This document shows, in pieces, positions 1 through 48,842 of a stretch of 48,842 nt of DNA. The notes below the pieces were generated by a model. The model made no database searches, was not told the DNA's origin, and saw only the letters and a program-made list of their open reading frames with translations. The stretch covers positions 1-48,842 of IMG/VR virus record IMGVR_UViG_3300048672_000438. One strand, written 5' to 3'. Position numbers and translations under genes: made by a program. This DNA is from a virus. Position 1 is the first letter of the stretch. Every line of letters starts with the position of its first letter.

Positions 1-580
1 GGCCAGCACCGCCGCCGCACCAATTACCAGCAACAAGAAAGCCTCCGACTTTTGTCGTCGTGTTCACCGTCGTCGTGACAAGCCCGGAGGTGCCAGAATT
101 TTGAACAAAACTGGCTACCGGGAACTTGCTCGACAGCAGGCTGTCGTCAACGGTGAAAGTCAGCACCCTAGGGCTGGTAAAAAGAGTTGCAGAGTAGGTC
201 AGCGAAAACGCAACACTGGTCGTTCCCGAGCTGACGGGGGCAGAGACAAACTCAACGCAATTGATATTGGTGCAAGACGAGCTGAGCGCAGTTAGCTGAT
301 CGAACGCCTGTCCGTTGATCGTCCCACTGACGGGCGTAGTTGCCGACGAACCGCCTAGCACGGCAATGATGACGCGCCGCGTAGCGATATATGATGGGTT
401 TCCGATATCAACCGTCGCCGTGACCGTGTTGGTCGTTGAACTCCCTGCAAAAGAGCCGACATAAGACACAGTCGGCGGCGCGGAACCCCCAGCCTTCCCT
501 GCTCCAAGCAGCGACATCTGGCCCGCGACCGCAGGCGCAATAGCCAACCAAAGCGAGAGCAGGACTGCGAGCGCGCGCAT
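1..580 (-). CDS. Secreted phage protein, 3' end cut by window edge
   Basis: An open frame starts at the ATG at 580 and runs off the left edge, so only about 193 residues are visible. It opens with a textbook Sec signal peptide (MRALAVLLSLWLAIAPAVAG, probable cleavage after AVA), followed by a Thr/Ser/Val/Gly-rich sequence typical of beta-structured surface proteins. The DNA is clearly GC-richer than the genes to its right, suggesting recent acquisition. It lies 7 bp downstream of the next signal-peptide gene on the same strand. I do not recognise the family; an exported or virion-surface role is inference. Confidence 0.7.
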   Translation of the reverse strand, partial: MRALAVLLSLWLAIAPAVAGQMSLLGAGKAGGSAPPTVSYVGSFAGSSTTNTVTATVDIGNPSYIATRRVIIAVLGGSSATTPVSGTINGQAFDQLTALSSSCTNINCVEFVSAPVSSGTTSVAFSLTYSATLFTSPRVLTFTVDDSLLSSKFPVASFVQNSGTSGLVTTTVNTTTKVGGFLVAGNWCGGGAG

Positions 581-587
581 GACCACC

Positions 588-1319
588 TCAGAACTGCTGG
601 TAGCTGACGGAGCCGGACATCTGCACCGCGGCCGACGTGGTGACGCAGAGCGCATTGCCAGAGGGCACCTTGAGGATCGTGCCGATGCCGGACCCCTTGG
701 AGATGCCTGCCTGGGCCGTAAGATTGTACGGGCCGGTCAGCGACGTGGTTCCCGTACCGCAGTTTACGCCGGTGCCATAGACGAAGGTGATGTTTCCTGT
801 TCCACCAGCAATTACGTCATACGATGTGACATAAATTACAGTTGAGCCAGATAAAGCTACTAATTGAGTAGTAGTAGCAGTAGATACGTTAATAGCTACT
901 GAAGAATTATTAAGAGGGGTAGAAGCCTGCGTATTTAAAAATTTAATTAACGCTGTAATATCGCAAGTACCAGTAGCACTACCGCATACCGAACTAGCAG
1001 TAGTACCAAGGGCAGTATTGATATTAGTTTCTTGCGTTATCTGACTAGTTTGATTAGCCGCTGTAGCTAATGTAGCAGAACTAACAGGTTGAGTTACCGC
1101 TGATCCATCTACCTTAATCGCACCGCCAGCACTAACGTTAGCACATTGCGAAGGAGTGACATAATCGCAAATTAATTGCTGAGCGTAATGAACTGTACCA
1201 CCTACAACGATAGAGCCGAATGCTGTACCAGCCCCCTGTGTCATATTGTAGTTGCCAACCGCTACAGCACCACAAAGCCCCAATAAAGCAACTAATGATA
1301 AATAAAACTTTTTAAACAT
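588..1319 (-). CDS. Signal-peptide or membrane-anchored phage protein
   Basis: I start this gene at the ATG at 1319 because a GGGGA Shine-Dalgarno-like stretch precedes it and the protein then begins MFKKFYLSLVALLGLCGAVA, a signal peptide or N-terminal anchor. The rest (244 residues in all) is rich in Thr, Ser, Gly and Ala with no enzyme motif. The last 70 or so codons (below about position 800) are GC-rich while the N-terminal part is AT-rich, as in a recombinant gene. It follows a 58-residue secreted protein by 1 bp. The family is not recognised; a virion or cell-surface role is inference. Confidence 0.65.
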   Translation of the reverse strand: MFKKFYLSLVALLGLCGAVAVGNYNMTQGAGTAFGSIVVGGTVHYAQQLICDYVTPSQCANVSAGGAIKVDGSAVTQPVSSATLATAANQTSQITQETNINTALGTTASSVCGSATGTCDITALIKFLNTQASTPLNNSSVAINVSTATTTQLVALSGSTVIYVTSYDVIAGGTGNITFVYGTGVNCGTGTTSLTGPYNLTAQAGISKGSGIGTILKVPSGNALCVTTSAAVQMSGSVSYQQF

Positions 1320-1320
1320 A

Positions 1321-1497
1321 TTACATCCCCAACATAGGTATAGGACAACCCTCTGATGCATCTATAGTACCTGTGCAACCACCGCCACCGCCACCATTAC
1401 CAGCGGCTTGACCAACATGTAAAAGCAACATGCTACTAGTCGCCCAAGCTGCGCTCATACCCAAAATGATAAGGAAGGCTGCTAAAAAGACTTTCAT
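1321..1497 (-). CDS. Small exported protein, 58 aa
   Basis: The start ATG overlaps the TGA of the upstream gene (ATGA), a translational-coupling arrangement. The protein begins MKVFLAAFLIILGMSAAWATS, a signal peptide with an AWA cleavage motif. The short mature part carries a run of six glycines followed by Cys, and a second Cys near the C-terminus, so a single disulfide in the periplasm is possible. No family recognised. Confidence 0.55.
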   Translation of the reverse strand: MKVFLAAFLIILGMSAAWATSSMLLLHVGQAAGNGGGGGGCTGTIDASEGCPIPMLGM

Positions 1498-1919
1498 TTG
1501 ATATGTACATTCACAATGAATTGGTTAGCAGCAGGAGCACCAGTGTCATTATCAGCAATACCAGTAGTAATGCACATAACAATTCCGTTGGCGTAAGCAT
1601 CACCGTTAATGTTGGAAACATTAAAACCCCCGCCAGAGGAGCTAGCACCATAAGGGATCATGTAACGAGCTTGTGGCGTTCCAGACCCACAAGTAGCAGT
1701 AGACGCATTGTAGAGCTTAATGTATGCGAGCGACGCACCATTATTGAATGCATCAACTGAATAAACAGTACCAGCAGTAGCTTTTAAAACTACAGCAGTT
1801 GTATTGTTTACTGAAATGTTAGACTTAACTTGAATTTTGGCATCAGCGAGGAATGCATTTTGAGCATGTGCAAAGCTTGATAGCAGCACCAAACTCAAAG
1901 CTAATAAAATCTTTTTCAT
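1494..1919 (-). CDS. Exported phage protein, 141 aa
   Basis: The ATG at 1919 is chosen over longer frames because AGGAATTAAG precedes it and the product opens with a classic signal peptide (MKKILLALSLVLLSSFAHAQ, cleavage after AHA). The mature part (about 120 residues) is predicted beta-rich, with Asn/Thr/Val repeats and two Cys. It stands behind a terminator (1930-1960) and overlaps the next gene by ATGA. I do not recognise a family. The mature N-terminus resembles that of the tailspike (QNA after AxA). Confidence 0.65.
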   Translation of the reverse strand: MKKILLALSLVLLSSFAHAQNAFLADAKIQVKSNISVNNTTAVVLKATAGTVYSVDAFNNGASLAYIKLYNASTATCGSGTPQARYMIPYGASSSGGGFNVSNINGDAYANGIVMCITTGIADNDTGAPAANQFIVNVHIK

Positions 1920-1929
1920 CTTAATTCCT

Positions 1930-1960
1930 AAAAAAGTGCCGGACCCTTTCAGGCCCGGCA
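1930..1960 (-). terminator. Rho-independent terminator
   Basis: GCCGG (1938-1942) pairs with CCGGC (1955-1959), with a few inner pairs, and on the minus strand the stem is followed by six T. It lies between 1972-2385 and 1494-1919. Confidence 0.7.
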
Positions 1961-1971
1961 GTCTAGGGAGG

Positions 1972-2385
1972 TTACGCGGACAGATTTCTATACCAAGTAG
2001 CGGCACCAGCAGCTGTAACTTTGATACACTTGTAGACGGCATTCTTACTAGCGGTCTGAGCTAAAACAGCATCTTGCGCGCTAGGAAAAATGGTATCACC
2101 GGGGAAAGGAAACACACCTAAGTTATTAGCACTAAGGTTAGCAATATAAATTTCTAACCCCGGATAACCCTCAGGAAGTGTAACAGCATCGTTAGCGTTA
2201 GCTGTGGTAACAGCAGCAGCGGCGGAAGTAATTTTAGTACCGCCTGCCTGCGTCTGAATAGTAGACGCTGTTACGGTCTGAATTGAGAAAAGTTGGTTAT
2301 TAATGGCGTTAGCCCAACTTCCCGGTAACAATTGTCTACTGGCTAAAAAGTTAACTAGAGCTTCAGTAGCAGATGATAAGGGCAT
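1972..2385 (-). CDS. Phage hypothetical protein, likely structural
   Basis: 137 residues, start ATG preceded by AAAGGA. It has no signal peptide, unlike its neighbours. The sequence is Ala/Thr/Asn-rich with a C-terminal stretch (YKCIKVTAAGAATWYRNLSA) that resembles the C-terminal pattern of the 205-residue neighbour (YSKTSATAGVWFRTQ), suggesting a shared fold of small virion-associated beta proteins. It is followed by a terminator. Exact role unknown. Confidence 0.6.
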   Translation of the reverse strand: MPLSSATEALVNFLASRQLLPGSWANAINNQLFSIQTVTASTIQTQAGGTKITSAAAAVTTANANDAVTLPEGYPGLEIYIANLSANNLGVFPFPGDTIFPSAQDAVLAQTASKNAVYKCIKVTAAGAATWYRNLSA

Positions 2386-2416
2386 GATCAGTAATCCTTT
2401 CTTTTAAGTGTGGGGA

Positions 2417-3034
2417 TTACTGAGTGCGAAACCAAACGCCAGCAGTTGCGCTTGTCTTGCTGTAGATATACTCAGTACAAGACGCGGCACCAGTAACAAC
2501 CGGAACTAGCATAGCAGTTTGAACAGCAGGGTTAAAGGTATTACCAGTACCACCACCAAGGGTAAGCGCGGTAACAATCTGAGTGCTGCAAAGCCCGATA
2601 CGCTGGCCATTGTACGGGGTAGTAGCAGAAGCAGCGGGAAGGTTAACAGTTAAAGCAGCGATAGTACCAGCCGGATTAACAATTAACTGACGTGTCTGCG
2701 CATCAACAGTGAGGGTAGCACCAGTCAGAGGAGCTTGAACGTCAAGCTTACCGCCGCCCATAGCAGTAAGAGGCATATTGACAGTAGCTGGAACCTGACC
2801 AGACGGCAGATGAGTATCAGACAGAACGGTTTCCGCACCAGTTACAGCAGTAGGACCAGCCGGGGCATAAGCATTACAAACACCACCATTACCATAACGA
2901 ATGCACTGCGTATCAGCAGGAATACCAACCGTGGGGAAGCCCGCGCCCTGACCACCAGAACCGCCAGTCTGCGCAAAAGAACCGCTAACCGATAAGACTA
3001 ACGCAAATAAACCAAGTCCAACTTTCTTTAACAT
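2417..3034 (-). CDS. Exported phage protein, 205 aa
   Basis: The ATG at 3034 is preceded by AAGGAG. The product opens with a signal peptide (MLKKVGLGLFALVLSVSGSFAQ, cleavage after SFA) followed by a Gly-rich linker and a Thr/Ala/Val-rich body with three or four Cys in the mature part. The C-terminal 20 residues resemble those of the next gene downstream. It is probably the first gene of the exported-protein cluster that runs left to the window edge. No recognised family. Confidence 0.65.
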   Translation of the reverse strand: MLKKVGLGLFALVLSVSGSFAQTGGSGGQGAGFPTVGIPADTQCIRYGNGGVCNAYAPAGPTAVTGAETVLSDTHLPSGQVPATVNMPLTAMGGGKLDVQAPLTGATLTVDAQTRQLIVNPAGTIAALTVNLPAASATTPYNGQRIGLCSTQIVTALTLGGGTGNTFNPAVQTAMLVPVVTGAASCTEYIYSKTSATAGVWFRTQ

Positions 3035-3085
3035 ATCCTAGCTCCTTAGTTTTCCGCACTATTGCGAAACTTTGTTAAACCAAAA

Positions 3086-3712
3086 TCATCCAGCCTTTAC
3101 CAATTTTAAACTAATCGGCAACGGTGTTTTATCATTCATGATTTCAGATTTAACATTCGGAGCTTGGTCAATCACTGTAGGTTTCTTATCAACAGGACGT
3201 ACCAAAACTATTTTCAATTCATTATTCGTATTAAAAGTTTTAGTAGAATTATCAATCTCAACTTTGCCTGTATACTGCATAATTTCAGCATACAACTTAA
3301 AAGCAGCGATACGGTCAGTAGCTTTGATGGTAGGCCGCTCTACCCCGTCAATGTTGACCTTTTCGCCCTCAGCCAACGTGAGCACTCTAGCGGCGAGTTG
3401 TTCCCTGTCAAGAGGCGGAACCGATGCTTGTAAAGTTTTTAAATACACATCACGCGAGGCGAGTACTACAGGATCACTCAGCCAATTGAATGATGCCCAC
3501 ACTGCTTTATCATTCTCGCCTAAAACTGTCTTGGCTGCTTCAAACGGATTTGAGCCTTTGGCTAATTCTACGCCATAAAGCTTTTTTAAATTTTCATCGT
3601 TTTGAAAGCTAGTATCTATTGCTACAGCTTGACTAGCAATGGCACCAGACGCCCAAGGCGATACCTCAGGCTTAGGGGTAACATCGAAATGAAAATTGCT
3701 GGCCCAACTCAT
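3086..3712 (-). CDS. Possible terminase small subunit
   Basis: About 208 residues from the ATG at 3712 (a GTG at 3721 would add three). The body has an N-terminal helical part, a W-x-S-DPVVLASRDVYLKTL stretch and a helical RIAAFKLYAEIMQYTGKVE segment. This order (DPEV..ARDEYL, then R.KA..LYAEIMGYI) is what I associate with small terminase subunits of several podophages, which recognise the packaging start and hand DNA to the large subunit. No large terminase is in the window to confirm it. A terminator stands just upstream, so it is transcribed separately from the endonuclease before it. Confidence 0.4.
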   Translation of the reverse strand: MSWASNFHFDVTPKPEVSPWASGAIASQAVAIDTSFQNDENLKKLYGVELAKGSNPFEAAKTVLGENDKAVWASFNWLSDPVVLASRDVYLKTLQASVPPLDREQLAARVLTLAEGEKVNIDGVERPTIKATDRIAAFKLYAEIMQYTGKVEIDNSTKTFNTNNELKIVLVRPVDKKPTVIDQAPNVKSEIMNDKTPLPISLKLVKAG

Positions 3713-3744
3713 AAGCAACACATAGCACAGATTTTAAAAAGGAA

Positions 3745-3775
3745 AAGGCCCCTCCACCGCGAATGAAGGGGCCTT
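3745..3775 (-). terminator. Rho-independent terminator
   Basis: Nine-base-pair stem AAGGCCCCT/AGGGGCCTT (3745-3753 with 3767-3775), with a T-rich tail on the minus strand (TTTCCTTTTT). It separates 3086-3712 from the region to its right. Nothing else is seen between 3776 and 3893. Confidence 0.7.
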
Positions 3776-3893
3776 GTGGGATACTGCTTTTGCATCTGCG
3801 AGCCGCAGAACTAGAACAAGTCTAGCGCATTGCTATTTATCCAATCCCCTTAGCAATACCTACTAGGGTAGGTTAATCAGACCATACAAAGAA

Positions 3894-3919
3894 AAAAGGC
3901 TCCCGTCAAGGAGCCTTTT
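3894..3919. terminator. Bidirectional terminator after endonuclease VII gene
   Basis: AAAAGGCTCC (3894-3903), loop CGTCAA, GGAGCCTTTT (3910-3919). The A-run and T-run make it work in both directions; on the minus strand it ends the endonuclease gene. Confidence 0.8.
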
Positions 3920-3930
3920 AACCCGTCGCT

Positions 3931-4392
3931 TTACTTTTTTCCTCTTACATAGGCTAGTGCTTTTAGTAAACCTTCTTCATTATCGCCAAATACACCCAAC
4001 GATCTATTGTGAGTTATGCAAAGCAATCCTCTAATTCTACCAGTTTCATGACAATGATCTACACACAATACTCCGTATCTTTCTTGATCTGGTGTTCTAT
4101 CACAGAAAAAACAATGACCGTCCTGTAGCCAAAGCATTTCTTTATATTTTTCAATAGTCATTCCATACTTCATCTTTAGCTGATGTTTTCTAGCACGCTC
4201 TTTTGCATACTCAGGATTTTCAGGGTTTTCTTTTTTCCATTGTTTCAAATATTTATTTTTCCTATCTCTATTTTTAGCATACCATTTTTTAAAATTAAGT
4301 CTTTTCTGCTCAGCTAGACTTAATTCAGATTTAACTTTTACAGGAAATTTAGCGTTTTTGACAATTTCATGAGGCATTGAGGCTAATCTCAT
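3931..4392 (-). CDS. Endonuclease VII-like HNH homing endonuclease
   Basis: 153 residues. The C-terminal half is a clear recombination endonuclease VII domain: CFFCDRTP (first zinc Cys pair), then VLCVDHCHETGRIRGLLCITHN with the DHCH catalytic core and a third zinc ligand, then a short helical tail. The N-terminal 75 residues are very basic and Lys/Arg-rich, a likely DNA-binding arm. The gene is bracketed by terminators on both sides (3894-3919 and 4398-4429), a free-standing cassette as expected of a mobile endonuclease. A distant relative lies at 25960-26586. Whether it cuts a homing site or resolves branched DNA cannot be told from sequence. Confidence 0.88.
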   Translation of the reverse strand: MRLASMPHEIVKNAKFPVKVKSELSLAEQKRLNFKKWYAKNRDRKNKYLKQWKKENPENPEYAKERARKHQLKMKYGMTIEKYKEMLWLQDGHCFFCDRTPDQERYGVLCVDHCHETGRIRGLLCITHNRSLGVFGDNEEGLLKALAYVRGKK

Positions 4393-4397
4393 TCATA

Positions 4398-4429
4398 AAA
4401 ATAGGGCTCCCCTGAGAAAGCCCTATTTT
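4398..4429. terminator. Bidirectional terminator upstream of endonuclease VII gene
   Basis: Eleven-base-pair stem AAAATAGGGCT/AGCCCTATTTT (4398-4408 with 4419-4429), able to end transcription in either direction. It isolates the endonuclease cassette from 4479-5165. Confidence 0.75.
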
Positions 4430-4478
4430 AACATTAAGCGGGAGTACATCCGTCCTGCTTTGATGACGCCCATATACA

Positions 4479-5165
4479 CTATCCCAAACGGATTACAAGT
4501 GCTCCATCTGCATCAGCTTCATCATTTTCGCTTATTTTGTCACCTTTCACTACTACCTTTACGGCAAAATTTGGGCCAATAAGCTTAGGACGGAAACCAG
4601 AGCTAACGGTCATACGCGGCGTATCACCATCTAACTTGACAGTACCATCATCGTTCCGCTGCTTTTTGTTAATGCAAACATCTTCCATAATGTCGTCGCC
4701 ATTTTCATCGCGCTCTACCTCAGAATTTTGCTTGCGATACTGATCAACCTGCTTAAACACAGTGGCCATCAGCTTATCAATGGTGCTGTGCTCTTCAACA
4801 GGAATAAACATGCCTTGACCAAATTCTAAATCCCCAAACGGATATTTGCTATCAATGTGGGTAGCTTCAGGAATATGGCCATTTATTTTCATACTGGCTT
4901 TGTCAATGATACGATACTCGCCAACCTCAGCCTTAGCGTCCCCTTGTGGCTGGCTAGTCGGATACATTGATACGGTTGGAGCAGCTACTTGGCTTTCATC
5001 CCTGCCACCTTCACCAGTACCGGGACCACCAGCCCCCTTGATCATGGCATGGTCAACTGCATCCGGGTTAGGATGCTCAGGGCCGGGCTGTGCTGCGTTA
5101 GGCTTGTTGCCGGGATCAGATGTAGGCTCAGCAGGCCAAGTCTGCTGTGGAGCTTTGCTAGCCAT
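4479..5165 (-). CDS. Phage hypothetical protein, paralogue of 7145-7783
   Basis: 228 residues. The N-terminal 80 are disordered (Pro, Gly, Asn, Gln). The C-terminal 140 share with the product of 7145-7783 the stretch KYPFGDLEFGQGMF (KYPFADLEVGGMFF there) and the ending ADGALVIRLG (ADGALVARTV there), so the two are paralogues with one conserved domain behind different disordered tails. No catalytic motif is visible. It lies just downstream of the tRNA cluster. Function unknown; two diverged copies suggest a useful protein, perhaps host-directed or nucleic-acid binding (inference). Confidence 0.75.
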   Translation of the reverse strand: MASKAPQQTWPAEPTSDPGNKPNAAQPGPEHPNPDAVDHAMIKGAGGPGTGEGGRDESQVAAPTVSMYPTSQPQGDAKAEVGEYRIIDKASMKINGHIPEATHIDSKYPFGDLEFGQGMFIPVEEHSTIDKLMATVFKQVDQYRKQNSEVERDENGDDIMEDVCINKKQRNDDGTVKLDGDTPRMTVSSGFRPKLIGPNFAVKVVVKGDKISENDEADADGALVIRLG

Positions 5166-5245
5166 CGGGAAGCGCCTTTCGTGAGAGGGTCAGAGAAGGC
5201 GCAACGCTGGCGAGGAACAAAGGTTCCTTTAAGAATTAAAAGGTT

Positions 5246-5336
5246 GGGAAGGGGTAGGAATCGAACCTACCATAACCAAATTGGGATCGAACCAATTAGC
5301 AGTAATGTTTTTACTGCCCACTACCAGTGCCTTCCC
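5246..5336 (-). other. tRNA-like element with two T-arm-like hairpins
   Basis: Read on the minus strand it has an acceptor stem GGGAAGG/CCTTCCC, a short D-arm (CAC-TGGTA-GTG), a hairpin in the anticodon-arm place (CAGTA, loop AAAACAT, TACTG), then two consecutive hairpins with T-loop sequence: ATTGG-TTCGATC-CCAAT and GTAGG-TTCGATT-CCTAC. The anticodon-position loop lacks T33 and the 3' end reads A-ACC rather than N-CCA, unlike the two tRNAs beside it. It may be a decayed long-variable-arm tRNA or a tRNA mimic. If the ATTGG hairpin were the anticodon arm, the anticodon would be CGA (Ser). Identity is unresolved. Confidence 0.5.
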
Positions 5337-5339
5337 ATA

Positions 5340-5414
5340 TGGTGCCCCTATCCTGACTTGAACAGAATTAAATCGCTTACAAGGCGATTGCATCACCATA
5401 AATGCTTTAAGGGC
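5340..5414 (-). tRNA. tRNA-Thr (TGT)
   Basis: Acceptor GCCCTTA/TAGGGGC (one G-T pair), D-arm GCAT-TTATGGTG-ATGC, anticodon arm ATCGC-CTTGTAA-GCGAT giving anticodon TGT, T-arm TTCTG-TTCAAGT-CAGGA, discriminator A and an encoded CCA. It is 75 nt long and lies 3 bp from the tRNA-like element and 7 bp from tRNA-Leu. It reads ACA best, useful in AT-leaning phage genes. Confidence 0.88.
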
Positions 5415-5421
5415 TAGTTAA

Positions 5422-5507
5422 TGGTGCGCTCTATCGGGATCGAACCGATACGGCATAAAGCCAACGGATTTTAAGTCCGTACTGTCTACCAATTCCAGCA
5501 AGAGCGC
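5422..5507 (-). tRNA. tRNA-Leu (TAA)
   Basis: Acceptor GCGCTCT/AGAGCGC, D-loop with AATTGGTAGAC, anticodon arm ACGGA-CTTAAAA-TCCGT giving anticodon TAA, a long variable arm typical of tRNA-Leu, T-arm ATCGG-TTCGATC-CCGAT, discriminator A and encoded CCA. It decodes TTA, a rare codon in GC-rich hosts. Confidence 0.92.
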
Positions 5508-5513
5508 ATTAAC

Positions 5514-5726
5514 TTAATTCATATTCTCTTTTGTCCGTTGCAATTCATGCAACTTTTTATCGTTTTGCTCAATGACGTTTCCTAGCATTTGGTGAAACGT
5601 CTTTAAAAAATCGTAAGTCAATGCCACACTAGCAACTATGATGACGCCATTAGCACCACTCTCCCTAAATTCTATGATAGGAATTTCATTCATATGCAGA
5701 TTTACATTGTTGCTGTATACGCTCAT
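5514..5726 (-). CDS. Hypothetical protein, 70 aa
   Basis: The start ATG is preceded by AGGTAAAGA. The centre (NGVIIVASVALTYDFLKTF) is mildly hydrophobic, and the C-terminal third (LHELQRTKENMN) is helical and charged. The start overlaps the stop of the upstream gene, so it sits at the end of the 5514-6120 mini-operon, next to the tRNAs. Not recognised. Confidence 0.6.
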   Translation of the reverse strand: MSVYSNNVNLHMNEIPIIEFRESGANGVIIVASVALTYDFLKTFHQMLGNVIEQNDKKLHELQRTKENMN

Positions 5727-5914
5727 TTCTTTACCTCAAATACTTCGCCAGTGTCAGAATTAATGCAAAACATAGCAATTTTACTTGAGCTAGGCTCTAG
5801 TAGTTTCAAGGCTGCTGCTTTACAAGCCAAGTCAGTTTTCATTGGGATTGTTTGTAATCTAGGGTCCGCTGTCAGTGTCCCCACAACTATAACTATTAGT
5901 AGGGTCCAACTCAT
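5723..5914 (-). CDS. Small exported or membrane protein, 63 aa
   Basis: Begins MSWTLLIVIVVGTLTADP, a signal peptide or short membrane anchor, followed by a 45-residue soluble part with two Cys (DLACKAAA and MFCINSDTG) that could form a disulfide. The stop overlaps the next gene and the start overlaps the KTSC gene upstream. Not recognised. Confidence 0.55.
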   Translation of the reverse strand: MSWTLLIVIVVGTLTADPRLQTIPMKTDLACKAAALKLLEPSSSKIAMFCINSDTGEVFEVKK

Positions 5915-6120
5915 TCCTTCACCTTCAACGTTCCCTTAATTGAATTAAAGTACTTACCAGCACTGGTAGCATTGATCAGGTTATCATAAGTACCCTTGTC
6001 AACGTCCTCATAAACGTAGTCTTTGCCATTAGCAAAAGTTACAGTAAGCTCCTTGCTTTCATCGTCAAACTCGCATGAATTGAGCATTGAGCTTTGCATA
6101 AAGTAAAATTTGTGTTTCAT
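5911..6120 (-). CDS. KTSC-domain protein, 69 aa
   Basis: The whole protein fits the KTSC domain pattern: QSSMLNSCEFDDESKELTVTF, then GKDYVYEDV and a C-terminal NATSAGKYFNS. KTSC proteins are small single-domain proteins common in phages and bacteria, sometimes fused to lysyl-tRNA synthetase; their function is not well known. The start lies in a repeated leader box (GAGAATGAGAGAATG) seen before several genes here. Confidence 0.75.
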   Translation of the reverse strand: MKHKFYFMQSSMLNSCEFDDESKELTVTFANGKDYVYEDVDKGTYDNLINATSAGKYFNSIKGTLKVKE

Positions 6121-6159
6121 TCTCTCATTCTCCCTTTTTAATTTCCGCTTCAGCGTCTA

Positions 6160-6813
6160 CTAGTTTAACATTTTAATATTAGAGTAGTCAAGATTTTTCT
6201 TAACCCACTTAGCTTCAGACATATTTTTTCTTTGCTCAGCAGTTATAATTTTTCCTTTCTGAGCTTCGCTAATTTTACGTTTAGTTTCCTCTGACACTGG
6301 CCTACCAGTTAAAGCAGCTACTACTTTAGCTTTAGCTTGCTCAGATAATTTCTTCCCCGTATGCGAAGCAGACATTTTAGCTCTAACGTGGTCAGGCGTA
6401 AATTGCTTAGCTGCTTTCATATTAGCTCTAACTTCAGCAGACCTAACTTTGCCAACATTACTAGTTTTTATTTTTAATTTTGTTTCTTCTGAATGACTTT
6501 TACCTAAAGTCGGAGGCACTTGATTAGCTCTTTTTTCTTTAATAACTTTTATTGTTTCTTCAGAATGTCCCAAACGATAGCCTTCAAATCCACCAATAGC
6601 TCTATTCCAGCCTATTCCCGGCTTAGGACGCAATTGAAGTTCTAAAGCCATGCATTGTTCTAAAGAGCCATAAAATATCACTTTAGTTTTAAAATTACCA
6701 AATTTGGCTTTATGCTGATAAAACCTGACAGTTGTATTTTTGGTTATACCGATATAACCATCAGTAAAAATATTATCAGTTTCATTTTCGTAAAGCCAGT
6801 AAACTTTTATCAT
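6160..6813 (-). CDS. GIY-YIG homing endonuclease with NUMOD repeats
   Basis: 217 residues. The N-terminal 75 form a GIY-YIG nuclease: VYWLYENE (GIY strand), DGYIGIT (YIG), RFYQH with the catalytic Arg, and a later Glu (ALELQL). The rest is a chain of NUMOD3-type DNA-binding repeats (GHSEETIKVIKEK, GKSHSEETKLKIK, GRPVSEETKRKISEAQKGK). It starts by ATGA overlap with the preceding gene. A relative with the same architecture lies at 47133-47729. Likely a selfish endonuclease that drives its own spread between phages. Confidence 0.88.
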   Translation of the reverse strand: MIKVYWLYENETDNIFTDGYIGITKNTTVRFYQHKAKFGNFKTKVIFYGSLEQCMALELQLRPKPGIGWNRAIGGFEGYRLGHSEETIKVIKEKRANQVPPTLGKSHSEETKLKIKTSNVGKVRSAEVRANMKAAKQFTPDHVRAKMSASHTGKKLSEQAKAKVVAALTGRPVSEETKRKISEAQKGKIITAEQRKNMSEAKWVKKNLDYSNIKMLN

Positions 6814-7037
6814 ACGTTACCTTCAGCGTCAGTCATAGCCATTGTTTCAACAGAACAATGATTAGAATAAGCCCAATAGCTAATACGTCCTAACCATTTT
6901 CTATCGTCATAACTACTGTAGTTTATTGTTTTTTCTATAACAACTTTTTCATCTTCCCTCAATGAATAAACTAAAACTAAAATGGGAAGATTGCGTTGAA
7001 CAGGTGCGTTTTCCGCACCATCTTTATATTCTACCAT
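6810..7037 (-). CDS. Hypothetical phage protein, 75 aa
   Basis: 75 residues with a hydrophobic strand early (LPILVLVYSL) and aromatic residues in the second half (KWLGRISYWAYSN). It ends abruptly at TDAEGNV where the GIY-YIG gene begins by ATGA overlap, so its original C-terminus may have been cut back by that insertion. Not recognised. Confidence 0.55.
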   Translation of the reverse strand: MVEYKDGAENAPVQRNLPILVLVYSLREDEKVVIEKTINYSSYDDRKWLGRISYWAYSNHCSVETMAMTDAEGNV

Positions 7038-7068
7038 TTGTTACCATTCCATTTTAAATTTAATCATT

Positions 7069-7101
7069 AAAAAGGGGCTAGCCAATTGCTAGCTAGCCCC
7101 T
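7069..7101 (-). terminator. Rho-independent terminator
   Basis: Ten-base-pair stem AGGGGCTAGC/GCTAGCCCCT (7073-7082 with 7092-7101), followed on the minus strand by TTTTTAATG. It ends the transcript of 7145-7783. Confidence 0.8.
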
Positions 7102-7144
7102 CAGTGGTGATGCAAATTAATACGTGATATAATTAGTATTACAC

Positions 7145-7783
7145 TTACACAGTACGCGCAACCAACGCACCGTCAGCCGGTGCAGTCCAATTGCCATAAG
7201 TCTGACCACCAACCACCGGACGAATGGTAAACTTGCGGTTATACTTCTTCACCGGCAACTGTACGGTTTCCTGCTTCTTGGAACCATCCTCATTAAGAAC
7301 AGCCTTCTTGGTCTGCTTATCGCGGACAGCACGGGTAATGGTACGCATCTCGCCAGTAGGCTCACTGTACTTGTCATTCTGAGCAGAGACAGTGCTACCC
7401 AATGCCTTTACGGCATCACCCTTAGCATGATCGCTGTTGGGCGAAAAGAACATACCGCCCACTTCAAGATCAGCAAACGGATACTTGGTAGGAGCACCCG
7501 AACCAGAGCTATTACCACGCTTCTTAGCCGGGGGCAGAACAGCACCAGTAACAATTACCGCGTGAGTACCACCAGACGGCTTAGCCTGTTCTGTGGAGCC
7601 ACCAGCAGCAACCTTAGCCTTACCAGCTTCAGTAGCACGGGCAAGCACCTGACCAGCATCATTCTTAACTTCAATATTCACTTCAATCAAACCAGCATCA
7701 ACCAACGGCTTAGCCTCAACTGAAACGTAAGACTGTACGCCAGCAGCATCATTAGCAACAATCTCAGCAAGCAACTTATCCAT
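7145..7783 (-). CDS. Phage hypothetical protein, paralogue of 4479-5165
   Basis: 212 residues. It has an N-terminal helical segment, an Ala/Gly/Ser/Lys linker, and a C-terminal domain that shares KYPFADLEVGGMFF and the ending ADGALVARTV with the product of 4479-5165. The intervening RKFTIRPVVGGQTYGNW is basic and beta-like. It stands directly upstream of a strong terminator. Function unknown. Confidence 0.75.
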   Translation of the reverse strand: MDKLLAEIVANDAAGVQSYVSVEAKPLVDAGLIEVNIEVKNDAGQVLARATEAGKAKVAAGGSTEQAKPSGGTHAVIVTGAVLPPAKKRGNSSGSGAPTKYPFADLEVGGMFFSPNSDHAKGDAVKALGSTVSAQNDKYSEPTGEMRTITRAVRDKQTKKAVLNEDGSKKQETVQLPVKKYNRKFTIRPVVGGQTYGNWTAPADGALVARTV

Positions 7784-7812
7784 TATACTATTTCCTTGTT
7801 TGAATTGGCGGA

Positions 7813-8004
7813 TTATTCCGCGCTGTTTTCAATAACGATATTTATAGGCTTTGGTTTCTCAGCGTCAAGCACTTTTTTAACAGGATCAGGAAAATTTCCC
7901 GGACAAGCTTCTAGCAGTTGATCGCCCTCAGCAGAACAAACACGGCAATACTCAACTGACTTGTAGCCGTCTTTGTAAATGCCATGTTTGTGAATGCGTG
8001 TCAT
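7813..8004 (-). CDS. Small protein with Cys pairs, 63 aa
   Basis: I start at the ATG at 8004, which overlaps the upstream TGA (ATGA). It carries YCRVCSAEGDQLLEAC, a CxxC plus a third Cys, so a metal site is possible but incomplete, and an acidic/proline-rich tail. Not recognised. Confidence 0.5.
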   Translation of the reverse strand: MTRIHKHGIYKDGYKSVEYCRVCSAEGDQLLEACPGNFPDPVKKVLDAEKPKPINIVIENSAE

Positions 8005-8204
8005 GACTTTGCCACTTTTACAATAGCGTAACCAGCCATATCTAAAGCCTGTAATACGCCCACAATATCGCAAGTTTGACCACCGCCAATGTCAATAGCA
8101 TTTACGATAGCTCTAAAATCAGCATGATCGCTGGGACTGTCCCAGTATCTAGCTAACACCATTTTCGATGCAAAAGGCTCAATGTCACGTTCTAAGTCAA
8201 TCAC
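8001..8204 (-). CDS. Hypothetical protein, 67 aa, GTG start
   Basis: Starts at a GTG that overlaps the stop of the upstream gene (TCGTGA). Helical, mixed-charge sequence; ends with a weakly hydrophobic DMAGYAIVKVAKS. No family recognised; the coupled position on both sides supports it being real. Confidence 0.5.
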   Translation of the reverse strand: MIDLERDIEPFASKMVLARYWDSPSDHADFRAIVNAIDIGGGQTCDIVGVLQALDMAGYAIVKVAKS

Positions 8205-8356
8205 GACTTTGCCTCATTGTCATTTTGAGCAATATAGTACACAGGCTCAGGCAAGCCTACCGCAATCAGCTTGTTCCCGAATGCCATGACAGGTTCAAGC
8301 TCAAACTCTTGAACAAATTTAAACGCGCTAAGCGTCCTTATCGACCAAAGGTCCAT
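8201..8356 (-). CDS. Hypothetical protein, 51 aa
   Basis: Read in a different frame over the end of 8328-8531 (29 bp overlap), from ATG at 8356 (MDLWSIRTLSAFKFVQEFEL) to the TGA at 8201 that overlaps the next GTG start. Acidic, with no recognised motif. Supported by coupling and by filling an otherwise empty gap. Confidence 0.45.
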   Translation of the reverse strand: MDLWSIRTLSAFKFVQEFELEPVMAFGNKLIAVGLPEPVYYIAQNDNEAKS

Positions 8357-8531
8357 CTGCTTCCCCATAGGGATATCTCCTCTTTAGCTCATTAATTTCT
8401 AAATTGGCTTCCAATGGCGTAAGACTATGCTTAGCTAGTGTGGGAATAGGTTTACCGTCCCTTGTCATATCCTCAGCCCAAATTTGAGCTTCAGGACCGC
8501 GCAAGCCTTGAATGTATACTAGGTATTTCAT
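8328..8531 (-). CDS. Hypothetical protein, 67 aa
   Basis: Starts MKYLVYIQGLRGPEAQIWAED, one or two beta strands, then a helical LEANLEINELKRRYP segment. The ATG overlaps the upstream TGA. Not recognised. Confidence 0.55.
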   Translation of the reverse strand: MKYLVYIQGLRGPEAQIWAEDMTRDGKPIPTLAKHSLTPLEANLEINELKRRYPYGEADGPLVDKDA

Positions 8532-8668
8532 TTGTCACTTTCCTCAAAATACTGTGCCAAAGCTTCATTAAACTCAGGATAAGGCTCAGCAGCCATTATT
8601 TCTAAAACTTTAGAATAGATAAAGTCTATCAAAGTTTTCATGATAGCTTCACATTGTTCATCGCTCAT
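8528..8668 (-). CDS. Hypothetical acidic protein, 46 aa
   Basis: MSDEQCEAIMKTLIDFIYSK... is fully helical and acidic. It lies 6 bp downstream of a 32-residue membrane protein and ends by ATGA overlap with the next gene. Not recognised. Confidence 0.45.
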   Translation of the reverse strand: MSDEQCEAIMKTLIDFIYSKVLEIMAAEPYPEFNEALAQYFEESDK

Positions 8669-8674
8669 TTCATC

Positions 8675-8773
8675 TTATCCCCACAATACGCTCAGCACAC
8701 AATAAACGATTGCCAAGCAGCTAAAAATTGCAAACCCTTTGATACCTTCTTGAAGTATTACGATTACATCCAT
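8675..8773 (-). CDS. Tiny membrane protein, 32 aa
   Basis: ATG at 8773 preceded by GGAGACT; MDVIVILQEGIKGFAIFSCL leads into one membrane-spanning helix (FAIFSCLAIVYCVLSVLW). One of several one-helix miniproteins coded in this early region. Confidence 0.45.
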   Translation of the reverse strand: MDVIVILQEGIKGFAIFSCLAIVYCVLSVLWG

Positions 8774-8821
8774 TGCTAGTCTCCTTTGTTTGTGGGCAGG
8801 AGACTAGCAGGAAGGTGTTAC

Positions 8822-9013
8822 TTAATCGTAAAAGCTAGGTTTCTTTCCTTCAAGCAAGGCAGTAGCTTCAGCATTGATACAAACCATAGAAGCTCTTAGA
8901 AATTGAGCATCATCCTTTTTATGATTAGGAATTAAACTCGTTCGCTGAATAGTAGACATGGCAAATTCTAATCGCTTAATCCGTTCATTCAATTCTTCTA
9001 GTTCTGCTGTCAT
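8822..9013 (-). CDS. Coiled-coil start hypothetical protein, 63 aa
   Basis: MTAELEELNERIKRLEFAMS is a heptad-like coiled coil; the rest is helical and ends in EGKKPSFYD. The start lies in the repeated leader box GGAATGAGAGAATG. It is separated from parB by a large hairpin. The pattern (short acidic protein with an Asn-Ala/Glu-Ala helix) is common in phages; function unknown. Confidence 0.55.
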   Translation of the reverse strand: MTAELEELNERIKRLEFAMSTIQRTSLIPNHKKDDAQFLRASMVCINAEATALLEGKKPSFYD

Positions 9014-9035
9014 TCTCTCATTCCTTATTTAAAGC

Positions 9036-9080
9036 GGGAGTGCCGGTCTTAGGAATGTACATCCTATCCTTGGCACTCCC
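9036..9080 (-). terminator. Hairpin between parB and the next gene
   Basis: GGGAGTGCC (9036-9044) pairs with GGCACTCCC (9072-9080), and the 27-base interior can fold further (AGGA-TGTACA-TCCT). No good T-run follows, so this may be an attenuator or mRNA-stabilising hairpin rather than a full terminator. Confidence 0.5.
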
Positions 9081-9095
9081 TACCCCGCGCGGGGA

Positions 9096-9914
9096 TTAGT
9101 AATCAATTATTTCCATCAATTCGCGCCACTCATCCTCATCAACGGACATAGTAACCATCTTTTCGGTATCGTCAATCCGTTCCTCAGCAAATGCGCGTTC
9201 AATCATCAGCTTCATAAACTTCTTCAGATTGGCTTTAGGAGCCTTGGAGGGAGTGGAACCACCTTCCGTATCCTTTGGCAGCGCGCGTGTCCTACCGCTC
9301 TCCTGAGCCACCTTGACAGCCCCATTAAGTTCTAAAATGGTTTCGTCAATGTTGCTCTTATGCTTCTTGTAGGTCTGAAGCACCATATTGGCTGACGCCT
9401 TGCCTTCAATGATGTACTTTTGAAGGATCACAGGCAACGTATTAAGTTCAAGCAACTGGCTCACGCGACCACCTGAGATACCAGCCTTTGCGGCAATATC
9501 CTTTTGGGGCCAGCCAAGGTCAACAAGACGCTTGAACACCTTGGCTTGTTCCAGACTGGTTAGCGGCTTGCCAGCATTGTGAACAATCTGGCTGAAAATA
9601 CGGTCAGCTTCATTGCTAAACCTATCCTCCACCATCACCGGAACAGTCTTGATTTCCACACCCTGTTCAATAAGGTGCATCACAGCCTGCAATCGGCAGT
9701 GGCCATCAGTCACATAAACGATATCATTTTCCATATAGCAAACGAGAGGCTTTTTAACACCAACCTCTTTTATGGAAGCAGCAAGCTCAGCCACATGACT
9801 TGCGTTCTGAGGGTCATTCGCTTCGCGGCTGTTCCAACCTTCCTTGATCTGAATGATTTGGGGATCAAGTCGGTAAAGGTCGCTTCTACCGCTAGCCACA
9901 TCTTTAATCGCCAT
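9096..9914 (-). CDS. parB-like: ParB/Spo0J-like DNA-binding protein
   Basis: 272 residues. The N-terminal half is a ParB nuclease-fold/CTPase domain with YVTDGHCRLQAVMHL (the GxRR-type box, here GHCR, near residue 70). Then follow the SLEQAKVFKRLVDLGWPQKDIAAKAGISGGRVSQLLEL helix-turn-helix (about residues 120-157), a linker and an acidic C-terminal part ending DEDEWRELMEIIDY. There is no parA nearby, so this is a lone phage ParB, more likely a regulator or DNA organiser than a partition pair. Its promoter is covered by a perfect inverted repeat (9946-9977), consistent with autoregulation. The first Arg of the box is replaced by Cys-Arg spacing, so CTP binding is not certain. Confidence 0.88.
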   Translation of the reverse strand: MAIKDVASGRSDLYRLDPQIIQIKEGWNSREANDPQNASHVAELAASIKEVGVKKPLVCYMENDIVYVTDGHCRLQAVMHLIEQGVEIKTVPVMVEDRFSNEADRIFSQIVHNAGKPLTSLEQAKVFKRLVDLGWPQKDIAAKAGISGGRVSQLLELNTLPVILQKYIIEGKASANMVLQTYKKHKSNIDETILELNGAVKVAQESGRTRALPKDTEGGSTPSKAPKANLKKFMKLMIERAFAEERIDDTEKMVTMSVDEDEWRELMEIIDY

Positions 9915-9945
9915 TTTCCATTCTCCATTTGAATTGTTTCAGTAG

Positions 9946-9978
9946 TGACACTATGGACGGTTAGGCCCATAGTGTCAA
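9946..9978 (-). promoter_or_regulatory. parB promoter with symmetric operator
   Basis: On the minus strand TTGACA (9973-9978) and CATAGT (9950-9955) are spaced by 17 bp. The 11-bp inverted repeat TGACACTATGG/CCATAGTGTCA (9946-9956 and 9967-9977, 10 bp apart) puts one arm over the -35 and the other over the -10. The same symmetry creates a weaker face-to-face promoter on the plus strand (GTGACA-17-CATAGT). A dimeric repressor, perhaps the ParB-like protein itself, is the natural ligand (inference). Confidence 0.7.
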
Positions 9979-9987
9979 CTTTAATTA

Positions 9988-10209
9988 TTAAAATTCTTTA
10001 GAATATTGTGGGGCTGATTTCACATAGTCTTGACCACAAATTCTACAATTATGAGTTTCTTTATTTGAGCAATCAAAATGAGGAGCTATGACTACAGAAT
10101 GCCCGCACTCTAAATTGATAGCTGTACCAGAAGGCGACCAAATATTACTGACAACTTTACGAGAAGGTGCATGTTTGCTAGCAAGTAAAGCTAAACGAGC
10201 GGGATGCAT
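9988..10209 (-). CDS. Small zinc-finger-like protein, 73 aa
   Basis: ATG at 10209 preceded by TGAGGAGT, behind its own promoter (10241-10267). It carries LECGHSVVIAPHFDCSNKETHNCRICGQD, a Cys/His set (CxH ... C ... CxxC) that should bind one zinc. Such small CxxC proteins are common in phage early regions; function unknown. Confidence 0.6.
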   Translation of the reverse strand: MHPARLALLASKHAPSRKVVSNIWSPSGTAINLECGHSVVIAPHFDCSNKETHNCRICGQDYVKSAPQYSKEF

Positions 10210-10240
10210 AAGCCGTACTCCTCAGTTGGTGTACAGCCTA

Positions 10241-10267
10241 TTTATACGGTTGATTTGGTACTGTCAA
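10241..10267 (-). promoter_or_regulatory. Promoter of 9988-10209
   Basis: TTGACA (10262-10267) followed by the conserved AATCAACCGT and TATAAATA; the -10 is TATAAA at a 15-bp spacing or TAAATA at 17 bp. It has the CCGT tag shared with other promoters in this window. Confidence 0.6.
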
Positions 10268-10273
10268 TAGGTA

Positions 10274-10747
10274 TCAGACTTTAATTTCTAAATACTTTAC
10301 CAAAATTACCCATGCTTCTTCCCAAGTATAGCATACGGCACAGTAATAGCCCATTTGCTTAGCATACGCACCAAATTCAAGCTGATCTTTGCTCAAACCC
10401 CCGTCTTTATGCGTTCTGCGCTCAGGCTTCTTCATTTCAATGTATAAACCAGCGTATTGTACCGCCCATTCAGTGTGAATAGGCATAGGTAAAAATATAT
10501 CCCATACACCACCGCGAGTACCAGTAGCTACCAGCTTACTAGCTTCTGCGATATGCCTTTGACCACCATTCGGGATGGCATGTAACCATTTAAGCTGTGG
10601 GTATTTGCCCACACTCTCAGCGGCTTTGCAGAATAAAGCAGCTTGATGCCCGTCCTCAGTACCGCTTTTAGCCAAGTCCTCAGGTGTAATTTTCTTCCCC
10701 TGCTTAGGCTTGCTTGGCTCTAGCTTTGGTGGATTGCCCCATGTCAT
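10274..10747 (-). CDS. VRR-NUC domain nuclease
   Basis: 157 residues. The VRR-NUC (PD-(D/E)XK superfamily) core is clear: HAIPNGGQRHIAEASKLVATGTRGGVWDIFLP gives the catalytic Asp, YIEMKKPERRTHKDGGLSKDQLEF gives the Glu-x-Lys pair and the downstream conserved Gln. Family members act on branched or stalled DNA structures (FAN1-type domain) and are frequent in phages. It ends a run of four overlapping genes (10744-11429) coding tiny membrane proteins. Confidence 0.88.
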   Translation of the reverse strand: MTWGNPPKLEPSKPKQGKKITPEDLAKSGTEDGHQAALFCKAAESVGKYPQLKWLHAIPNGGQRHIAEASKLVATGTRGGVWDIFLPMPIHTEWAVQYAGLYIEMKKPERRTHKDGGLSKDQLEFGAYAKQMGYYCAVCYTWEEAWVILVKYLEIKV

Positions 10748-10881
10748 TTCTTTACATCCATTCCAAACATAAACGCTCCAATACAGCCCAAAACAAAAGG
10801 AAACAAAAGTCTGAAATCATTAGTACTAGCCAATATGATGCCTAAGCTAGCTCCTCCTGTTCCTGCAAAAAAGTATTTCAT
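10744..10881 (-). CDS. Small membrane protein, 45 aa
   Basis: Two hydrophobic segments (FFAGTGGASLGIILAS and LLFPFVLGCIGAFMFGM) separated by NDFR make a probable helical hairpin in the inner membrane. Both ends overlap neighbours by ATGA. Not recognised. Confidence 0.5.
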   Translation of the reverse strand: MKYFFAGTGGASLGIILASTNDFRLLFPFVLGCIGAFMFGMDVKK

Positions 10882-10985
10882 CCAAACACCCATTGAAAAA
10901 CATCAACACAAAACTTAATCCACAGCAAGCAAATAGCTAGAGCAATTGCAGCTACGTAGTTTGTTTCTCGTTTGTATGTCCTCAT
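10878..10985 (-). CDS. Tiny membrane protein, 35 aa
   Basis: MRTYKRETNYVAAIALAICLL... has a basic N-terminus and one membrane helix, so the N-terminus should stay cytoplasmic. ATGA overlaps on both sides, and GGAGGGAAAAGGG upstream as a ribosome-binding site. Not recognised. Confidence 0.45.
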   Translation of the reverse strand: MRTYKRETNYVAAIALAICLLWIKFCVDVFQWVFG

Positions 10986-11212
10986 TCCCTTTTCCCTCCG
11001 ATTTCAGTACTACCCGTAATCATACGCAACAATTCCAACTTAAGCAAATCGACAGCCGTATTCATTTCGTTGATATCGGCAGTGCTAATAGCCAAATGCG
11101 TTTCAGGTACTTTACCCTTAGTTACCATCAACACTACCATAGAGCTTAGCTCTCCATCAAAATTAGCAATTGTAGCGTGCTTTAGGACTTCTTCTAGGAG
11201 GTGATCAGTCAT
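10982..11212 (-). CDS. Hypothetical protein, 76 aa
   Basis: Helix-strand alternation with DGELSSMVVLMVTKGKVPETHL, no cysteines, basic tail (GGKRE). It overlaps the membrane-protein gene upstream by 8 bp and the one downstream by ATGA. Not recognised. Confidence 0.5.
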   Translation of the reverse strand: MTDHLLEEVLKHATIANFDGELSSMVVLMVTKGKVPETHLAISTADINEMNTAVDLLKLELLRMITGSTEIGGKRE

Positions 11213-11429
11213 GAAAAATTACCATTATTCCAACAGCAAATGCAGCAATATTCATAACCAATCCTACAAATCCACAACTAACATTCCCATTACAAGCTTT
11301 CCACAACGGATTTACTTCATTAGGAAATCTAGTCTCAATCAAGTAAGAAGCGATCATACTGTCAGCTAAGCCAAACCAGACTACAACAAAAGACACACAC
11401 AAAAATATCATTACAAAGCGTTTTATCAT
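11205..11429 (-). CDS. Two-helix membrane protein, 74 aa
   Basis: I start at the ATG at 11429 inside the leader box GGAATGAGAGAATG. Hydrophobic segments at both ends (FVMIFLCVSFVVVWFGLA and FVGLVMNIAAFAVGIMVIF) flank a loop with CNGNVSC, which could hold a disulfide in the periplasm. First gene of the 10274-11429 operon. Confidence 0.5.
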   Translation of the reverse strand: MIKRFVMIFLCVSFVVVWFGLADSMIASYLIETRFPNEVNPLWKACNGNVSCGFVGLVMNIAAFAVGIMVIFHD

Positions 11430-11462
11430 TCTCTCATTCCTTTCAATCAAATTGCGTTAGCC

Positions 11463-11612
11463 GCTATCCTTCTACCTGCCCCGCATTGACGCCTCAGGTG
11501 TATCAGACAAGTTAAGCTCTATTAGCTCTAGCAGGATAGCTATTTTGTGTACGGTGAAATTCGGACACGTATTGACCCTAACGCTGGCCATTTACAGGAG
11601 GACGATACACCT
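11463..11612. repeat. Two interleaved inverted repeats in a non-coding stretch
   Basis: The 11450-11610 interval has no credible gene. GCTATCCT (11463-11470) pairs with AGGATAGC (11533-11540), and AGGTGTATC (11496-11504) with GATACACCT (11604-11612). The order is A-B-A'-B', which nests as a pseudoknot rather than two separate hairpins. It may be a structured RNA leader upstream of the 10274-11429 operon or the 3' part of a small RNA. Confidence 0.4.
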
Positions 11613-11718
11613 ATTGGAAATCACTAACCGAATATGCCAGCCATAGCACAGTAATGCAACAGAAAATTAGACCAACAAACAAAGCAATGTCTGTTTTATT
11701 AATTTTAAAATTTTTCAT
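11611..11718 (-). CDS. Tiny membrane protein, 35 aa
   Basis: MKNFKINKTDIALFVGLIFC... has a Lys-rich start and one membrane helix ending at LAYSVSDFQ. The stop codon lies inside the right arm of an inverted repeat. Not recognised. Confidence 0.42.
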   Translation of the reverse strand: MKNFKINKTDIALFVGLIFCCITVLWLAYSVSDFQ

Positions 11719-11812
11719 CGCTTCAACACCTTATACTTGACTGTCATAACAGGAATGAACACCAATAGGATAGGCGTTAGGACTAGAAAGGCTAGGACTT
11801 CATCACGCCATT

Positions 11813-12001
11813 TTATTTCCCATCCTCCCTAGCCATACTCTCAAAGATATCCTGTATAGTCTGTTCATCACATTCTAATTCATCAGCCAATGCGCCTCGT
11901 ACTTCAGCATATAGCTTCTGATGCTGAATGCGAAACTTACCCATTGGTATAGCCAGCAGTTCTAGATAGAAATCAGCTAAGACTTGCTTACGGTTTCTCA
12001 T
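11813..12001 (-). CDS. Hypothetical helical protein, 62 aa
   Basis: I start at the ATG at 12001, 1 bp past the upstream stop and behind GGGAGA. The protein is helical with an acidic second half (DELECDEQTIQDIFESM). Not recognised. Confidence 0.5.
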   Translation of the reverse strand: MRNRKQVLADFYLELLAIPMGKFRIQHQKLYAEVRGALADELECDEQTIQDIFESMAREDGK

Positions 12002-12002
12002 T

Positions 12003-12122
12003 TTAGCGTCTCCCATCATTAGGATATTCTAAACGCAAATAAATCCATCTAATGTAAATCCACTGAATAACTTGCATGAAGCCAATAAAAAGTAAAGCTA
12101 CATCTGAATTTGATAAAGTCAT
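12003..12122 (-). CDS. Tiny membrane protein, 39 aa
   Basis: MTLSNSDVALLFIGFMQVIQWIYIRWIYLRLEYPN... has one amphipathic aromatic-rich helix. It overlaps the next upstream gene by ATGA and is followed 1 bp later by the next ATG. Not recognised. Confidence 0.42.
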   Translation of the reverse strand: MTLSNSDVALLFIGFMQVIQWIYIRWIYLRLEYPNDGRR

Positions 12123-12259
12123 TTCAGCCTCACATGAATGCGGTAAAGAAGAGTAGCAAACGTTCTAGTACGCTCAGCTTTATCCCTATTCTCCCATTTC
12201 ATACCATATGCTATTCTACCATTTCTATCAAGATAAACATTAATCCAATATTCTTTCAT
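12119..12259 (-). CDS. Hypothetical protein, 46 aa
   Basis: Started at MKEYWINVYLDRNGRIAYG (ATG 12259) because that start overlaps the preceding TGA. Small alpha/beta protein, basic second half. Not recognised. Confidence 0.5.
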   Translation of the reverse strand: MKEYWINVYLDRNGRIAYGMKWENRDKAERTRTFATLLYRIHVRLK

Positions 12260-12528
12260 TCCACATTCTCCCCACACTTCACACAATAAGGCACATAAGC
12301 ATCCGCACCAAATCTGATTTTCCATCCCTTCTCACTAGCATAGTTATTCAATGCAGCAAAGCTTTTTGTTTGAGGGTCTAGGATTGCTCCACAGCCGCAT
12401 TCATAATAGATGGTCGCATTGGGATTGGTGTAGGGATCGTGAGTAGGTTTTAAATTATTATGCTTTTCGTCTATAAACGGCATACGCTCTACATCAATTT
12501 CTGTATCCCAACTGTTTCCCCAACCCAT
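12256..12528 (-). CDS. Small zinc-binding protein, 90 aa
   Basis: The C-terminal half carries YYECGCGAILD and YCVKCGENVE, two CxC/CxxC knuckles 35 residues apart that can form one zinc ribbon. The N-terminal half is polar and likely disordered. Not assigned to a family. Confidence 0.55.
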   Translation of the reverse strand: MGWGNSWDTEIDVERMPFIDEKHNNLKPTHDPYTNPNATIYYECGCGAILDPQTKSFAALNNYASEKGWKIRFGADAYVPYCVKCGENVE

Positions 12529-12531
12529 CTT

Positions 12532-12696
12532 CTATCTCCATGTGTTTCGTTTGCTAAAGTTACCATACCTCCACACAAACATAAACAATAATACAAATAA
12601 TACCAATGCCACAAGCCAATAGCCACCGACCAATGCCAGCAACACTGGCAAAAATATTAGCAATACAATTCCTAAAGCCATGTTGTTATTTAGCAT
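12532..12696 (-). CDS. Two-helix membrane protein, 54 aa
   Basis: The ATG at 12696 overlaps the last codons of the upstream gene, suggesting coupling. Leu/Val-rich hydrophobic sequence with a short break (VGGYW) gives two membrane helices and a basic C-terminal tail (RYGNFSKRNTWR). Not recognised. Confidence 0.48.
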   Translation of the reverse strand: MLNNNMALGIVLLIFLPVLLALVGGYWLVALVLFVLLFMFVWRYGNFSKRNTWR

Positions 12697-12881
12697 AGTT
12701 CTATCTCATTATTTACAAAATACATATTACGCATACCCATATGCATACTAGAGCCACCAAACGCAGACATAAGCTCCCACAATGGCATTTCTAATTCTGT
12801 CCTAGTAACACCGTGCAAACCTCTCCATCTAGCTTTACCAACATCAGTCAGCTTTACCTTGACCATATCATTAATGTTCAT
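12690..12881 (-). CDS. Hypothetical protein, 63 aa
   Basis: Begins MNINDMVKVKLTDVGKARWRGL, typical of small phage proteins that open with a KVKLTxxGxxR strand. Met-rich centre (SSMHMGMRNMYF). TGATG overlap with the upstream gene. Not recognised. Confidence 0.5.
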   Translation of the reverse strand: MNINDMVKVKLTDVGKARWRGLHGVTRTELEMPLWELMSAFGGSSMHMGMRNMYFVNNEIELC

Positions 12882-13030
12882 CACACATCCTTTACATTCT
12901 GAAGCTTGTTGCGTATTGCCTCAATCTCTCCCTTGCGAGCAAATTCCTTTAATTCATCATATTCAACAGCAATCCTGATAGCATGGATTAGGATTAGGAT
13001 TTCCTTAGCTGTCCAATTGATTTGGGGCAT
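12881..13030 (-). CDS. Hypothetical helical protein, 49 aa
   Basis: MPQINWTAKEILILIHAIRI... is helical and charged; ATG overlaps the upstream TAA and the stop overlaps the next ATG. Not recognised. Confidence 0.48.
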   Translation of the reverse strand: MPQINWTAKEILILIHAIRIAVEYDELKEFARKGEIEAIRNKLQNVKDV

Positions 13031-13476
13031 TATTTTTGCTCTTGCGATGGTTGGGCAAGAGCGGGAGACCGCTTCCTGTTTTCGAGTATCATCATCGCTT
13101 GCGTTAGGTCGCGCTCCATTTGAGCGGTAATGTTGACGCTGTACTCGGCATCGCGCGGCGCATCAAAATTCTGCGCAACCTTTTCGTCATAGGTCTGTCG
13201 GTCCAACTCGCCATGAAGCGGGTTAAGCAAATCTAGCAGCGTTTGGATTGTATCGGCATCCTCGATCCCTGCGGAAGACCGAGCGGCAAAAGCGGTATCG
13301 GCGTATTTGCGAAGCGCGGCGGCGGCTAACTTTGCCGAACCGATTGGAAGCCTCCGACCGGCGCGACCTACAGTCTCTATTGCAGCGGCGTCTTCAAACG
13401 CCTCCGCTATACGCAGGCATTTATCCACGCTCACAGGAGAACACCTGATATCATCATTCTCATTTTTATCTTCCAT
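13030..13476 (-). CDS. GC-rich hypothetical protein, 148 aa
   Basis: The coding DNA is clearly GC-richer than the neighbours and uses many GCG, CGC and GCC codons, so it looks recently acquired. The protein is helical, Ala/Asp/Glu/Arg-rich, without Cys clusters beyond one and without a recognised motif. TAATG overlap with the next gene shows it has been fitted into the operon. Confidence 0.6.
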   Translation of the reverse strand: MEDKNENDDIRCSPVSVDKCLRIAEAFEDAAAIETVGRAGRRLPIGSAKLAAAALRKYADTAFAARSSAGIEDADTIQTLLDLLNPLHGELDRQTYDEKVAQNFDAPRDAEYSVNITAQMERDLTQAMMILENRKRSPALAQPSQEQK

Positions 13477-13557
13477 TTACTTTCTCCAAGGTGGCGAATT
13501 GATTACCAAATGTAACATAATGCTTAATCCTAAAACCCTAACATAATTGCTATCCAT
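13477..13557 (-). CDS. Possible 26-aa peptide
   Basis: ATG at 13557 after TTTTGAGG, product MDSNYVRVLGLSIMLHLVIN..., stop adjoining the ATG of the GC-rich gene. It fills the gap in the operon, but could be chance. Confidence 0.25.
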   Translation of the reverse strand: MDSNYVRVLGLSIMLHLVINSPPWRK

Positions 13558-13567
13558 CCTCAAAAGG

Positions 13568-13753
13568 TCACAGCATTGCCTCTACTTCTGCCACAGTTTC
13601 CTTAACAAAGAAATAATGCTCATCCTGTGTATTAATGTGGGTATCTCGCCCTTCTTTTGACCTCTTAATACTCAAAATGTAGGCAACGTTGATAAGTACT
13701 GTTTCAGTCTTACCATTGGTGTACTGTTCTGTTAGCTTAATAAATTTAGGCAT
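13568..13753 (-). CDS. FlbD-like small protein, 61 aa
   Basis: MPKFIKLTEQYTNGKTETVL then NVAYILSIKRS and a C-terminal YFFVKETVAEVEAML resemble the small beta-rich FlbD-type fold (a strand pair, an INxxxI segment, then VKEsxxEVxxxI). In phages these are widespread small proteins of unknown function. ATG overlaps the stop of the upstream gene. Confidence 0.5.
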   Translation of the reverse strand: MPKFIKLTEQYTNGKTETVLINVAYILSIKRSKEGRDTHINTQDEHYFFVKETVAEVEAML

Positions 13754-13941
13754 TATTCTCTGCTCCTATCTTCTAATTCACCTTCAATGCGCTCTAAGTC
13801 ATCAGGATTGATGCACTTATACATTGGACACAAACGCTTAGCATTCTCGTTATGATATTGCAAAGCATATCCTGTAGTAAACATCTTTTTGCAACGTTCA
13901 CATTTTAAAATTTTAGTTCTGTGGCTAAATGTAGTTTTCAT
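13753..13941 (-). CDS. Zinc-finger-like protein, 62 aa
   Basis: KCERCKKMFTTGYALQYHNENAKRLC carries C-x2-C ... H ... C, close to a C2H2/C2HC finger with an aromatic and a leucine in the usual places. Acidic tail. Likely a small DNA- or RNA-binding protein. Confidence 0.58.
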   Translation of the reverse strand: MKTTFSHRTKILKCERCKKMFTTGYALQYHNENAKRLCPMYKCINPDDLERIEGELEDRSRE

Positions 13942-14147
13942 TTTAAATATCGCCTATTGTCTAAAACAATTTGTCTAATAGCTTGCGCTGTAGCTGGTAA
14001 ATTTTGATTATCAAAATCAACAGCTAAATTTTCTGCTGTTTCAAACTAATGAGCTACCCACAATTCGTAATTTGCGGCTTTAGGGGCAGGACCACTATAG
14101 CTATTAATAGCCTTTTGATGGATCATACCATAAAGTATACTAGACAT
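13938..14147 (-). pseudogene. Small gene with in-frame TAG
   Basis: From the ATG at 14147 the frame reads 33 codons (MSSILYGMIHQKAINSYSGP...), then TAG at 14046-14048, then 35 further open codons (FETAENLAVDFDNQNLPATA...) to a TGA at 13938. The ATG overlaps the upstream TGA and the final TGA overlaps the next ATG, exactly as in intact neighbours, so the whole 70-codon stretch behaves as one gene. A CAG-to-TAG change or programmed readthrough would explain it. TAG is an ordinary stop elsewhere in this phage (scaffold gene), so general recoding is unlikely. Confidence 0.6.
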
Positions 14148-14314
14148 CACAATCCCTCTCCAAATAGCGCCCTCAACTGAGCCAACACACCTACTACCTT
14201 TTTCTTCCTAAGATAGACCAACACACCAGCTAAAGCTACAGTTTCTTCAGGGCTAAGCTGAATACCTATGCGATTGTTTAAGGCTACTTCAATTCTATCT
14301 GTCAATCTGAGCAT
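14147..14314 (-). CDS. Hypothetical protein, 55 aa
   Basis: I choose the ATG at 14314 because GGAGAGG stands just upstream; an ATG at 14329 would add five residues. It has a helical start (LTDRIEVALNNRIGIQLSPEE), an Ala/Leu helix and a KKK turn. The body resembles small phage HTH-size proteins but no family is clear. Confidence 0.48.
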   Translation of the reverse strand: MLRLTDRIEVALNNRIGIQLSPEETVALAGVLVYLRKKKVVGVLAQLRALFGEGL

Positions 14315-14504
14315 TAGCCCTCTCCACATTAATCATTGTATACTTTCCCCATTGCACTGTACGTTGATTATTCTTAAACAGCGTAACAGCAACCTTGTTT
14401 GATGGCATACGAATAGACCGTATTGTGACAGCCTTAACCACTTCACCACTGCCCACAATATCACCGGGTTGAAGGTGCTGAGCTTGGACTTTGAGTTTAG
14501 CCAT
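14295..14504 (-). CDS. Hypothetical beta-rich protein, 69 aa
   Basis: MAKLKVQAQHLQPGDIVGSGEVVKAVTIRS has the LxxGDxV pattern of small beta-barrel proteins, followed by a VTLFKNNQRTVQW strand. Such ExxDLxxGDxI proteins are common in phages and often bind nucleic acid; the role here is not established. Confidence 0.55.
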   Translation of the reverse strand: MAKLKVQAQHLQPGDIVGSGEVVKAVTIRSIRMPSNKVAVTLFKNNQRTVQWGKYTMINVERANAQIDR

Positions 14505-14718
14505 ATCGCGCGCTCCTCAATTCGGCAGACGCCTTAGCCAACGCAGCATCAACTGCGTCCATGTTGCTATTCTTGGTATACAAATGCCACTTCCAAGCCT
14601 TGATATGCTCGTTAGGCTGCACACAAAAGAAAGCCTCCAACATAGCATCGAAGCTATTGGAGGCATTAGGGAATGTCATATTTGCTTGCATAACATCTGC
14701 TCCATTCGTTAACCGCAA
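14497..14718 (-). CDS. Hypothetical protein, 73 aa, promoter-proximal
   Basis: First gene behind the promoter at 14724-14751. A start at 14718 would leave almost no leader (the -10 ends at 14724), so an internal ATG (for example 14691, MQANMTFPNASNSF) is likelier. Helical, with an acceptable W-rich middle (KAWKWHLYTK). Not recognised. Confidence 0.48.
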   Translation of the reverse strand: MRLTNGADVMQANMTFPNASNSFDAMLEAFFCVQPNEHIKAWKWHLYTKNSNMDAVDAALAKASAELRSARYG

Positions 14719-14723
14719 ATCAG

Positions 14724-14751
14724 ACTTTAGACGTTTAAGTTAGGTTGTCAA
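14724..14751 (-). promoter_or_regulatory. Early promoter
   Basis: TTGACA (14746-14751), 16 bp, TAAAGT (14724-14729), with the shared ACGT tag just upstream of the -10. Its -35 overlaps the last codon of 14748-15062. Confidence 0.65.
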
Positions 14752-15062
14752 TCATTCTTTTCAAGAATAGGATTGCTATCCCAATGCCGCTCAACAGCAT
14801 CCTTAGCTTCTTTCAAACCTTGACCAGTCAGAGTGCGATACTGCTTAATAGCTTCAATCTTTTGATGACCCTGAGCCATCAGGAACAGCAGCCTATCCAA
14901 TTCATGATGATCAGCCTTACCCGGCACAATCTGCGGCTCAGGGTCAGGAATATCAATAATTTCATCAATAAGCTCAACGTCATCTTGTTTCAAGTTCAAC
15001 GCATGAACGCGCTCAAGAAATCCAATCAATCGCGCAAACTTAATCTTATCAAGCTTAGCCAT
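14748..15062 (-). CDS. Protein with ribosomal L7/L12 C-terminal-like domain
   Basis: 104 residues. Residues 67-92 (QKIEAIKQYRTLTGQGLKEA, then KDAVER) match the core of the L7/L12 C-terminal domain (K-I-x-VIK-x-VR-x-x-TGLGLKEAKDLVE), including the Gly-x-Gly-Leu-Lys-Glu-Ala-Lys turn that contacts translation factors. The N-terminal 60 residues are different and acidic, so there is no ribosome stalk-binding part. In bacteria this domain recruits EF-Tu, EF-G and IF2. A phage copy could bind such factors or simply reuse the fold. Preceded by the leader box ATGGAGAATAAAAATG. Confidence 0.65.
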   Translation of the reverse strand: MAKLDKIKFARLIGFLERVHALNLKQDDVELIDEIIDIPDPEPQIVPGKADHHELDRLLFLMAQGHQKIEAIKQYRTLTGQGLKEAKDAVERHWDSNPILEKND

Positions 15063-15089
15063 TTTTATTCTCCATTTGTTAAAATTAGT

Positions 15090-15131
15090 GGGCTAGCATA
15101 GCAGCCTTGGGGACAAATACTATGCTAGCCC
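15090..15131. terminator. 12-bp hairpin
   Basis: GGGCTAGCATAG (15090-15101) pairs with CTATGCTAGCCC (15120-15131) around an 18-base loop. On the minus strand no T-run follows directly, so this may be an RNA-processing or regulatory hairpin in the leader of 14748-15062. Confidence 0.45.
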
Positions 15132-15134
15132 TAA

Positions 15135-15239
15135 CCTCTGTGCATCCTGAGCTTATTAGGTCAACGCTGTTAGGTTGATACCCTCATATCGTCAGTTTGT
15201 AACCTTCCTTACGGACTATCGCTCATTGCTGCACAGAGG
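15135..15239. repeat. Closing inverted repeat of a non-coding stretch
   Basis: CCTCTGTGCA (15135-15144) and TGCACAGAGG (15230-15239) can close an 85-base interior, inside a gene-free interval (15132-15351). The flanking part also has TCAGGGA/TCCCTGA pairing (near 15293 and 15333). Together this could be a folded RNA of about 250 nt; I see no ORF in it. Confidence 0.4.
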
Positions 15240-15351
15240 TAATTAATCTAAATTCTACTATAACTGCGACAAAACACCACACGCTCTAGGATGCTCAGGG
15301 AAGCCCGCTGATGCGTTTAACGCTCAAGAGCCTCCCTGACCAGCCTTGCAC

Positions 15352-15708
15352 CTAAACAAACGAACCAGCGTCCGCGCTAGCCTGACGGCGATAGGCCCTA
15401 ACAGGCTTCTTAGCCGCTGTGGCTGGTGCAGTACCCATACGCAGCCTCATATAGTATGTCATGTATGGCACACCAGCAGCCATTGCTGCCAACTTGATTG
15501 ACTTGTACTGCTTCTTCTTGGTTCCCATTGATACGGTTTTCATTTTCCCATTCTCCTGTTCATTTACCCATTCAATTGCATCAAATTCATTAGCAAAAGT
15601 CATCCAACGCTTGCGGCCAAGATAGCCAACAAAATTGCCCCAAACATTCCAGCGATAAGAACGCTTGCCCTTAGGCTCCTGCTCTTGCTTGATTTGAGGT
15701 AATTTCAT
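15352..15708 (-). CDS. Two-part hypothetical protein, 118 aa, with internal start
   Basis: The N-terminal 55 residues (YRWNVWGNFVGYLGRKRWMTF...) are aromatic and basic. The C-terminal 63 (from the ATG at 15543, MKTVSMGTKKKQYKSIKLAA) are a different, very basic helical part. Both starts sit in the same leader box (AGGAGAATGGGAAAATG at 15706-15722 and again at 15541-15557), and they are in frame. So either two nested proteins are made, or two genes fused. The basic C-part may bind nucleic acid. It is expressed from the promoter at 15732-15760. Confidence 0.55.
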   Translation of the reverse strand: MKLPQIKQEQEPKGKRSYRWNVWGNFVGYLGRKRWMTFANEFDAIEWVNEQENGKMKTVSMGTKKKQYKSIKLAAMAAGVPYMTYYMRLRMGTAPATAAKKPVRAYRRQASADAGSFV

Positions 15709-15731
15709 TTTCCCATTCTCCTATTTGCTTA

Positions 15732-15760
15732 TTCCTAGACGGATTAGTTTAGATTGTCAA
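15732..15760 (-). promoter_or_regulatory. Promoter of 15352-15708
   Basis: TTGACA (15755-15760), 17 bp, TAGGAA (15732-15737), with CCGTC just before the -10. The start codon follows 24 bp after the -10. Confidence 0.7.
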
Positions 15761-15856
15761 TCTTCAATTATTTTGCTTATCGCGCTAACTCTCTCGCACA
15801 AGTTAACCATAAGCGCTAGCTGGTAGCTATTAGGATCATCCAGCCAGAATTAATTT

Positions 15857-16030
15857 TTACTTCCTCTTAGCTGCAATAGCATTAGCAGCTTGGCGAGCAT
15901 ATTCGTGACAATTGCGATAGGAACGGATTGTAAATTCATCCTGCTCAGTTAAGGTTTCAATACCAAAATCCTTAGCAAGAATACAAACAACCACATAACG
16001 GTAAGTTTGAAGGTCAACCGCGTTAGCCAT
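15857..16030 (-). CDS. Hypothetical helical protein, 57 aa
   Basis: ATG at 16030 after GATGGAGACGG, behind a strong promoter (16061-16089). The product MANAVDLQTYRYVVVCILAK... is helical with a basic C-terminus (AIAAKRK). Not recognised. Confidence 0.58.
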   Translation of the reverse strand: MANAVDLQTYRYVVVCILAKDFGIETLTEQDEFTIRSYRNCHEYARQAANAIAAKRK

Positions 16031-16060
16031 TTTCCGTCTCCATCGTTTCCCGATACATAC

Positions 16061-16089
16061 ATCCTAGACGTACAGTTGATTGCTGTCAA
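16061..16089 (-). promoter_or_regulatory. Promoter of 15857-16030
   Basis: TTGACA (16084-16089), 17 bp, TAGGAT (16061-16066), with ACGTC before the -10. ACAGTTGA (16072-16079) and TCAACTGT (16086-16093) form an inverted repeat across the -35, a possible repressor site. Confidence 0.7.
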
Positions 16090-16131
16090 CTGTTATTTTT
16101 AAAAAAAGTTAGGGGATTTTACCCCCTTTTA

Positions 16132-16386
16132 TTATCCTGCTTTTCTTACTTCATCACCTTTAACAATATAAACCATGCGAACTAATTCAACAGCCATTTC
16201 TTTAGAAGAAGCATAAACTTCCCACTTAACTTTACCTTCAGGAGTATTAACGCGAACAATGTGGGGAACTCGATTCGGCTTACGAGACTTAGCAACAAAC
16301 TTACGACCATTGCAATCAAAGCAAGTTCCACGATCATAGCGACCACGACCACCGCAGCGTCCGCATTCACAAAGAAACTTGCCCAT
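16132..16386 (-). CDS. DnaJ-type zinc-finger protein, 84 aa
   Basis: Started at MGKFLCECGRCGGRGRYDRG (ATG 16386, preceded by GGGAGA). The first 35 residues hold C-x-C-x2-C-G-G-x-G and then C-x2-C-x-G, two CxxC-type knuckles as in a DnaJ cysteine-rich domain, followed by a basic linker and a strand-helix C-terminus. A small zinc-ribbon protein; target unknown. Confidence 0.6.
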   Translation of the reverse strand: MGKFLCECGRCGGRGRYDRGTCFDCNGRKFVAKSRKPNRVPHIVRVNTPEGKVKWEVYASSKEMAVELVRMVYIVKGDEVRKAG

Positions 16387-16415
16387 CTGTCTATCTCCCG
16401 TTTGCCTATGATTAG

Positions 16416-16443
16416 AATATATACGGTTGATTTCAACCGTCAA
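16416..16443 (-). promoter_or_regulatory. Promoter with palindromic operator
   Basis: TTGACG (16438-16443), 16 bp, TATATT (16416-16421). ACGGTTGA and TCAACCGT form an 8-bp inverted repeat with only 2 bp between them, filling the spacer; a natural repressor site. It serves 16132-16386. Confidence 0.7.
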
Positions 16444-16467
16444 CAACTATTTTTAAATTTTTTACAA

Positions 16468-16641
16468 TTATTTTGTATCGCACTGCACCACTACAAATTT
16501 CTCATTCCATTCAGCTATCGTATAACTCTCCTCAATCTCTACTGTCTCAATCTGATCATAAAGCCTGTTCCATTCTTCATCTGAGGGATAGAACAGGGAT
16601 TTGCCATCAGTCAGACGGATTTGCTTAATGCGGCGTTTCAT
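16468..16641 (-). CDS. Hypothetical protein, 57 aa
   Basis: Started at MKRRIKQIRLTDGKSLFYPSD (ATG 16641, ATGA overlap with the membrane-protein gene); an ATG at 16653 adds MDID. Short beta-helix sequence with acidic centre. Not recognised. Confidence 0.5.
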   Translation of the reverse strand: MKRRIKQIRLTDGKSLFYPSDEEWNRLYDQIETVEIEESYTIAEWNEKFVVVQCDTK

Positions 16642-16766
16642 GTCAATATCCATTTGATAAGAGCAGCGACCTTTAGCAATTCAAATCCTACTGCAAATAT
16701 GGCTAGCAACAAACTTACAATTATTATACTAATCACGATCAAATTATTTTTTGTTTCTACTTTCAT
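16638..16766 (-). CDS. Tiny membrane protein, 42 aa
   Basis: MKVETKNNLIVISIIIVSLL... has one long membrane helix then a short amphipathic part. ATGA overlap with the next gene. Not recognised. Confidence 0.45.
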   Translation of the reverse strand: MKVETKNNLIVISIIIVSLLLAIFAVGFELLKVAALIKWILT

Positions 16767-16768
16767 GT

Positions 16769-16966
16769 TCACTCCATCAAAAATGTCTTACAATCACCAT
16801 CACAATGCATATGCATATGATCTTTGCGACCTTGCAATCTAGCGTGCCAAAAGCCAGTACAATACGGGCATTTGGCTTTAGCTGCTTTAATCCCTTTCTT
16901 CTGCATATTGGACTTCATTACGCTCGCATGGCGCATTGTTCGTATTAGCTGTTGGGTGTTCATCAT
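16769..16966 (-). CDS. Zinc-binding protein, 65 aa
   Basis: KCPYCTGFWHARLQGRKDHM followed by HMHCDGDC has CxxC and HxHC-x3-C, one probable zinc site, in a basic protein. Start ATG overlaps the preceding stop. Not recognised. Confidence 0.52.
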   Translation of the reverse strand: MMNTQQLIRTMRHASVMKSNMQKKGIKAAKAKCPYCTGFWHARLQGRKDHMHMHCDGDCKTFLME

Positions 16967-17133
16967 TTCTTCAAGCTCCTGATTTCCTCACTCAATCGAG
17001 TAGCCTTACCATCAGCTTCAGCTAGCTTAGCCGCATATTCTAATGCATCGTTTCCACCGTCCTTTAAACCTAAGTTATAAAGATCAGCTAAAAGCTTAGA
17101 CATTTCCTCTGCTATTCGTTGCTCCTCATTCAT
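16963..17133 (-). CDS. Hypothetical helical protein, 56 aa
   Basis: MNEEQRIAEEMSKLLADLYN... is Glu/Ala/Leu-rich and helical throughout, ending IRSLKK. ATGATGA overlap with the next gene. Not recognised. Confidence 0.48.
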   Translation of the reverse strand: MNEEQRIAEEMSKLLADLYNLGLKDGGNDALEYAAKLAEADGKATRLSEEIRSLKK

Positions 17134-17143
17134 ATTCACCACC

Positions 17144-17314
17144 TCACAAATTATCCATGATCCAACTTCTAACTTCCTTACACTGTGCCTTGTTTAACAG
17201 TATGTAAGCTATCACTCGTTTCTTAGACTTAATCTCCACTGATAACCCATCTTCAAACTTTTCAAAATTGATAACCCTATCTTGCGCTGGATAGCTCAAA
17301 CAAAGAACTTTCAT
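17144..17314 (-). CDS. Hypothetical protein, 56 aa
   Basis: MKVLCLSYPAQDRVINFEKF starts with a beta strand, then a short helix and NKAQCKEVRSWIMDNL. Ends 10 bp before the next gene. Not recognised. Confidence 0.45.
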   Translation of the reverse strand: MKVLCLSYPAQDRVINFEKFEDGLSVEIKSKKRVIAYILLNKAQCKEVRSWIMDNL

Positions 17315-17363
17315 GTACTACGCTTTCATATGATATGTGCCGCCGCACGGGAATACGCGCAAT

Positions 17364-17528
17364 TTACTTTTTTAGTTTAAGAATAGAACACATCAACTTA
17401 TTATTATTTTTAACTTTATTAGCCGCTGCTTCAATAGCAGCATTCCAAGTTATGATATCAAGATACTCCTCTCCATTCCAAATCCAATTTCTATTCAATG
17501 TACAATTTTCTATTTTATCTTTATTCAT
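17364..17528 (-). CDS. WNAAI-motif small protein, 54 aa
   Basis: Carries ITWNAAIEAAANKVKNN, close to HWNAAIDKCIEVANKYD in the next gene upstream. The WNaAI-xx-A helix is a common signature of short phage proteins of unknown role. ATGA overlap with 17525-17773. Confidence 0.5.
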   Translation of the reverse strand: MNKDKIENCTLNRNWIWNGEEYLDIITWNAAIEAAANKVKNNNKLMCSILKLKK

Positions 17529-17773
17529 TTCTTCAACATCCTCATTTCATAAGCAGGACCATAGCTATCATATTTGTTAGCTACTTCTATGCATTTGTCA
17601 ATAGCTGCGTTCCAATGACAATCTAAACATTCTTCATTTACTGTTTTGCCATGCTTGCACTTATCTATGCCCACACTATCGGCATCGTCCTGACCCCAAA
17701 TGCAATCGGTATATGGTCCGCAAATGTGAGGCTGTATGCATTCATTAAATTTTTTACATTTAGTTTCAGTCAT
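17525..17773 (-). CDS. Cys-rich WNAAI-motif protein, 82 aa
   Basis: Eight cysteines (KCKKFNEC, PHICGPYTDCIWG, KCKHGKTVNEECLDCHW) suggest one or two zinc sites in the N-terminal 55 residues, followed by the WNAAIDKCIEVANKY helix shared with 17364-17528. Not otherwise recognised. Confidence 0.52.
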   Translation of the reverse strand: MTETKCKKFNECIQPHICGPYTDCIWGQDDADSVGIDKCKHGKTVNEECLDCHWNAAIDKCIEVANKYDSYGPAYEMRMLKK

Positions 17774-17778
17774 TCTCG

Positions 17779-17964
17779 TTACTCCTTCTTATCCTGACCA
17801 TTTAGATAAGTCATCAGCCAGCCCATTACTTTTATCATTTCATCTTTGCTTAACATAAGCGTATTATGAGAAGCTTCTGTCTCATAGTAAATACCAATTC
17901 CTCCATCATTTCTCTTCTCTATATTTAAACTTCCGCCTATTGTTTTCATGTCTAAGTCGGTCAT
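17779..17964 (-). CDS. Hypothetical protein, 61 aa
   Basis: MTDLDMKTIGGSLNIEKRND... has beta strands (SLNIEKR, GIGIYYETEA) then a helix (KDEMIKVMGWLMTYLNG). First gene downstream of the candidate origin. Not recognised. Confidence 0.52.
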   Translation of the reverse strand: MTDLDMKTIGGSLNIEKRNDGGIGIYYETEASHNTLMLSKDEMIKVMGWLMTYLNGQDKKE

Positions 17965-18045
17965 TTTTGTTTTCCTGTTTCTACTGCAATCCGGCTCTAA
18001 GCAGCCTAAAATTCCGTCTAGCTCGTAAGTCCTTGTTTTCTTTAT

Positions 18046-18210
18046 ATATCTAAATATCTAATATATCTAAGAGATAGTAAAAAGTGACTAATATAGGGGC
18101 TAGGGGGAGGGGGTAAGCCCGTTAGATTTTAGAGACGTTAGATTTTTCACTTTTTGCAATCTTTTCAAACACTTAGCCATTTTAGAGAGCCTTAGAGACG
18201 TTAGATTTTT
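18046..18210. other. Candidate replication origin
   Basis: Three ATATCTAA repeats (18046-18053, 18054-18061, 18063-18070) form an AT-rich block. To the right a 19-bp direct repeat TTAGAGACGTTAGATTTTT occurs twice (18129-18147 and 18192-18210), with a third partial CGTTAGATTTT at 18120-18130; between lies a G-rich run (18096-18113). AT-rich unwinding element plus iterons, in a 253-bp gap directly behind the primase-helicase gene, is the usual make-up of a phage origin. The reading frames crossing it look like chance. Confidence 0.5.
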
Positions 18211-18217
18211 GGAATTA

Positions 18218-20623
18218 CTATAACAGCAAATCCATGTCATGAATGATGTAACATTTCTGGCTAGTACCAAAATCTTTAGCAAGCTGAGGTTTTGGCACTT
18301 CTCTAATACTATCCCTATCGCACAATGTTTGAAGAGTTTGATTGATAGCAACACTAGCTTTAACTCTACCATCATTGAATGTATTCAAGCCAGACAAACG
18401 ACTACTGAAATAAGTGAGAGGAATAACGCCAGCTTTATGCATCTTTTCTGACTTAGAATATTTCTTAATGTAATCCCAATCTTTCTTATGATAATCATTT
18501 ATCATTCTGATTACTTCCTTAACCTGCTTAGTTTCTCCTGTATGTTTACCAACTTCACCAGCCTCAAAACGAGATGACAAGCTGTTAATGTCATTAGTGA
18601 CTAGAGCTAATGACCATTCAACATAACTAGGAAGAATAACAGGATTATAAGGATTTGTGCCAACTGCAATCAATGACGACAAACGCAACACTTTCATATG
18701 TGCTCTATTCCACAACTCAGCAATAACATCATCATGAGCAGAATTGATATTGTCAGTAGAAGTCTTGTCCAAATTATCCAACATCTTCTGCGCTAATTCA
18801 TCAGTTTGAACATTCACAACTTTCTGAGCATGAATTGTAGTTTCGCAATGTGCAGCTAGTGACGCTAACTTTTCAATCAACTGAAAAGACGGTTGAACCA
18901 AATGAGAATTTTTATTTAAATATTCTCGCTGTCCGTTGTATTCAATGATAAGAAATCTTGGCAACAAACCAGCAGAAATCATGTCCTCGTTAAGAGCACC
19001 ATAAAACAATTTGTGGGTACTCTCTCCAAGAATGGAAACAGCAGGAGACATTGTAGCAGTAGTGCTATCTTCTTTCTTAGAATAGATAGACGCTTTAACC
19101 GATTGCCCGTGGCCAGATTTGTTATACAAGTCTAACAAATTCTGATACAAAGCTTTATCAGCAGAGCTAGCGAAAGGACTACTGATCCTCTCAATGGTAA
19201 TGCCAAACTCACCAAGCACAGATAAAAAACAATCAGACGTATGATTAAGATGCTTAATCAATGACTGGCCAGAATTGATAATGCCGGGACCAATAAAGCG
19301 GGCTGATGTAGGCACTTGCATACGAATGGCATTCATTAGCTTATCAATACCAGATGCGGCAGCTTCTTTTCCCCTCCCTGTTTTAGCTAATGTCAAAACA
19401 TACATATTCAAACCAGTGCCAGATATGTTGTACGCCTTCCCACAAATACCAGCCATTAACCCAATAGCAGCAGCTAAAGAGATTTCCACAGCTTGTCTAG
19501 GTGAAGCATCATAAATAAATTGTGCGATTTCCCCCATTAAACCGGGAGGAGGTGTATATTTAAAAGATTTAGACTTGGAAGCGGCATTAGGGATCGAACC
19601 TAAATTCACAGCGTCAAAGGCTGTTGTATTACCATTATACGATACCGCCAAGTTGGTAGGGCTGGCAGGATTTGAACCTGCGACCAATCCGTTATGAGCG
19701 AATGGCTCTGACCGCTGAGCTACAGCCCCATTTAACTTTTCCACAATAGCATTGTGTAATCCATCAAAGTCAACAGGCAAAGGTTGATTATCGAAAGAAC
19801 GATTAATCATTCTAAGCATGTAATCTTTACGCTTAACTTTATCACGCTTGCCTAAAGCTGAGCTATAGAAAATGCGCGAAATTTGAGCCAAGTTTTGCGT
19901 ATAGAATGCAATCATATCAACTAAAGCAAAGTCTGCTTCAGATGGTCCTTGATCTAAAGGAATATGAGGAAATACTTCGCGCCAATTGCCTTCATACAAT
20001 TTTGTAAACTTATCTCCATTGACAGCGTTCTTAGCTCTTTCAATGATCACATCATCTGTATATTCTTCTTTTCCATCGGTGACAATCGGCATAGTCATAG
20101 GAGCACCGCCCATTTGCTCCCAAAGCTGATTAAGCAATTCTTGCCGCTCAACAATAGGTTTATTATTGTACACGTTACCAGTCATTGTAAAAAATCGACC
20201 AGTAGAATACAGTTCTATCTTACTACGCCGTCTACCAGTGGGCACAGCACCTTTAACTATAATGTGTAAACCTCTGCCAGATGGGCTAATCTCAGAATAG
20301 CTATCAAATTCATTGAAAACCTTAAGTTGACGCTCAACTACAGAAGCGTCTCCTTCAGGTTCATCTAAATCAATTCCGGTATAATCACTGTTGGTAAAGA
20401 CAAATCCTAAACCAGAGTAATTACCCATTTGCAATACATTAAAACAATCCTCAAATGAGGACCAATGGTTAGGCTCAGTAACGCTAGCTAGCTGTCCATT
20501 CAATTGATATGGACGCTTGGTAGGCTTTTTATCTAATCCATTAGGATATTCTAAACGCCACAATACCCAATTAGGCAGCAGACGCAATTCGGCTGGCAGG
20601 TTTGTATAGAGTGATGCTGACAT
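18218..20623 (-). CDS. Primase-polymerase/DUF3987 helicase-like fusion containing two tRNA genes
   Basis: 801 codons. Residues 1-190 form a Prim-Pol (archaeo-eukaryotic primase fold) domain of the NrS-1 polymerase type: GIDLDE gives the metal-binding Asp85/Asp87, SPSGRGLHIIVKG (113-125) the nucleotide-binding motif and IELYSTGRFFTMTG the third. About 195-290 fit the NrS-1 helix-bundle domain (ADFALVDMIAFYTQN then KVKRKDYML). From about 355 on is a DUF3987-type part with a P-loop-like LAKTGRGKE and SILGESTHK/GLLPRFLI segments. It should prime and perhaps unwind phage DNA. Codons 299-350 (GAVAQRSEPFAHNG...) are not protein-like but the translation of two tRNA genes on the same strand. Either the link is tolerated or RNA processing splits the message. 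Confidence 0.85.
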   Translation of the reverse strand: MSASLYTNLPAELRLLPNWVLWRLEYPNGLDKKPTKRPYQLNGQLASVTEPNHWSSFEDCFNVLQMGNYSGLGFVFTNSDYTGIDLDEPEGDASVVERQLKVFNEFDSYSEISPSGRGLHIIVKGAVPTGRRRSKIELYSTGRFFTMTGNVYNNKPIVERQELLNQLWEQMGGAPMTMPIVTDGKEEYTDDVIIERAKNAVNGDKFTKLYEGNWREVFPHIPLDQGPSEADFALVDMIAFYTQNLAQISRIFYSSALGKRDKVKRKDYMLRMINRSFDNQPLPVDFDGLHNAIVEKLNGAVAQRSEPFAHNGLVAGSNPASPTNLAVSYNGNTTAFDAVNLGSIPNAASKSKSFKYTPPPGLMGEIAQFIYDASPRQAVEISLAAAIGLMAGICGKAYNISGTGLNMYVLTLAKTGRGKEAAASGIDKLMNAIRMQVPTSARFIGPGIINSGQSLIKHLNHTSDCFLSVLGEFGITIERISSPFASSADKALYQNLLDLYNKSGHGQSVKASIYSKKEDSTTATMSPAVSILGESTHKLFYGALNEDMISAGLLPRFLIIEYNGQREYLNKNSHLVQPSFQLIEKLASLAAHCETTIHAQKVVNVQTDELAQKMLDNLDKTSTDNINSAHDDVIAELWNRAHMKVLRLSSLIAVGTNPYNPVILPSYVEWSLALVTNDINSLSSRFEAGEVGKHTGETKQVKEVIRMINDYHKKDWDYIKKYSKSEKMHKAGVIPLTYFSSRLSGLNTFNDGRVKASVAINQTLQTLCDRDSIREVPKPQLAKDFGTSQKCYIIHDMDLLL
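19576..19649 (-). tRNA. tRNA-Gln (TTG) inside the primase gene
   Basis: Acceptor GGCGGTA/TGCCGCT (with G-T pairs), TC, D-arm GTAT-AATGGTA-ATAC, anticodon arm ACAGC-CTTTGAC-GCTGT giving TTG, 4-base variable loop, T-arm TTAGG-TTCGATC-CCTAA, discriminator T and encoded CCA. All invariant positions (T33, GG in the D-loop, TTCGA) are present. Same strand and in the same transcript as the primase gene; 4 bp from the next tRNA. Confidence 0.9.
19654..19729 (-). tRNA. tRNA (CAT; Met or Ile2) inside the primase gene
   Basis: Acceptor GGGGCTG/CAGCCCT, D-arm GCTC-AGCGGTCA-GAGC, anticodon arm ATTCG-CTCATAA-CGGAT giving CAT, variable TGGTC, T-arm GCAGG-TTCAAAT-CCTGC, discriminator A, encoded CCA. The CTCATAA loop and TTGGTCGC stretch recall bacterial tRNA-Ile2, in which C34 is lysidinylated to read ATA; elongator Met is the alternative. 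The 5' end falls exactly on codon 299 of the primase frame. Confidence 0.92.
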
Positions 20624-20630
20624 GTGATGC

Positions 20631-20816
20631 TTAATTATTCTTTAGCTTGGCTTCAAGTTGAACCAACGCCAGATTTACTACGTCAGCTAGCGAAACGTTT
20701 ATAGCCATAGGGCTATTCTGAATGAGTGAGTGAAGCTCACGCAATCTTTTAGCGTTAACACCAGTTAAGCTGATGTTTGCACGTTGCTCTTTAGAAATTT
20801 GATTATTTTGTGTCAC
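20631..20816 (-). CDS. Ribbon-helix-helix-type regulator, about 61 aa
   Basis: The frame is open from a GTG at 20825, but that overlaps the -10 box of its promoter, so the GTG at 20816 is likelier, giving an almost leaderless message. NISLTGVNAKRLRELHSLIQN then MAINVSLADVVNLALVQLEAKL fits an N-terminal strand plus two helices of a CopG/Arc-type ribbon-helix-helix repressor. It lies 7 bp before the primase gene and next to the divergent promoters, so control of one or both is plausible (inference). Confidence 0.55.
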   Translation of the reverse strand: MTQNNQISKEQRANISLTGVNAKRLRELHSLIQNSPMAINVSLADVVNLALVQLEAKLKNN

Positions 20817-20824
20817 GGGTGCCA

Positions 20825-20853
20825 CACCTAGCCTTGATTTCCAGTTCCGTCAA
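20825..20853 (-). promoter_or_regulatory. Leftward promoter of regulator and primase
   Basis: TTGACG (20848-20853), 17 bp, TAGGTG (20825-20830). Transcription should start near 20818. Back to back with the rightward promoter at 20872-20899. Confidence 0.6.
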
Positions 20854-20871
20854 GCCCCGTCACTTTACCGC

Positions 20872-20899
20872 TTGACAGGTAAAATCGCCCGTGTATGTT
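20872..20899 (+). promoter_or_regulatory. Rightward promoter of the replication operon
   Basis: TTGACA (20872-20877), 16 bp containing CCGT, TATGTT (20894-20899); start near 20906. It drives the leader RNA and the 21082-31675 genes. Confidence 0.72.
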
Positions 20900-20905
20900 C
20901 AAGCC

Positions 20906-21050
20906 ACTCAAAACCCCCTTGCGAGGGGGTCGCAACGCAGCTAAGGAGGCGTCCCATGCGGGCGGACACTTAAAGCGCCCACTAATACAAACCAACCATA
21001 CGGTTTCAGTCCTAGCTAGGTTGCTGATCCCCCGGCAACCTAGCTTTAAA
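20906..21050 (+). ncRNA. Structured leader RNA of the replication operon
   Basis: The first 145 nt of the transcript hold three hairpins: ACCCCCT-TGCG-AGGGGGT (20913-20930), GGGCG/CGCCC (20960-20964 with 20976-20980), and the 11-bp AGCTAGGTTGC/GCAACCTAGCT (21014-21024 with 21035-21045) followed by TTAAAATTC. The last could stop transcription weakly. A perfect AAGGAGG with a 5-codon ORF lies between them. It may work as an attenuator or be a small RNA in its own right. Confidence 0.5.
20956..20973 (+). CDS. Five-codon leader ORF (MRADT)
   Basis: AAGGAGG stands 6 bases before ATG CGG GCG GAC ACT TAA, the best ribosome-binding site in the operon, and the ORF overlaps the middle hairpin. Translation of it could change the downstream terminator-like hairpin. 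Confidence 0.35.
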   Translation: MRADT

Positions 21051-21081
21051 ATTCTAATTAATATTAATGAAAGAATGTAGA

Positions 21082-21279
21082 ATGGCGATATCAATTGAAG
21101 CTAAAATTGCAATACTATTAATTCACCGTGAAAATTTAGCCAAAGCAAGAGATTTTGAAGAATACCGTAAGCTTCACATTGCTTATGTTGATTGGCTTAT
21201 TGATGATTTGACAGCAGATAAAATGAGTAATGATGCTGTTGAAAAATTTGCTAATAATACAACAAAGGAAACTGAATAA
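21082..21279 (+). CDS. Hypothetical protein, 65 aa
   Basis: First gene after the leader RNA; the ATG at 21082 (MAISIEAKIAILLIHRENLA) is at a better distance from AAAGA than the ATG at 21067. Helical, charged; overlaps the next ATG by 1 bp. Not recognised. Confidence 0.58.
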   Translation: MAISIEAKIAILLIHRENLAKARDFEEYRKLHIAYVDWLIDDLTADKMSNDAVEKFANNTTKETE

Positions 21280-21617
21280 TGGCTGATATTCGTGAAATCC
21301 TAGCTGCTCTATCTGATGACGATAGGGCTATGTACACTCAGCATCGCAATGAAATGCGGCGTAGCTATATGGTTGCCCACAATGAAACTGTTGGTACTAA
21401 TAAGTGGGCCGAAACTGATGACCAGTTTCTAGACTACATTGATATCATGCTGGCATTGCTCTATGATCGTGCTGGCAGGCTTATGGCTACCAAGGATATC
21501 TTGGGAGACGATAAGAGCAAGATTGAAAAGGATATTGAAGCTGTGGAGAGTAATCTTAAGAAGATCAATGTTGCTACTAAGCATGATGGTTGGAGCAATG
21601 GAGTTACGAAGCAATGA
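21279..21617 (+). CDS. Hypothetical helical protein, 112 aa
   Basis: Helical throughout, with a long C-terminal coiled-coil-like part (DKSKIEKDIEAVESNLKKI). ATGA overlap with 21614-22147. It belongs to the recombination operon; function unknown. Confidence 0.6.
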   Translation: MADIREILAALSDDDRAMYTQHRNEMRRSYMVAHNETVGTNKWAETDDQFLDYIDIMLALLYDRAGRLMATKDILGDDKSKIEKDIEAVESNLKKINVATKHDGWSNGVTKQ

Positions 21618-22147
21618 ATTGGAACAGCCCCTTTCCTGAAGAATGGCCGTCAAACAATCAGCCTCAACCTGACCCTATGCAATCCCTAAATCCTTGGGAT
21701 AGCATGAATGAAGATGCTTTGCTTATGCTATGGTCTGATAAGAAAGCAGCAATTGAAAAAGCTAAAGCTGAAGAAATGGACTTGCGTAAGTATATTGTCG
21801 CAAGAGAGTTTCCCAAGAAGCAGGAAGGCACCAATACTAAAGAACTTGGCAATGGCTATCAGCTAAAGGCAGGTATTAAGTATAATTACAAGCTTGCTGA
21901 TAATGATACTGTTGAAGGTTGCCTAAACACTATCGCAAAGCTTGGCAACCAAGGTACGTTTATTGCTGAGCGTCTTGTAAGTTGGACTCCTAACTTCTTG
22001 CTCACAGAATATCGGCAGTTGCAAGAGGAAGCTGAAAAGGGTAGTGAATTTGCTAAGCAGTGCTTAGATGAAATCAATAAGATGTTGACGATTACTGAGG
22101 CTGCTCCTACGTTAGAGATTAAGGAACCTAAGAAGGGGAAAAAGTAA
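21614..22147 (+). CDS. Hypothetical protein of the recombination module, 177 aa
   Basis: I start at MNWNSPFPEEWP (21614), which overlaps the upstream TGA. It has a Pro/Gln/Asn-rich 30-residue tail, an acidic helical part (LWSDKKAAIEKAKAEEMDLRKY), and an alpha/beta body (LGNGYQLKAGIKYNYKLAD, SWTPNFLLTEYRQL). Proteins of this layout stand upstream of Sak4-like ATPase genes in other podophages; I infer a recombination role only from place. Confidence 0.6.
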   Translation: MNWNSPFPEEWPSNNQPQPDPMQSLNPWDSMNEDALLMLWSDKKAAIEKAKAEEMDLRKYIVAREFPKKQEGTNTKELGNGYQLKAGIKYNYKLADNDTVEGCLNTIAKLGNQGTFIAERLVSWTPNFLLTEYRQLQEEAEKGSEFAKQCLDEINKMLTITEAAPTLEIKEPKKGKK

Positions 22148-22321
22148 ATGCCAAATAATGATCAACTAACTAAATCAGAACGTTTAAGACTTGAATGTTT
22201 TGCGCAAGCTTGCAATAGCTCATTTACAATTAAGTCTGAAAGTAGACCAACGCTAAATCAATTATTTGATCATGCATTACAGATTGAAACATTTTTAAAA
22301 CAATCTAATGAGCTAGCTTAA
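22148..22321 (+). CDS. Hypothetical protein, 57 aa
   Basis: MPNNDQLTKSERLRLECFAQ... is helical, with NQLFDHALQIETFLKQ. The ATG follows the previous stop directly and the final TAA overlaps the next ATG. Not recognised. Confidence 0.55.
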   Translation: MPNNDQLTKSERLRLECFAQACNSSFTIKSESRPTLNQLFDHALQIETFLKQSNELA

Positions 22322-23031
22322 TGGACATACGCGACCTAAAAGCAGCCGGTGAACATGCACAAAACTTTGGTGTCAAAGCCATCGTATTTGGTCCTGCTGG
22401 CACCGGCAAAACACCAATCCTGAATACAGCACCTAGGCCAGTTCTCCTAGCAACTGAAGCAGGATTGCTTTCTATGCGAGGGTCTAACATTCCAACGTAT
22501 GAGGCTTACACTAGTCAGCGAGTGGATGAATTTTTTAAATGGTTTTTTAATTCTAGTGAAACCAAAAATTTTGATACGCTAGGTATTGACAGTGGTAGCC
22601 AGATTGCGGATATTTATTTGAACGCAGCGTTGCAAGGTACAAGCAAGCAAGGCAACAAAAAGCACGGGATGGCAGCCTACGGTGAAATGGCTACTAATAC
22701 TATGGAGCATTTGAGGACGCTGTATTATACTCGTTACAAGCATGTTTACATGGTATGCAAAGAAGAAATTGCTGACGTAGATTACCAGTCATTACGCAGA
22801 CCATACTTTCCCGGAAAAGTGTTGCCAATTGATGTACCTCATTTGTATGATTTTATTTTGCGATTGGCTAAGGCTAATGTACCGGGAGCAGGAGAGACAC
22901 TAGCATTTCAATGTGTGGGCAATATGAACGTATTAGCTCGCAATCGAACCGGAAACCTTAATGAGTATGAGCCGCCTCATTTTGGCAATTTAGTTGATAA
23001 GGCTATGAACGCACCACCGATAGGATATTAG
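22321..23031 (+). CDS. Sak4-like RecA-fold ATPase
   Basis: 236 residues. FGPAGTGKT (23-31) is the Walker A motif, FDTLGIDSGSQI the Walker B strand, and the size and the alternate VYMVCKEEIADVDYQSLRRPYFPGKV segment fit the Sak4 group of phage RecA-like single-strand annealing ATPases. Sak4 proteins work with a phage SSB to pair homologous DNA. The SSB-like gene at 23767-24471 and a RecB/Cas4-like nuclease follow in the same operon. Confidence 0.78.
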   Translation: MDIRDLKAAGEHAQNFGVKAIVFGPAGTGKTPILNTAPRPVLLATEAGLLSMRGSNIPTYEAYTSQRVDEFFKWFFNSSETKNFDTLGIDSGSQIADIYLNAALQGTSKQGNKKHGMAAYGEMATNTMEHLRTLYYTRYKHVYMVCKEEIADVDYQSLRRPYFPGKVLPIDVPHLYDFILRLAKANVPGAGETLAFQCVGNMNVLARNRTGNLNEYEPPHFGNLVDKAMNAPPIGY

Positions 23032-23035
23032 AACG

Positions 23036-23272
23036 ATGGAAACTAAGACTTGCTCAATTACAGAAAATGAAATTAAGCAGCTTATTATTTGGCACGGCTA
23101 CAATCTAAACGATGAAGGTAAAGCCGGTCTAGCCATTGAAGATATGGAAGATAGGATTGAACGCATTAACTATCTTAATCGCCGTCTTAAGGCAGATAAG
23201 AAGGAAGTGAAGGCAGAAGTTCAACCCAATAATGATCAGGCAGCAGTAGGAGCAGTTAAAGCATCATGGTAG
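23036..23272 (+). CDS. Hypothetical helical protein, 78 aa
   Basis: NEIKQLIIWHGYNLNDEGKAGLAIEDMEDRIERINYLNRRL is helical with a coiled-coil look, then a Lys/Glu-rich tail. It overlaps the 46-residue AT-hook-like gene. Not recognised. Confidence 0.55.
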   Translation: METKTCSITENEIKQLIIWHGYNLNDEGKAGLAIEDMEDRIERINYLNRRLKADKKEVKAEVQPNNDQAAVGAVKASW

Positions 23273-23406
23273 CCAAGAAAACCAAGAAGCGCGGCCGAAA
23301 GCCGGGAGTTCCGGTAGGTCCATACAAAATGAGCCTATCGCAAATGATGGCTGAGATTAAAGAACTAAAGTCCAAAATAGCAAAACTAGAGAAGGTGTTA
23401 AATTAA
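23266..23406 (+). CDS. AT-hook-like small protein, 46 aa
   Basis: MVAKKTKKRGRKPGVPVGPY contains KRGRKPG, close to the R-G-R-P core of AT-hooks that bind the minor groove, followed by a coiled-coil helix (MMAEIKELKSKIAKLEKVL). Probably a small oligomeric DNA-binding protein. Confidence 0.55.
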   Translation: MVAKKTKKRGRKPGVPVGPYKMSLSQMMAEIKELKSKIAKLEKVLN

Positions 23407-23407
23407 A

Positions 23408-23767
23408 ATGGATGAAAATACAGAACAAGAAAAGCTAAATAAGGCTGTAAAATATCTTAGTGCAGACGATGAAAAGCGCGAAAAGGAGTTGCAAGAAAAA
23501 GGCTTGAATGCGCCGCGATTGTCCCCACAGATGATTGCTGAGCAAATTCTTACTGAGCAATTTTATGTATTTCCCGGAACAGTTATGACTGTCTGTTGCC
23601 TTACGCTTCAGAATGGTTTTAATGTTGTGGGAACATCGGCTCCTGCATCTGCTGATAATTTTAATGCTGAAATTGGTCAGAGCATTGCTAGAGGTAAAGC
23701 TGTTGAACAGATTTGGCAGCTTGAAGGTTATTTGTTAAAGCACAAGATTAAGGAAGGTAAAATCTAA
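23408..23767 (+). CDS. Gp49-family phage protein, 119 aa
   Basis: From APRLSPQMIAEQILTEQFYV to the helical C-terminus (IGQSIARGKAVEQIWQLEGYLL) it follows the Phage_gp49_66 pattern, including the TVCCLTLQNGFNVVGTSAP core. The family is widespread in phages next to replication and recombination genes; biochemical role not known. Confidence 0.72.
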   Translation: MDENTEQEKLNKAVKYLSADDEKREKELQEKGLNAPRLSPQMIAEQILTEQFYVFPGTVMTVCCLTLQNGFNVVGTSAPASADNFNAEIGQSIARGKAVEQIWQLEGYLLKHKIKEGKI

Positions 23768-24471
23768 TGCAAGTCAATTGGAACTTTAATGCTAATCAGT
23801 ATAACCCTAATCAGGGCATGGCTGCGCATCCTCCCGCTCAGAAAATCCCGTTTACCATTACCAGCACTGCGATTGTTGAAACTAAGGACAAGACTGGCGC
23901 AATGTTGGTGGTTGACTTTACCTCCACAATGGGAACGGTCATTCAGCGTTATAACATTCATAACGCTAATCCCAAGGCTGTTGAAATTGCCTATGAGCAG
24001 CTTTCCGCTCTTTGCCGTGCTGTTGGTATCTATCAGATTGATGGTAACAACGAATGCGCCGCATTGCGTGGTGGTAAAGGTCTGATGGATGTAGGCTATC
24101 AGAAGGATGAAGAGCCTAGCCCTCAGTTTCCAGACCGTAAGGGCTATACTGAGCTTAAGCGAGTGTATGACATTAACGGGAACGATCCTAGCAGGCCCGG
24201 TGCAGCAACACAGGCTGCTTCTCAGGGCCAGCAGGGAGGGTTTGGGGGTCAGCCTCAGGGTCAAGCGGCTGGCTTTGGTGCCCAATCGGCCCCTCAACAG
24301 TCAGCCCCGCTTCAGCAGGGGCCTAATGGTTGGGGGCAACCTAACGCTCCACAGCAGCAGGCGGCTCCTCAGCAACAGCCGCAAGCTCAACAGGCACAGC
24401 CTCAGGGGCAGGCTTGGTCTCCCGGTGGAGCGCAGCCGGGAGCAGCCCCGCCTTGGGGGCCTAGGCAGTAA
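23767..24471 (+). CDS. Single-strand DNA-binding-like protein with long disordered tail
   Basis: 234 residues. The first 135 form a beta-rich domain (FTITSTAIVETKDKTGAMLVVDF, ALCRAVGIYQIDG), like DUF669-type SSB substitutes. The last 90 are almost only Gln, Gly, Pro and Ala (PQQQAAPQQQPQAQQ), as in SSB linkers, ending in GPRQ rather than an acidic tip. Position beside the Sak4-like ATPase supports an SSB partner role. Confidence 0.62.
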   Translation: MQVNWNFNANQYNPNQGMAAHPPAQKIPFTITSTAIVETKDKTGAMLVVDFTSTMGTVIQRYNIHNANPKAVEIAYEQLSALCRAVGIYQIDGNNECAALRGGKGLMDVGYQKDEEPSPQFPDRKGYTELKRVYDINGNDPSRPGAATQAASQGQQGGFGGQPQGQAAGFGAQSAPQQSAPLQQGPNGWGQPNAPQQQAAPQQQPQAQQAQPQGQAWSPGGAQPGAAPPWGPRQ

Positions 24472-24517
24472 TCATCAGTACCACTAAGACTAACATAACT
24501 TGGTACTGACACCTTGG

Positions 24518-24556
24518 GGCTGCTAATCATTATGTGCAATTAGCAGCCTCATTTTT
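24518..24556 (+). terminator. Rho-independent terminator
   Basis: GGCTGCTAAT (24518-24527) pairs with ATTAGCAGCC (24539-24548), followed by TCATTTTT. A second inverted repeat CAGTACCA/TGGTACTG (24476-24483 with 24501-24508) precedes it. It splits the operon between the SSB-like and nuclease genes. Confidence 0.78.
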
Positions 24557-24570
24557 AATTAGGGAATTAA

Positions 24571-25431
24571 ATGCTTAACCTCTCCAACCCCAAAGACCGC
24601 GAAAAGCTAGAAGAATTACTAGCCGATGATTTAGACCTATTCTGCCAAACCTATTACGAGCAAGGTCATAGAAATCATTTAGGAGCATCTACCCTAGGTG
24701 AACCATGCTGGCGTAAGCTTTGGTACTCATTTCGTTGGGTTAAGGAGGAACGTTTTGATGGTCGCATGATGCGATTATTTAACGTTGGTCATTCTGCTGA
24801 GCCGCGTTTTGTAGCGTATCTTAGGGGTATTGGGTTTCAGGTTAAAGAATTTGCTGATGATGGAAAGCAATTCCGCATTAGCGGCAGCATGGGTCACTAT
24901 GGCGGCTCACTAGACGGCATTTGTAAGCCTCCCGCTCGTTATGAAATTGAAGGTGATATTGTTCTATCATTAAGTTTTAAAACTAACGCAACTGGCAATG
25001 GTTACGCTAAAGTCGCAACAGAGAGCTTGCAAAAAGCTAAGCCTATCCATTTTGCCCAAGAATGCCAATACGGCTATAAAATGGGTATCCGTTATTGCAT
25101 TTACATGATTGAAAATAAGAATGATAGCGACATAACTTTTAAAGTTATCGAGCTTGATTGGAATTACGGAAAGCAATTAGAAGATAAAGCCAATCAAATT
25201 ATTCAATCTAAAGAGCCTCCACCTAGAATTAGTGAAAACCCGGCTACGTTCGATTGTAAGTACTGTAACTACGCTGGTATCTGTCATAGAGGAGAAACAC
25301 CGGAAAAGAATTGTAGAAGCTGTAGAAATGCTGTGCCGGTAGACAATGCAGAATGGTATTGTTCTGCCCACATATCTAACATTCCGTCAGATTTTATTAG
25401 GAAAGGTTGTGATCAATGGCTACCGATATAG
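24571..25431 (+). CDS. Cas4/RecB-like PD-(D/E)XK nuclease with Cys clusters
   Basis: 286 residues. GHSAEPRFVAYLRG is the first helix motif, GGSLDGI carries the catalytic Asp, and LSLSFKT stands where EFKT is usual, so the catalytic Glu is Ser here. FAQECQYGYKMG is motif IV (Q-xxx-Y). The C-terminus has CKYCNYAGIC plus further Cys (CRSCRN, WYCSAH), enough for an iron-sulfur or zinc site. Members of this family resect or trim DNA for recombination. The missing Glu may be compensated or the enzyme may be inactive. Confidence 0.75.
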   Translation: MLNLSNPKDREKLEELLADDLDLFCQTYYEQGHRNHLGASTLGEPCWRKLWYSFRWVKEERFDGRMMRLFNVGHSAEPRFVAYLRGIGFQVKEFADDGKQFRISGSMGHYGGSLDGICKPPARYEIEGDIVLSLSFKTNATGNGYAKVATESLQKAKPIHFAQECQYGYKMGIRYCIYMIENKNDSDITFKVIELDWNYGKQLEDKANQIIQSKEPPPRISENPATFDCKYCNYAGICHRGETPEKNCRSCRNAVPVDNAEWYCSAHISNIPSDFIRKGCDQWLPI

Positions 25432-25607
25432 CATACAAGGAACGTGCTAGGTGCCAGTGCTTATCTTGGGCTATGGGCAATCCGTATCATAACAAAATTG
25501 ACAACGAATGTACTCCTGATTTTTCTTGTTGTGATCCTACTTTGTACGAGCAAGATGAAGCTAAACGTTGGGCTATTTATCATAAACAATATGGAAGGAC
25601 GAATTGA
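25416..25607 (+). CDS. Hypothetical Cys-containing protein, 63 aa
   Basis: MATDIAYKERARCQCLSWAM... with CxC, then ECTPDFSCCDPTLYEQDEAKRWAIYHKQ. It overlaps the nuclease 3' end by 16 bp, in another frame. Possible small zinc protein; not recognised. Confidence 0.5.
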   Translation: MATDIAYKERARCQCLSWAMGNPYHNKIDNECTPDFSCCDPTLYEQDEAKRWAIYHKQYGRTN

Positions 25608-25608
25608 A

Positions 25609-25923
25609 ATGAGAATAAACGTATACACTGAAGAATTAATCACTATTGGTAACAATCCTGTTGCTGCTGAAATTGTTACAGCAGACTATGTATCATCCCG
25701 CACTGGTCAGCCTATGACTAATTATGGCATTAGGATTTATTTAAAGTCGCATCCTGATTTACACTACGTTCCGCCGCGTGATGACGACCGCTCAGCAGTT
25801 ACATTTTGGTGCGGACCTTCACTAAAAAACGCAGTCGATTATTGGAAATTTATTGGTCAAATGGCTTTCAATTGGAATGAGAATGGTCAACCAATGCTAG
25901 GCCCTAAATTCTACAATGATTAA
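25609..25923 (+). CDS. Hypothetical protein, 104 aa
   Basis: Started at MRINVYTEELITIGNNPVAA (25609). Beta-rich start, a VPPRDDDRSAVTFWCGPS centre and a short C-terminal helix. Phage proteins with the INVYxEEL...  start are frequent in such modules, without known function. It overlaps the orphan helicase start at 25916. Confidence 0.6.
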   Translation: MRINVYTEELITIGNNPVAAEIVTADYVSSRTGQPMTNYGIRIYLKSHPDLHYVPPRDDDRSAVTFWCGPSLKNAVDYWKFIGQMAFNWNENGQPMLGPKFYND

Positions 25924-25963
25924 TCTGAGATACTATCAGCAAGAAGCACTAAACGCTTTATGA
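25916..25963 (+). pseudogene. Orphan N-terminus of a helicase gene
   Basis: ATG ATT AAT ... TGA gives MINLRYYQQEALNAL and stops at the start of the endonuclease gene. It parallels the first residues of the helicase after the insertion (MIIPRYYQTEAIDAV): the same RYYQ-x-EA-x-x-A pattern, with quite different bases. This looks like the original 5' end of the helicase gene, cut off when the endonuclease came in with its own downstream flank. Confidence 0.62.
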
Positions 25964-26586
25964 CATACGAAATAGTAAAAGCAGAAATCCCTAAAATAAA
26001 AAGGGATAAAAGACTCAAACCTGATAGCCCTCAAAAGCTAGCAGCACAACAAGGCTTGGTTCATTTTCAAGGTGCTGTATGCGCTAAGGGTCACTCAGGG
26101 CTACGCTATACTAAAGGCGCTCAATGTGTCGAATGCATGGGGATCGCTCGTGGAAACCCCATCAATCCTAGAGGGCGATCTAATGTAAATCACGATGCGT
26201 CATTAAAAGCAGCTAAGGAAGGGTCTACTACTTATGTGCCAAGTACTCCATGCAAACACGGACATTCATTGAGGTATGTCAACTCTAATAACTGCGTAGA
26301 ATGCGACAAACTTGCTTTAGAAAAGCACAAGCTATCTGCCAAATATGCTAGAATTAAAAAGATATACGGACTTAGTAAAGATGCTTATTTGAGTATGGTT
26401 CATTTACAAAATAGTTGCTGTTCTTTGTGCATGAGACATGAGCCTGACCATTTCAAACTTCATGTTGATCATTGCCACAATACTAATAAAGTTAGAGGTT
26501 TGCTATGTGGAAAATGTAATCAAGGAATAGGACTGCTAAATCACGATCCTGAGTTAATCGCTAAAGCAGCTATTTATTGCAAATGA
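25960..26586 (+). CDS. Endonuclease VII-like HNH homing endonuclease
   Basis: 208 residues. Two CxxxH/CxxC-type repeats come first (GAVCAKGHSGLRYTKGAQCV and STPCKHGHSLRYVNSNNCVE), which should be zinc-stabilised DNA-binding units. Then follows the endonuclease VII core: CSLCMRHEP, HVDHCHNTNKVRGLLCGKCN with DHCH. It starts inside the orphan helicase stub and its TGA overlaps the ATG of the helicase, so it is precisely inserted. Related to 3931-4392 in the nuclease domain only. Confidence 0.88.
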   Translation: MTYEIVKAEIPKIKRDKRLKPDSPQKLAAQQGLVHFQGAVCAKGHSGLRYTKGAQCVECMGIARGNPINPRGRSNVNHDASLKAAKEGSTTYVPSTPCKHGHSLRYVNSNNCVECDKLALEKHKLSAKYARIKKIYGLSKDAYLSMVHLQNSCCSLCMRHEPDHFKLHVDHCHNTNKVRGLLCGKCNQGIGLLNHDPELIAKAAIYCK

Positions 26587-28232
26587 TAATCCCTCGTTAC
26601 TATCAAACTGAAGCAATCGATGCCGTCTATAATTACTTTATGGGTCATTCAGGAAATCCGCTTATCGGTATGCCTACCGCTAGTGGTAAATCTATTTTGC
26701 CTGCCATCTTTTTTCACAAGGTATTACATACTTGGCCCAATCAACGTTTTCTTTTAATGAGCCATGTTGGAGAAATTCTTAAACAAAATATCAATAAAAT
26801 TTTAGAAGTGTGGCCAGAAGCACCATTGGGGATTTATAGTGCTGGCTTAAAAAGAAAAGACACTGCTCACAGTATTATTTGTGGCTCAATTCAAAGTATG
26901 GCGCGAAACCCTCAGATATTTGGGCATCGTGATATGATTTGGATTGATGAAGCTCACTTAGTTTCTCAAGAAGAAAATTCGCAATACTTATCGTTTCTGG
27001 CTATAATGAAGCTAATCAACCCACAAGTAAAAATTGTGGGCATGTCAGCTACTTTGTACCGTATGGGGCAAGGAATGCTGACAGACAATGGTTTATTTAC
27101 AGACATTTGCTATGATCTAACAAGCTTAGAAGGTTTTAATAAGCTTTTGAATGAAGGTTATTTGTGTCCTTTGATACCGTTTGTTACTAAAACTAGATTA
27201 GATGTTTCTGACGTATCTATTCAAAAAGGAGAGTTTGTAGCGACGCAATTACAAGGAGCGGTAGACAAAGCAGAAATAACTTTTGAGGCTTTGAAAGAGT
27301 TAGTACATGCTGGAACTAATCGTAAGTCATGGCTTATTTTTTCTTCTGGCATAGATCATGCTGAGCATATTGCAGAACAGCTTGGCGCTTTCGGAATTGA
27401 TTGCGCTCCTGTGCATTCGAAGCGTCCCGCTGAATATAACGATGCGGCGTTAGCAGCTTTTAAAAATTATGATTTACGTGCAGTTGTTTCTTTTTCTAAA
27501 ATCACAACTGGTTTTGATCATGTTGGCGTAGATTTAATTGGTGATCTTAGACCATCAATTAGCATACCGTTGCACGTTCAAAAATATGGTAGAGGTATGC
27601 GCCCTGTTTACGCTGATGGCTATGATTTAAGCTCGATAGAGGGTAGACTAGCTGCTATTAAAAACGGACCAAAACCAAATTGCGTGTGTCTTGATTTTTC
27701 ACGTAATACACCGCGATTAGGTGCTGTAAACGATCCTAAAGTGCCAAATAAAAAAGGCAAAGGAACAGGAGAAACACCTATAAAAATTTGTGAAATGTGC
27801 GGAGCTTATAACCACATTTCCGCTAGAGTTTGCTGCAACTGTGAGGCTGATTTTCATTTTCAAGTTAAAATTGTCTCTAGTGCTGGTACTGAGGAATTAA
27901 TTCGCGCGGCATCTACTGAGGCAGTGCCAATCATCGAAATGTTTAACGTGATAGGAGCAACTTACGTCAAGCATCCCGGCAAAATGGGTAAACCTCCTTC
28001 AATGAAAGTGACGTATTTTACGAATGGTTTGCCCTATCAGGAGTGGATTTGCTTGGAGCATCCGGGGATGGCTGGTAAGATGGCTAGAGACTGGTGGAGG
28101 AGACGGCATAAGGATGAACCACCGGCTACAATTGATGAAGCGTTAAAGTACACATCGAATTTAAAATGTCCGCGTTTTATTCGTGTGCATGTGAATAAAT
28201 TACATCCTGAAATTTTAGGGGCTGAGTTCTAA
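26583..28232 (+). CDS. SF2 DEAD/DEAH-box DNA helicase
   Basis: 549 residues from the ATG at 26583 (ATGA overlap). Q-motif-like PRYYQTEAI, Walker A GMPTASGKS (about 30), DEAH in WIDEAH (about 122), SATL motif III, then a second RecA domain with SSGIDHAEHIA and the motif VI sequence QKYGRGMRP. A zinc ribbon CEMCGAYNHISARVCCNCEAD lies around 405-425, followed by a C-terminal domain. Such helicases open phage DNA at the origin or unwind recombination products. Its 5' end appears to have been replaced with the neighbouring endonuclease insertion. Confidence 0.88.
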   Translation: MIIPRYYQTEAIDAVYNYFMGHSGNPLIGMPTASGKSILPAIFFHKVLHTWPNQRFLLMSHVGEILKQNINKILEVWPEAPLGIYSAGLKRKDTAHSIICGSIQSMARNPQIFGHRDMIWIDEAHLVSQEENSQYLSFLAIMKLINPQVKIVGMSATLYRMGQGMLTDNGLFTDICYDLTSLEGFNKLLNEGYLCPLIPFVTKTRLDVSDVSIQKGEFVATQLQGAVDKAEITFEALKELVHAGTNRKSWLIFSSGIDHAEHIAEQLGAFGIDCAPVHSKRPAEYNDAALAAFKNYDLRAVVSFSKITTGFDHVGVDLIGDLRPSISIPLHVQKYGRGMRPVYADGYDLSSIEGRLAAIKNGPKPNCVCLDFSRNTPRLGAVNDPKVPNKKGKGTGETPIKICEMCGAYNHISARVCCNCEADFHFQVKIVSSAGTEELIRAASTEAVPIIEMFNVIGATYVKHPGKMGKPPSMKVTYFTNGLPYQEWICLEHPGMAGKMARDWWRRRHKDEPPATIDEALKYTSNLKCPRFIRVHVNKLHPEILGAEF

Positions 28233-28465
28233 TGTATAAACAACCTTACCCAATTCTTCGCTCAGAAAGCCTAGAAAATTTAAAGCAATCTGTTGTCCGT
28301 TTATTCGATAAAAACAGAGTAGGCTACCCATATAAAAATTGTCTCAATTGTTTAAACTGGAATGAAGGCGCTGACATTTGTAAAAAGTATAATGCGCGAC
28401 CACCAACGGAAATTATTGTTTATAGTTGTCCTGAGCATGAGGATAATGACGATATCCCTTTTTAA
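28232..28465 (+). CDS. Small Cys-rich protein, 77 aa
   Basis: NCLNCLNWNEGADICKKYNARPP then YSCPEHEDND form a C-x2-C ... C ... C site, likely zinc. It overlaps the helicase stop by 1 bp. Small proteins of this pattern accompany phage replication genes; role unknown. Confidence 0.58.
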   Translation: MYKQPYPILRSESLENLKQSVVRLFDKNRVGYPYKNCLNCLNWNEGADICKKYNARPPTEIIVYSCPEHEDNDDIPF

Positions 28466-28484
28466 TTTCTGAATTGGAAAAAGA

Positions 28485-28775
28485 ATGGCAAGAAACTACA
28501 AAAGAAAAACACTAACCCTTAGGCATTGGAACATAGCTAAAGACTATTGTAACGGCGAAAGGCTAAGAGACATAGAAGATAAGTACGATGTTTATTCAGG
28601 AACAGTAGCAGAAGTAATCAGACAAATCGGAATAACCCCTAGACCTACTGGCTTTGCTTCTTATAAAATAGCTAGAGCATGGGTATTATTAGCTAGAAAA
28701 GAATTAGCTGACGCAATTAGCAAAAAAGAAACAAATGCCCCCAAAACCCAAGATACAGAAGCAAGAGCCAATTAA
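28485..28775 (+). CDS. Helix-turn-helix protein, 96 aa
   Basis: LRHWNIAKDYCNGERLRDIEDKYDVYSGTVAEVIRQIGI is a resolvase/Sigma-like helix-turn-helix (about residues 13-52), with basic ends. The last 40 bases overlap the clamp-like gene in another frame. Possibly a regulator or DNA-binding accessory factor. Confidence 0.62.
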   Translation: MARNYKRKTLTLRHWNIAKDYCNGERLRDIEDKYDVYSGTVAEVIRQIGITPRPTGFASYKIARAWVLLARKELADAISKKETNAPKTQDTEARAN

Positions 28776-29748
28776 GTCCGATCTACTAGCTGCATTAGAA
28801 TTTGTCAGTTGTGTAAGTGATAGAGTGGGAGCGCCGCATGAGACGCATATTGGCTTACGTGATAAATGGGCTATTGCCTTTAATGGCATTGTTGCTGCTG
28901 GTAGCCCTATTCCTGAAGATATCTGCTGCTATGCCCACACTCATTTGCTCCTTGAAGCACTGTCAAAATGCAGTGAAAGTTATTCACTTACCCAATTAGA
29001 TAACGCTCGCTTGTCTGTTAAATCGGGTAAGTTTAAAGCTGTGGTGCCGTGCCTTGATCCTACGATCATGCACAGTGCGCAGCCCGACCCATTGATTGCG
29101 CCAGCGTCAAACAAGTTTAAAGAGGCTGTAGACGCTGTGGCAGTACTAGCTAGCGAAACCTCGCTACAGATTGTTACTGCTTCAATTTTAATGAACGGTG
29201 GTAGCGTTATTGCGACCAATGGAAAGATGCTAATGGAGTACTGGCATGGGTTGGACCTTCCTCCTAACGTTCCATTGCCTAAAGAATTTGTTAAAGCTCT
29301 TGCGAAGCAAAAGAAAAACTTAACTGGCTTTGGCTTTAGCGGTAACAGTGCTACATTTTGGTTTGAAGATGGCTGCTGGCTTAGAACACAATTATACGCT
29401 GATAAATGGCCAGATGTTTCGCGCATTTTAAACAGGGAAGCTAATCTATGGACTATAGACCCTCAGTTTTTTAACGCTTTAGATGCAATAGCTTCGTTCT
29501 CTGAGGACGGTAACGTTTATTCAAGATTAAACATGCTGTGTAGCCATGCTGATGAAGGCGTAGGGGCAACGTTTGAATGCAGCGGCATCCCTGCTGGCTT
29601 TGTTTATCCAATTAAGCAGTTGATGATTTTAAAGCCTTATGTAAAGAGCATAGATTACATGGCCAATGGTGTTCACGATAGCAGTTATTGTTTAGTGTTT
29701 GCTGGCGATGTTTGCAGAGGGGTTATCAGTGGTCGGCAGCGTCAATAA
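28735..29748 (+). CDS. Sliding-clamp-like protein
   Basis: 337 residues, close to the length of bacterial beta clamps. The fold signals are modest: a repeated pattern of LLAALEFVSCVSD, SLQIVTASILMNGGSVIATNGKMLMEYWH and a C-terminal SRLNMLCSHADEG... with FVYPIKQLMILKPYV. Sitting directly before a DNA polymerase gene, a processivity clamp is the best reading, but I cannot exclude another beta-rich phage protein. Confidence 0.5.
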   Translation: MPPKPKIQKQEPIKSDLLAALEFVSCVSDRVGAPHETHIGLRDKWAIAFNGIVAAGSPIPEDICCYAHTHLLLEALSKCSESYSLTQLDNARLSVKSGKFKAVVPCLDPTIMHSAQPDPLIAPASNKFKEAVDAVAVLASETSLQIVTASILMNGGSVIATNGKMLMEYWHGLDLPPNVPLPKEFVKALAKQKKNLTGFGFSGNSATFWFEDGCWLRTQLYADKWPDVSRILNREANLWTIDPQFFNALDAIASFSEDGNVYSRLNMLCSHADEGVGATFECSGIPAGFVYPIKQLMILKPYVKSIDYMANGVHDSSYCLVFAGDVCRGVISGRQRQ

Positions 29749-31675
29749 CGATGGTCTAATAACCCTAGAGCGCAAGGCTCAGCTTAAACCCTACTCCCCT
29801 CGCTCATTCCCTGAGCGAGAATTTTTAACTGATGCTGAGTTGCTGTCTAATGTTGGAGGAACGCTTTTCCTTAACGTGGAAAGCTACCCCAATTATTTTC
29901 TGATCACGTTCAAGCTGCACACTACCAATAAATTTTTACAGCTAGAATGTGGGCAACACACCACTTTTAATCCAAAGCTACTTTCATGGGTAATGTACAA
30001 CTATCGTACAGTTGGTTTTAATTCCATCAATTACGATTTGCTGGCATTGTGGGCAAGCTACAAAGAGCAATACGCGCCTTTTTTAAAAGATGTGACAAAT
30101 GATATCATCATTGGTGGTATGCGCGATTGGGAAGTAAAAAAGAACTACGGTTTTCAAACGTTCAATACGCCGCACATAGACTTGATTGAGGTTGCGCCGC
30201 TTAAGGGAAGCCTAAAGCTCTATGGCGCTAGGCTGCATACTGCTAGCATTCAGGATCAGCCGTTTGATGTTGACAAGGAATTAAACGAATTTGAAATACA
30301 GCAGCTAAAAGGTTTTAATTGTACTCAGTTAGATATCACAGAAGAATTATTCAACTTTATGAAGGAGCGGCTAGACCTACGCGAAAGCTTAGGTAATGAA
30401 TATCATGAAAACCTTATGAGCAAGTCAGATGCTCAAATTGCAGAAGTGATTTTGGTTAAAGAGGTAGCCAAGCTCAATGGCAAGCGACCGTCTAGGCAGG
30501 ATGTAGAGCCGGGTACGGTTTTCAGGTACTCAGTACCACACTACATAAATTATCAAACCCCTGAGCTTAAGAAGCTGTTGGAGCGTATCAGGGTCGCCAA
30601 GTTTACTGTGCAGCTATCGGGTAAAATGGACATTCCAGAGGAAGTAACAGGGGCAGTAAATATTGGAAAAGGATATTACAGAATTGGCATTGGTGGATTG
30701 CATAGTTCTGAAAAAACTGTTGCCTACAAAAGTACTGAGAATACAGGAATAGTAGATGATGATTTTGCTAGCTATTATCCTCGCTTAATTACAACTCTTG
30801 GGTTATTTCCAGCCTCATGTGGTCCTAACTTTCTAACCGCATTCAATCGTATTATTGACGTTCGCTTAGATGCTAAAGCTAAAAAGATATTTTCAAGAGA
30901 TAAAGGTTTAAAAATTGTTATCAACGGAACATCAGGCAAGCTGAGCGACGTTTGGTCTACTTTTTATTCGCCAGATAATACAATTCAAATGACCGTTTCC
31001 GGTCAGCTTGCTCTATTAATGTTAATAGAAATGCTAGAATTAGAAGGTATTCCTGTTATTAGTGCAAATACAGATGGTATTGTTAAACTTGTTGACAAAA
31101 ATAAAAGAGAAACTAAAGCACAAATAATAAAGCATTTTGAAAATATATCTGGCTTCACAATGGAAGAAACTGAATATAAGAGCTATCATGCTAGGGATGT
31201 TAACGCTTATTTTGCTGTCAAGCTGGATGGAAAAGTAAAGAAGAAAGGCAACCCCTATGCTGAGGTTGGCTCACAGTCAGGAACGCAGCTAGACGTTAAT
31301 CCAACGGTGCAAATTTGTTCTGATGCTGTGGAGGCTTTACTAGCTAATGGTATTCCAATTGAGCAGACGATTAAGGAATGTAGGAACTTCACCCGGTTTG
31401 TGAACGTCAGACAGGCCAAAGCTCCCGGTGCTCATAAGAACGGGGAGTATTTGGGTAAGGTGCTACGTTGGTATTATGCTAAGGGAGAAATGGGGGCAAT
31501 TCATACCGTATCGGCTAATGGTAAGGTTGCTGATAGTGACGGGGCTAAGCCGTGCTTGGACTTGCCTAAGGAATTTCCAGACGATGTGGATTATGAGTGG
31601 TACATTAGGACTACTAAAGGGATACTAGAAGATATTGGGTATTTGGCTAGACCAAAACAAATTTCATTTTTTTAA
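29729..31675 (+). CDS. Family B-type DNA polymerase
   Basis: About 648 residues from a GTG at 29729 (AGAGGGG just upstream; an ATG at 29708 would add seven). DDDFASYYPRLI is motif A, LKIVINGTSGKLSD motif B (K-x3-N-x-x-x-G) and ISANTDGIV motif C with the Asp. The N-terminal half is exonuclease-like: FLNVESYPNY in the Exo I place has Asn instead of the catalytic Asp, and VGFNSINYDLL is Exo II. The enzyme should be the phage replicative polymerase, possibly with reduced or no proofreading. It overlaps the clamp-like gene and ends the rightward operon. Confidence 0.82.
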   Translation: MVGSVNNDGLITLERKAQLKPYSPRSFPEREFLTDAELLSNVGGTLFLNVESYPNYFLITFKLHTTNKFLQLECGQHTTFNPKLLSWVMYNYRTVGFNSINYDLLALWASYKEQYAPFLKDVTNDIIIGGMRDWEVKKNYGFQTFNTPHIDLIEVAPLKGSLKLYGARLHTASIQDQPFDVDKELNEFEIQQLKGFNCTQLDITEELFNFMKERLDLRESLGNEYHENLMSKSDAQIAEVILVKEVAKLNGKRPSRQDVEPGTVFRYSVPHYINYQTPELKKLLERIRVAKFTVQLSGKMDIPEEVTGAVNIGKGYYRIGIGGLHSSEKTVAYKSTENTGIVDDDFASYYPRLITTLGLFPASCGPNFLTAFNRIIDVRLDAKAKKIFSRDKGLKIVINGTSGKLSDVWSTFYSPDNTIQMTVSGQLALLMLIEMLELEGIPVISANTDGIVKLVDKNKRETKAQIIKHFENISGFTMEETEYKSYHARDVNAYFAVKLDGKVKKKGNPYAEVGSQSGTQLDVNPTVQICSDAVEALLANGIPIEQTIKECRNFTRFVNVRQAKAPGAHKNGEYLGKVLRWYYAKGEMGAIHTVSANGKVADSDGAKPCLDLPKEFPDDVDYEWYIRTTKGILEDIGYLARPKQISFF

Positions 31676-31684
31676 AAATAAATG

Positions 31685-31712
31685 TTGACGTTGGAAAATA
31701 ACCGTATATAAA
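31685..31712 (+). promoter_or_regulatory. Promoter of 31741-31965
   Basis: TTGACG (31685-31690), 16 bp with ACCGT, TATAAA (31707-31712). The message starts about 20 bp before the gene. Confidence 0.72.
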
Positions 31713-31740
31713 AGGATGTATCAGCAAACGGAGCAAGCAA

Positions 31741-31965
31741 ATGGCAATCACCACTCGCAAAATTCTTAAAAAGATTGGTTCCTCAAACCTTGAACTTACT
31801 AAGAATGCTGGTGATGGTTACTGGTACTTTATTTATGATGATAAAGCTGGAAAGTATGATACTCACTCAGTTTATGAAATGTATCTCGGTGGTGATGAAC
31901 ATCTGGATTTTTGGGTAACTGAAGGAAAAACCTTTGTAGAGAAGATGGAACGAATTGACGCATAA
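31741..31965 (+). CDS. Hypothetical protein, 74 aa, own promoter
   Basis: ATG preceded by CGGAGCAAGCAA, behind its own promoter and before a terminator, so a single-gene unit. Sequence GDGYWYFIYDDKAGKYDTHSVYEMYLG is beta-rich and aromatic. Proteins with WYF-x-YDD and a C-terminal WVTEGKTFVE are found as small phage proteins of unknown role. Confidence 0.65.
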   Translation: MAITTRKILKKIGSSNLELTKNAGDGYWYFIYDDKAGKYDTHSVYEMYLGGDEHLDFWVTEGKTFVEKMERIDA

Positions 31966-31973
31966 CCCAATCA

Positions 31974-32015
31974 AAAAGGCCCCTCAGCAAATCCGCTCAG
32001 GGGCATTTCTCTTTT
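31974..32015. terminator. Bidirectional terminator between converging operons
   Basis: GCCCCT (31979-31984) pairs with AGGGGC (31999-32004), extended by AGC/GCT beyond one C-C mismatch. It has A/T runs on both sides (TCAAAAAGG left, TTTCTCTTTT right). It ends the rightward replication operon and the leftward virion operon. Confidence 0.8.
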
Positions 32016-32077
32016 GGGGCTAGTCAGGGAGCCTCTTACGATTTTAACGCACCGCTGCCCCGCGCTCGCAATCCTAG

Positions 32078-32275
32078 CTAGTGTTTAAGCTCAGGCGGGG
32101 GCATTACACTCAGGGCAGCGCGGTTGAGGTTTTCGGCCGCTTTGGCGAGTTCCTGAGTTCCGCGCGCCAAACGAGCTTCAGCCTGCTTCAAACGTTCTTC
32201 TTGAATAGTAAAATCTTTGTCACCGCTGCCATCATCGGTATAAATTCGACGGAATTGGTTAATTATTCTATCCAT
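32078..32275 (-). CDS. Coiled-coil protein, 65 aa
   Basis: Started at MDRIINQFRRIYTDDGSG (ATG 32275). ERLKQAEARLARGTQELAKAAENLNRAAL is a heptad coiled coil, ending in a PPPE tail. It overlaps the membrane gene upstream. End of the lysis region; a spanin-like or lysis-regulator role is possible but unproven. Confidence 0.52.
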   Translation of the reverse strand: MDRIINQFRRIYTDDGSGDKDFTIQEERLKQAEARLARGTQELAKAAENLNRAALSVMPPPELKH

Positions 32276-32534
32276 CGACTCTATTCCTAATTTCATGCTT
32301 AAGCTCATCCAGCGCCCTTGCTGCATTATTTGCTGCACTTGCACTTTCATGAATAGCACTACCGATCCTGTCAGCCGCTTCTATTCTTTCGTCGTAACTT
32401 TCACGCAATTGATTTTCTAACAACTGAATGCGCAAGTCTTTTTTTTCTTCGCGCTTTTCAGATTTCATTAACATGATCCATAACACTACGCAGATCAGGC
32501 CAGCAATTCCTAGCTTTAAAAGTTCCTGATCCAC
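32268..32534 (-). CDS. Membrane-anchored coiled coil, possible holin or spanin part
   Basis: 88 residues: one N-terminal membrane helix (LLKLGIAGLICVVLWIMLM) then a charged coiled coil (SEKREEKKDLRIQLLENQLRESYDERIE). An N-in membrane helix followed by a long periplasmic coiled coil is the layout of inner-membrane spanins. The lipoprotein at 32830-33258 could be the outer-membrane partner, or this could be a holin accessory. Confidence 0.5.
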   Translation of the reverse strand: MDQELLKLGIAGLICVVLWIMLMKSEKREEKKDLRIQLLENQLRESYDERIEAADRIGSAIHESASAANNAARALDELKHEIRNRVDG

Positions 32535-32599
32535 ATCAAAAGTTCCCCTACCGTGAAATTACGGATGACGCAAGAAGTTTATGAACACCTGCCTAAAAT

Positions 32600-32833
32600 T
32601 TAATCAGTAGCCGCGTCATCTGCCGCGATCACAGCATCAATGTCTGCACGCCACGCAAGTTCCTGCTTTGTCATAGCGTCCCGCTCTTCAGCCGTCAAAA
32701 TTTTATTTTTAAACATGATTTCATACGCGGTAATCATGTAGGGAGCTACATCCTTACCTAAATCATATGCCAATTTGGCCAAACCAATTGCCAATTGAAC
32801 ATCTTTTAAAATTGCTACAGGGTCCATAGTCAT
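32600..32833 (-). CDS. Hypothetical protein of the lysis region, 77 aa
   Basis: Helical, with LAKLAYDLGKDVAPYMITAYEIMFKNK and DAMTKQELAWRADIDAVI. It sits between the lipoprotein and the membrane coiled-coil gene, the ATG overlapping the upstream stop. Not recognised. Confidence 0.5.
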   Translation of the reverse strand: MTMDPVAILKDVQLAIGLAKLAYDLGKDVAPYMITAYEIMFKNKILTAEERDAMTKQELAWRADIDAVIAADDAATD

Positions 32834-33258
32834 ACTCCTAATACCGATACGCCAGTTTGAGCAATCAAGGATTTGGCAATATCAATCAAGCCTTTTAATG
32901 TAGTGTAGGCAGCTACGGCACCTTCATTGTCGCCAGATGTAATACGATTTTGAGTGTCATAGAATGCTTTTTCTACCTGAGTATCTACAGTACGAATTTG
33001 TTTTAAAAGCTTACGATCATGGCAAGGATTATTTAGCGTTAGCTTTTCACCAGTCTTACAACGAACAAGCTGAGCGTACTTACGCAAAGGACCTAGCACA
33101 AATCCATTGTAGCTATTGCGTGCTGCATCAACCTGACCCTGTGTAACTTTAAAATTTTGAGCAGCAGATAAAGTATCGGAAAGCGTTTGTATTTCCTTAG
33201 CGCAACCGCCTAAAGCTACTGCACTAATTAACAGTAATATACTTGCTAGCTTTTTCAT
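32830..33258 (-). CDS. Lipoprotein, possible outer-membrane lysis factor
   Basis: MKKLASILLLISAVALGGCA is a lipoprotein signal with an LGGC lipobox, lipidated at Cys19 after cleavage. The mature 124 residues are helical with three more Cys. It lies in the lysis cassette two genes after the endolysin, so an outer-membrane spanin-type role is plausible, though it is longer than a usual o-spanin. Confidence 0.62.
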   Translation of the reverse strand: MKKLASILLLISAVALGGCAKEIQTLSDTLSAAQNFKVTQGQVDAARNSYNGFVLGPLRKYAQLVRCKTGEKLTLNNPCHDRKLLKQIRTVDTQVEKAFYDTQNRITSGDNEGAVAAYTTLKGLIDIAKSLIAQTGVSVLGV

Positions 33259-33692
33259 TTTGCAATTACCTTATCGCTAGGAGCAATCTCAGCTAATTCT
33301 TTGTCCTTAACTATAATTGGTTGGGCAAGAGGAGCACTCTCAGCAGCAGCCGCTAAAAGATTAGCTGTAGCTCCCTTACTTATTTCCGTATTAGGGTCTT
33401 GCGCAGCAGTTAGCACAGCCTTAGATTGACTATCAACAGTAGCAGACTTCTTAGCCATCTTGGCTAACATAATCCCTACAATAGGAAATGCCACAATCAA
33501 AATTTGATAGAAAGATGTAGCACCGCTGACAATCATCAGCACGCCTTGATACATCTGATTAAGAGCATCCATCATGCCTTGCTGTTGAGCAGCAGACATA
33601 ACACCAATGCCAGTAAGCAGACCTAAAGCCATACTCCCGTAATTGCGACCTTCAGCGTACCACTTGCCAATCGTTTCAGTTGAAATCTTCAT
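33255..33692 (-). CDS. Probable holin-like membrane protein, 145 aa
   Basis: Two or three hydrophobic segments (YGSMALGLLTGIGVMSAAQQ, LMIVSGATSFYQILIVAFPIVGIMLA), then a hydrophilic Ala/Lys-rich tail. Placed right after the endolysin gene, it fits a holin. It shares the leader AAAGGATATTTTAAAAATG with 33707-34198. Confidence 0.62.
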   Translation of the reverse strand: MKISTETIGKWYAEGRNYGSMALGLLTGIGVMSAAQQQGMMDALNQMYQGVLMIVSGATSFYQILIVAFPIVGIMLAKMAKKSATVDSQSKAVLTAAQDPNTEISKGATANLLAAAAESAPLAQPIIVKDKELAEIAPSDKVIAK

Positions 33693-33706
33693 TTTTAAAA
33701 TATCCT

Positions 33707-34198
33707 TTATCGGGAAACAAATTCAAAATGCATTGGGTCTTTGCGTCCTTTATAGTCGCCTCCCCAAAGAGCACCTTGACGCTTAAATGCATCAATAACT
33801 ATCTTAGATAATGTCGTAGTATTGTCGTATCTAAAGCCATTAGTTGAAGCAGATAAATCAATAGCGCAAGCCCAAGAATGGTTAGACCAGTTGTCAGAAC
33901 CAGAAATTTTACGGACATTGAAGCACCCTGCATAATCGCTAGCGCCAGCCTTGTCTACTTGTTTCTGATCATGCTTGCATTGTTCCCAAATCTCAGCAAA
34001 CGCAGCTTGGAACGCAGCCGCACACTTCTTATGAACTAGTACACCATTAATAACAGAAACTTTGTTCTTATCTTTATAGTACATTTTGTATGGAGCGTAG
34101 ACCCTAACTAAATTCTGCGCTGCCCAATCTTTGTTTCTGAAGTCACCATAGAACGCACGTTTACTAGCTGTATCATCATGGGGCCATTTTGTAGGCAT
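33707..34198 (-). CDS. M15-family endolysin (L,D/D,D-peptidase type)
   Basis: 163 residues. WSNHSWACAIDLS carries the SxHxxGxAxD zinc motif (His and Asp ligands near 108 and 115, with Cys where Gly is usual), and DPMHFEF near the C-terminus gives the third ligand. This is the VanY/endolysin M15C layout that cuts the peptidoglycan peptide. No signal peptide, so it depends on a holin. Leader AAAGGATATTTTAAAAATG is shared with the next gene. Confidence 0.82.
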   Translation of the reverse strand: MPTKWPHDDTASKRAFYGDFRNKDWAAQNLVRVYAPYKMYYKDKNKVSVINGVLVHKKCAAAFQAAFAEIWEQCKHDQKQVDKAGASDYAGCFNVRKISGSDNWSNHSWACAIDLSASTNGFRYDNTTTLSKIVIDAFKRQGALWGGDYKGRKDPMHFEFVSR

Positions 34199-34214
34199 TT
34201 TTAAAATATCCTTT

Positions 34215-37200
34215 TTAATACAGAGTGTTCATAACAACAGGAGTAGTAGTCAACGCACCAGCATTATTAACTGTATTTGTACAACCATTCTTAATAGCAT
34301 TACCAACTACCGTAACGTTAGCTGCACCGGCACCTTGACGTAAAACAAGATTTGTACAACCATTTCCACCTGAAATATTGAATAAACGTGCTATACCATT
34401 GTTAGCAGAACCCGGAATATTAACCTCAATACCTGTAGGAATGCCCTCAGTATGAAAACCTGTCAATTCAACAAAGCCGCCAGTAATGGCTATGCCTGAG
34501 CCAGTCATAGCCGCACCAGTTTCAACATGAACATTTCTCATATTAACTAAGGTGCTTCCATAATTGATGAGAATGCCCACATTTACAGAGTTGCCGGGGG
34601 TGCATTCGACGTTTTGCAATCCAAGTAAAGCAGCACCACCATAGCCAGTTTCAAGAGTGATACAGCGCCTAGCTCCTGAGTATATTGCAACTCGCTCAAA
34701 TACGTCTACTTGCTGAATATTATTAGAGTAGACCATTGATATACCGGCATTAGCAGTTTGTGCCGCTAATGAGTATAGAGTAATATTATGTAGCCTAGAT
34801 GCAAAACATGCGTTATGCATATTAGGGTCACAAATAGTCATAAAGTTTTGGGTAGGGTCCCATGCAGTACACATTTTTAAAGTAGAAGCCCACATATTAT
34901 GACCTTCTACAGAAACACCCTGAGGAACTAACAAGGGAACGCTACCGCAAACTAAGGAGTTTCCGGCAGGATGAATAACCTTAGCACCAGCAGACCCACC
35001 ACCATCTATGGTAGGTGAATGAATGATAGATGCAAAGTTATAGGCAGCTTGAATAGCAGCATAGTCATCTGTAGCACTAGCATCTACACCAGCGTAATCA
35101 ACTTTAGCGCCAAATTGTTTGACGTTAACAAAGTTGCCAGCATCAGCTACAATTTGCCAACGATTAGCACCAGCATCAGTAAAGCTAGCTAAAGGTGTAG
35201 ATACCGTACCTACTGTGTAAGTAAAGCCTGCTCCTGCTCCTCCTAACTGAGCATTGCTAGCTGATAAAACGTCACCAACGATATAACCATTACCGCCTGT
35301 ATTTCTGAGTGTAACGCTGGTAACGATGCCACCGGCAACCGTAATGGATGCTTGTGCATTAGTGCCACTACCACCAGTCAAATCAACTGCTAAGTATGTA
35401 GCGTTGACGTAACCAGCGCCAGCATTCGTAATGGAGCCAGTCAGGATACGGCTATCTAAAAACCCGTTAGCAGTACGTCGTACAAATGTAGCTCCTCCAC
35501 CATCGCCAGCAGTAGCATACCCTAATGTTTTAATGACATTGACGTTGGTAAGATTTAAAGAAGCAGCAGTAGTTCTAGACTGAATAGTTAAAGCTGTAGG
35601 AGTTACCCAAGTTTGAGTAACAGGATTTAGCTGGCTAATAGACGTAGTGCCGGAGCCAGAGGGAATGCAGCCTGACAGCACTCCTGTAAATAGATTGCAA
35701 GAGGACGTAACTTGAGCAGCGGTGACAACACCGTTAAAGCCGCCAACACTAGTTACACCAGCAGTAGACGAAAATTGTATCCATGTTAAAGCGTCTGTGC
35801 CAACTGTAGTAACAGCGGTTTGCAAAGCCCAACTTGTACTAGCATTAATAGAACCAGCAGTGACCAGCGTATACGATCCGGCTTTCATTTCTGCTGCTTG
35901 GTCAAAATATGTAGCGCGAGTTAATACCCAAGGAGCCGCACCACTACCAGCAGCCGTAACCGTGTAAACACCGTTCTGGAATGCAGACGCTTGATTTTTA
36001 ACAAGTATGATATCGTTTAATGCTGCTACAGTTCCATCAACGGTTAACGTAGTATTAGAACCTGCTGTTAGTGTAGCTCCTACGCCTAACGCACCATTAG
36101 AGTACGTAGGCGTATTAGGAAGTACAGCAGCAGTAGCTAAGCGAGATTGCGATAAAATGTTTAAGCCTGTGGCGACGCTATCAACATAAGCCTTAGTTGC
36201 TGCGTCAGTTGGATTGACAGGAGTATTAAGCGCAGTAATGGATGTTGCACCACCAGAGATAGCAACACCAGCACTAAAAGTCTGAGCAGCAGAGAAGCTG
36301 TTAGCAGTATTGTTTAAAGGAATTGTGTTTCCGCTTGTGCCCACATTATAAGTACAAGATGTTCCAGCGTCGATTAAGTTGGCGCAACGGGCAATTGACA
36401 AATTAACATCAGGCAAAACCTTAACAATGTAGTTAATAGTCTTAGACGGTTGAACATTGGAAAATGGCACAGCCGAATAAATAATATTTAAAGTACCACC
36501 TGTTCCGCCACCACCGCTAGTAGCAGCAGGATTGGTAGGAGCAACAGAACATAGACCAGCAGTAACCAACACAGGAGCAGTAATAGCACCAGCAGATGTA
36601 GTGATATTAAACTGAGGCTGAGTAGTACAAGTGCCACCTGTTACGGTCAGTAATTGCGTACCAGCACTATAGCCAGAACCACCAGCCCCAACAGTAGCAC
36701 TAACAGCAATACCGCCAAACAATGCACTAGAGCCTGTAAACGTTGAGGCTGCTGTATAAGCAGGGTTGGTATTACCTGTAGGCACGGTTATAGCGCCAGC
36801 ACTAACAGTAGTTGCTGCTGTACCAGCTACATATGTACCGGCAGGAGTTACTGTGGTAACGATAGTACCAGCAGGAGTATATGGGGGAAGATTTGAAGCA
36901 AGTAACGTAGACGATTGTGAGCCACCACTACCAGATAATGAATTTGGATCAGTATAATAGGGAGGCGAAAGTTTTACAGACGCAGCACCGCCCATGTTAT
37001 TTCTACCGGGCAATACAACACCGCGCAAATCAGGAGCGTTAAAAGTAGTCAGCCCGTTTCCATTACCCCAAGGATAAAACGTAGCACTAGTGGTAACGGA
37101 CACGCTAGCGTTAGCTGTCAATGTAACAGTGCTAGCAGTTTTAGAAACAACTGTAGCGCCAGCAGGAATACACGCGGCTTCAACAGCAGTACCAACACTC

Positions 37201-37784
37201 AATTGGCTAGTATCGGCCACAGCCGTAATTGTAGAATTACCACTAACACAAGTGGCGCTTTGAGTAAGTGTAATGGCATTCAATAATTGAGTATAAGTAG
37301 CCCTGCTGAGTTCCTGACCGTAAGGGAACGCATAATTAGAAGGAGCTACTAAACCAGAAAAGGGAAGCACCGCACCAACTGCGTTGCCATCACCAACTGT
37401 AACAGCACCGCTACCACCTGCACCAGCAGAGTTAGTTACTTGATCCCATTGTTGATTACCAAGCCTGTCTTTAACAACCTGTCTGTAAGCACCATTACCT
37501 AAGATTAAAGCTCTACCAGCAGCATCTAATTGAACAGGGTTAGAATTAGGAATGGTCCCAGCGCTATCCTGCCAAGTCGTTTTCCTCGTATTGGTGCCGG
37601 GAATATAAAAATCTACCGTGCCTGACGTTAAAGGCTTGCCATTCTGATCCACAAACGTAGTCTTGGCAGGCGGTAAAATCGCCGCATTCTGAGCATAGGC
37701 AAAGTGAACCTGCGCAATAACAAGCAGGGACAAAACGAAAGTTTTAAAAATGGAATTAACAATAGTCATTGCGCTAGCTTTCAT
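34215..37784 (-). CDS. Tailspike/tail fibre with collar domain, beta-helix and Sec signal peptide
   Basis: 1189 residues from the ATG at 37784 (a TTG at 37802 is possible). It opens with a signal peptide (FVLSLLVIAQVHFAYAQNAA, cleavage after AYA). Then come a small N-terminal domain (PAKTTFVDQNGKPLTSGTV), a tail-collar-type domain (GAVLPFSGLVAP then FNAPDLRGVVLPGR) with an inserted stretch, and Gly/Thr-rich repeats including one shared with the gp4-like protein. From about 890 on there is a single-stranded right-handed beta-helix of pectate-lyase type (NVKQFGAKVDYAGVDASATDDYAA...). It should bind, and may cleave, a surface polysaccharide. A signal peptide on a virion fibre is very unusual. 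Confidence 0.82.
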   Translation of the reverse strand: MKASAMTIVNSIFKTFVLSLLVIAQVHFAYAQNAAILPPAKTTFVDQNGKPLTSGTVDFYIPGTNTRKTTWQDSAGTIPNSNPVQLDAAGRALILGNGAYRQVVKDRLGNQQWDQVTNSAGAGGSGAVTVGDGNAVGAVLPFSGLVAPSNYAFPYGQELSRATYTQLLNAITLTQSATCVSGNSTITAVADTSQLSVGTAVEAACIPAGATVVSKTASTVTLTANASVSVTTSATFYPWGNGNGLTTFNAPDLRGVVLPGRNNMGGAASVKLSPPYYTDPNSLSGSGGSQSSTLLASNLPPYTPAGTIVTTVTPAGTYVAGTAATTVSAGAITVPTGNTNPAYTAASTFTGSSALFGGIAVSATVGAGGSGYSAGTQLLTVTGGTCTTQPQFNITTSAGAITAPVLVTAGLCSVAPTNPAATSGGGGTGGTLNIIYSAVPFSNVQPSKTINYIVKVLPDVNLSIARCANLIDAGTSCTYNVGTSGNTIPLNNTANSFSAAQTFSAGVAISGGATSITALNTPVNPTDAATKAYVDSVATGLNILSQSRLATAAVLPNTPTYSNGALGVGATLTAGSNTTLTVDGTVAALNDIILVKNQASAFQNGVYTVTAAGSGAAPWVLTRATYFDQAAEMKAGSYTLVTAGSINASTSWALQTAVTTVGTDALTWIQFSSTAGVTSVGGFNGVVTAAQVTSSCNLFTGVLSGCIPSGSGTTSISQLNPVTQTWVTPTALTIQSRTTAASLNLTNVNVIKTLGYATAGDGGGATFVRRTANGFLDSRILTGSITNAGAGYVNATYLAVDLTGGSGTNAQASITVAGGIVTSVTLRNTGGNGYIVGDVLSASNAQLGGAGAGFTYTVGTVSTPLASFTDAGANRWQIVADAGNFVNVKQFGAKVDYAGVDASATDDYAAIQAAYNFASIIHSPTIDGGGSAGAKVIHPAGNSLVCGSVPLLVPQGVSVEGHNMWASTLKMCTAWDPTQNFMTICDPNMHNACFASRLHNITLYSLAAQTANAGISMVYSNNIQQVDVFERVAIYSGARRCITLETGYGGAALLGLQNVECTPGNSVNVGILINYGSTLVNMRNVHVETGAAMTGSGIAITGGFVELTGFHTEGIPTGIEVNIPGSANNGIARLFNISGGNGCTNLVLRQGAGAANVTVVGNAIKNGCTNTVNNAGALTTTPVVMNTLY

Positions 37785-37884
37785 AATTTTTAAATGTCGC
37801 AACTACGTATGGATGCCTACACTACTTATCGTCATCGCATATTTTAAATGGTCTGTCATTGATCCTGTAATTTTGCAAGCTCGT

Positions 37885-39852
37885 TTATGGCGATACAATT
37901 CTAGACAGCGCATTTGCCCCGCGAGTAACAAGGCTAGGCTTAGGTCCCGGTATCTGACGTTCCAACGCCGCGATTAAAGCATCACGGCTAGGCCCTTCAG
38001 TTGGTAAAGCATACTGCGCATAACGAGCATTATGCTCGCGTGCTAATTTCATGCGAATAGCATCTTTAGCCATTGCTCCACCTTTAGCAGCAGCTAACAG
38101 GCCAGAACCAACACCGGGCATACCTCCCATAAAGAAGTTACCAGCCTCTACAGCCGCAACGGCAGGGGCCGATTGCATCACTTCAGTTTTAGTAGGTAAA
38201 GCAAATTGCGATTTGGAAGCAGTACGCATAGCGGTTTGGCTACCCTCCACAATCTTATTGTGGGTATTAGCTATCGTTCGTTCCTCTTGAAGCGTCTTAA
38301 TTAACTTAGCTGCTTCTTCCTTGCCAAATAAAACTGCTAACTTTTCTTGGTTAAAATCCGACCGTGAAAAGCTTTCGCCAGCTAAAGCAGGATTACGTGC
38401 TGTACCAATTTCGGTAGCAATCCTAGCGCGTGCTCCTTCTCTAGCAGCTTGCTTTTCATGATCAGTTAAACCGTCAAACCATTTCTTAGTAAATGAAGGA
38501 TCATTCTCCATTTTCTTAGAGCTAGAAAACACACCGTCATAGCCTTCTTTAAAGCTATCAGAAATGTGCATTTCATCGCGATACTTACTAAGAGCAGGTT
38601 TGTATTTGCCACCTGATGCAGCATCAATGTCAGCAACTAAATTATTGCGTACATTCATTAAAGACTTACCTAGCTCTTTATCAGCAGCAGTAGAGCTACG
38701 CAGTAAGCTTTCTGCTGTAGTACGCAAGCCAGATTGAAACTTGTGCAAATCTTCTGCACTAGTCCGCATTTCATCTTTGTTGCCAAGATAGGCTTTAACT
38801 TGAGCAAGCTCTTTCTTTACAGCCGCAAGAGGCAATCCACTTTCGCTAGTAACAACATTCATAACACCGGGCTTTAAAACTTTATCAATCTCAGCCATAG
38901 TGTTAGTAACGTCTACCGGCTTTGCACCAGCAATAGCAGGTTGAATTGCTTCAGTACCGACCTTCTTAGCGGAGTTAGATAATTCTAACACTTTGGCAGC
39001 CAAATCAGGCGACACACCACCAGATGTATCATATGCATCAATTACAGCATTCTTGCTACCTGCCATACGATTAGCAGAAGTCTTAGCCAGATAGTCAATT
39101 TGCGGACCATCACTAGCAAACAAATGCTGAGTGTCTTGTAATACACGAGGGGATAAATCAGCAGGACCAAGACGCGGATTAGCCTTCATCGCCGCGACAA
39201 CTTGCGGCAAATTCTCAGGGCCAATATTTTCTACAAGAGTAGATAGAGCTTTATTTTTACTATAAGTAGATGCTTTATTTAAAACTGGCAAACCACCAGC
39301 TACTTTATTTACAGCATTAACGCCGACACTTCCCGCACTACCTACCCCCGGAACAGGAGTAATCAACCCTGCTAAAGCACCAGCACGTTCACCAATATTT
39401 TTGCTACCAGTAATATCGGCAACAGGAGTTGCTACACCACCTTCAATCAAACCAGTAACAGGCGAAAATACTGTACCCAATGCACCCATTGCAACTTTGC
39501 CCACACCACTAGCAGGTTTGTTAGACGTTAGATCATTTAGCCCTTCAGATACGGTAGCACGTCCTGAATTAAAGTTTTCAGCAATGCTATCAGCAATATT
39601 GGTTGTGGGCAAAGAACGGCGCGGGTTAGTCTTGTCACCCTTACCAAAGTCAGACTTAAATCTGTCCTCAGGATTACCTAAGTTATAGCCATTATTTAAA
39701 ACTTTTTTAGCAGCTTCAGGCTTGATATCTTTTGGCTTACTGTCAAAATCAGCCAATATGCTTTCAATGTCCAAACCACCGCTTTTAGCAGCAGGTTTAG
39801 ATTTGCCCTCAAAGTCAGCTAGAATGTCATCAAGATTTAAGCCAGCCATCAT
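37885..39852 (-). CDS. Large ejection/internal virion protein
   Basis: 655 residues. The N-terminus has a tandem repeat (NLDDILADFEGKSKP and DIESILADFDSKPKD), then Gly/Ala-rich membrane-active segments (MGALGTVFSPVTGLIEGG), then long helices. Place (after two related genes, before the tailspike on the transcript) and length match the P22 gp16-type ejection protein, which enters the host with the DNA. No lytic transglycosylase motif is seen. Confidence 0.62.
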   Translation of the reverse strand: MMAGLNLDDILADFEGKSKPAAKSGGLDIESILADFDSKPKDIKPEAAKKVLNNGYNLGNPEDRFKSDFGKGDKTNPRRSLPTTNIADSIAENFNSGRATVSEGLNDLTSNKPASGVGKVAMGALGTVFSPVTGLIEGGVATPVADITGSKNIGERAGALAGLITPVPGVGSAGSVGVNAVNKVAGGLPVLNKASTYSKNKALSTLVENIGPENLPQVVAAMKANPRLGPADLSPRVLQDTQHLFASDGPQIDYLAKTSANRMAGSKNAVIDAYDTSGGVSPDLAAKVLELSNSAKKVGTEAIQPAIAGAKPVDVTNTMAEIDKVLKPGVMNVVTSESGLPLAAVKKELAQVKAYLGNKDEMRTSAEDLHKFQSGLRTTAESLLRSSTAADKELGKSLMNVRNNLVADIDAASGGKYKPALSKYRDEMHISDSFKEGYDGVFSSSKKMENDPSFTKKWFDGLTDHEKQAAREGARARIATEIGTARNPALAGESFSRSDFNQEKLAVLFGKEEAAKLIKTLQEERTIANTHNKIVEGSQTAMRTASKSQFALPTKTEVMQSAPAVAAVEAGNFFMGGMPGVGSGLLAAAKGGAMAKDAIRMKLAREHNARYAQYALPTEGPSRDALIAALERQIPGPKPSLVTRGANALSRIVSP

Positions 39853-41222
39853 TCACCATCATAAAGCTTAGCGTCTCTTGCTAATTGAAGCGTTTCAAAG
39901 AATTTAACCGCACGCTTTTTAGCAGTACCATCGCCGTTTTTATATTCGCTCTTCATTTTAGCAACTAACTTTTCCCGCTCTTTGTCATCCATAAGATCAA
40001 GCGTTAAAGCTTTTTCATCTACAGATTGTGGGAAGTTACCAGTATGCTTAATGTAATCATCAAATTTCTGACCTTTAAATGCTTGCGGTTTTAAAATTTG
40101 AACACGATCCAACGCAATAGCATCACGGGTTAAAGCTTGAAGTGCCGGAAGTATCTGCTTTTTAGGGTTAGGGCTTCCAGCTTCAGCCAAGGTTTGAGCA
40201 GCATCAGAACGTTGCGCAATTGGACTACCTCCAACATACTGAGCTAGTTTCTTCTCCAACTCTTGACGCATTACGGTAGGATCGTTTTCAGCCTTGGTAT
40301 CGACAATGCCCCAAGCCTTAGCCGCTGCTACCAAGTCATTAAACTGAGCAGTACCGGGGCCAGTTGCTAAAGCTGGCGTCATAAGTTTTAAAGCCTGAAT
40401 AGCTGGCTTAATTGATTGTGCTCTAGTAGAAGAATTTAATTGATCCTTAGTATAAGCTTGCTTACCTTCTTCAAATAAAGGTGCTGTTCCAGTTGCAGCG
40501 CCAGTTGGTACAGGAAACCTATTTTCAAATGTAGTAGGTTCCATATCAGTTCTACGGATCGTAGGCCCTGTAGGACCGCTGACCCTTTCAACAGGCAGCG
40601 ATTTAGGCACCATAGGAGCCGTAGCGGGAGCCGCTGAGGGGCGTTCCACAGGAAGCGGGGTAGGTACTGCCGCTGTGCCGGGAGCCAATTGGGGAGGCTG
40701 CGCGCCAAGCAACTGCGGCTGTCCTGAGGGACCGACCACCTGAGCCGTTGGAGGAGCTTGCTGCTGCACGGGCAAGCCTACAGGACGTTGACCAAATCCC
40801 GGCTTAACGCTCGTTACGGTTGGAGTTACAGTCTGTCCATTGGCACTTTGACCGGGCACACCTAAATGATAGTTAAGCTGCTCTTGTAATGTTGCAGCAG
40901 CAGTAACAAACTCATTAAAGAATGATTTGGCATTAGGAGCTTTTTGAAGCCTGTCCATATAGACTTGCTTTTGAGCTTCAGGTACCAACCCTTGTTTAAC
41001 AGCATTATCGGCAACAGCAGCGTATTCCTCCTTAGTCGCATCAGGACCAAGGCTAGTCATTGCGCGTGTCATAAATTGCAAAGCAGTATTGGCATTAGCC
41101 ATTTTGCCAGCGTCAATACTTTGCTTCTGCTGCTCTAATGCACCAACCTTTGCAGCAGTATCTAAAGGCGATACAGGCAACGGTTGACGATAGCTAGAGG
41201 TATCAGCTTCTAAGCCAGCCAT
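39849..41222 (-). CDS. Ejection-type virion protein, 457 aa
   Basis: Helical start, a 130-residue Pro/Gln/Val-rich low-complexity middle (PVQQQAPPTAQVVGPSGQPQ), then a helical C-terminal half. It stands between the gp7-like and gp16-like proteins, the place of P22 gp20. Assignment by position only. Confidence 0.55.
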   Translation of the reverse strand: MAGLEADTSSYRQPLPVSPLDTAAKVGALEQQKQSIDAGKMANANTALQFMTRAMTSLGPDATKEEYAAVADNAVKQGLVPEAQKQVYMDRLQKAPNAKSFFNEFVTAAATLQEQLNYHLGVPGQSANGQTVTPTVTSVKPGFGQRPVGLPVQQQAPPTAQVVGPSGQPQLLGAQPPQLAPGTAAVPTPLPVERPSAAPATAPMVPKSLPVERVSGPTGPTIRRTDMEPTTFENRFPVPTGAATGTAPLFEEGKQAYTKDQLNSSTRAQSIKPAIQALKLMTPALATGPGTAQFNDLVAAAKAWGIVDTKAENDPTVMRQELEKKLAQYVGGSPIAQRSDAAQTLAEAGSPNPKKQILPALQALTRDAIALDRVQILKPQAFKGQKFDDYIKHTGNFPQSVDEKALTLDLMDDKEREKLVAKMKSEYKNGDGTAKKRAVKFFETLQLARDAKLYDGE

Positions 41223-41233
41223 AATTTTAAACC

Positions 41234-41941
41234 TTAACTAAACGGGGTAGGCCCACTAGGACCACCTAAAGTAATTCCACCACCGCCACCGCCGCTACCA
41301 TACAAGCCTTTATACATAGCATATCCGCCAAGATTATTACTTAAGTTAGCGATGCTAGAACCTGTGGCATTTGCAGCAGCGGCTTGTGCATTAGCGCCAC
41401 CTGTTAAAGCTGTACCAGCGTTATAAGCAGCCTTTTCGCCTAACACACCAGTTTGAGCAGCAGAATTTTGACCAACATCAACCAAGCTCTTTAATCGACT
41501 AAAAGCATTAGTTTGATTGGTATTTTGCATTTGGAAATTGTTCATCCACTCTTGGCTGTTTAGACCCTTAGCGAATGTAGCAGCACCTTTTAAAGCAGCG
41601 CCAGAGCTACCCAAACCTCTAGCAGCAGCCGAATTGGTTACAGCCCTATTGCCTTGCTTCTCCAAAAATTTGTAATAATCGCTGTTAAGAAAATCATCTG
41701 GGTTAACGCTAATGGGAGTAGTCAATTCAGAAAGGCGGGAAGTTAGCCTTCCTCCCGCATCTTCGCCCATAGCGCGATAAGGAGACAAATCTTCGCGAGT
41801 TTGCGCATACTGCTGTTGCTGCATTTGTGCAACGCGCTCAGCATTCTTACCCTGTACTTCAGCACCTTTATTAGCGCCATAGATTTGAGCACCAGCGCCG
41901 ATAACTGCTGATCCAATAACCGCTGTTGCTACCCATGCCAT
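41234..41941 (-). CDS. gp7-like DNA-transfer/ejection protein, 235 aa
   Basis: Begins with a Gly/Ala membrane-active segment (AVIGSAVIGAGAQIYGANKG), followed by KNAERVAQMQQQQYAQTREDLSPYRAMGEDAGGRL, which I know from P22 gp7-like pilot proteins, then Asn/Ala/Gly-rich helices and a six-Gly tail. It should line the ejection path across the cell envelope. The stop lies 11 bp before the next gene. Confidence 0.65.
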   Translation of the reverse strand: MAWVATAVIGSAVIGAGAQIYGANKGAEVQGKNAERVAQMQQQQYAQTREDLSPYRAMGEDAGGRLTSRLSELTTPISVNPDDFLNSDYYKFLEKQGNRAVTNSAAARGLGSSGAALKGAATFAKGLNSQEWMNNFQMQNTNQTNAFSRLKSLVDVGQNSAAQTGVLGEKAAYNAGTALTGGANAQAAAANATGSSIANLSNNLGGYAMYKGLYGSGGGGGGITLGGPSGPTPFS

Positions 41942-42384
41942 TAGTCAAATCCTAATGCTAATTGATTAGCGTTACAAAACTCTAACCATTCTTCTTCAGA
42001 CTTAGCAATAAACGTCTTTTCGATAATGCCCACATCAGTTTCATCGGTGCCGTGTATCGTTGTCCAAATACAATCAGTTATAGTGTAGGCAATACGTTTA
42101 GTACCAGCAGGAGAAACTACGGTATAAGGAGCCTCAATCTCTTGAACCGTGTCACCCATCAATACCTGAATTTTTCCTTTAGACAAAATATTTAAATTTG
42201 TAAACTTGTGAATTTCGCCAGTCAGGATAATTCCAGCCGGTATATGAAGCTCTCTAGCGTAAACACCCTTAGAAAAATGATGTACAACTTTCAATTCAAC
42301 TTGGGGCTGCTCTTTTAAGAATGCTTCAGCTAGTAAAACTTTTTCTCTAGCAGTAATGGTTTTAGTAATATTGTGGATGTCCAT
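41941..42384 (-). CDS. Cupin-type protein in the virion module
   Basis: 147 residues. ELHIPAGIILTGEIHKF, SKGKIQVLMGD and YTVVSPAGTKRIAYTITD form the double-strand pattern of a cupin barrel, with a Glu-x-His near the first motif. Some podophages carry such a gene between the tail-hub and ejection genes; no enzyme activity is known for them. It overlaps its neighbours by 1 bp on both sides. Confidence 0.6.
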   Translation of the reverse strand: MDIHNITKTITAREKVLLAEAFLKEQPQVELKVVHHFSKGVYARELHIPAGIILTGEIHKFTNLNILSKGKIQVLMGDTVQEIEAPYTVVSPAGTKRIAYTITDCIWTTIHGTDETDVGIIEKTFIAKSEEEWLEFCNANQLALGFD

Positions 42385-42695
42385 TAATCACCCCAAAATT
42401 GAACAGTAGCGGCACCAGTCCAAGCAACAGTATCGCTAATTCTAACTGGTATAATGCGCTGACCGTTTAAGTTAACCGTAATGTCACCCCTAGTAAGATC
42501 AATGGTAGCGGCTCCTGTTATAATGACCTTACCATTAGAATTGGCAGTAAAGGGAGAAGGTAACGTAACAGCAGCTACAGCAGGAGCAGGCTGCACTAAC
42601 TGTTGAAAGAAACTATTCCAAGGTGGAATTAAAAACGCCATTCCCCCTCTAACAGCAGCTAACGCAGCTTGCATATTTGGTACTGGTAATGTCAT
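42384..42695 (-). CDS. Small virion-module protein, 103 aa
   Basis: FLIPPWNSFFQQLVQPAPAVAAV opens the protein, then a beta-rich body (GKVIITGAATIDLTRGDITVNLNGQRIIPV) ending at FWGD. Its place between gp10-like and cupin genes suggests a tail or decoration part. I do not recognise a family. Confidence 0.58.
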   Translation of the reverse strand: MTLPVPNMQAALAAVRGGMAFLIPPWNSFFQQLVQPAPAVAAVTLPSPFTANSNGKVIITGAATIDLTRGDITVNLNGQRIIPVRISDTVAWTGAATVQFWGD

Positions 42696-44152
42696 CGCAA
42701 CGCCTTAACTGGTGGAGCAATGAAGCCACCGTTAAGCGCAGTAATCATATCAGCAGACCATTGAAGTTTAAAAACTCTATCCCTTGCTTGGCCTAGCTTA
42801 TTCCAAGATGGTACAGCAGAATAATCACCAGTCTTACCTAGCGATTGCTCCACAGGATTACCGTAAGTCTTACCCTTATCATCAGACCAGCTAAGAAACA
42901 CTTTAGGCTCAGCTTCTTGATCTGTAATAGTTCCTACTTCCATATCAGCTTGGAAGTTACCGTAAGACGTTTTCACGCCATTGGAGAAGTGAGGAAACGT
43001 CCTAATTCTGACAATTGGGTTGCCTTCATCATTAGAAACATCTAACGATAAGCGTAAAAGCTTTCCATTCTCCCAATCACCAACAAGAATAACACCATAG
43101 GCAAACATGCAGCAGTTAGCACGGGGCCTAAGCAGGTTTCCGTTTTCATCACACCAATTCCATTCATTCCACTGCTTAGTTTTTAAATCGTACATCCAGC
43201 CTTTATTAGCTGTGGGAAAAACTAAACAGTAAAATGCATGGTCGCCAATCTGAAAACAAAAACCAATGGCATCCTCTAATGTCAGATAGCTTTTAAATTC
43301 TTTAACCGTTCTAGGAGTAGAAATTTCACTTACATCATAACCTTGACCTTGAACAACAATTCCGTTGCCCTGTTTATCCTGCATGATGAAAAAAACTAAA
43401 ACGTCAATGGTTGCAATCGAGTACTGAGCAGCGCAACCATGATCAATGTAGGCACCTTGCTGTTGCTGGAAATAGAAGTCAGCGGCACCAGTACCAATCC
43501 AGACTTCAGACGTTAAGTTACCAATAAGCCAAAGCTCACGATGTACTACAGCAATGCCCACAATAGGATCGTTGAAGCCAGCTTTGGCAGCAATGTCTAA
43601 TGGATCAAACGCGCCAACTGTGCTGAGTAAGGCAAAATCAACGTTAGAGCCTGTAATATAAAACTGATTAGTAGCAGGGCGATTAAAAATATAAAATGTA
43701 TCTAACAGCGCAACATAGTCAGCCCCATAGAAATTAGGGTCTGTAATCTGAGCAAATGCGTTAGTGTTGATATCGACAACGTAACCATTAACGCCGTCTA
43801 CCAAGACAACTGTTAAACCATTGTCAGAAAATTTAACTTGGCTAAGCCTGTCAGCAATGACGCCAATCAATACTACAGTTTGATTGTTCAAAACGTAGTA
43901 AAGGTTAGGGCCTACCACGCAATAAGCAGTCCCGATACTAGTACGATACATACCCCGGCTAGACCTAACAAAATTAGGATCAACGTATAATACCGTTCCG
44001 GGGGTAGGATAATAGGTAACTTGTGTGGGGGCCTGAGTATCGCCCTCATTAATTTCAGCATAGAGGTTTACACACTCTTGGCCTGATGCAATAATGCTCC
44101 TGCCAGAGTAGGGGGTACTAATTAAAGGTATCCGCTCTAAGCCTGCTGGCAT
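42692..44152 (-). CDS. P22 gp10-like packaged-DNA stabilisation protein
   Basis: 486 residues. RIPLISTPYSGRSIIASGQECVNLYAE...  followed by YYPTPGTVLYVD is the N-terminal signature of the P22 gp10 family (head-to-tail plug that closes the portal and holds DNA in). The body is a beta-propeller-like repeat of YxV/xGWMYDLKTxQWNEW strands. It follows the gp4-like gene by 1-bp overlap, as in P22. Confidence 0.8.
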   Translation of the reverse strand: MPAGLERIPLISTPYSGRSIIASGQECVNLYAEINEGDTQAPTQVTYYPTPGTVLYVDPNFVRSSRGMYRTSIGTAYCVVGPNLYYVLNNQTVVLIGVIADRLSQVKFSDNGLTVVLVDGVNGYVVDINTNAFAQITDPNFYGADYVALLDTFYIFNRPATNQFYITGSNVDFALLSTVGAFDPLDIAAKAGFNDPIVGIAVVHRELWLIGNLTSEVWIGTGAADFYFQQQQGAYIDHGCAAQYSIATIDVLVFFIMQDKQGNGIVVQGQGYDVSEISTPRTVKEFKSYLTLEDAIGFCFQIGDHAFYCLVFPTANKGWMYDLKTKQWNEWNWCDENGNLLRPRANCCMFAYGVILVGDWENGKLLRLSLDVSNDEGNPIVRIRTFPHFSNGVKTSYGNFQADMEVGTITDQEAEPKVFLSWSDDKGKTYGNPVEQSLGKTGDYSAVPSWNKLGQARDRVFKLQWSADMITALNGGFIAPPVKALR

Positions 44153-45135
44153 TATCTCGCATCTGCATTAAATATGTAGAAACCACCGTTATTGTTAAAG
44201 CGCAGAGACGATGGCATTTGCAATTTAGAAATTTGTAGATTAGAATTTTTAATAGTATTAAGAGCTAATACCGCAAGCTTGCCCTGCACGGGATTAGCCG
44301 GATATTGATAAAAGCTAGTGATCCTGACACACAAATTATAATGTATAGCTTCCTCGTACTCCTCAGGCATATTAAATTCAGCATCTAGGCTGTCAGTAAC
44401 ATCAGTTACTTTAACAATAAACCCAGAGCCTACCCCGCCCATAAGAGCATTGTTTAAGGTAAGAGTATCATTAATCTTGTAACCATCACCGGGAGTATGG
44501 ATAGCGTCTATGGTAATTATTCCACCAGCCACAGTAACGTCAGCGGTGCCACCACCGCCAAGGCTGCTAATATTAACGAAAGGGATATCCAAATATGAAC
44601 CGTCAACGTACCCCGTGCCATTAACGGTTTTTTCTACTGCTTCTAATTGAATAGTAAAACCAATCGGCCCTTTAACGATTAAGTGAATTTCATAATCAGT
44701 AGACGGAATAGGCCAAATAAACACATTGCCTACCGGGAACGCATTATCATAAAAATAATACGTAGGCCAAGTATTCAGTTGCTTAAGGCTAATCTGAGAG
44801 TAATCCTCATAACTCCAAATCGGAATTAGAGGATAGCTAACATCATTAGAACCTGAATTAAATTGTTTAAAATAAGCAGATTGGATTTTGTCAGGACGTA
44901 ACGAATTGTAGTATTGACCGGGGCCAATGCCATTAGAAATAGCATTGTTACCCCTAGCATAAACGTCAATAAGGTTAGGAACAATCCAACGGCGTTTTTG
45001 CCATTGCGCTAGCATACGGATTAAAAGAGTATAACAATCATTAATATCTTCAGAGTTGGGGGTTTGGCCTAAACCAATAACCCCCGCCTCTTTCATCGCC
45101 AGTGTAACAAAGTCACGGGCAGTAGCCATTACCAA
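44152..45135 (-). CDS. P22 gp4-like tail-accessory factor with an inserted repeat domain
   Basis: 327 residues. ATARDFVTLAMKEAGVIGLGQTPNSEDINDCYTLLIRMLAQWQKRR is the N-terminal helical signature of the gp4 family that binds the portal and starts the tail. About residues 180-255 (NGTGYVDGSYLDIPFVNISSLGGGGTA...VAGGIITIDAIHTPGDGYKINDTLTL) are an inserted beta domain closely like one in the tailspike. The C-terminal helices close the fold. No lysozyme motif is visible. Confidence 0.78.
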   Translation of the reverse strand: MVMATARDFVTLAMKEAGVIGLGQTPNSEDINDCYTLLIRMLAQWQKRRWIVPNLIDVYARGNNAISNGIGPGQYYNSLRPDKIQSAYFKQFNSGSNDVSYPLIPIWSYEDYSQISLKQLNTWPTYYFYDNAFPVGNVFIWPIPSTDYEIHLIVKGPIGFTIQLEAVEKTVNGTGYVDGSYLDIPFVNISSLGGGGTADVTVAGGIITIDAIHTPGDGYKINDTLTLNNALMGGVGSGFIVKVTDVTDSLDAEFNMPEEYEEAIHYNLCVRITSFYQYPANPVQGKLAVLALNTIKNSNLQISKLQMPSSLRFNNNGGFYIFNADAR

Positions 45136-45407
45136 GCCTTAGTAGGAGCTTCAGGAGTAGCAGGAGCATCGCCAGCTAACTTAGCTCGCTCAGCCTTCTC
45201 TTCTTCCTCGTTATTAACTATCACACTGCCCACATACATCGGATACTTTGTATGCCCAAATTCATTTAAAATGTTAGGGTCTTTACCAAAGCCGGGATGT
45301 GGATTAGAAACATTCCATTGCTGAAAGTCCTTTGGCCTACCGTCTAAAACCATATCCTCAAACTTTAACGGAAGGTCCTTAGGCTCAGGAAAGGTAACAA
45401 ATGCCAT
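45129..45407 (-). CDS. Hypothetical virion-module protein, 92 aa
   Basis: Pro/Asp/Lys-rich, with PHPGFGKDPNILNEFGHTKYPMYV and an acidic/Ala-Pro tail (ATPEAPTKAW). It sits between the coat gene and the gp4-like gene. Podophages often have such a short gene there; not recognised further. Confidence 0.6.
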   Translation of the reverse strand: MAFVTFPEPKDLPLKFEDMVLDGRPKDFQQWNVSNPHPGFGKDPNILNEFGHTKYPMYVGSVIVNNEEEEKAERAKLAGDAPATPEAPTKAW

Positions 45408-45441
45408 TGTAGATTTTCCCTATTTTATTTTAATTTTAGTG

Positions 45442-45469
45442 TTGACAATCAAAAGTAGACGTATATAGT
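45442..45469 (+). promoter_or_regulatory. Plus-strand promoter inside the virion operon
   Basis: TTGACA (45442-45447), 16 bp with GACGT, TATAGT (45464-45469). It points against the surrounding virion genes and serves 45497-45676. Confidence 0.72.
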
Positions 45470-45496
45470 ACCAATATCAACTGAAGGAGAGAGCAA

Positions 45497-45676
45497 ATGT
45501 TTAAATTTAAGGTAACTTGCAGCCAAAAGCTTGATGATGGCGATACTGCTTTGGTTGAAGAATATAACTCCAATTCTTTGACCGATATAAATGATATTAT
45601 CGGCCAGTATGCAGAAAGAGCTACCAGTAAGAGTTACGTTGACAGTTTTACAGTCAAAGTTGAAATTATCAAGTGA
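45497..45676 (+). CDS. Antisense small gene, 59 aa
   Basis: ATG preceded by GAAGGAGAGAGC, own promoter (45442-45469) and a strong palindrome behind it. MFKFKVTCSQKLDDGDTALVEEYNSNSLTDINDII... is beta-alpha-like, acidic, not recognised. A complete transcription unit placed against the virion operon, between the coat gene and the 92-residue gene, looks like a moron-type cassette. Confidence 0.68.
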   Translation: MFKFKVTCSQKLDDGDTALVEEYNSNSLTDINDIIGQYAERATSKSYVDSFTVKVEIIK

Positions 45677-45678
45677 GT

Positions 45679-45698
45679 AAGGGGGCCTAGGCCCCCTT
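45679..45698. terminator. 20-bp perfect palindrome, bidirectional terminator
   Basis: AAGGGGGCCTAGGCCCCCTT, fully self-complementary, behind both the plus-strand small gene and the minus-strand coat gene. The T-tract after it is weak (AACCTTTTC on the plus strand). Confidence 0.65.
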
Positions 45699-45709
45699 AA
45701 CCTTTTCAA

Positions 45710-46957
45710 TTACACCCTATCGGCAATAACACAAAGCCACTCAGGGCGAATATACTTGAAGCCAAAGAGCACATCCAAACGGGTAGCTAACTGGTCAGTC
45801 ATCGGGAGATAGTCGGTCAGCATACGCATAGACACACCATCGTAGCTGGTGCGGGCTGCTTCTTCAACCGCCTTCTTGGGCATAACCAAGTCAGCAGAAG
45901 CCATCGTAACTGCCTTCTGAGTGTAGGCAAGCGACTTACGATAGACACTAGAAGCAGGTGTAACTAAACGCATCTGAGCACCGTTAATGGGCGATGCATC
46001 AACAGTCTGGTACTGCTGCTCAGGACCACCAGCAACAAACGTTGTGGAGGGGATCAGACCGGGATAAATCGGAATGACAGTAGCGAGGGTAGCAACGTCA
46101 GCCGTAACAACAAATTGACGCAGAGTTCCCAAGCTATCCTTGGTAACACGGTTGACAGCATTAACACCGTCAAAAGTGATAATGTCGCCTTTCTTAAGCG
46201 TACCAGTGATGGCGTTAACAGTGATGTTACCACCACTGGTAGAAGTAGTCTGGTTGCCACCGTTGACAGTACCACCAGCAGAGAATGTGCCGGTAGTATG
46301 CTTGATAACAGTCTGGTCACGGAAGAAACGATCAAAGCCCAAACCAGACTTCATCATACCACTACGGAACTGTGCAGAAATTTCCGTAACGGGATTGAGC
46401 AAGCCAGCCAATGCACCAACAGCGCGGCTATCAGAGGTAGGGTCTTGAACGCAACGGCGATCAAGCATGTTAGCGCCTTGGTCATCAAGTACCGCGTTGG
46501 CACCTGTGAACTGATCCATAGTCGGGGAAATGATGTTACCAGCACCATCAGTATTGGCCACAAGGTTACAAACACCACCCTCAGAGCCACGCATAATGGT
46601 AGAGGCAACCTTACCGCAAAGAGCATTGACCATCGGGGCCATAACCAACTCGCTGTAGCGGTCAATGCTCATTGTACGCTCAGCAGTGGTGTAAGGCGTA
46701 GCAACGTTCTTCTGACTGGAAACAGTCAGCGAAGTAAACTGTTGCGTATTGTCCTGCAACTGCATCGCAGGACCATCGGTAACGATGAAGTCAGACGGCA
46801 AACGGATACGAAGAGTATCACCAATCTTTGCACCGTCGATAGCGAACTGGTCATCATACTGAGTATCCATGTTCATAATGAACAGATTACTATTCTTAAA
46901 CAGCATCACCGCTTCAGCAGTGATCATATCAATCGTGAGATAGACGTTCCCAGCCAT
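45710..46957 (-). CDS. P22-type major capsid protein
   Basis: 415 residues. LTIDMITAEAVMLFKNSNLFI opens the N-arm and KIGDTLRIRLPSDFIVTDGPAMQLQD follows, as in P22 gp5-like coat proteins, with a beta-rich I-domain-like insertion in the middle (TTSTSGGNITVNAITGTLKKGDIITFD). It follows the scaffold gene on the transcript after an intervening GIY-YIG gene. Ribosome site ATAAGGAATACCCAC. The 175 bp upstream (46958-47132) show no gene. Confidence 0.8.
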   Translation of the reverse strand: MAGNVYLTIDMITAEAVMLFKNSNLFIMNMDTQYDDQFAIDGAKIGDTLRIRLPSDFIVTDGPAMQLQDNTQQFTSLTVSSQKNVATPYTTAERTMSIDRYSELVMAPMVNALCGKVASTIMRGSEGGVCNLVANTDGAGNIISPTMDQFTGANAVLDDQGANMLDRRCVQDPTSDSRAVGALAGLLNPVTEISAQFRSGMMKSGLGFDRFFRDQTVIKHTTGTFSAGGTVNGGNQTTSTSGGNITVNAITGTLKKGDIITFDGVNAVNRVTKDSLGTLRQFVVTADVATLATVIPIYPGLIPSTTFVAGGPEQQYQTVDASPINGAQMRLVTPASSVYRKSLAYTQKAVTMASADLVMPKKAVEEAARTSYDGVSMRMLTDYLPMTDQLATRLDVLFGFKYIRPEWLCVIADRV

Positions 46958-47132
46958 TGTGGGTATTCCTTATGAGGTTAAAATTGAAAATATTGATTGT
47001 TGAGAATGCTTGCTGCTCAATGCAAACAATTACTGAGCAATCAATAGCCAATTTTAAAACCCGACTAAGGGGGCTAGAAACGTATAAACAGGGTCTTTGA
47101 TCCGACCAAGAGGATGTGTGCCCACACTAAAA

Positions 47133-47729
47133 TCAAATTTTTAAATCGCTGTCAACATCATTCCAGCGTCTTTTGGCAGCTTCGCTCATTTTCATTCTTG
47201 TTTCTTCTGAAACGTGCTTTCCACGATTGCCAGCGGCGATCTTAGCCTTATGCTCAGCAGATTTAGGAACACCTCTGATGTTGATCAATCTAGCTTCTAT
47301 CTGCTCTTGGCTATGTTTTCTACCAGCGGCGTATTTATTTCCTTTGCGCTGCTCAGACATTTTGCGCTTAGTTTCTTCAGAAGCCTTGTAGCCTTTGTGG
47401 GCATTAGACATATTTTGTCTAGCTTCTTCAGTATGCTTATAGCCGCGCATACTTCCACCCAAAGGAGCGATGTTGTATTCAGGCTTTAAAAGTTTACCCC
47501 AATAAATTTCACGTTCATTTAGCTTAGAAGCGTCATCTAGTACTTCTAAAACCATAAAAATAAAATTGTTTTCACCGTACTTACACCAAGCACGTTGAAG
47601 CAAAATACTATGATGGTAAAAACCCCGTAGGGACTTCCGATGTTCTCTCCATCGAAAATCCCTATCAGAAGCTTGACCTATGTAATGTTTATCATCAATT
47701 ACGTTGATGATTGCGTAAATGCAAATCAA
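47133..47729 (-). CDS. GIY-YIG homing endonuclease, TTG start
   Basis: 198 residues starting at a TTG directly behind the scaffold stop codon. CIYAIINVIDDKHYIGQASDRDFRWREH gives the GIY-YIG catalytic start with Arg, EIYWGKLL the later Glu, and then NUMOD3 repeats (HTEEARQNMSNAHKGYKASE, EETKRKMSEQRKGNK). It sits between scaffold and coat, a place where a homing endonuclease can hit conserved virion genes. Paralogue at 6160-6813. Confidence 0.86.
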   Translation of the reverse strand: MICIYAIINVIDDKHYIGQASDRDFRWREHRKSLRGFYHHSILLQRAWCKYGENNFIFMVLEVLDDASKLNEREIYWGKLLKPEYNIAPLGGSMRGYKHTEEARQNMSNAHKGYKASEETKRKMSEQRKGNKYAAGRKHSQEQIEARLINIRGVPKSAEHKAKIAAGNRGKHVSEETRMKMSEAAKRRWNDVDSDLKI

Positions 47730-48677
47730 CTAAAACCCCTGAGCCTTACGCTTCTCCATCATCATCTTTTGACGCTTAGCAACGTAAGCATCCATGTTCT
47801 TAGTATCAGCTTCCGTTAATTGGCTAGAAACAACCCTACTTCCCTTGACAGGTTCACCGGGAGCTTCAACCTTAGAAATTTGCTTCTTGGGTTTCTTCTT
47901 TGCTTCTGTCAATTTAGTTGAAATCTCCACTAAAAGCTTAGTCATTTTAGCAGGTTTGGCCAACTCATCATCATTAGCGACATAGGCCAGAACTTCACCG
48001 CCGTTATCCATATCGGCAAGCACGCCAATCATGAATGACGGGATAGGGCCGATATCTTCAGCAAGCTCATTAATTTTTTCATCGAATTGTTTATCAACTT
48101 TATTAGCAACTTTGGCTAACGCATCACAGTCAGCTTCAAATTTAGCCTGTAAGTCAGCCAATTCCTTATCAGCCATTTTCTTAGCTGCTTTGGCTTCAGC
48201 CTGAGCTTCAATTTCTTCAGCCGTAAGCTTCTGATCAGGATTAGCGGCTAGTTGTTCTTTCAGTCTAGTAACTTCAGCTTCAGCAGCTTTCTTTTCAGCT
48301 ACAAGCCTATCAATGCGTCGCTGTGTACGGTCCTGCTTACGTTGCGCCTTAGCAGCTTCCTTTTCCTTAGCTTCGCGCTCTTTCTTCTGCTCCTCAGTTT
48401 CATCTTCAGGAGGAGTTACTTTATTGTCATCTTCTTCGCCTTCTTCGCCTTCTTCGCTTTCGTCATCGTCATCCCCATCTTCTTCGCCAGCTTCATCGCC
48501 ACTTTCGTTATCTGATCCGTTGTCAGCGTTTTGCTCACCACTATTAGCATCCTTTGCCGGAATGTTACCCTTAGCTAACTGCTCACGCAAAGCAGCTTTA
48601 GGGTCAGAGCCATTGCTGTCTGTATCTCGCAGCATCATCGCTGAGAGGGAAACACCGTTCATTAAGTTTTTAAACAT
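47730..48677 (-). CDS. Scaffolding protein
   Basis: 315 residues: a very acidic low-complexity stretch (Asp/Glu/Gly, about 45-95), a long charged coiled coil (EKEAAKAQRKQDRTQRRIDR...), then a helical part and a basic C-terminus (KNMDAYVAKRQKMMMEKRKA). Acidic disorder, coiled coil and a basic C-terminal hook next to the coat gene is the layout of P22-type scaffolds. It starts inside the last codons of the upstream gene (8-bp overlap) and ends in TAG. Confidence 0.75.
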   Translation of the reverse strand: MFKNLMNGVSLSAMMLRDTDSNGSDPKAALREQLAKGNIPAKDANSGEQNADNGSDNESGDEAGEEDGDDDDESEEGEEGEEDDNKVTPPEDETEEQKKEREAKEKEAAKAQRKQDRTQRRIDRLVAEKKAAEAEVTRLKEQLAANPDQKLTAEEIEAQAEAKAAKKMADKELADLQAKFEADCDALAKVANKVDKQFDEKINELAEDIGPIPSFMIGVLADMDNGGEVLAYVANDDELAKPAKMTKLLVEISTKLTEAKKKPKKQISKVEAPGEPVKGSRVVSSQLTEADTKNMDAYVAKRQKMMMEKRKAQGF

Positions 48678-48842
48678 TTTGCTTCTTTCTGATTTCTTCT
48701 TCTATTGCTGTTTTAATTTTAAAATATTCAGGATTGATAGGAGGAAATTCCATTGCTTTAATATTATTTGCTTTGTCAAACTTTTTATGTTTGCTAGCTA
48801 CCTCCCGCAGCTTCTCTGCTTTTTCCATATACTCTAGAAAAC
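48670..48842 (-). CDS. Partial gene at the right edge, upstream of scaffold
   Basis: The C-terminal 56 residues are visible (FLEYMEKAEKLREVASKHKK...), or the whole of a 52-residue protein if the ATG at 48828 is the start. Lys/Glu-rich helical tail; TAA overlaps the scaffold ATG. It could be the end of a portal-adjacent gene; identity open. Confidence 0.45.
   Translation of the reverse strand, partial: FLEYMEKAEKLREVASKHKKFDKANNIKAMEFPPINPEYFKIKTAIEEEIRKKQNV

Follow-up and report, generated by a model that had tools for sequence, protein, structure and literature searches.

Two complete tRNA genes are nested, on the sense strand and in frame, within the coding region of a primase-polymerase/helicase in a 48,842-nt stretch of phage DNA (IMG/VR record IMGVR_UViG_3300048672_000438), which we refer to as the window. 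Comparison of the window with homologous loci from other phages demonstrates a dual constraint on the shared bases, as tRNA and as reading frame, the recurrence of the arrangement, and the exclusive location of these tRNAs in this gene. The reading that we favor, and hold to be likely from these comparisons, is that the same DNA specifies genuine tRNAs as well as a single uninterrupted protein, and that any given transcript goes either to translation or to tRNA processing.

The host gene (18218..20623, minus strand) has 801 codons, begins with ATG and contains zero internal stops. Its product matches the phrog_3022 profile, "DNA primase," over residues 6-792 (profile positions 6-784/788, E 5e-216) and has two halves. 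The N half (codons 1-298; 19730..20623, minus strand) contains the PrimPol and helix-bundle domains: Pfam places PF22763 (NrS1-1_pol-like_HBD) at residues 228-278 above the cut-off (E 7.5e-08), a profile match is obtained to the NrS-1 primase structures 6k9a and 6a9w (E 8.4e-37), and NrS-1 provides the top Foldseek matches of the protein. By these matches the N half is an NrS-1-type primase-polymerase with a helix-bundle domain. The C half (18218..19558, minus strand) is helicase-like. Its first residues form a PPPGL motif that is conserved in alignments, a Walker A sequence (TGRGKE) follows at residues 415-420, and there are weak Foldseek matches to MCM AAA+ proteins. The C half had been called DUF3987-like in the earlier note, a detail that is not confirmed: Pfam gave zero such match at E values up to 1. 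Homologues of the C half alone (L194-L210, ~460 aa), without the PrimPol half, occur in Sphingomonads and other bacteria, and begin at the same boundary as the C half of the fused protein. The presence of the C half alone in some bacterial genomes indicates that the two halves are separable.

The gene order around the primase is as in phage DLP_2. A 64-aa ORF directly upstream (20631..20825, minus strand) stands where Septimatrevirus has its small HTH gene; a family match of its own was sought and none was found. Septimatrevirus-type phages such as DLP_2 have the same full-length phrog_3022 protein, with a small gene upstream and divergent MazG and Sak4 genes. Unlike the window, the cultured relatives of this type that were checked have an ordinary variable linker without tRNA, and a nested tRNA was found in none of the cultured phages DLP_2, VCLv21, PSV3, XAJ2, nyashin_LB6, Halfdan, and Kimi. 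The primase gene of Pseudomonas phage PSV3 (L009 and L010) is split over several frames in the deposited records, owing to sequencing error or decay. Another primase, that of L005 (same contig as L106), has no nested tRNA and contains an in-frame insertion of ~340 residues (5099-6133) in the Walker A loop of its C half, which resembles an intein with a homing-endonuclease-like part.

The two tRNA genes of the window are called by ARAGORN, and both encode their CCA ends. tRNA-CAT (76 nt; 19654..19729, minus strand) begins at base 1 of codon 299 and scores 66.8 bits with Rfam RF00005. tRNA-Gln(TTG) (74 nt; 19576..19649, minus strand) begins at base 3 of codon 325 and scores 60.4 bits. Both scores are above the gathering cut-off of 29 bits. 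A 4-nt spacer (19650..19653; ACTT on the minus strand) separates the two genes. These results bear out the earlier note, which had described the tRNAs as complete and as lying sense and in frame inside an uninterrupted 801-codon ORF; its coordinates and codon numbers (299-350) are correct. It had also placed the tRNAs exactly between the two protein halves, and the placement agrees with AlphaFold2 (18-row alignment), which predicts a disordered stretch at residues 297-354 (pLDDT <50) with a folded half on either side. The linker as a whole (codons 297-355; 19559..19735, minus strand) is nearly all encoded by the two tRNAs. We looked for relatives in which this region is conserved protein with no tRNA fold; relatives without tRNA have instead linkers that are unrelated and variable. 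A conserved protein domain mimicking a tRNA is thereby ruled out, and the translated stretch is best described as a tRNA-derived linker. The alternative raised in the earlier note, that such a linker is tolerated by the protein, is well supported.

Viral contigs were scanned with the protein and with alignments, which yielded about 130 distinct homologous ORFs. tRNAs lie in the same interdomain linker, on the sense strand and in an open frame, in 22 distinct phage loci, comprising the window and 21 homologues that are 42-55% identical to it. The nested tRNAs total 33, nearly all at 55-72 Rfam bits. Their order is CAT-Gln in the window, L013, L016, L027, L029, L093, and L094, and Gln-CAT in L017, L022, L053, and L104. 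CAT alone is present in L014, L068, L097, L107, L110, and L185, Gln alone in L004, L007, and L023, and Leu(TAA) in L165, where other tRNAs were sought and none detected. L026 has a weak "Tyr" tRNA without CCA and with the lowest score (48.7 bits), which from its sequence may be a decaying CAT tRNA. Chance or artefact is ruled out as the source of the arrangement, which recurs in independent metagenomes and in 21 other distinct homologous loci, always with an open frame. In L017 (3939-4087) the final A of the Gln CCA doubles as base 1 of the CAT tRNA, a one-base overlap that prevents the same transcript from yielding both nested tRNAs whole. Downstream of the L014 primase (7734-7873) there is a 140-nt tRNA-like match of 36 bits with a long insertion.

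In a tree from which the linker columns were excluded, a single clade of 34 rows (SH-aLRT 99) contains 21 of the 22 tRNA-bearing loci; L165 falls outside. The tRNA is missing from the linker in 13 of the 34 clade members, which indicates that both the enzyme and the phage can do without a nested one. On a careful tree, tRNA presence changes a minimum of 10 times. Such repeated gain and loss would suggest a permissive linker, a site used time and again by phages. It could be a landing site for free-rider or mobile tRNA genes, whose in-frame copies would be spared owing to the disorder of the linker, with any tRNA function incidental. The hypervariability of the linker, the variation in tRNA species and order, and the frequent gains and losses are in keeping with this reading. 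So is a trace of what is probably an in-frame loss: from base 931 of the L092 primase ORF onward, 15 nt match the 3' end of the window tRNA-CAT exactly and in the same phase, a length reached in 0 of 200 codon shuffles, and the match is probably a tRNA remnant. A search of the linkers of 13 tRNA-less loci with two covariance models found no degenerate tRNAs. We consider incidental insertion improbable as the full explanation. It accounts for the arrival of the tRNAs, but not for why they stay intact, and the strong compensatory covariation of their stems, with anticodons conserved between deeply diverged loci, indicates that they have been selected as tRNAs after insertion.

The covariation was determined in 14 aligned CAT tRNAs and 13 aligned Gln tRNAs. 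Stem cells are paired in 99.3% of cases for CAT and 98.5% for Gln, compared with 28-49% in slid controls. Changes on both sides are found for 15 of 21 stem pairs in CAT and 18 of 21 in Gln, with 0 of 500 shuffles as high, and the cells changed on both sides number 52 (CAT) and 75 (Gln), vs. 15 and 21 in shuffles. Conservation extends beyond pairing: the CTCATAA anticodon loop is invariant in 14/14 CAT tRNAs, the TTG anticodon and the CCA are invariant in 13/13 Gln tRNAs, and the T-loop is also conserved. The codon periodicity of mismatch, which is strong in the flanking coding sequence, is absent or weak inside the tRNAs; by codon position, mismatch is 0.20/0.24/0.24 in the CAT tRNA vs. 0.26/0.16/0.59 in the downstream flank. 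From these patterns of change, the nested tRNAs are under selection as tRNAs.

A cloverleaf could also be kept as an mRNA structure, one that slows ribosomes between the domains for folding, rather than as a tRNA. Its position exactly at the domain boundary would suit such a role, and two tRNA-less loci, L020 (~13 bp) and L044 (~10 bp), carry strong, perfect, in-frame hairpins in the linker where relatives have tRNAs. Across tRNA-less linkers as a set, however, hairpins are not a general feature (median z -0.24), which rules them out as a common replacement of the tRNA, and structure-free relatives are common. Besides the pairing, the anticodon, T-loop and CCA are conserved as well. We regard this role as very unlikely.

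Selection is apparent on the protein-coding side of the same bases. All 33 nested tRNAs are read in an open phase, while on average 1.24 of the three phases are open per tRNA. If the loci were independent, log10 P would be -13.3 for this outcome; the loci are related, and the nominal probability therefore overstates the case. It is still unlikely that at least 10 gains and losses would all be in frame by chance, the probability being about (1/3)^10. The basis of the constraint can be seen in the 76-nt CAT tRNA, in which U8-A9-G10 and U36-A37-A38 shut two of the three frames. Most nested CATs (14 of 17) have this frame-compatible length; the copies in L094, L107, and L185, which are 75 or 77 nt long, use another phase that is open. 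The spacers obey the same rule. The seven CAT-Gln spacers, that of the window included, are 1, 4, 4, 4, 7, 7, and 25 nt, every one 1 mod 3, and the Gln-CAT spacers are -1, 2, 5, and 5, every one 2 mod 3. Free-standing tRNAs have a mean of 0.94 open frames, with zero open in 21 of 79, and free CAT tRNAs, which are mostly 77 nt, have zero open in 5 of 8. From the comparison, the stop-free frame across the nested tRNAs is under selection.

An open frame need not mean one protein. The tRNAs could separate two cistrons, their excision giving a PrimPol message and a helicase message, with the open frame incidental; the earlier note had similarly allowed that an insertion split one gene into two. The stand-alone C half of bacterial genomes, with its shared boundary, lends this reading some plausibility. 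It does not fit the loci themselves. The frame is open in 22 of 22 tRNA-bearing loci, none of the examined loci has a frame break at a tRNA, the mod-3 spacers are obeyed throughout, and all full-length tRNA-less relatives kept in the set are fused. Moreover, no start codon with a Shine-Dalgarno sequence is conserved after the tRNAs in the tRNA-bearing loci, so that ribosomes probably have no route to the helicase half other than through the tRNAs. We therefore consider two cistrons very unlikely; both halves appear, from the sequence comparison, to be made as one chain in this clade.

The species of the nested tRNAs differ from those found elsewhere in these genomes. When 24 related contigs were searched for tRNAs, the free-standing ones proved to be Leu-TAA, Thr-TGT, Pro-TGG, and Arg-TCT, and CAT and Gln-TTG tRNAs were seen only nested in the primase. 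The window has free-standing tRNA-Thr(TGT) and tRNA-Leu(TAA) between ORFs at 5340-5507. The identity of the CAT tRNA is probably the lysidine-type tRNA-Ile2, which reads AUA, rather than Met, since the free-standing set reads A-ending codons throughout. Identity to E. coli tRNAs gives overlapping ranges, 0.57-0.82 to ileX and 0.64-0.79 to metT for the nested CATs (0.74 and 0.79, respectively, for that of the window). We infer that the nested tRNAs serve A-ending codons as well, namely CAA, plus AUA if the CAT tRNA is Ile2.

In the reading that we favor, the primase gene would be transcribed as one message. As RNA, the tRNA stretch would have to take up its fold, be excised and serve in decoding; as code, its one stop-free frame would let a ribosome that has finished the PrimPol half continue into the helicase half. 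Ribosomes that follow behind the polymerase would melt the tRNAs and read them as linker codons, giving one protein of ~800 residues, whereas untranslated or delayed messages would fold and be processed by RNase P and 3' nucleases, which would release the tRNAs and destroy that message. We infer that both products are made and, in line with RNase P biology and with the earlier note, that they compete for transcripts. The sense strand of the window has no listed promoter-like site over the ~400 nt that precede the tRNAs, and the promoter scores of the region are barely above those of tRNA-less relatives (mean 8.5 vs. 7.4), which makes shared transcription likely. No convincing signal of an internal promoter for the tRNAs was found.

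Competition could be more than a by-product. RNase P cleavage may be the purpose of the arrangement, acting as a regulated switch: ribosomes would keep the tRNAs unfolded, and slowed translation or a late need for tRNA would lead to processing, which turns the primase off and sets tRNAs free. The likely shared transcription would be expected of a switch, the tRNAs sit in an essential-looking replication gene and not at random, and it is the one place where these phages have CAT and Gln tRNAs. The 10 or more losses and gains, however, fit an optional feature better than a required switch, and the sequences have no signs of regulation, so we view regulated cleavage as possible but doubtful. We are similarly tentative about the broader proposal that CAT and Gln tRNAs are kept in the code of a replication enzyme so that tRNA and primase become mutually exclusive uses of a transcript, whether for a switch or for control of their ratio.

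The nested tRNAs can be compared with several known systems. The free-standing tRNAs of phages, such as the arrays of Salmonella phage PVPSE1, are likewise complete, with encoded CCA and mostly U34 anticodons for A-ending codons, but they sit between genes, whereas the present ones are enclosed entirely by a conserved ORF, whose strand and frame they share. In tufB-type bacterial operons and in mitochondrial tRNA punctuation, a tRNA is excised from a transcript that also carries mRNA. Excision in those systems frees cistrons; here it would cut one cistron in two. SgrS/SgrT is a bacterial case in which one RNA is both a functional RNA and a message; in the primase transcripts, by contrast, the functional RNA is inside the coding region and its release would destroy the message. 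The nearest analogue is the Rickettsia palindromic element, a repeat of ~150 bp found in many genes and translated in frame without tRNA function (PMC10969869). Both are structured, lie in frame inside ORFs and would be translated as an extra peptide, but the palindromic elements repeat over many genes (PMC10969869), in contrast to the single-site tRNAs under tRNA selection in the primase. A precedent for complete tRNAs conserved inside a continuous same-strand ORF was not found in the open-access papers searched, which is weak evidence that there is none. The parts, a tRNA and a phrog_3022 primase, are ordinary and the arrangement is not; it is a variant of dual-coding genes and not categorically new.

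Annotation practice usually takes a tRNA wholly inside a same-strand ORF to be a mistake. The comparison of 22 loci indicates that here both the tRNA and the protein readings are selected, and suggests that nested sense tRNAs may be missed where annotation pipelines drop one of two overlapping features. The primase genes offer a natural, clean example of the same bases carrying both an RNA structure and a protein code, and make it testable how a cell divides one transcript between the ribosome and RNase P. If cleavage does serve as a switch, these phages would have a built-in control between a replication enzyme and decoding capacity.
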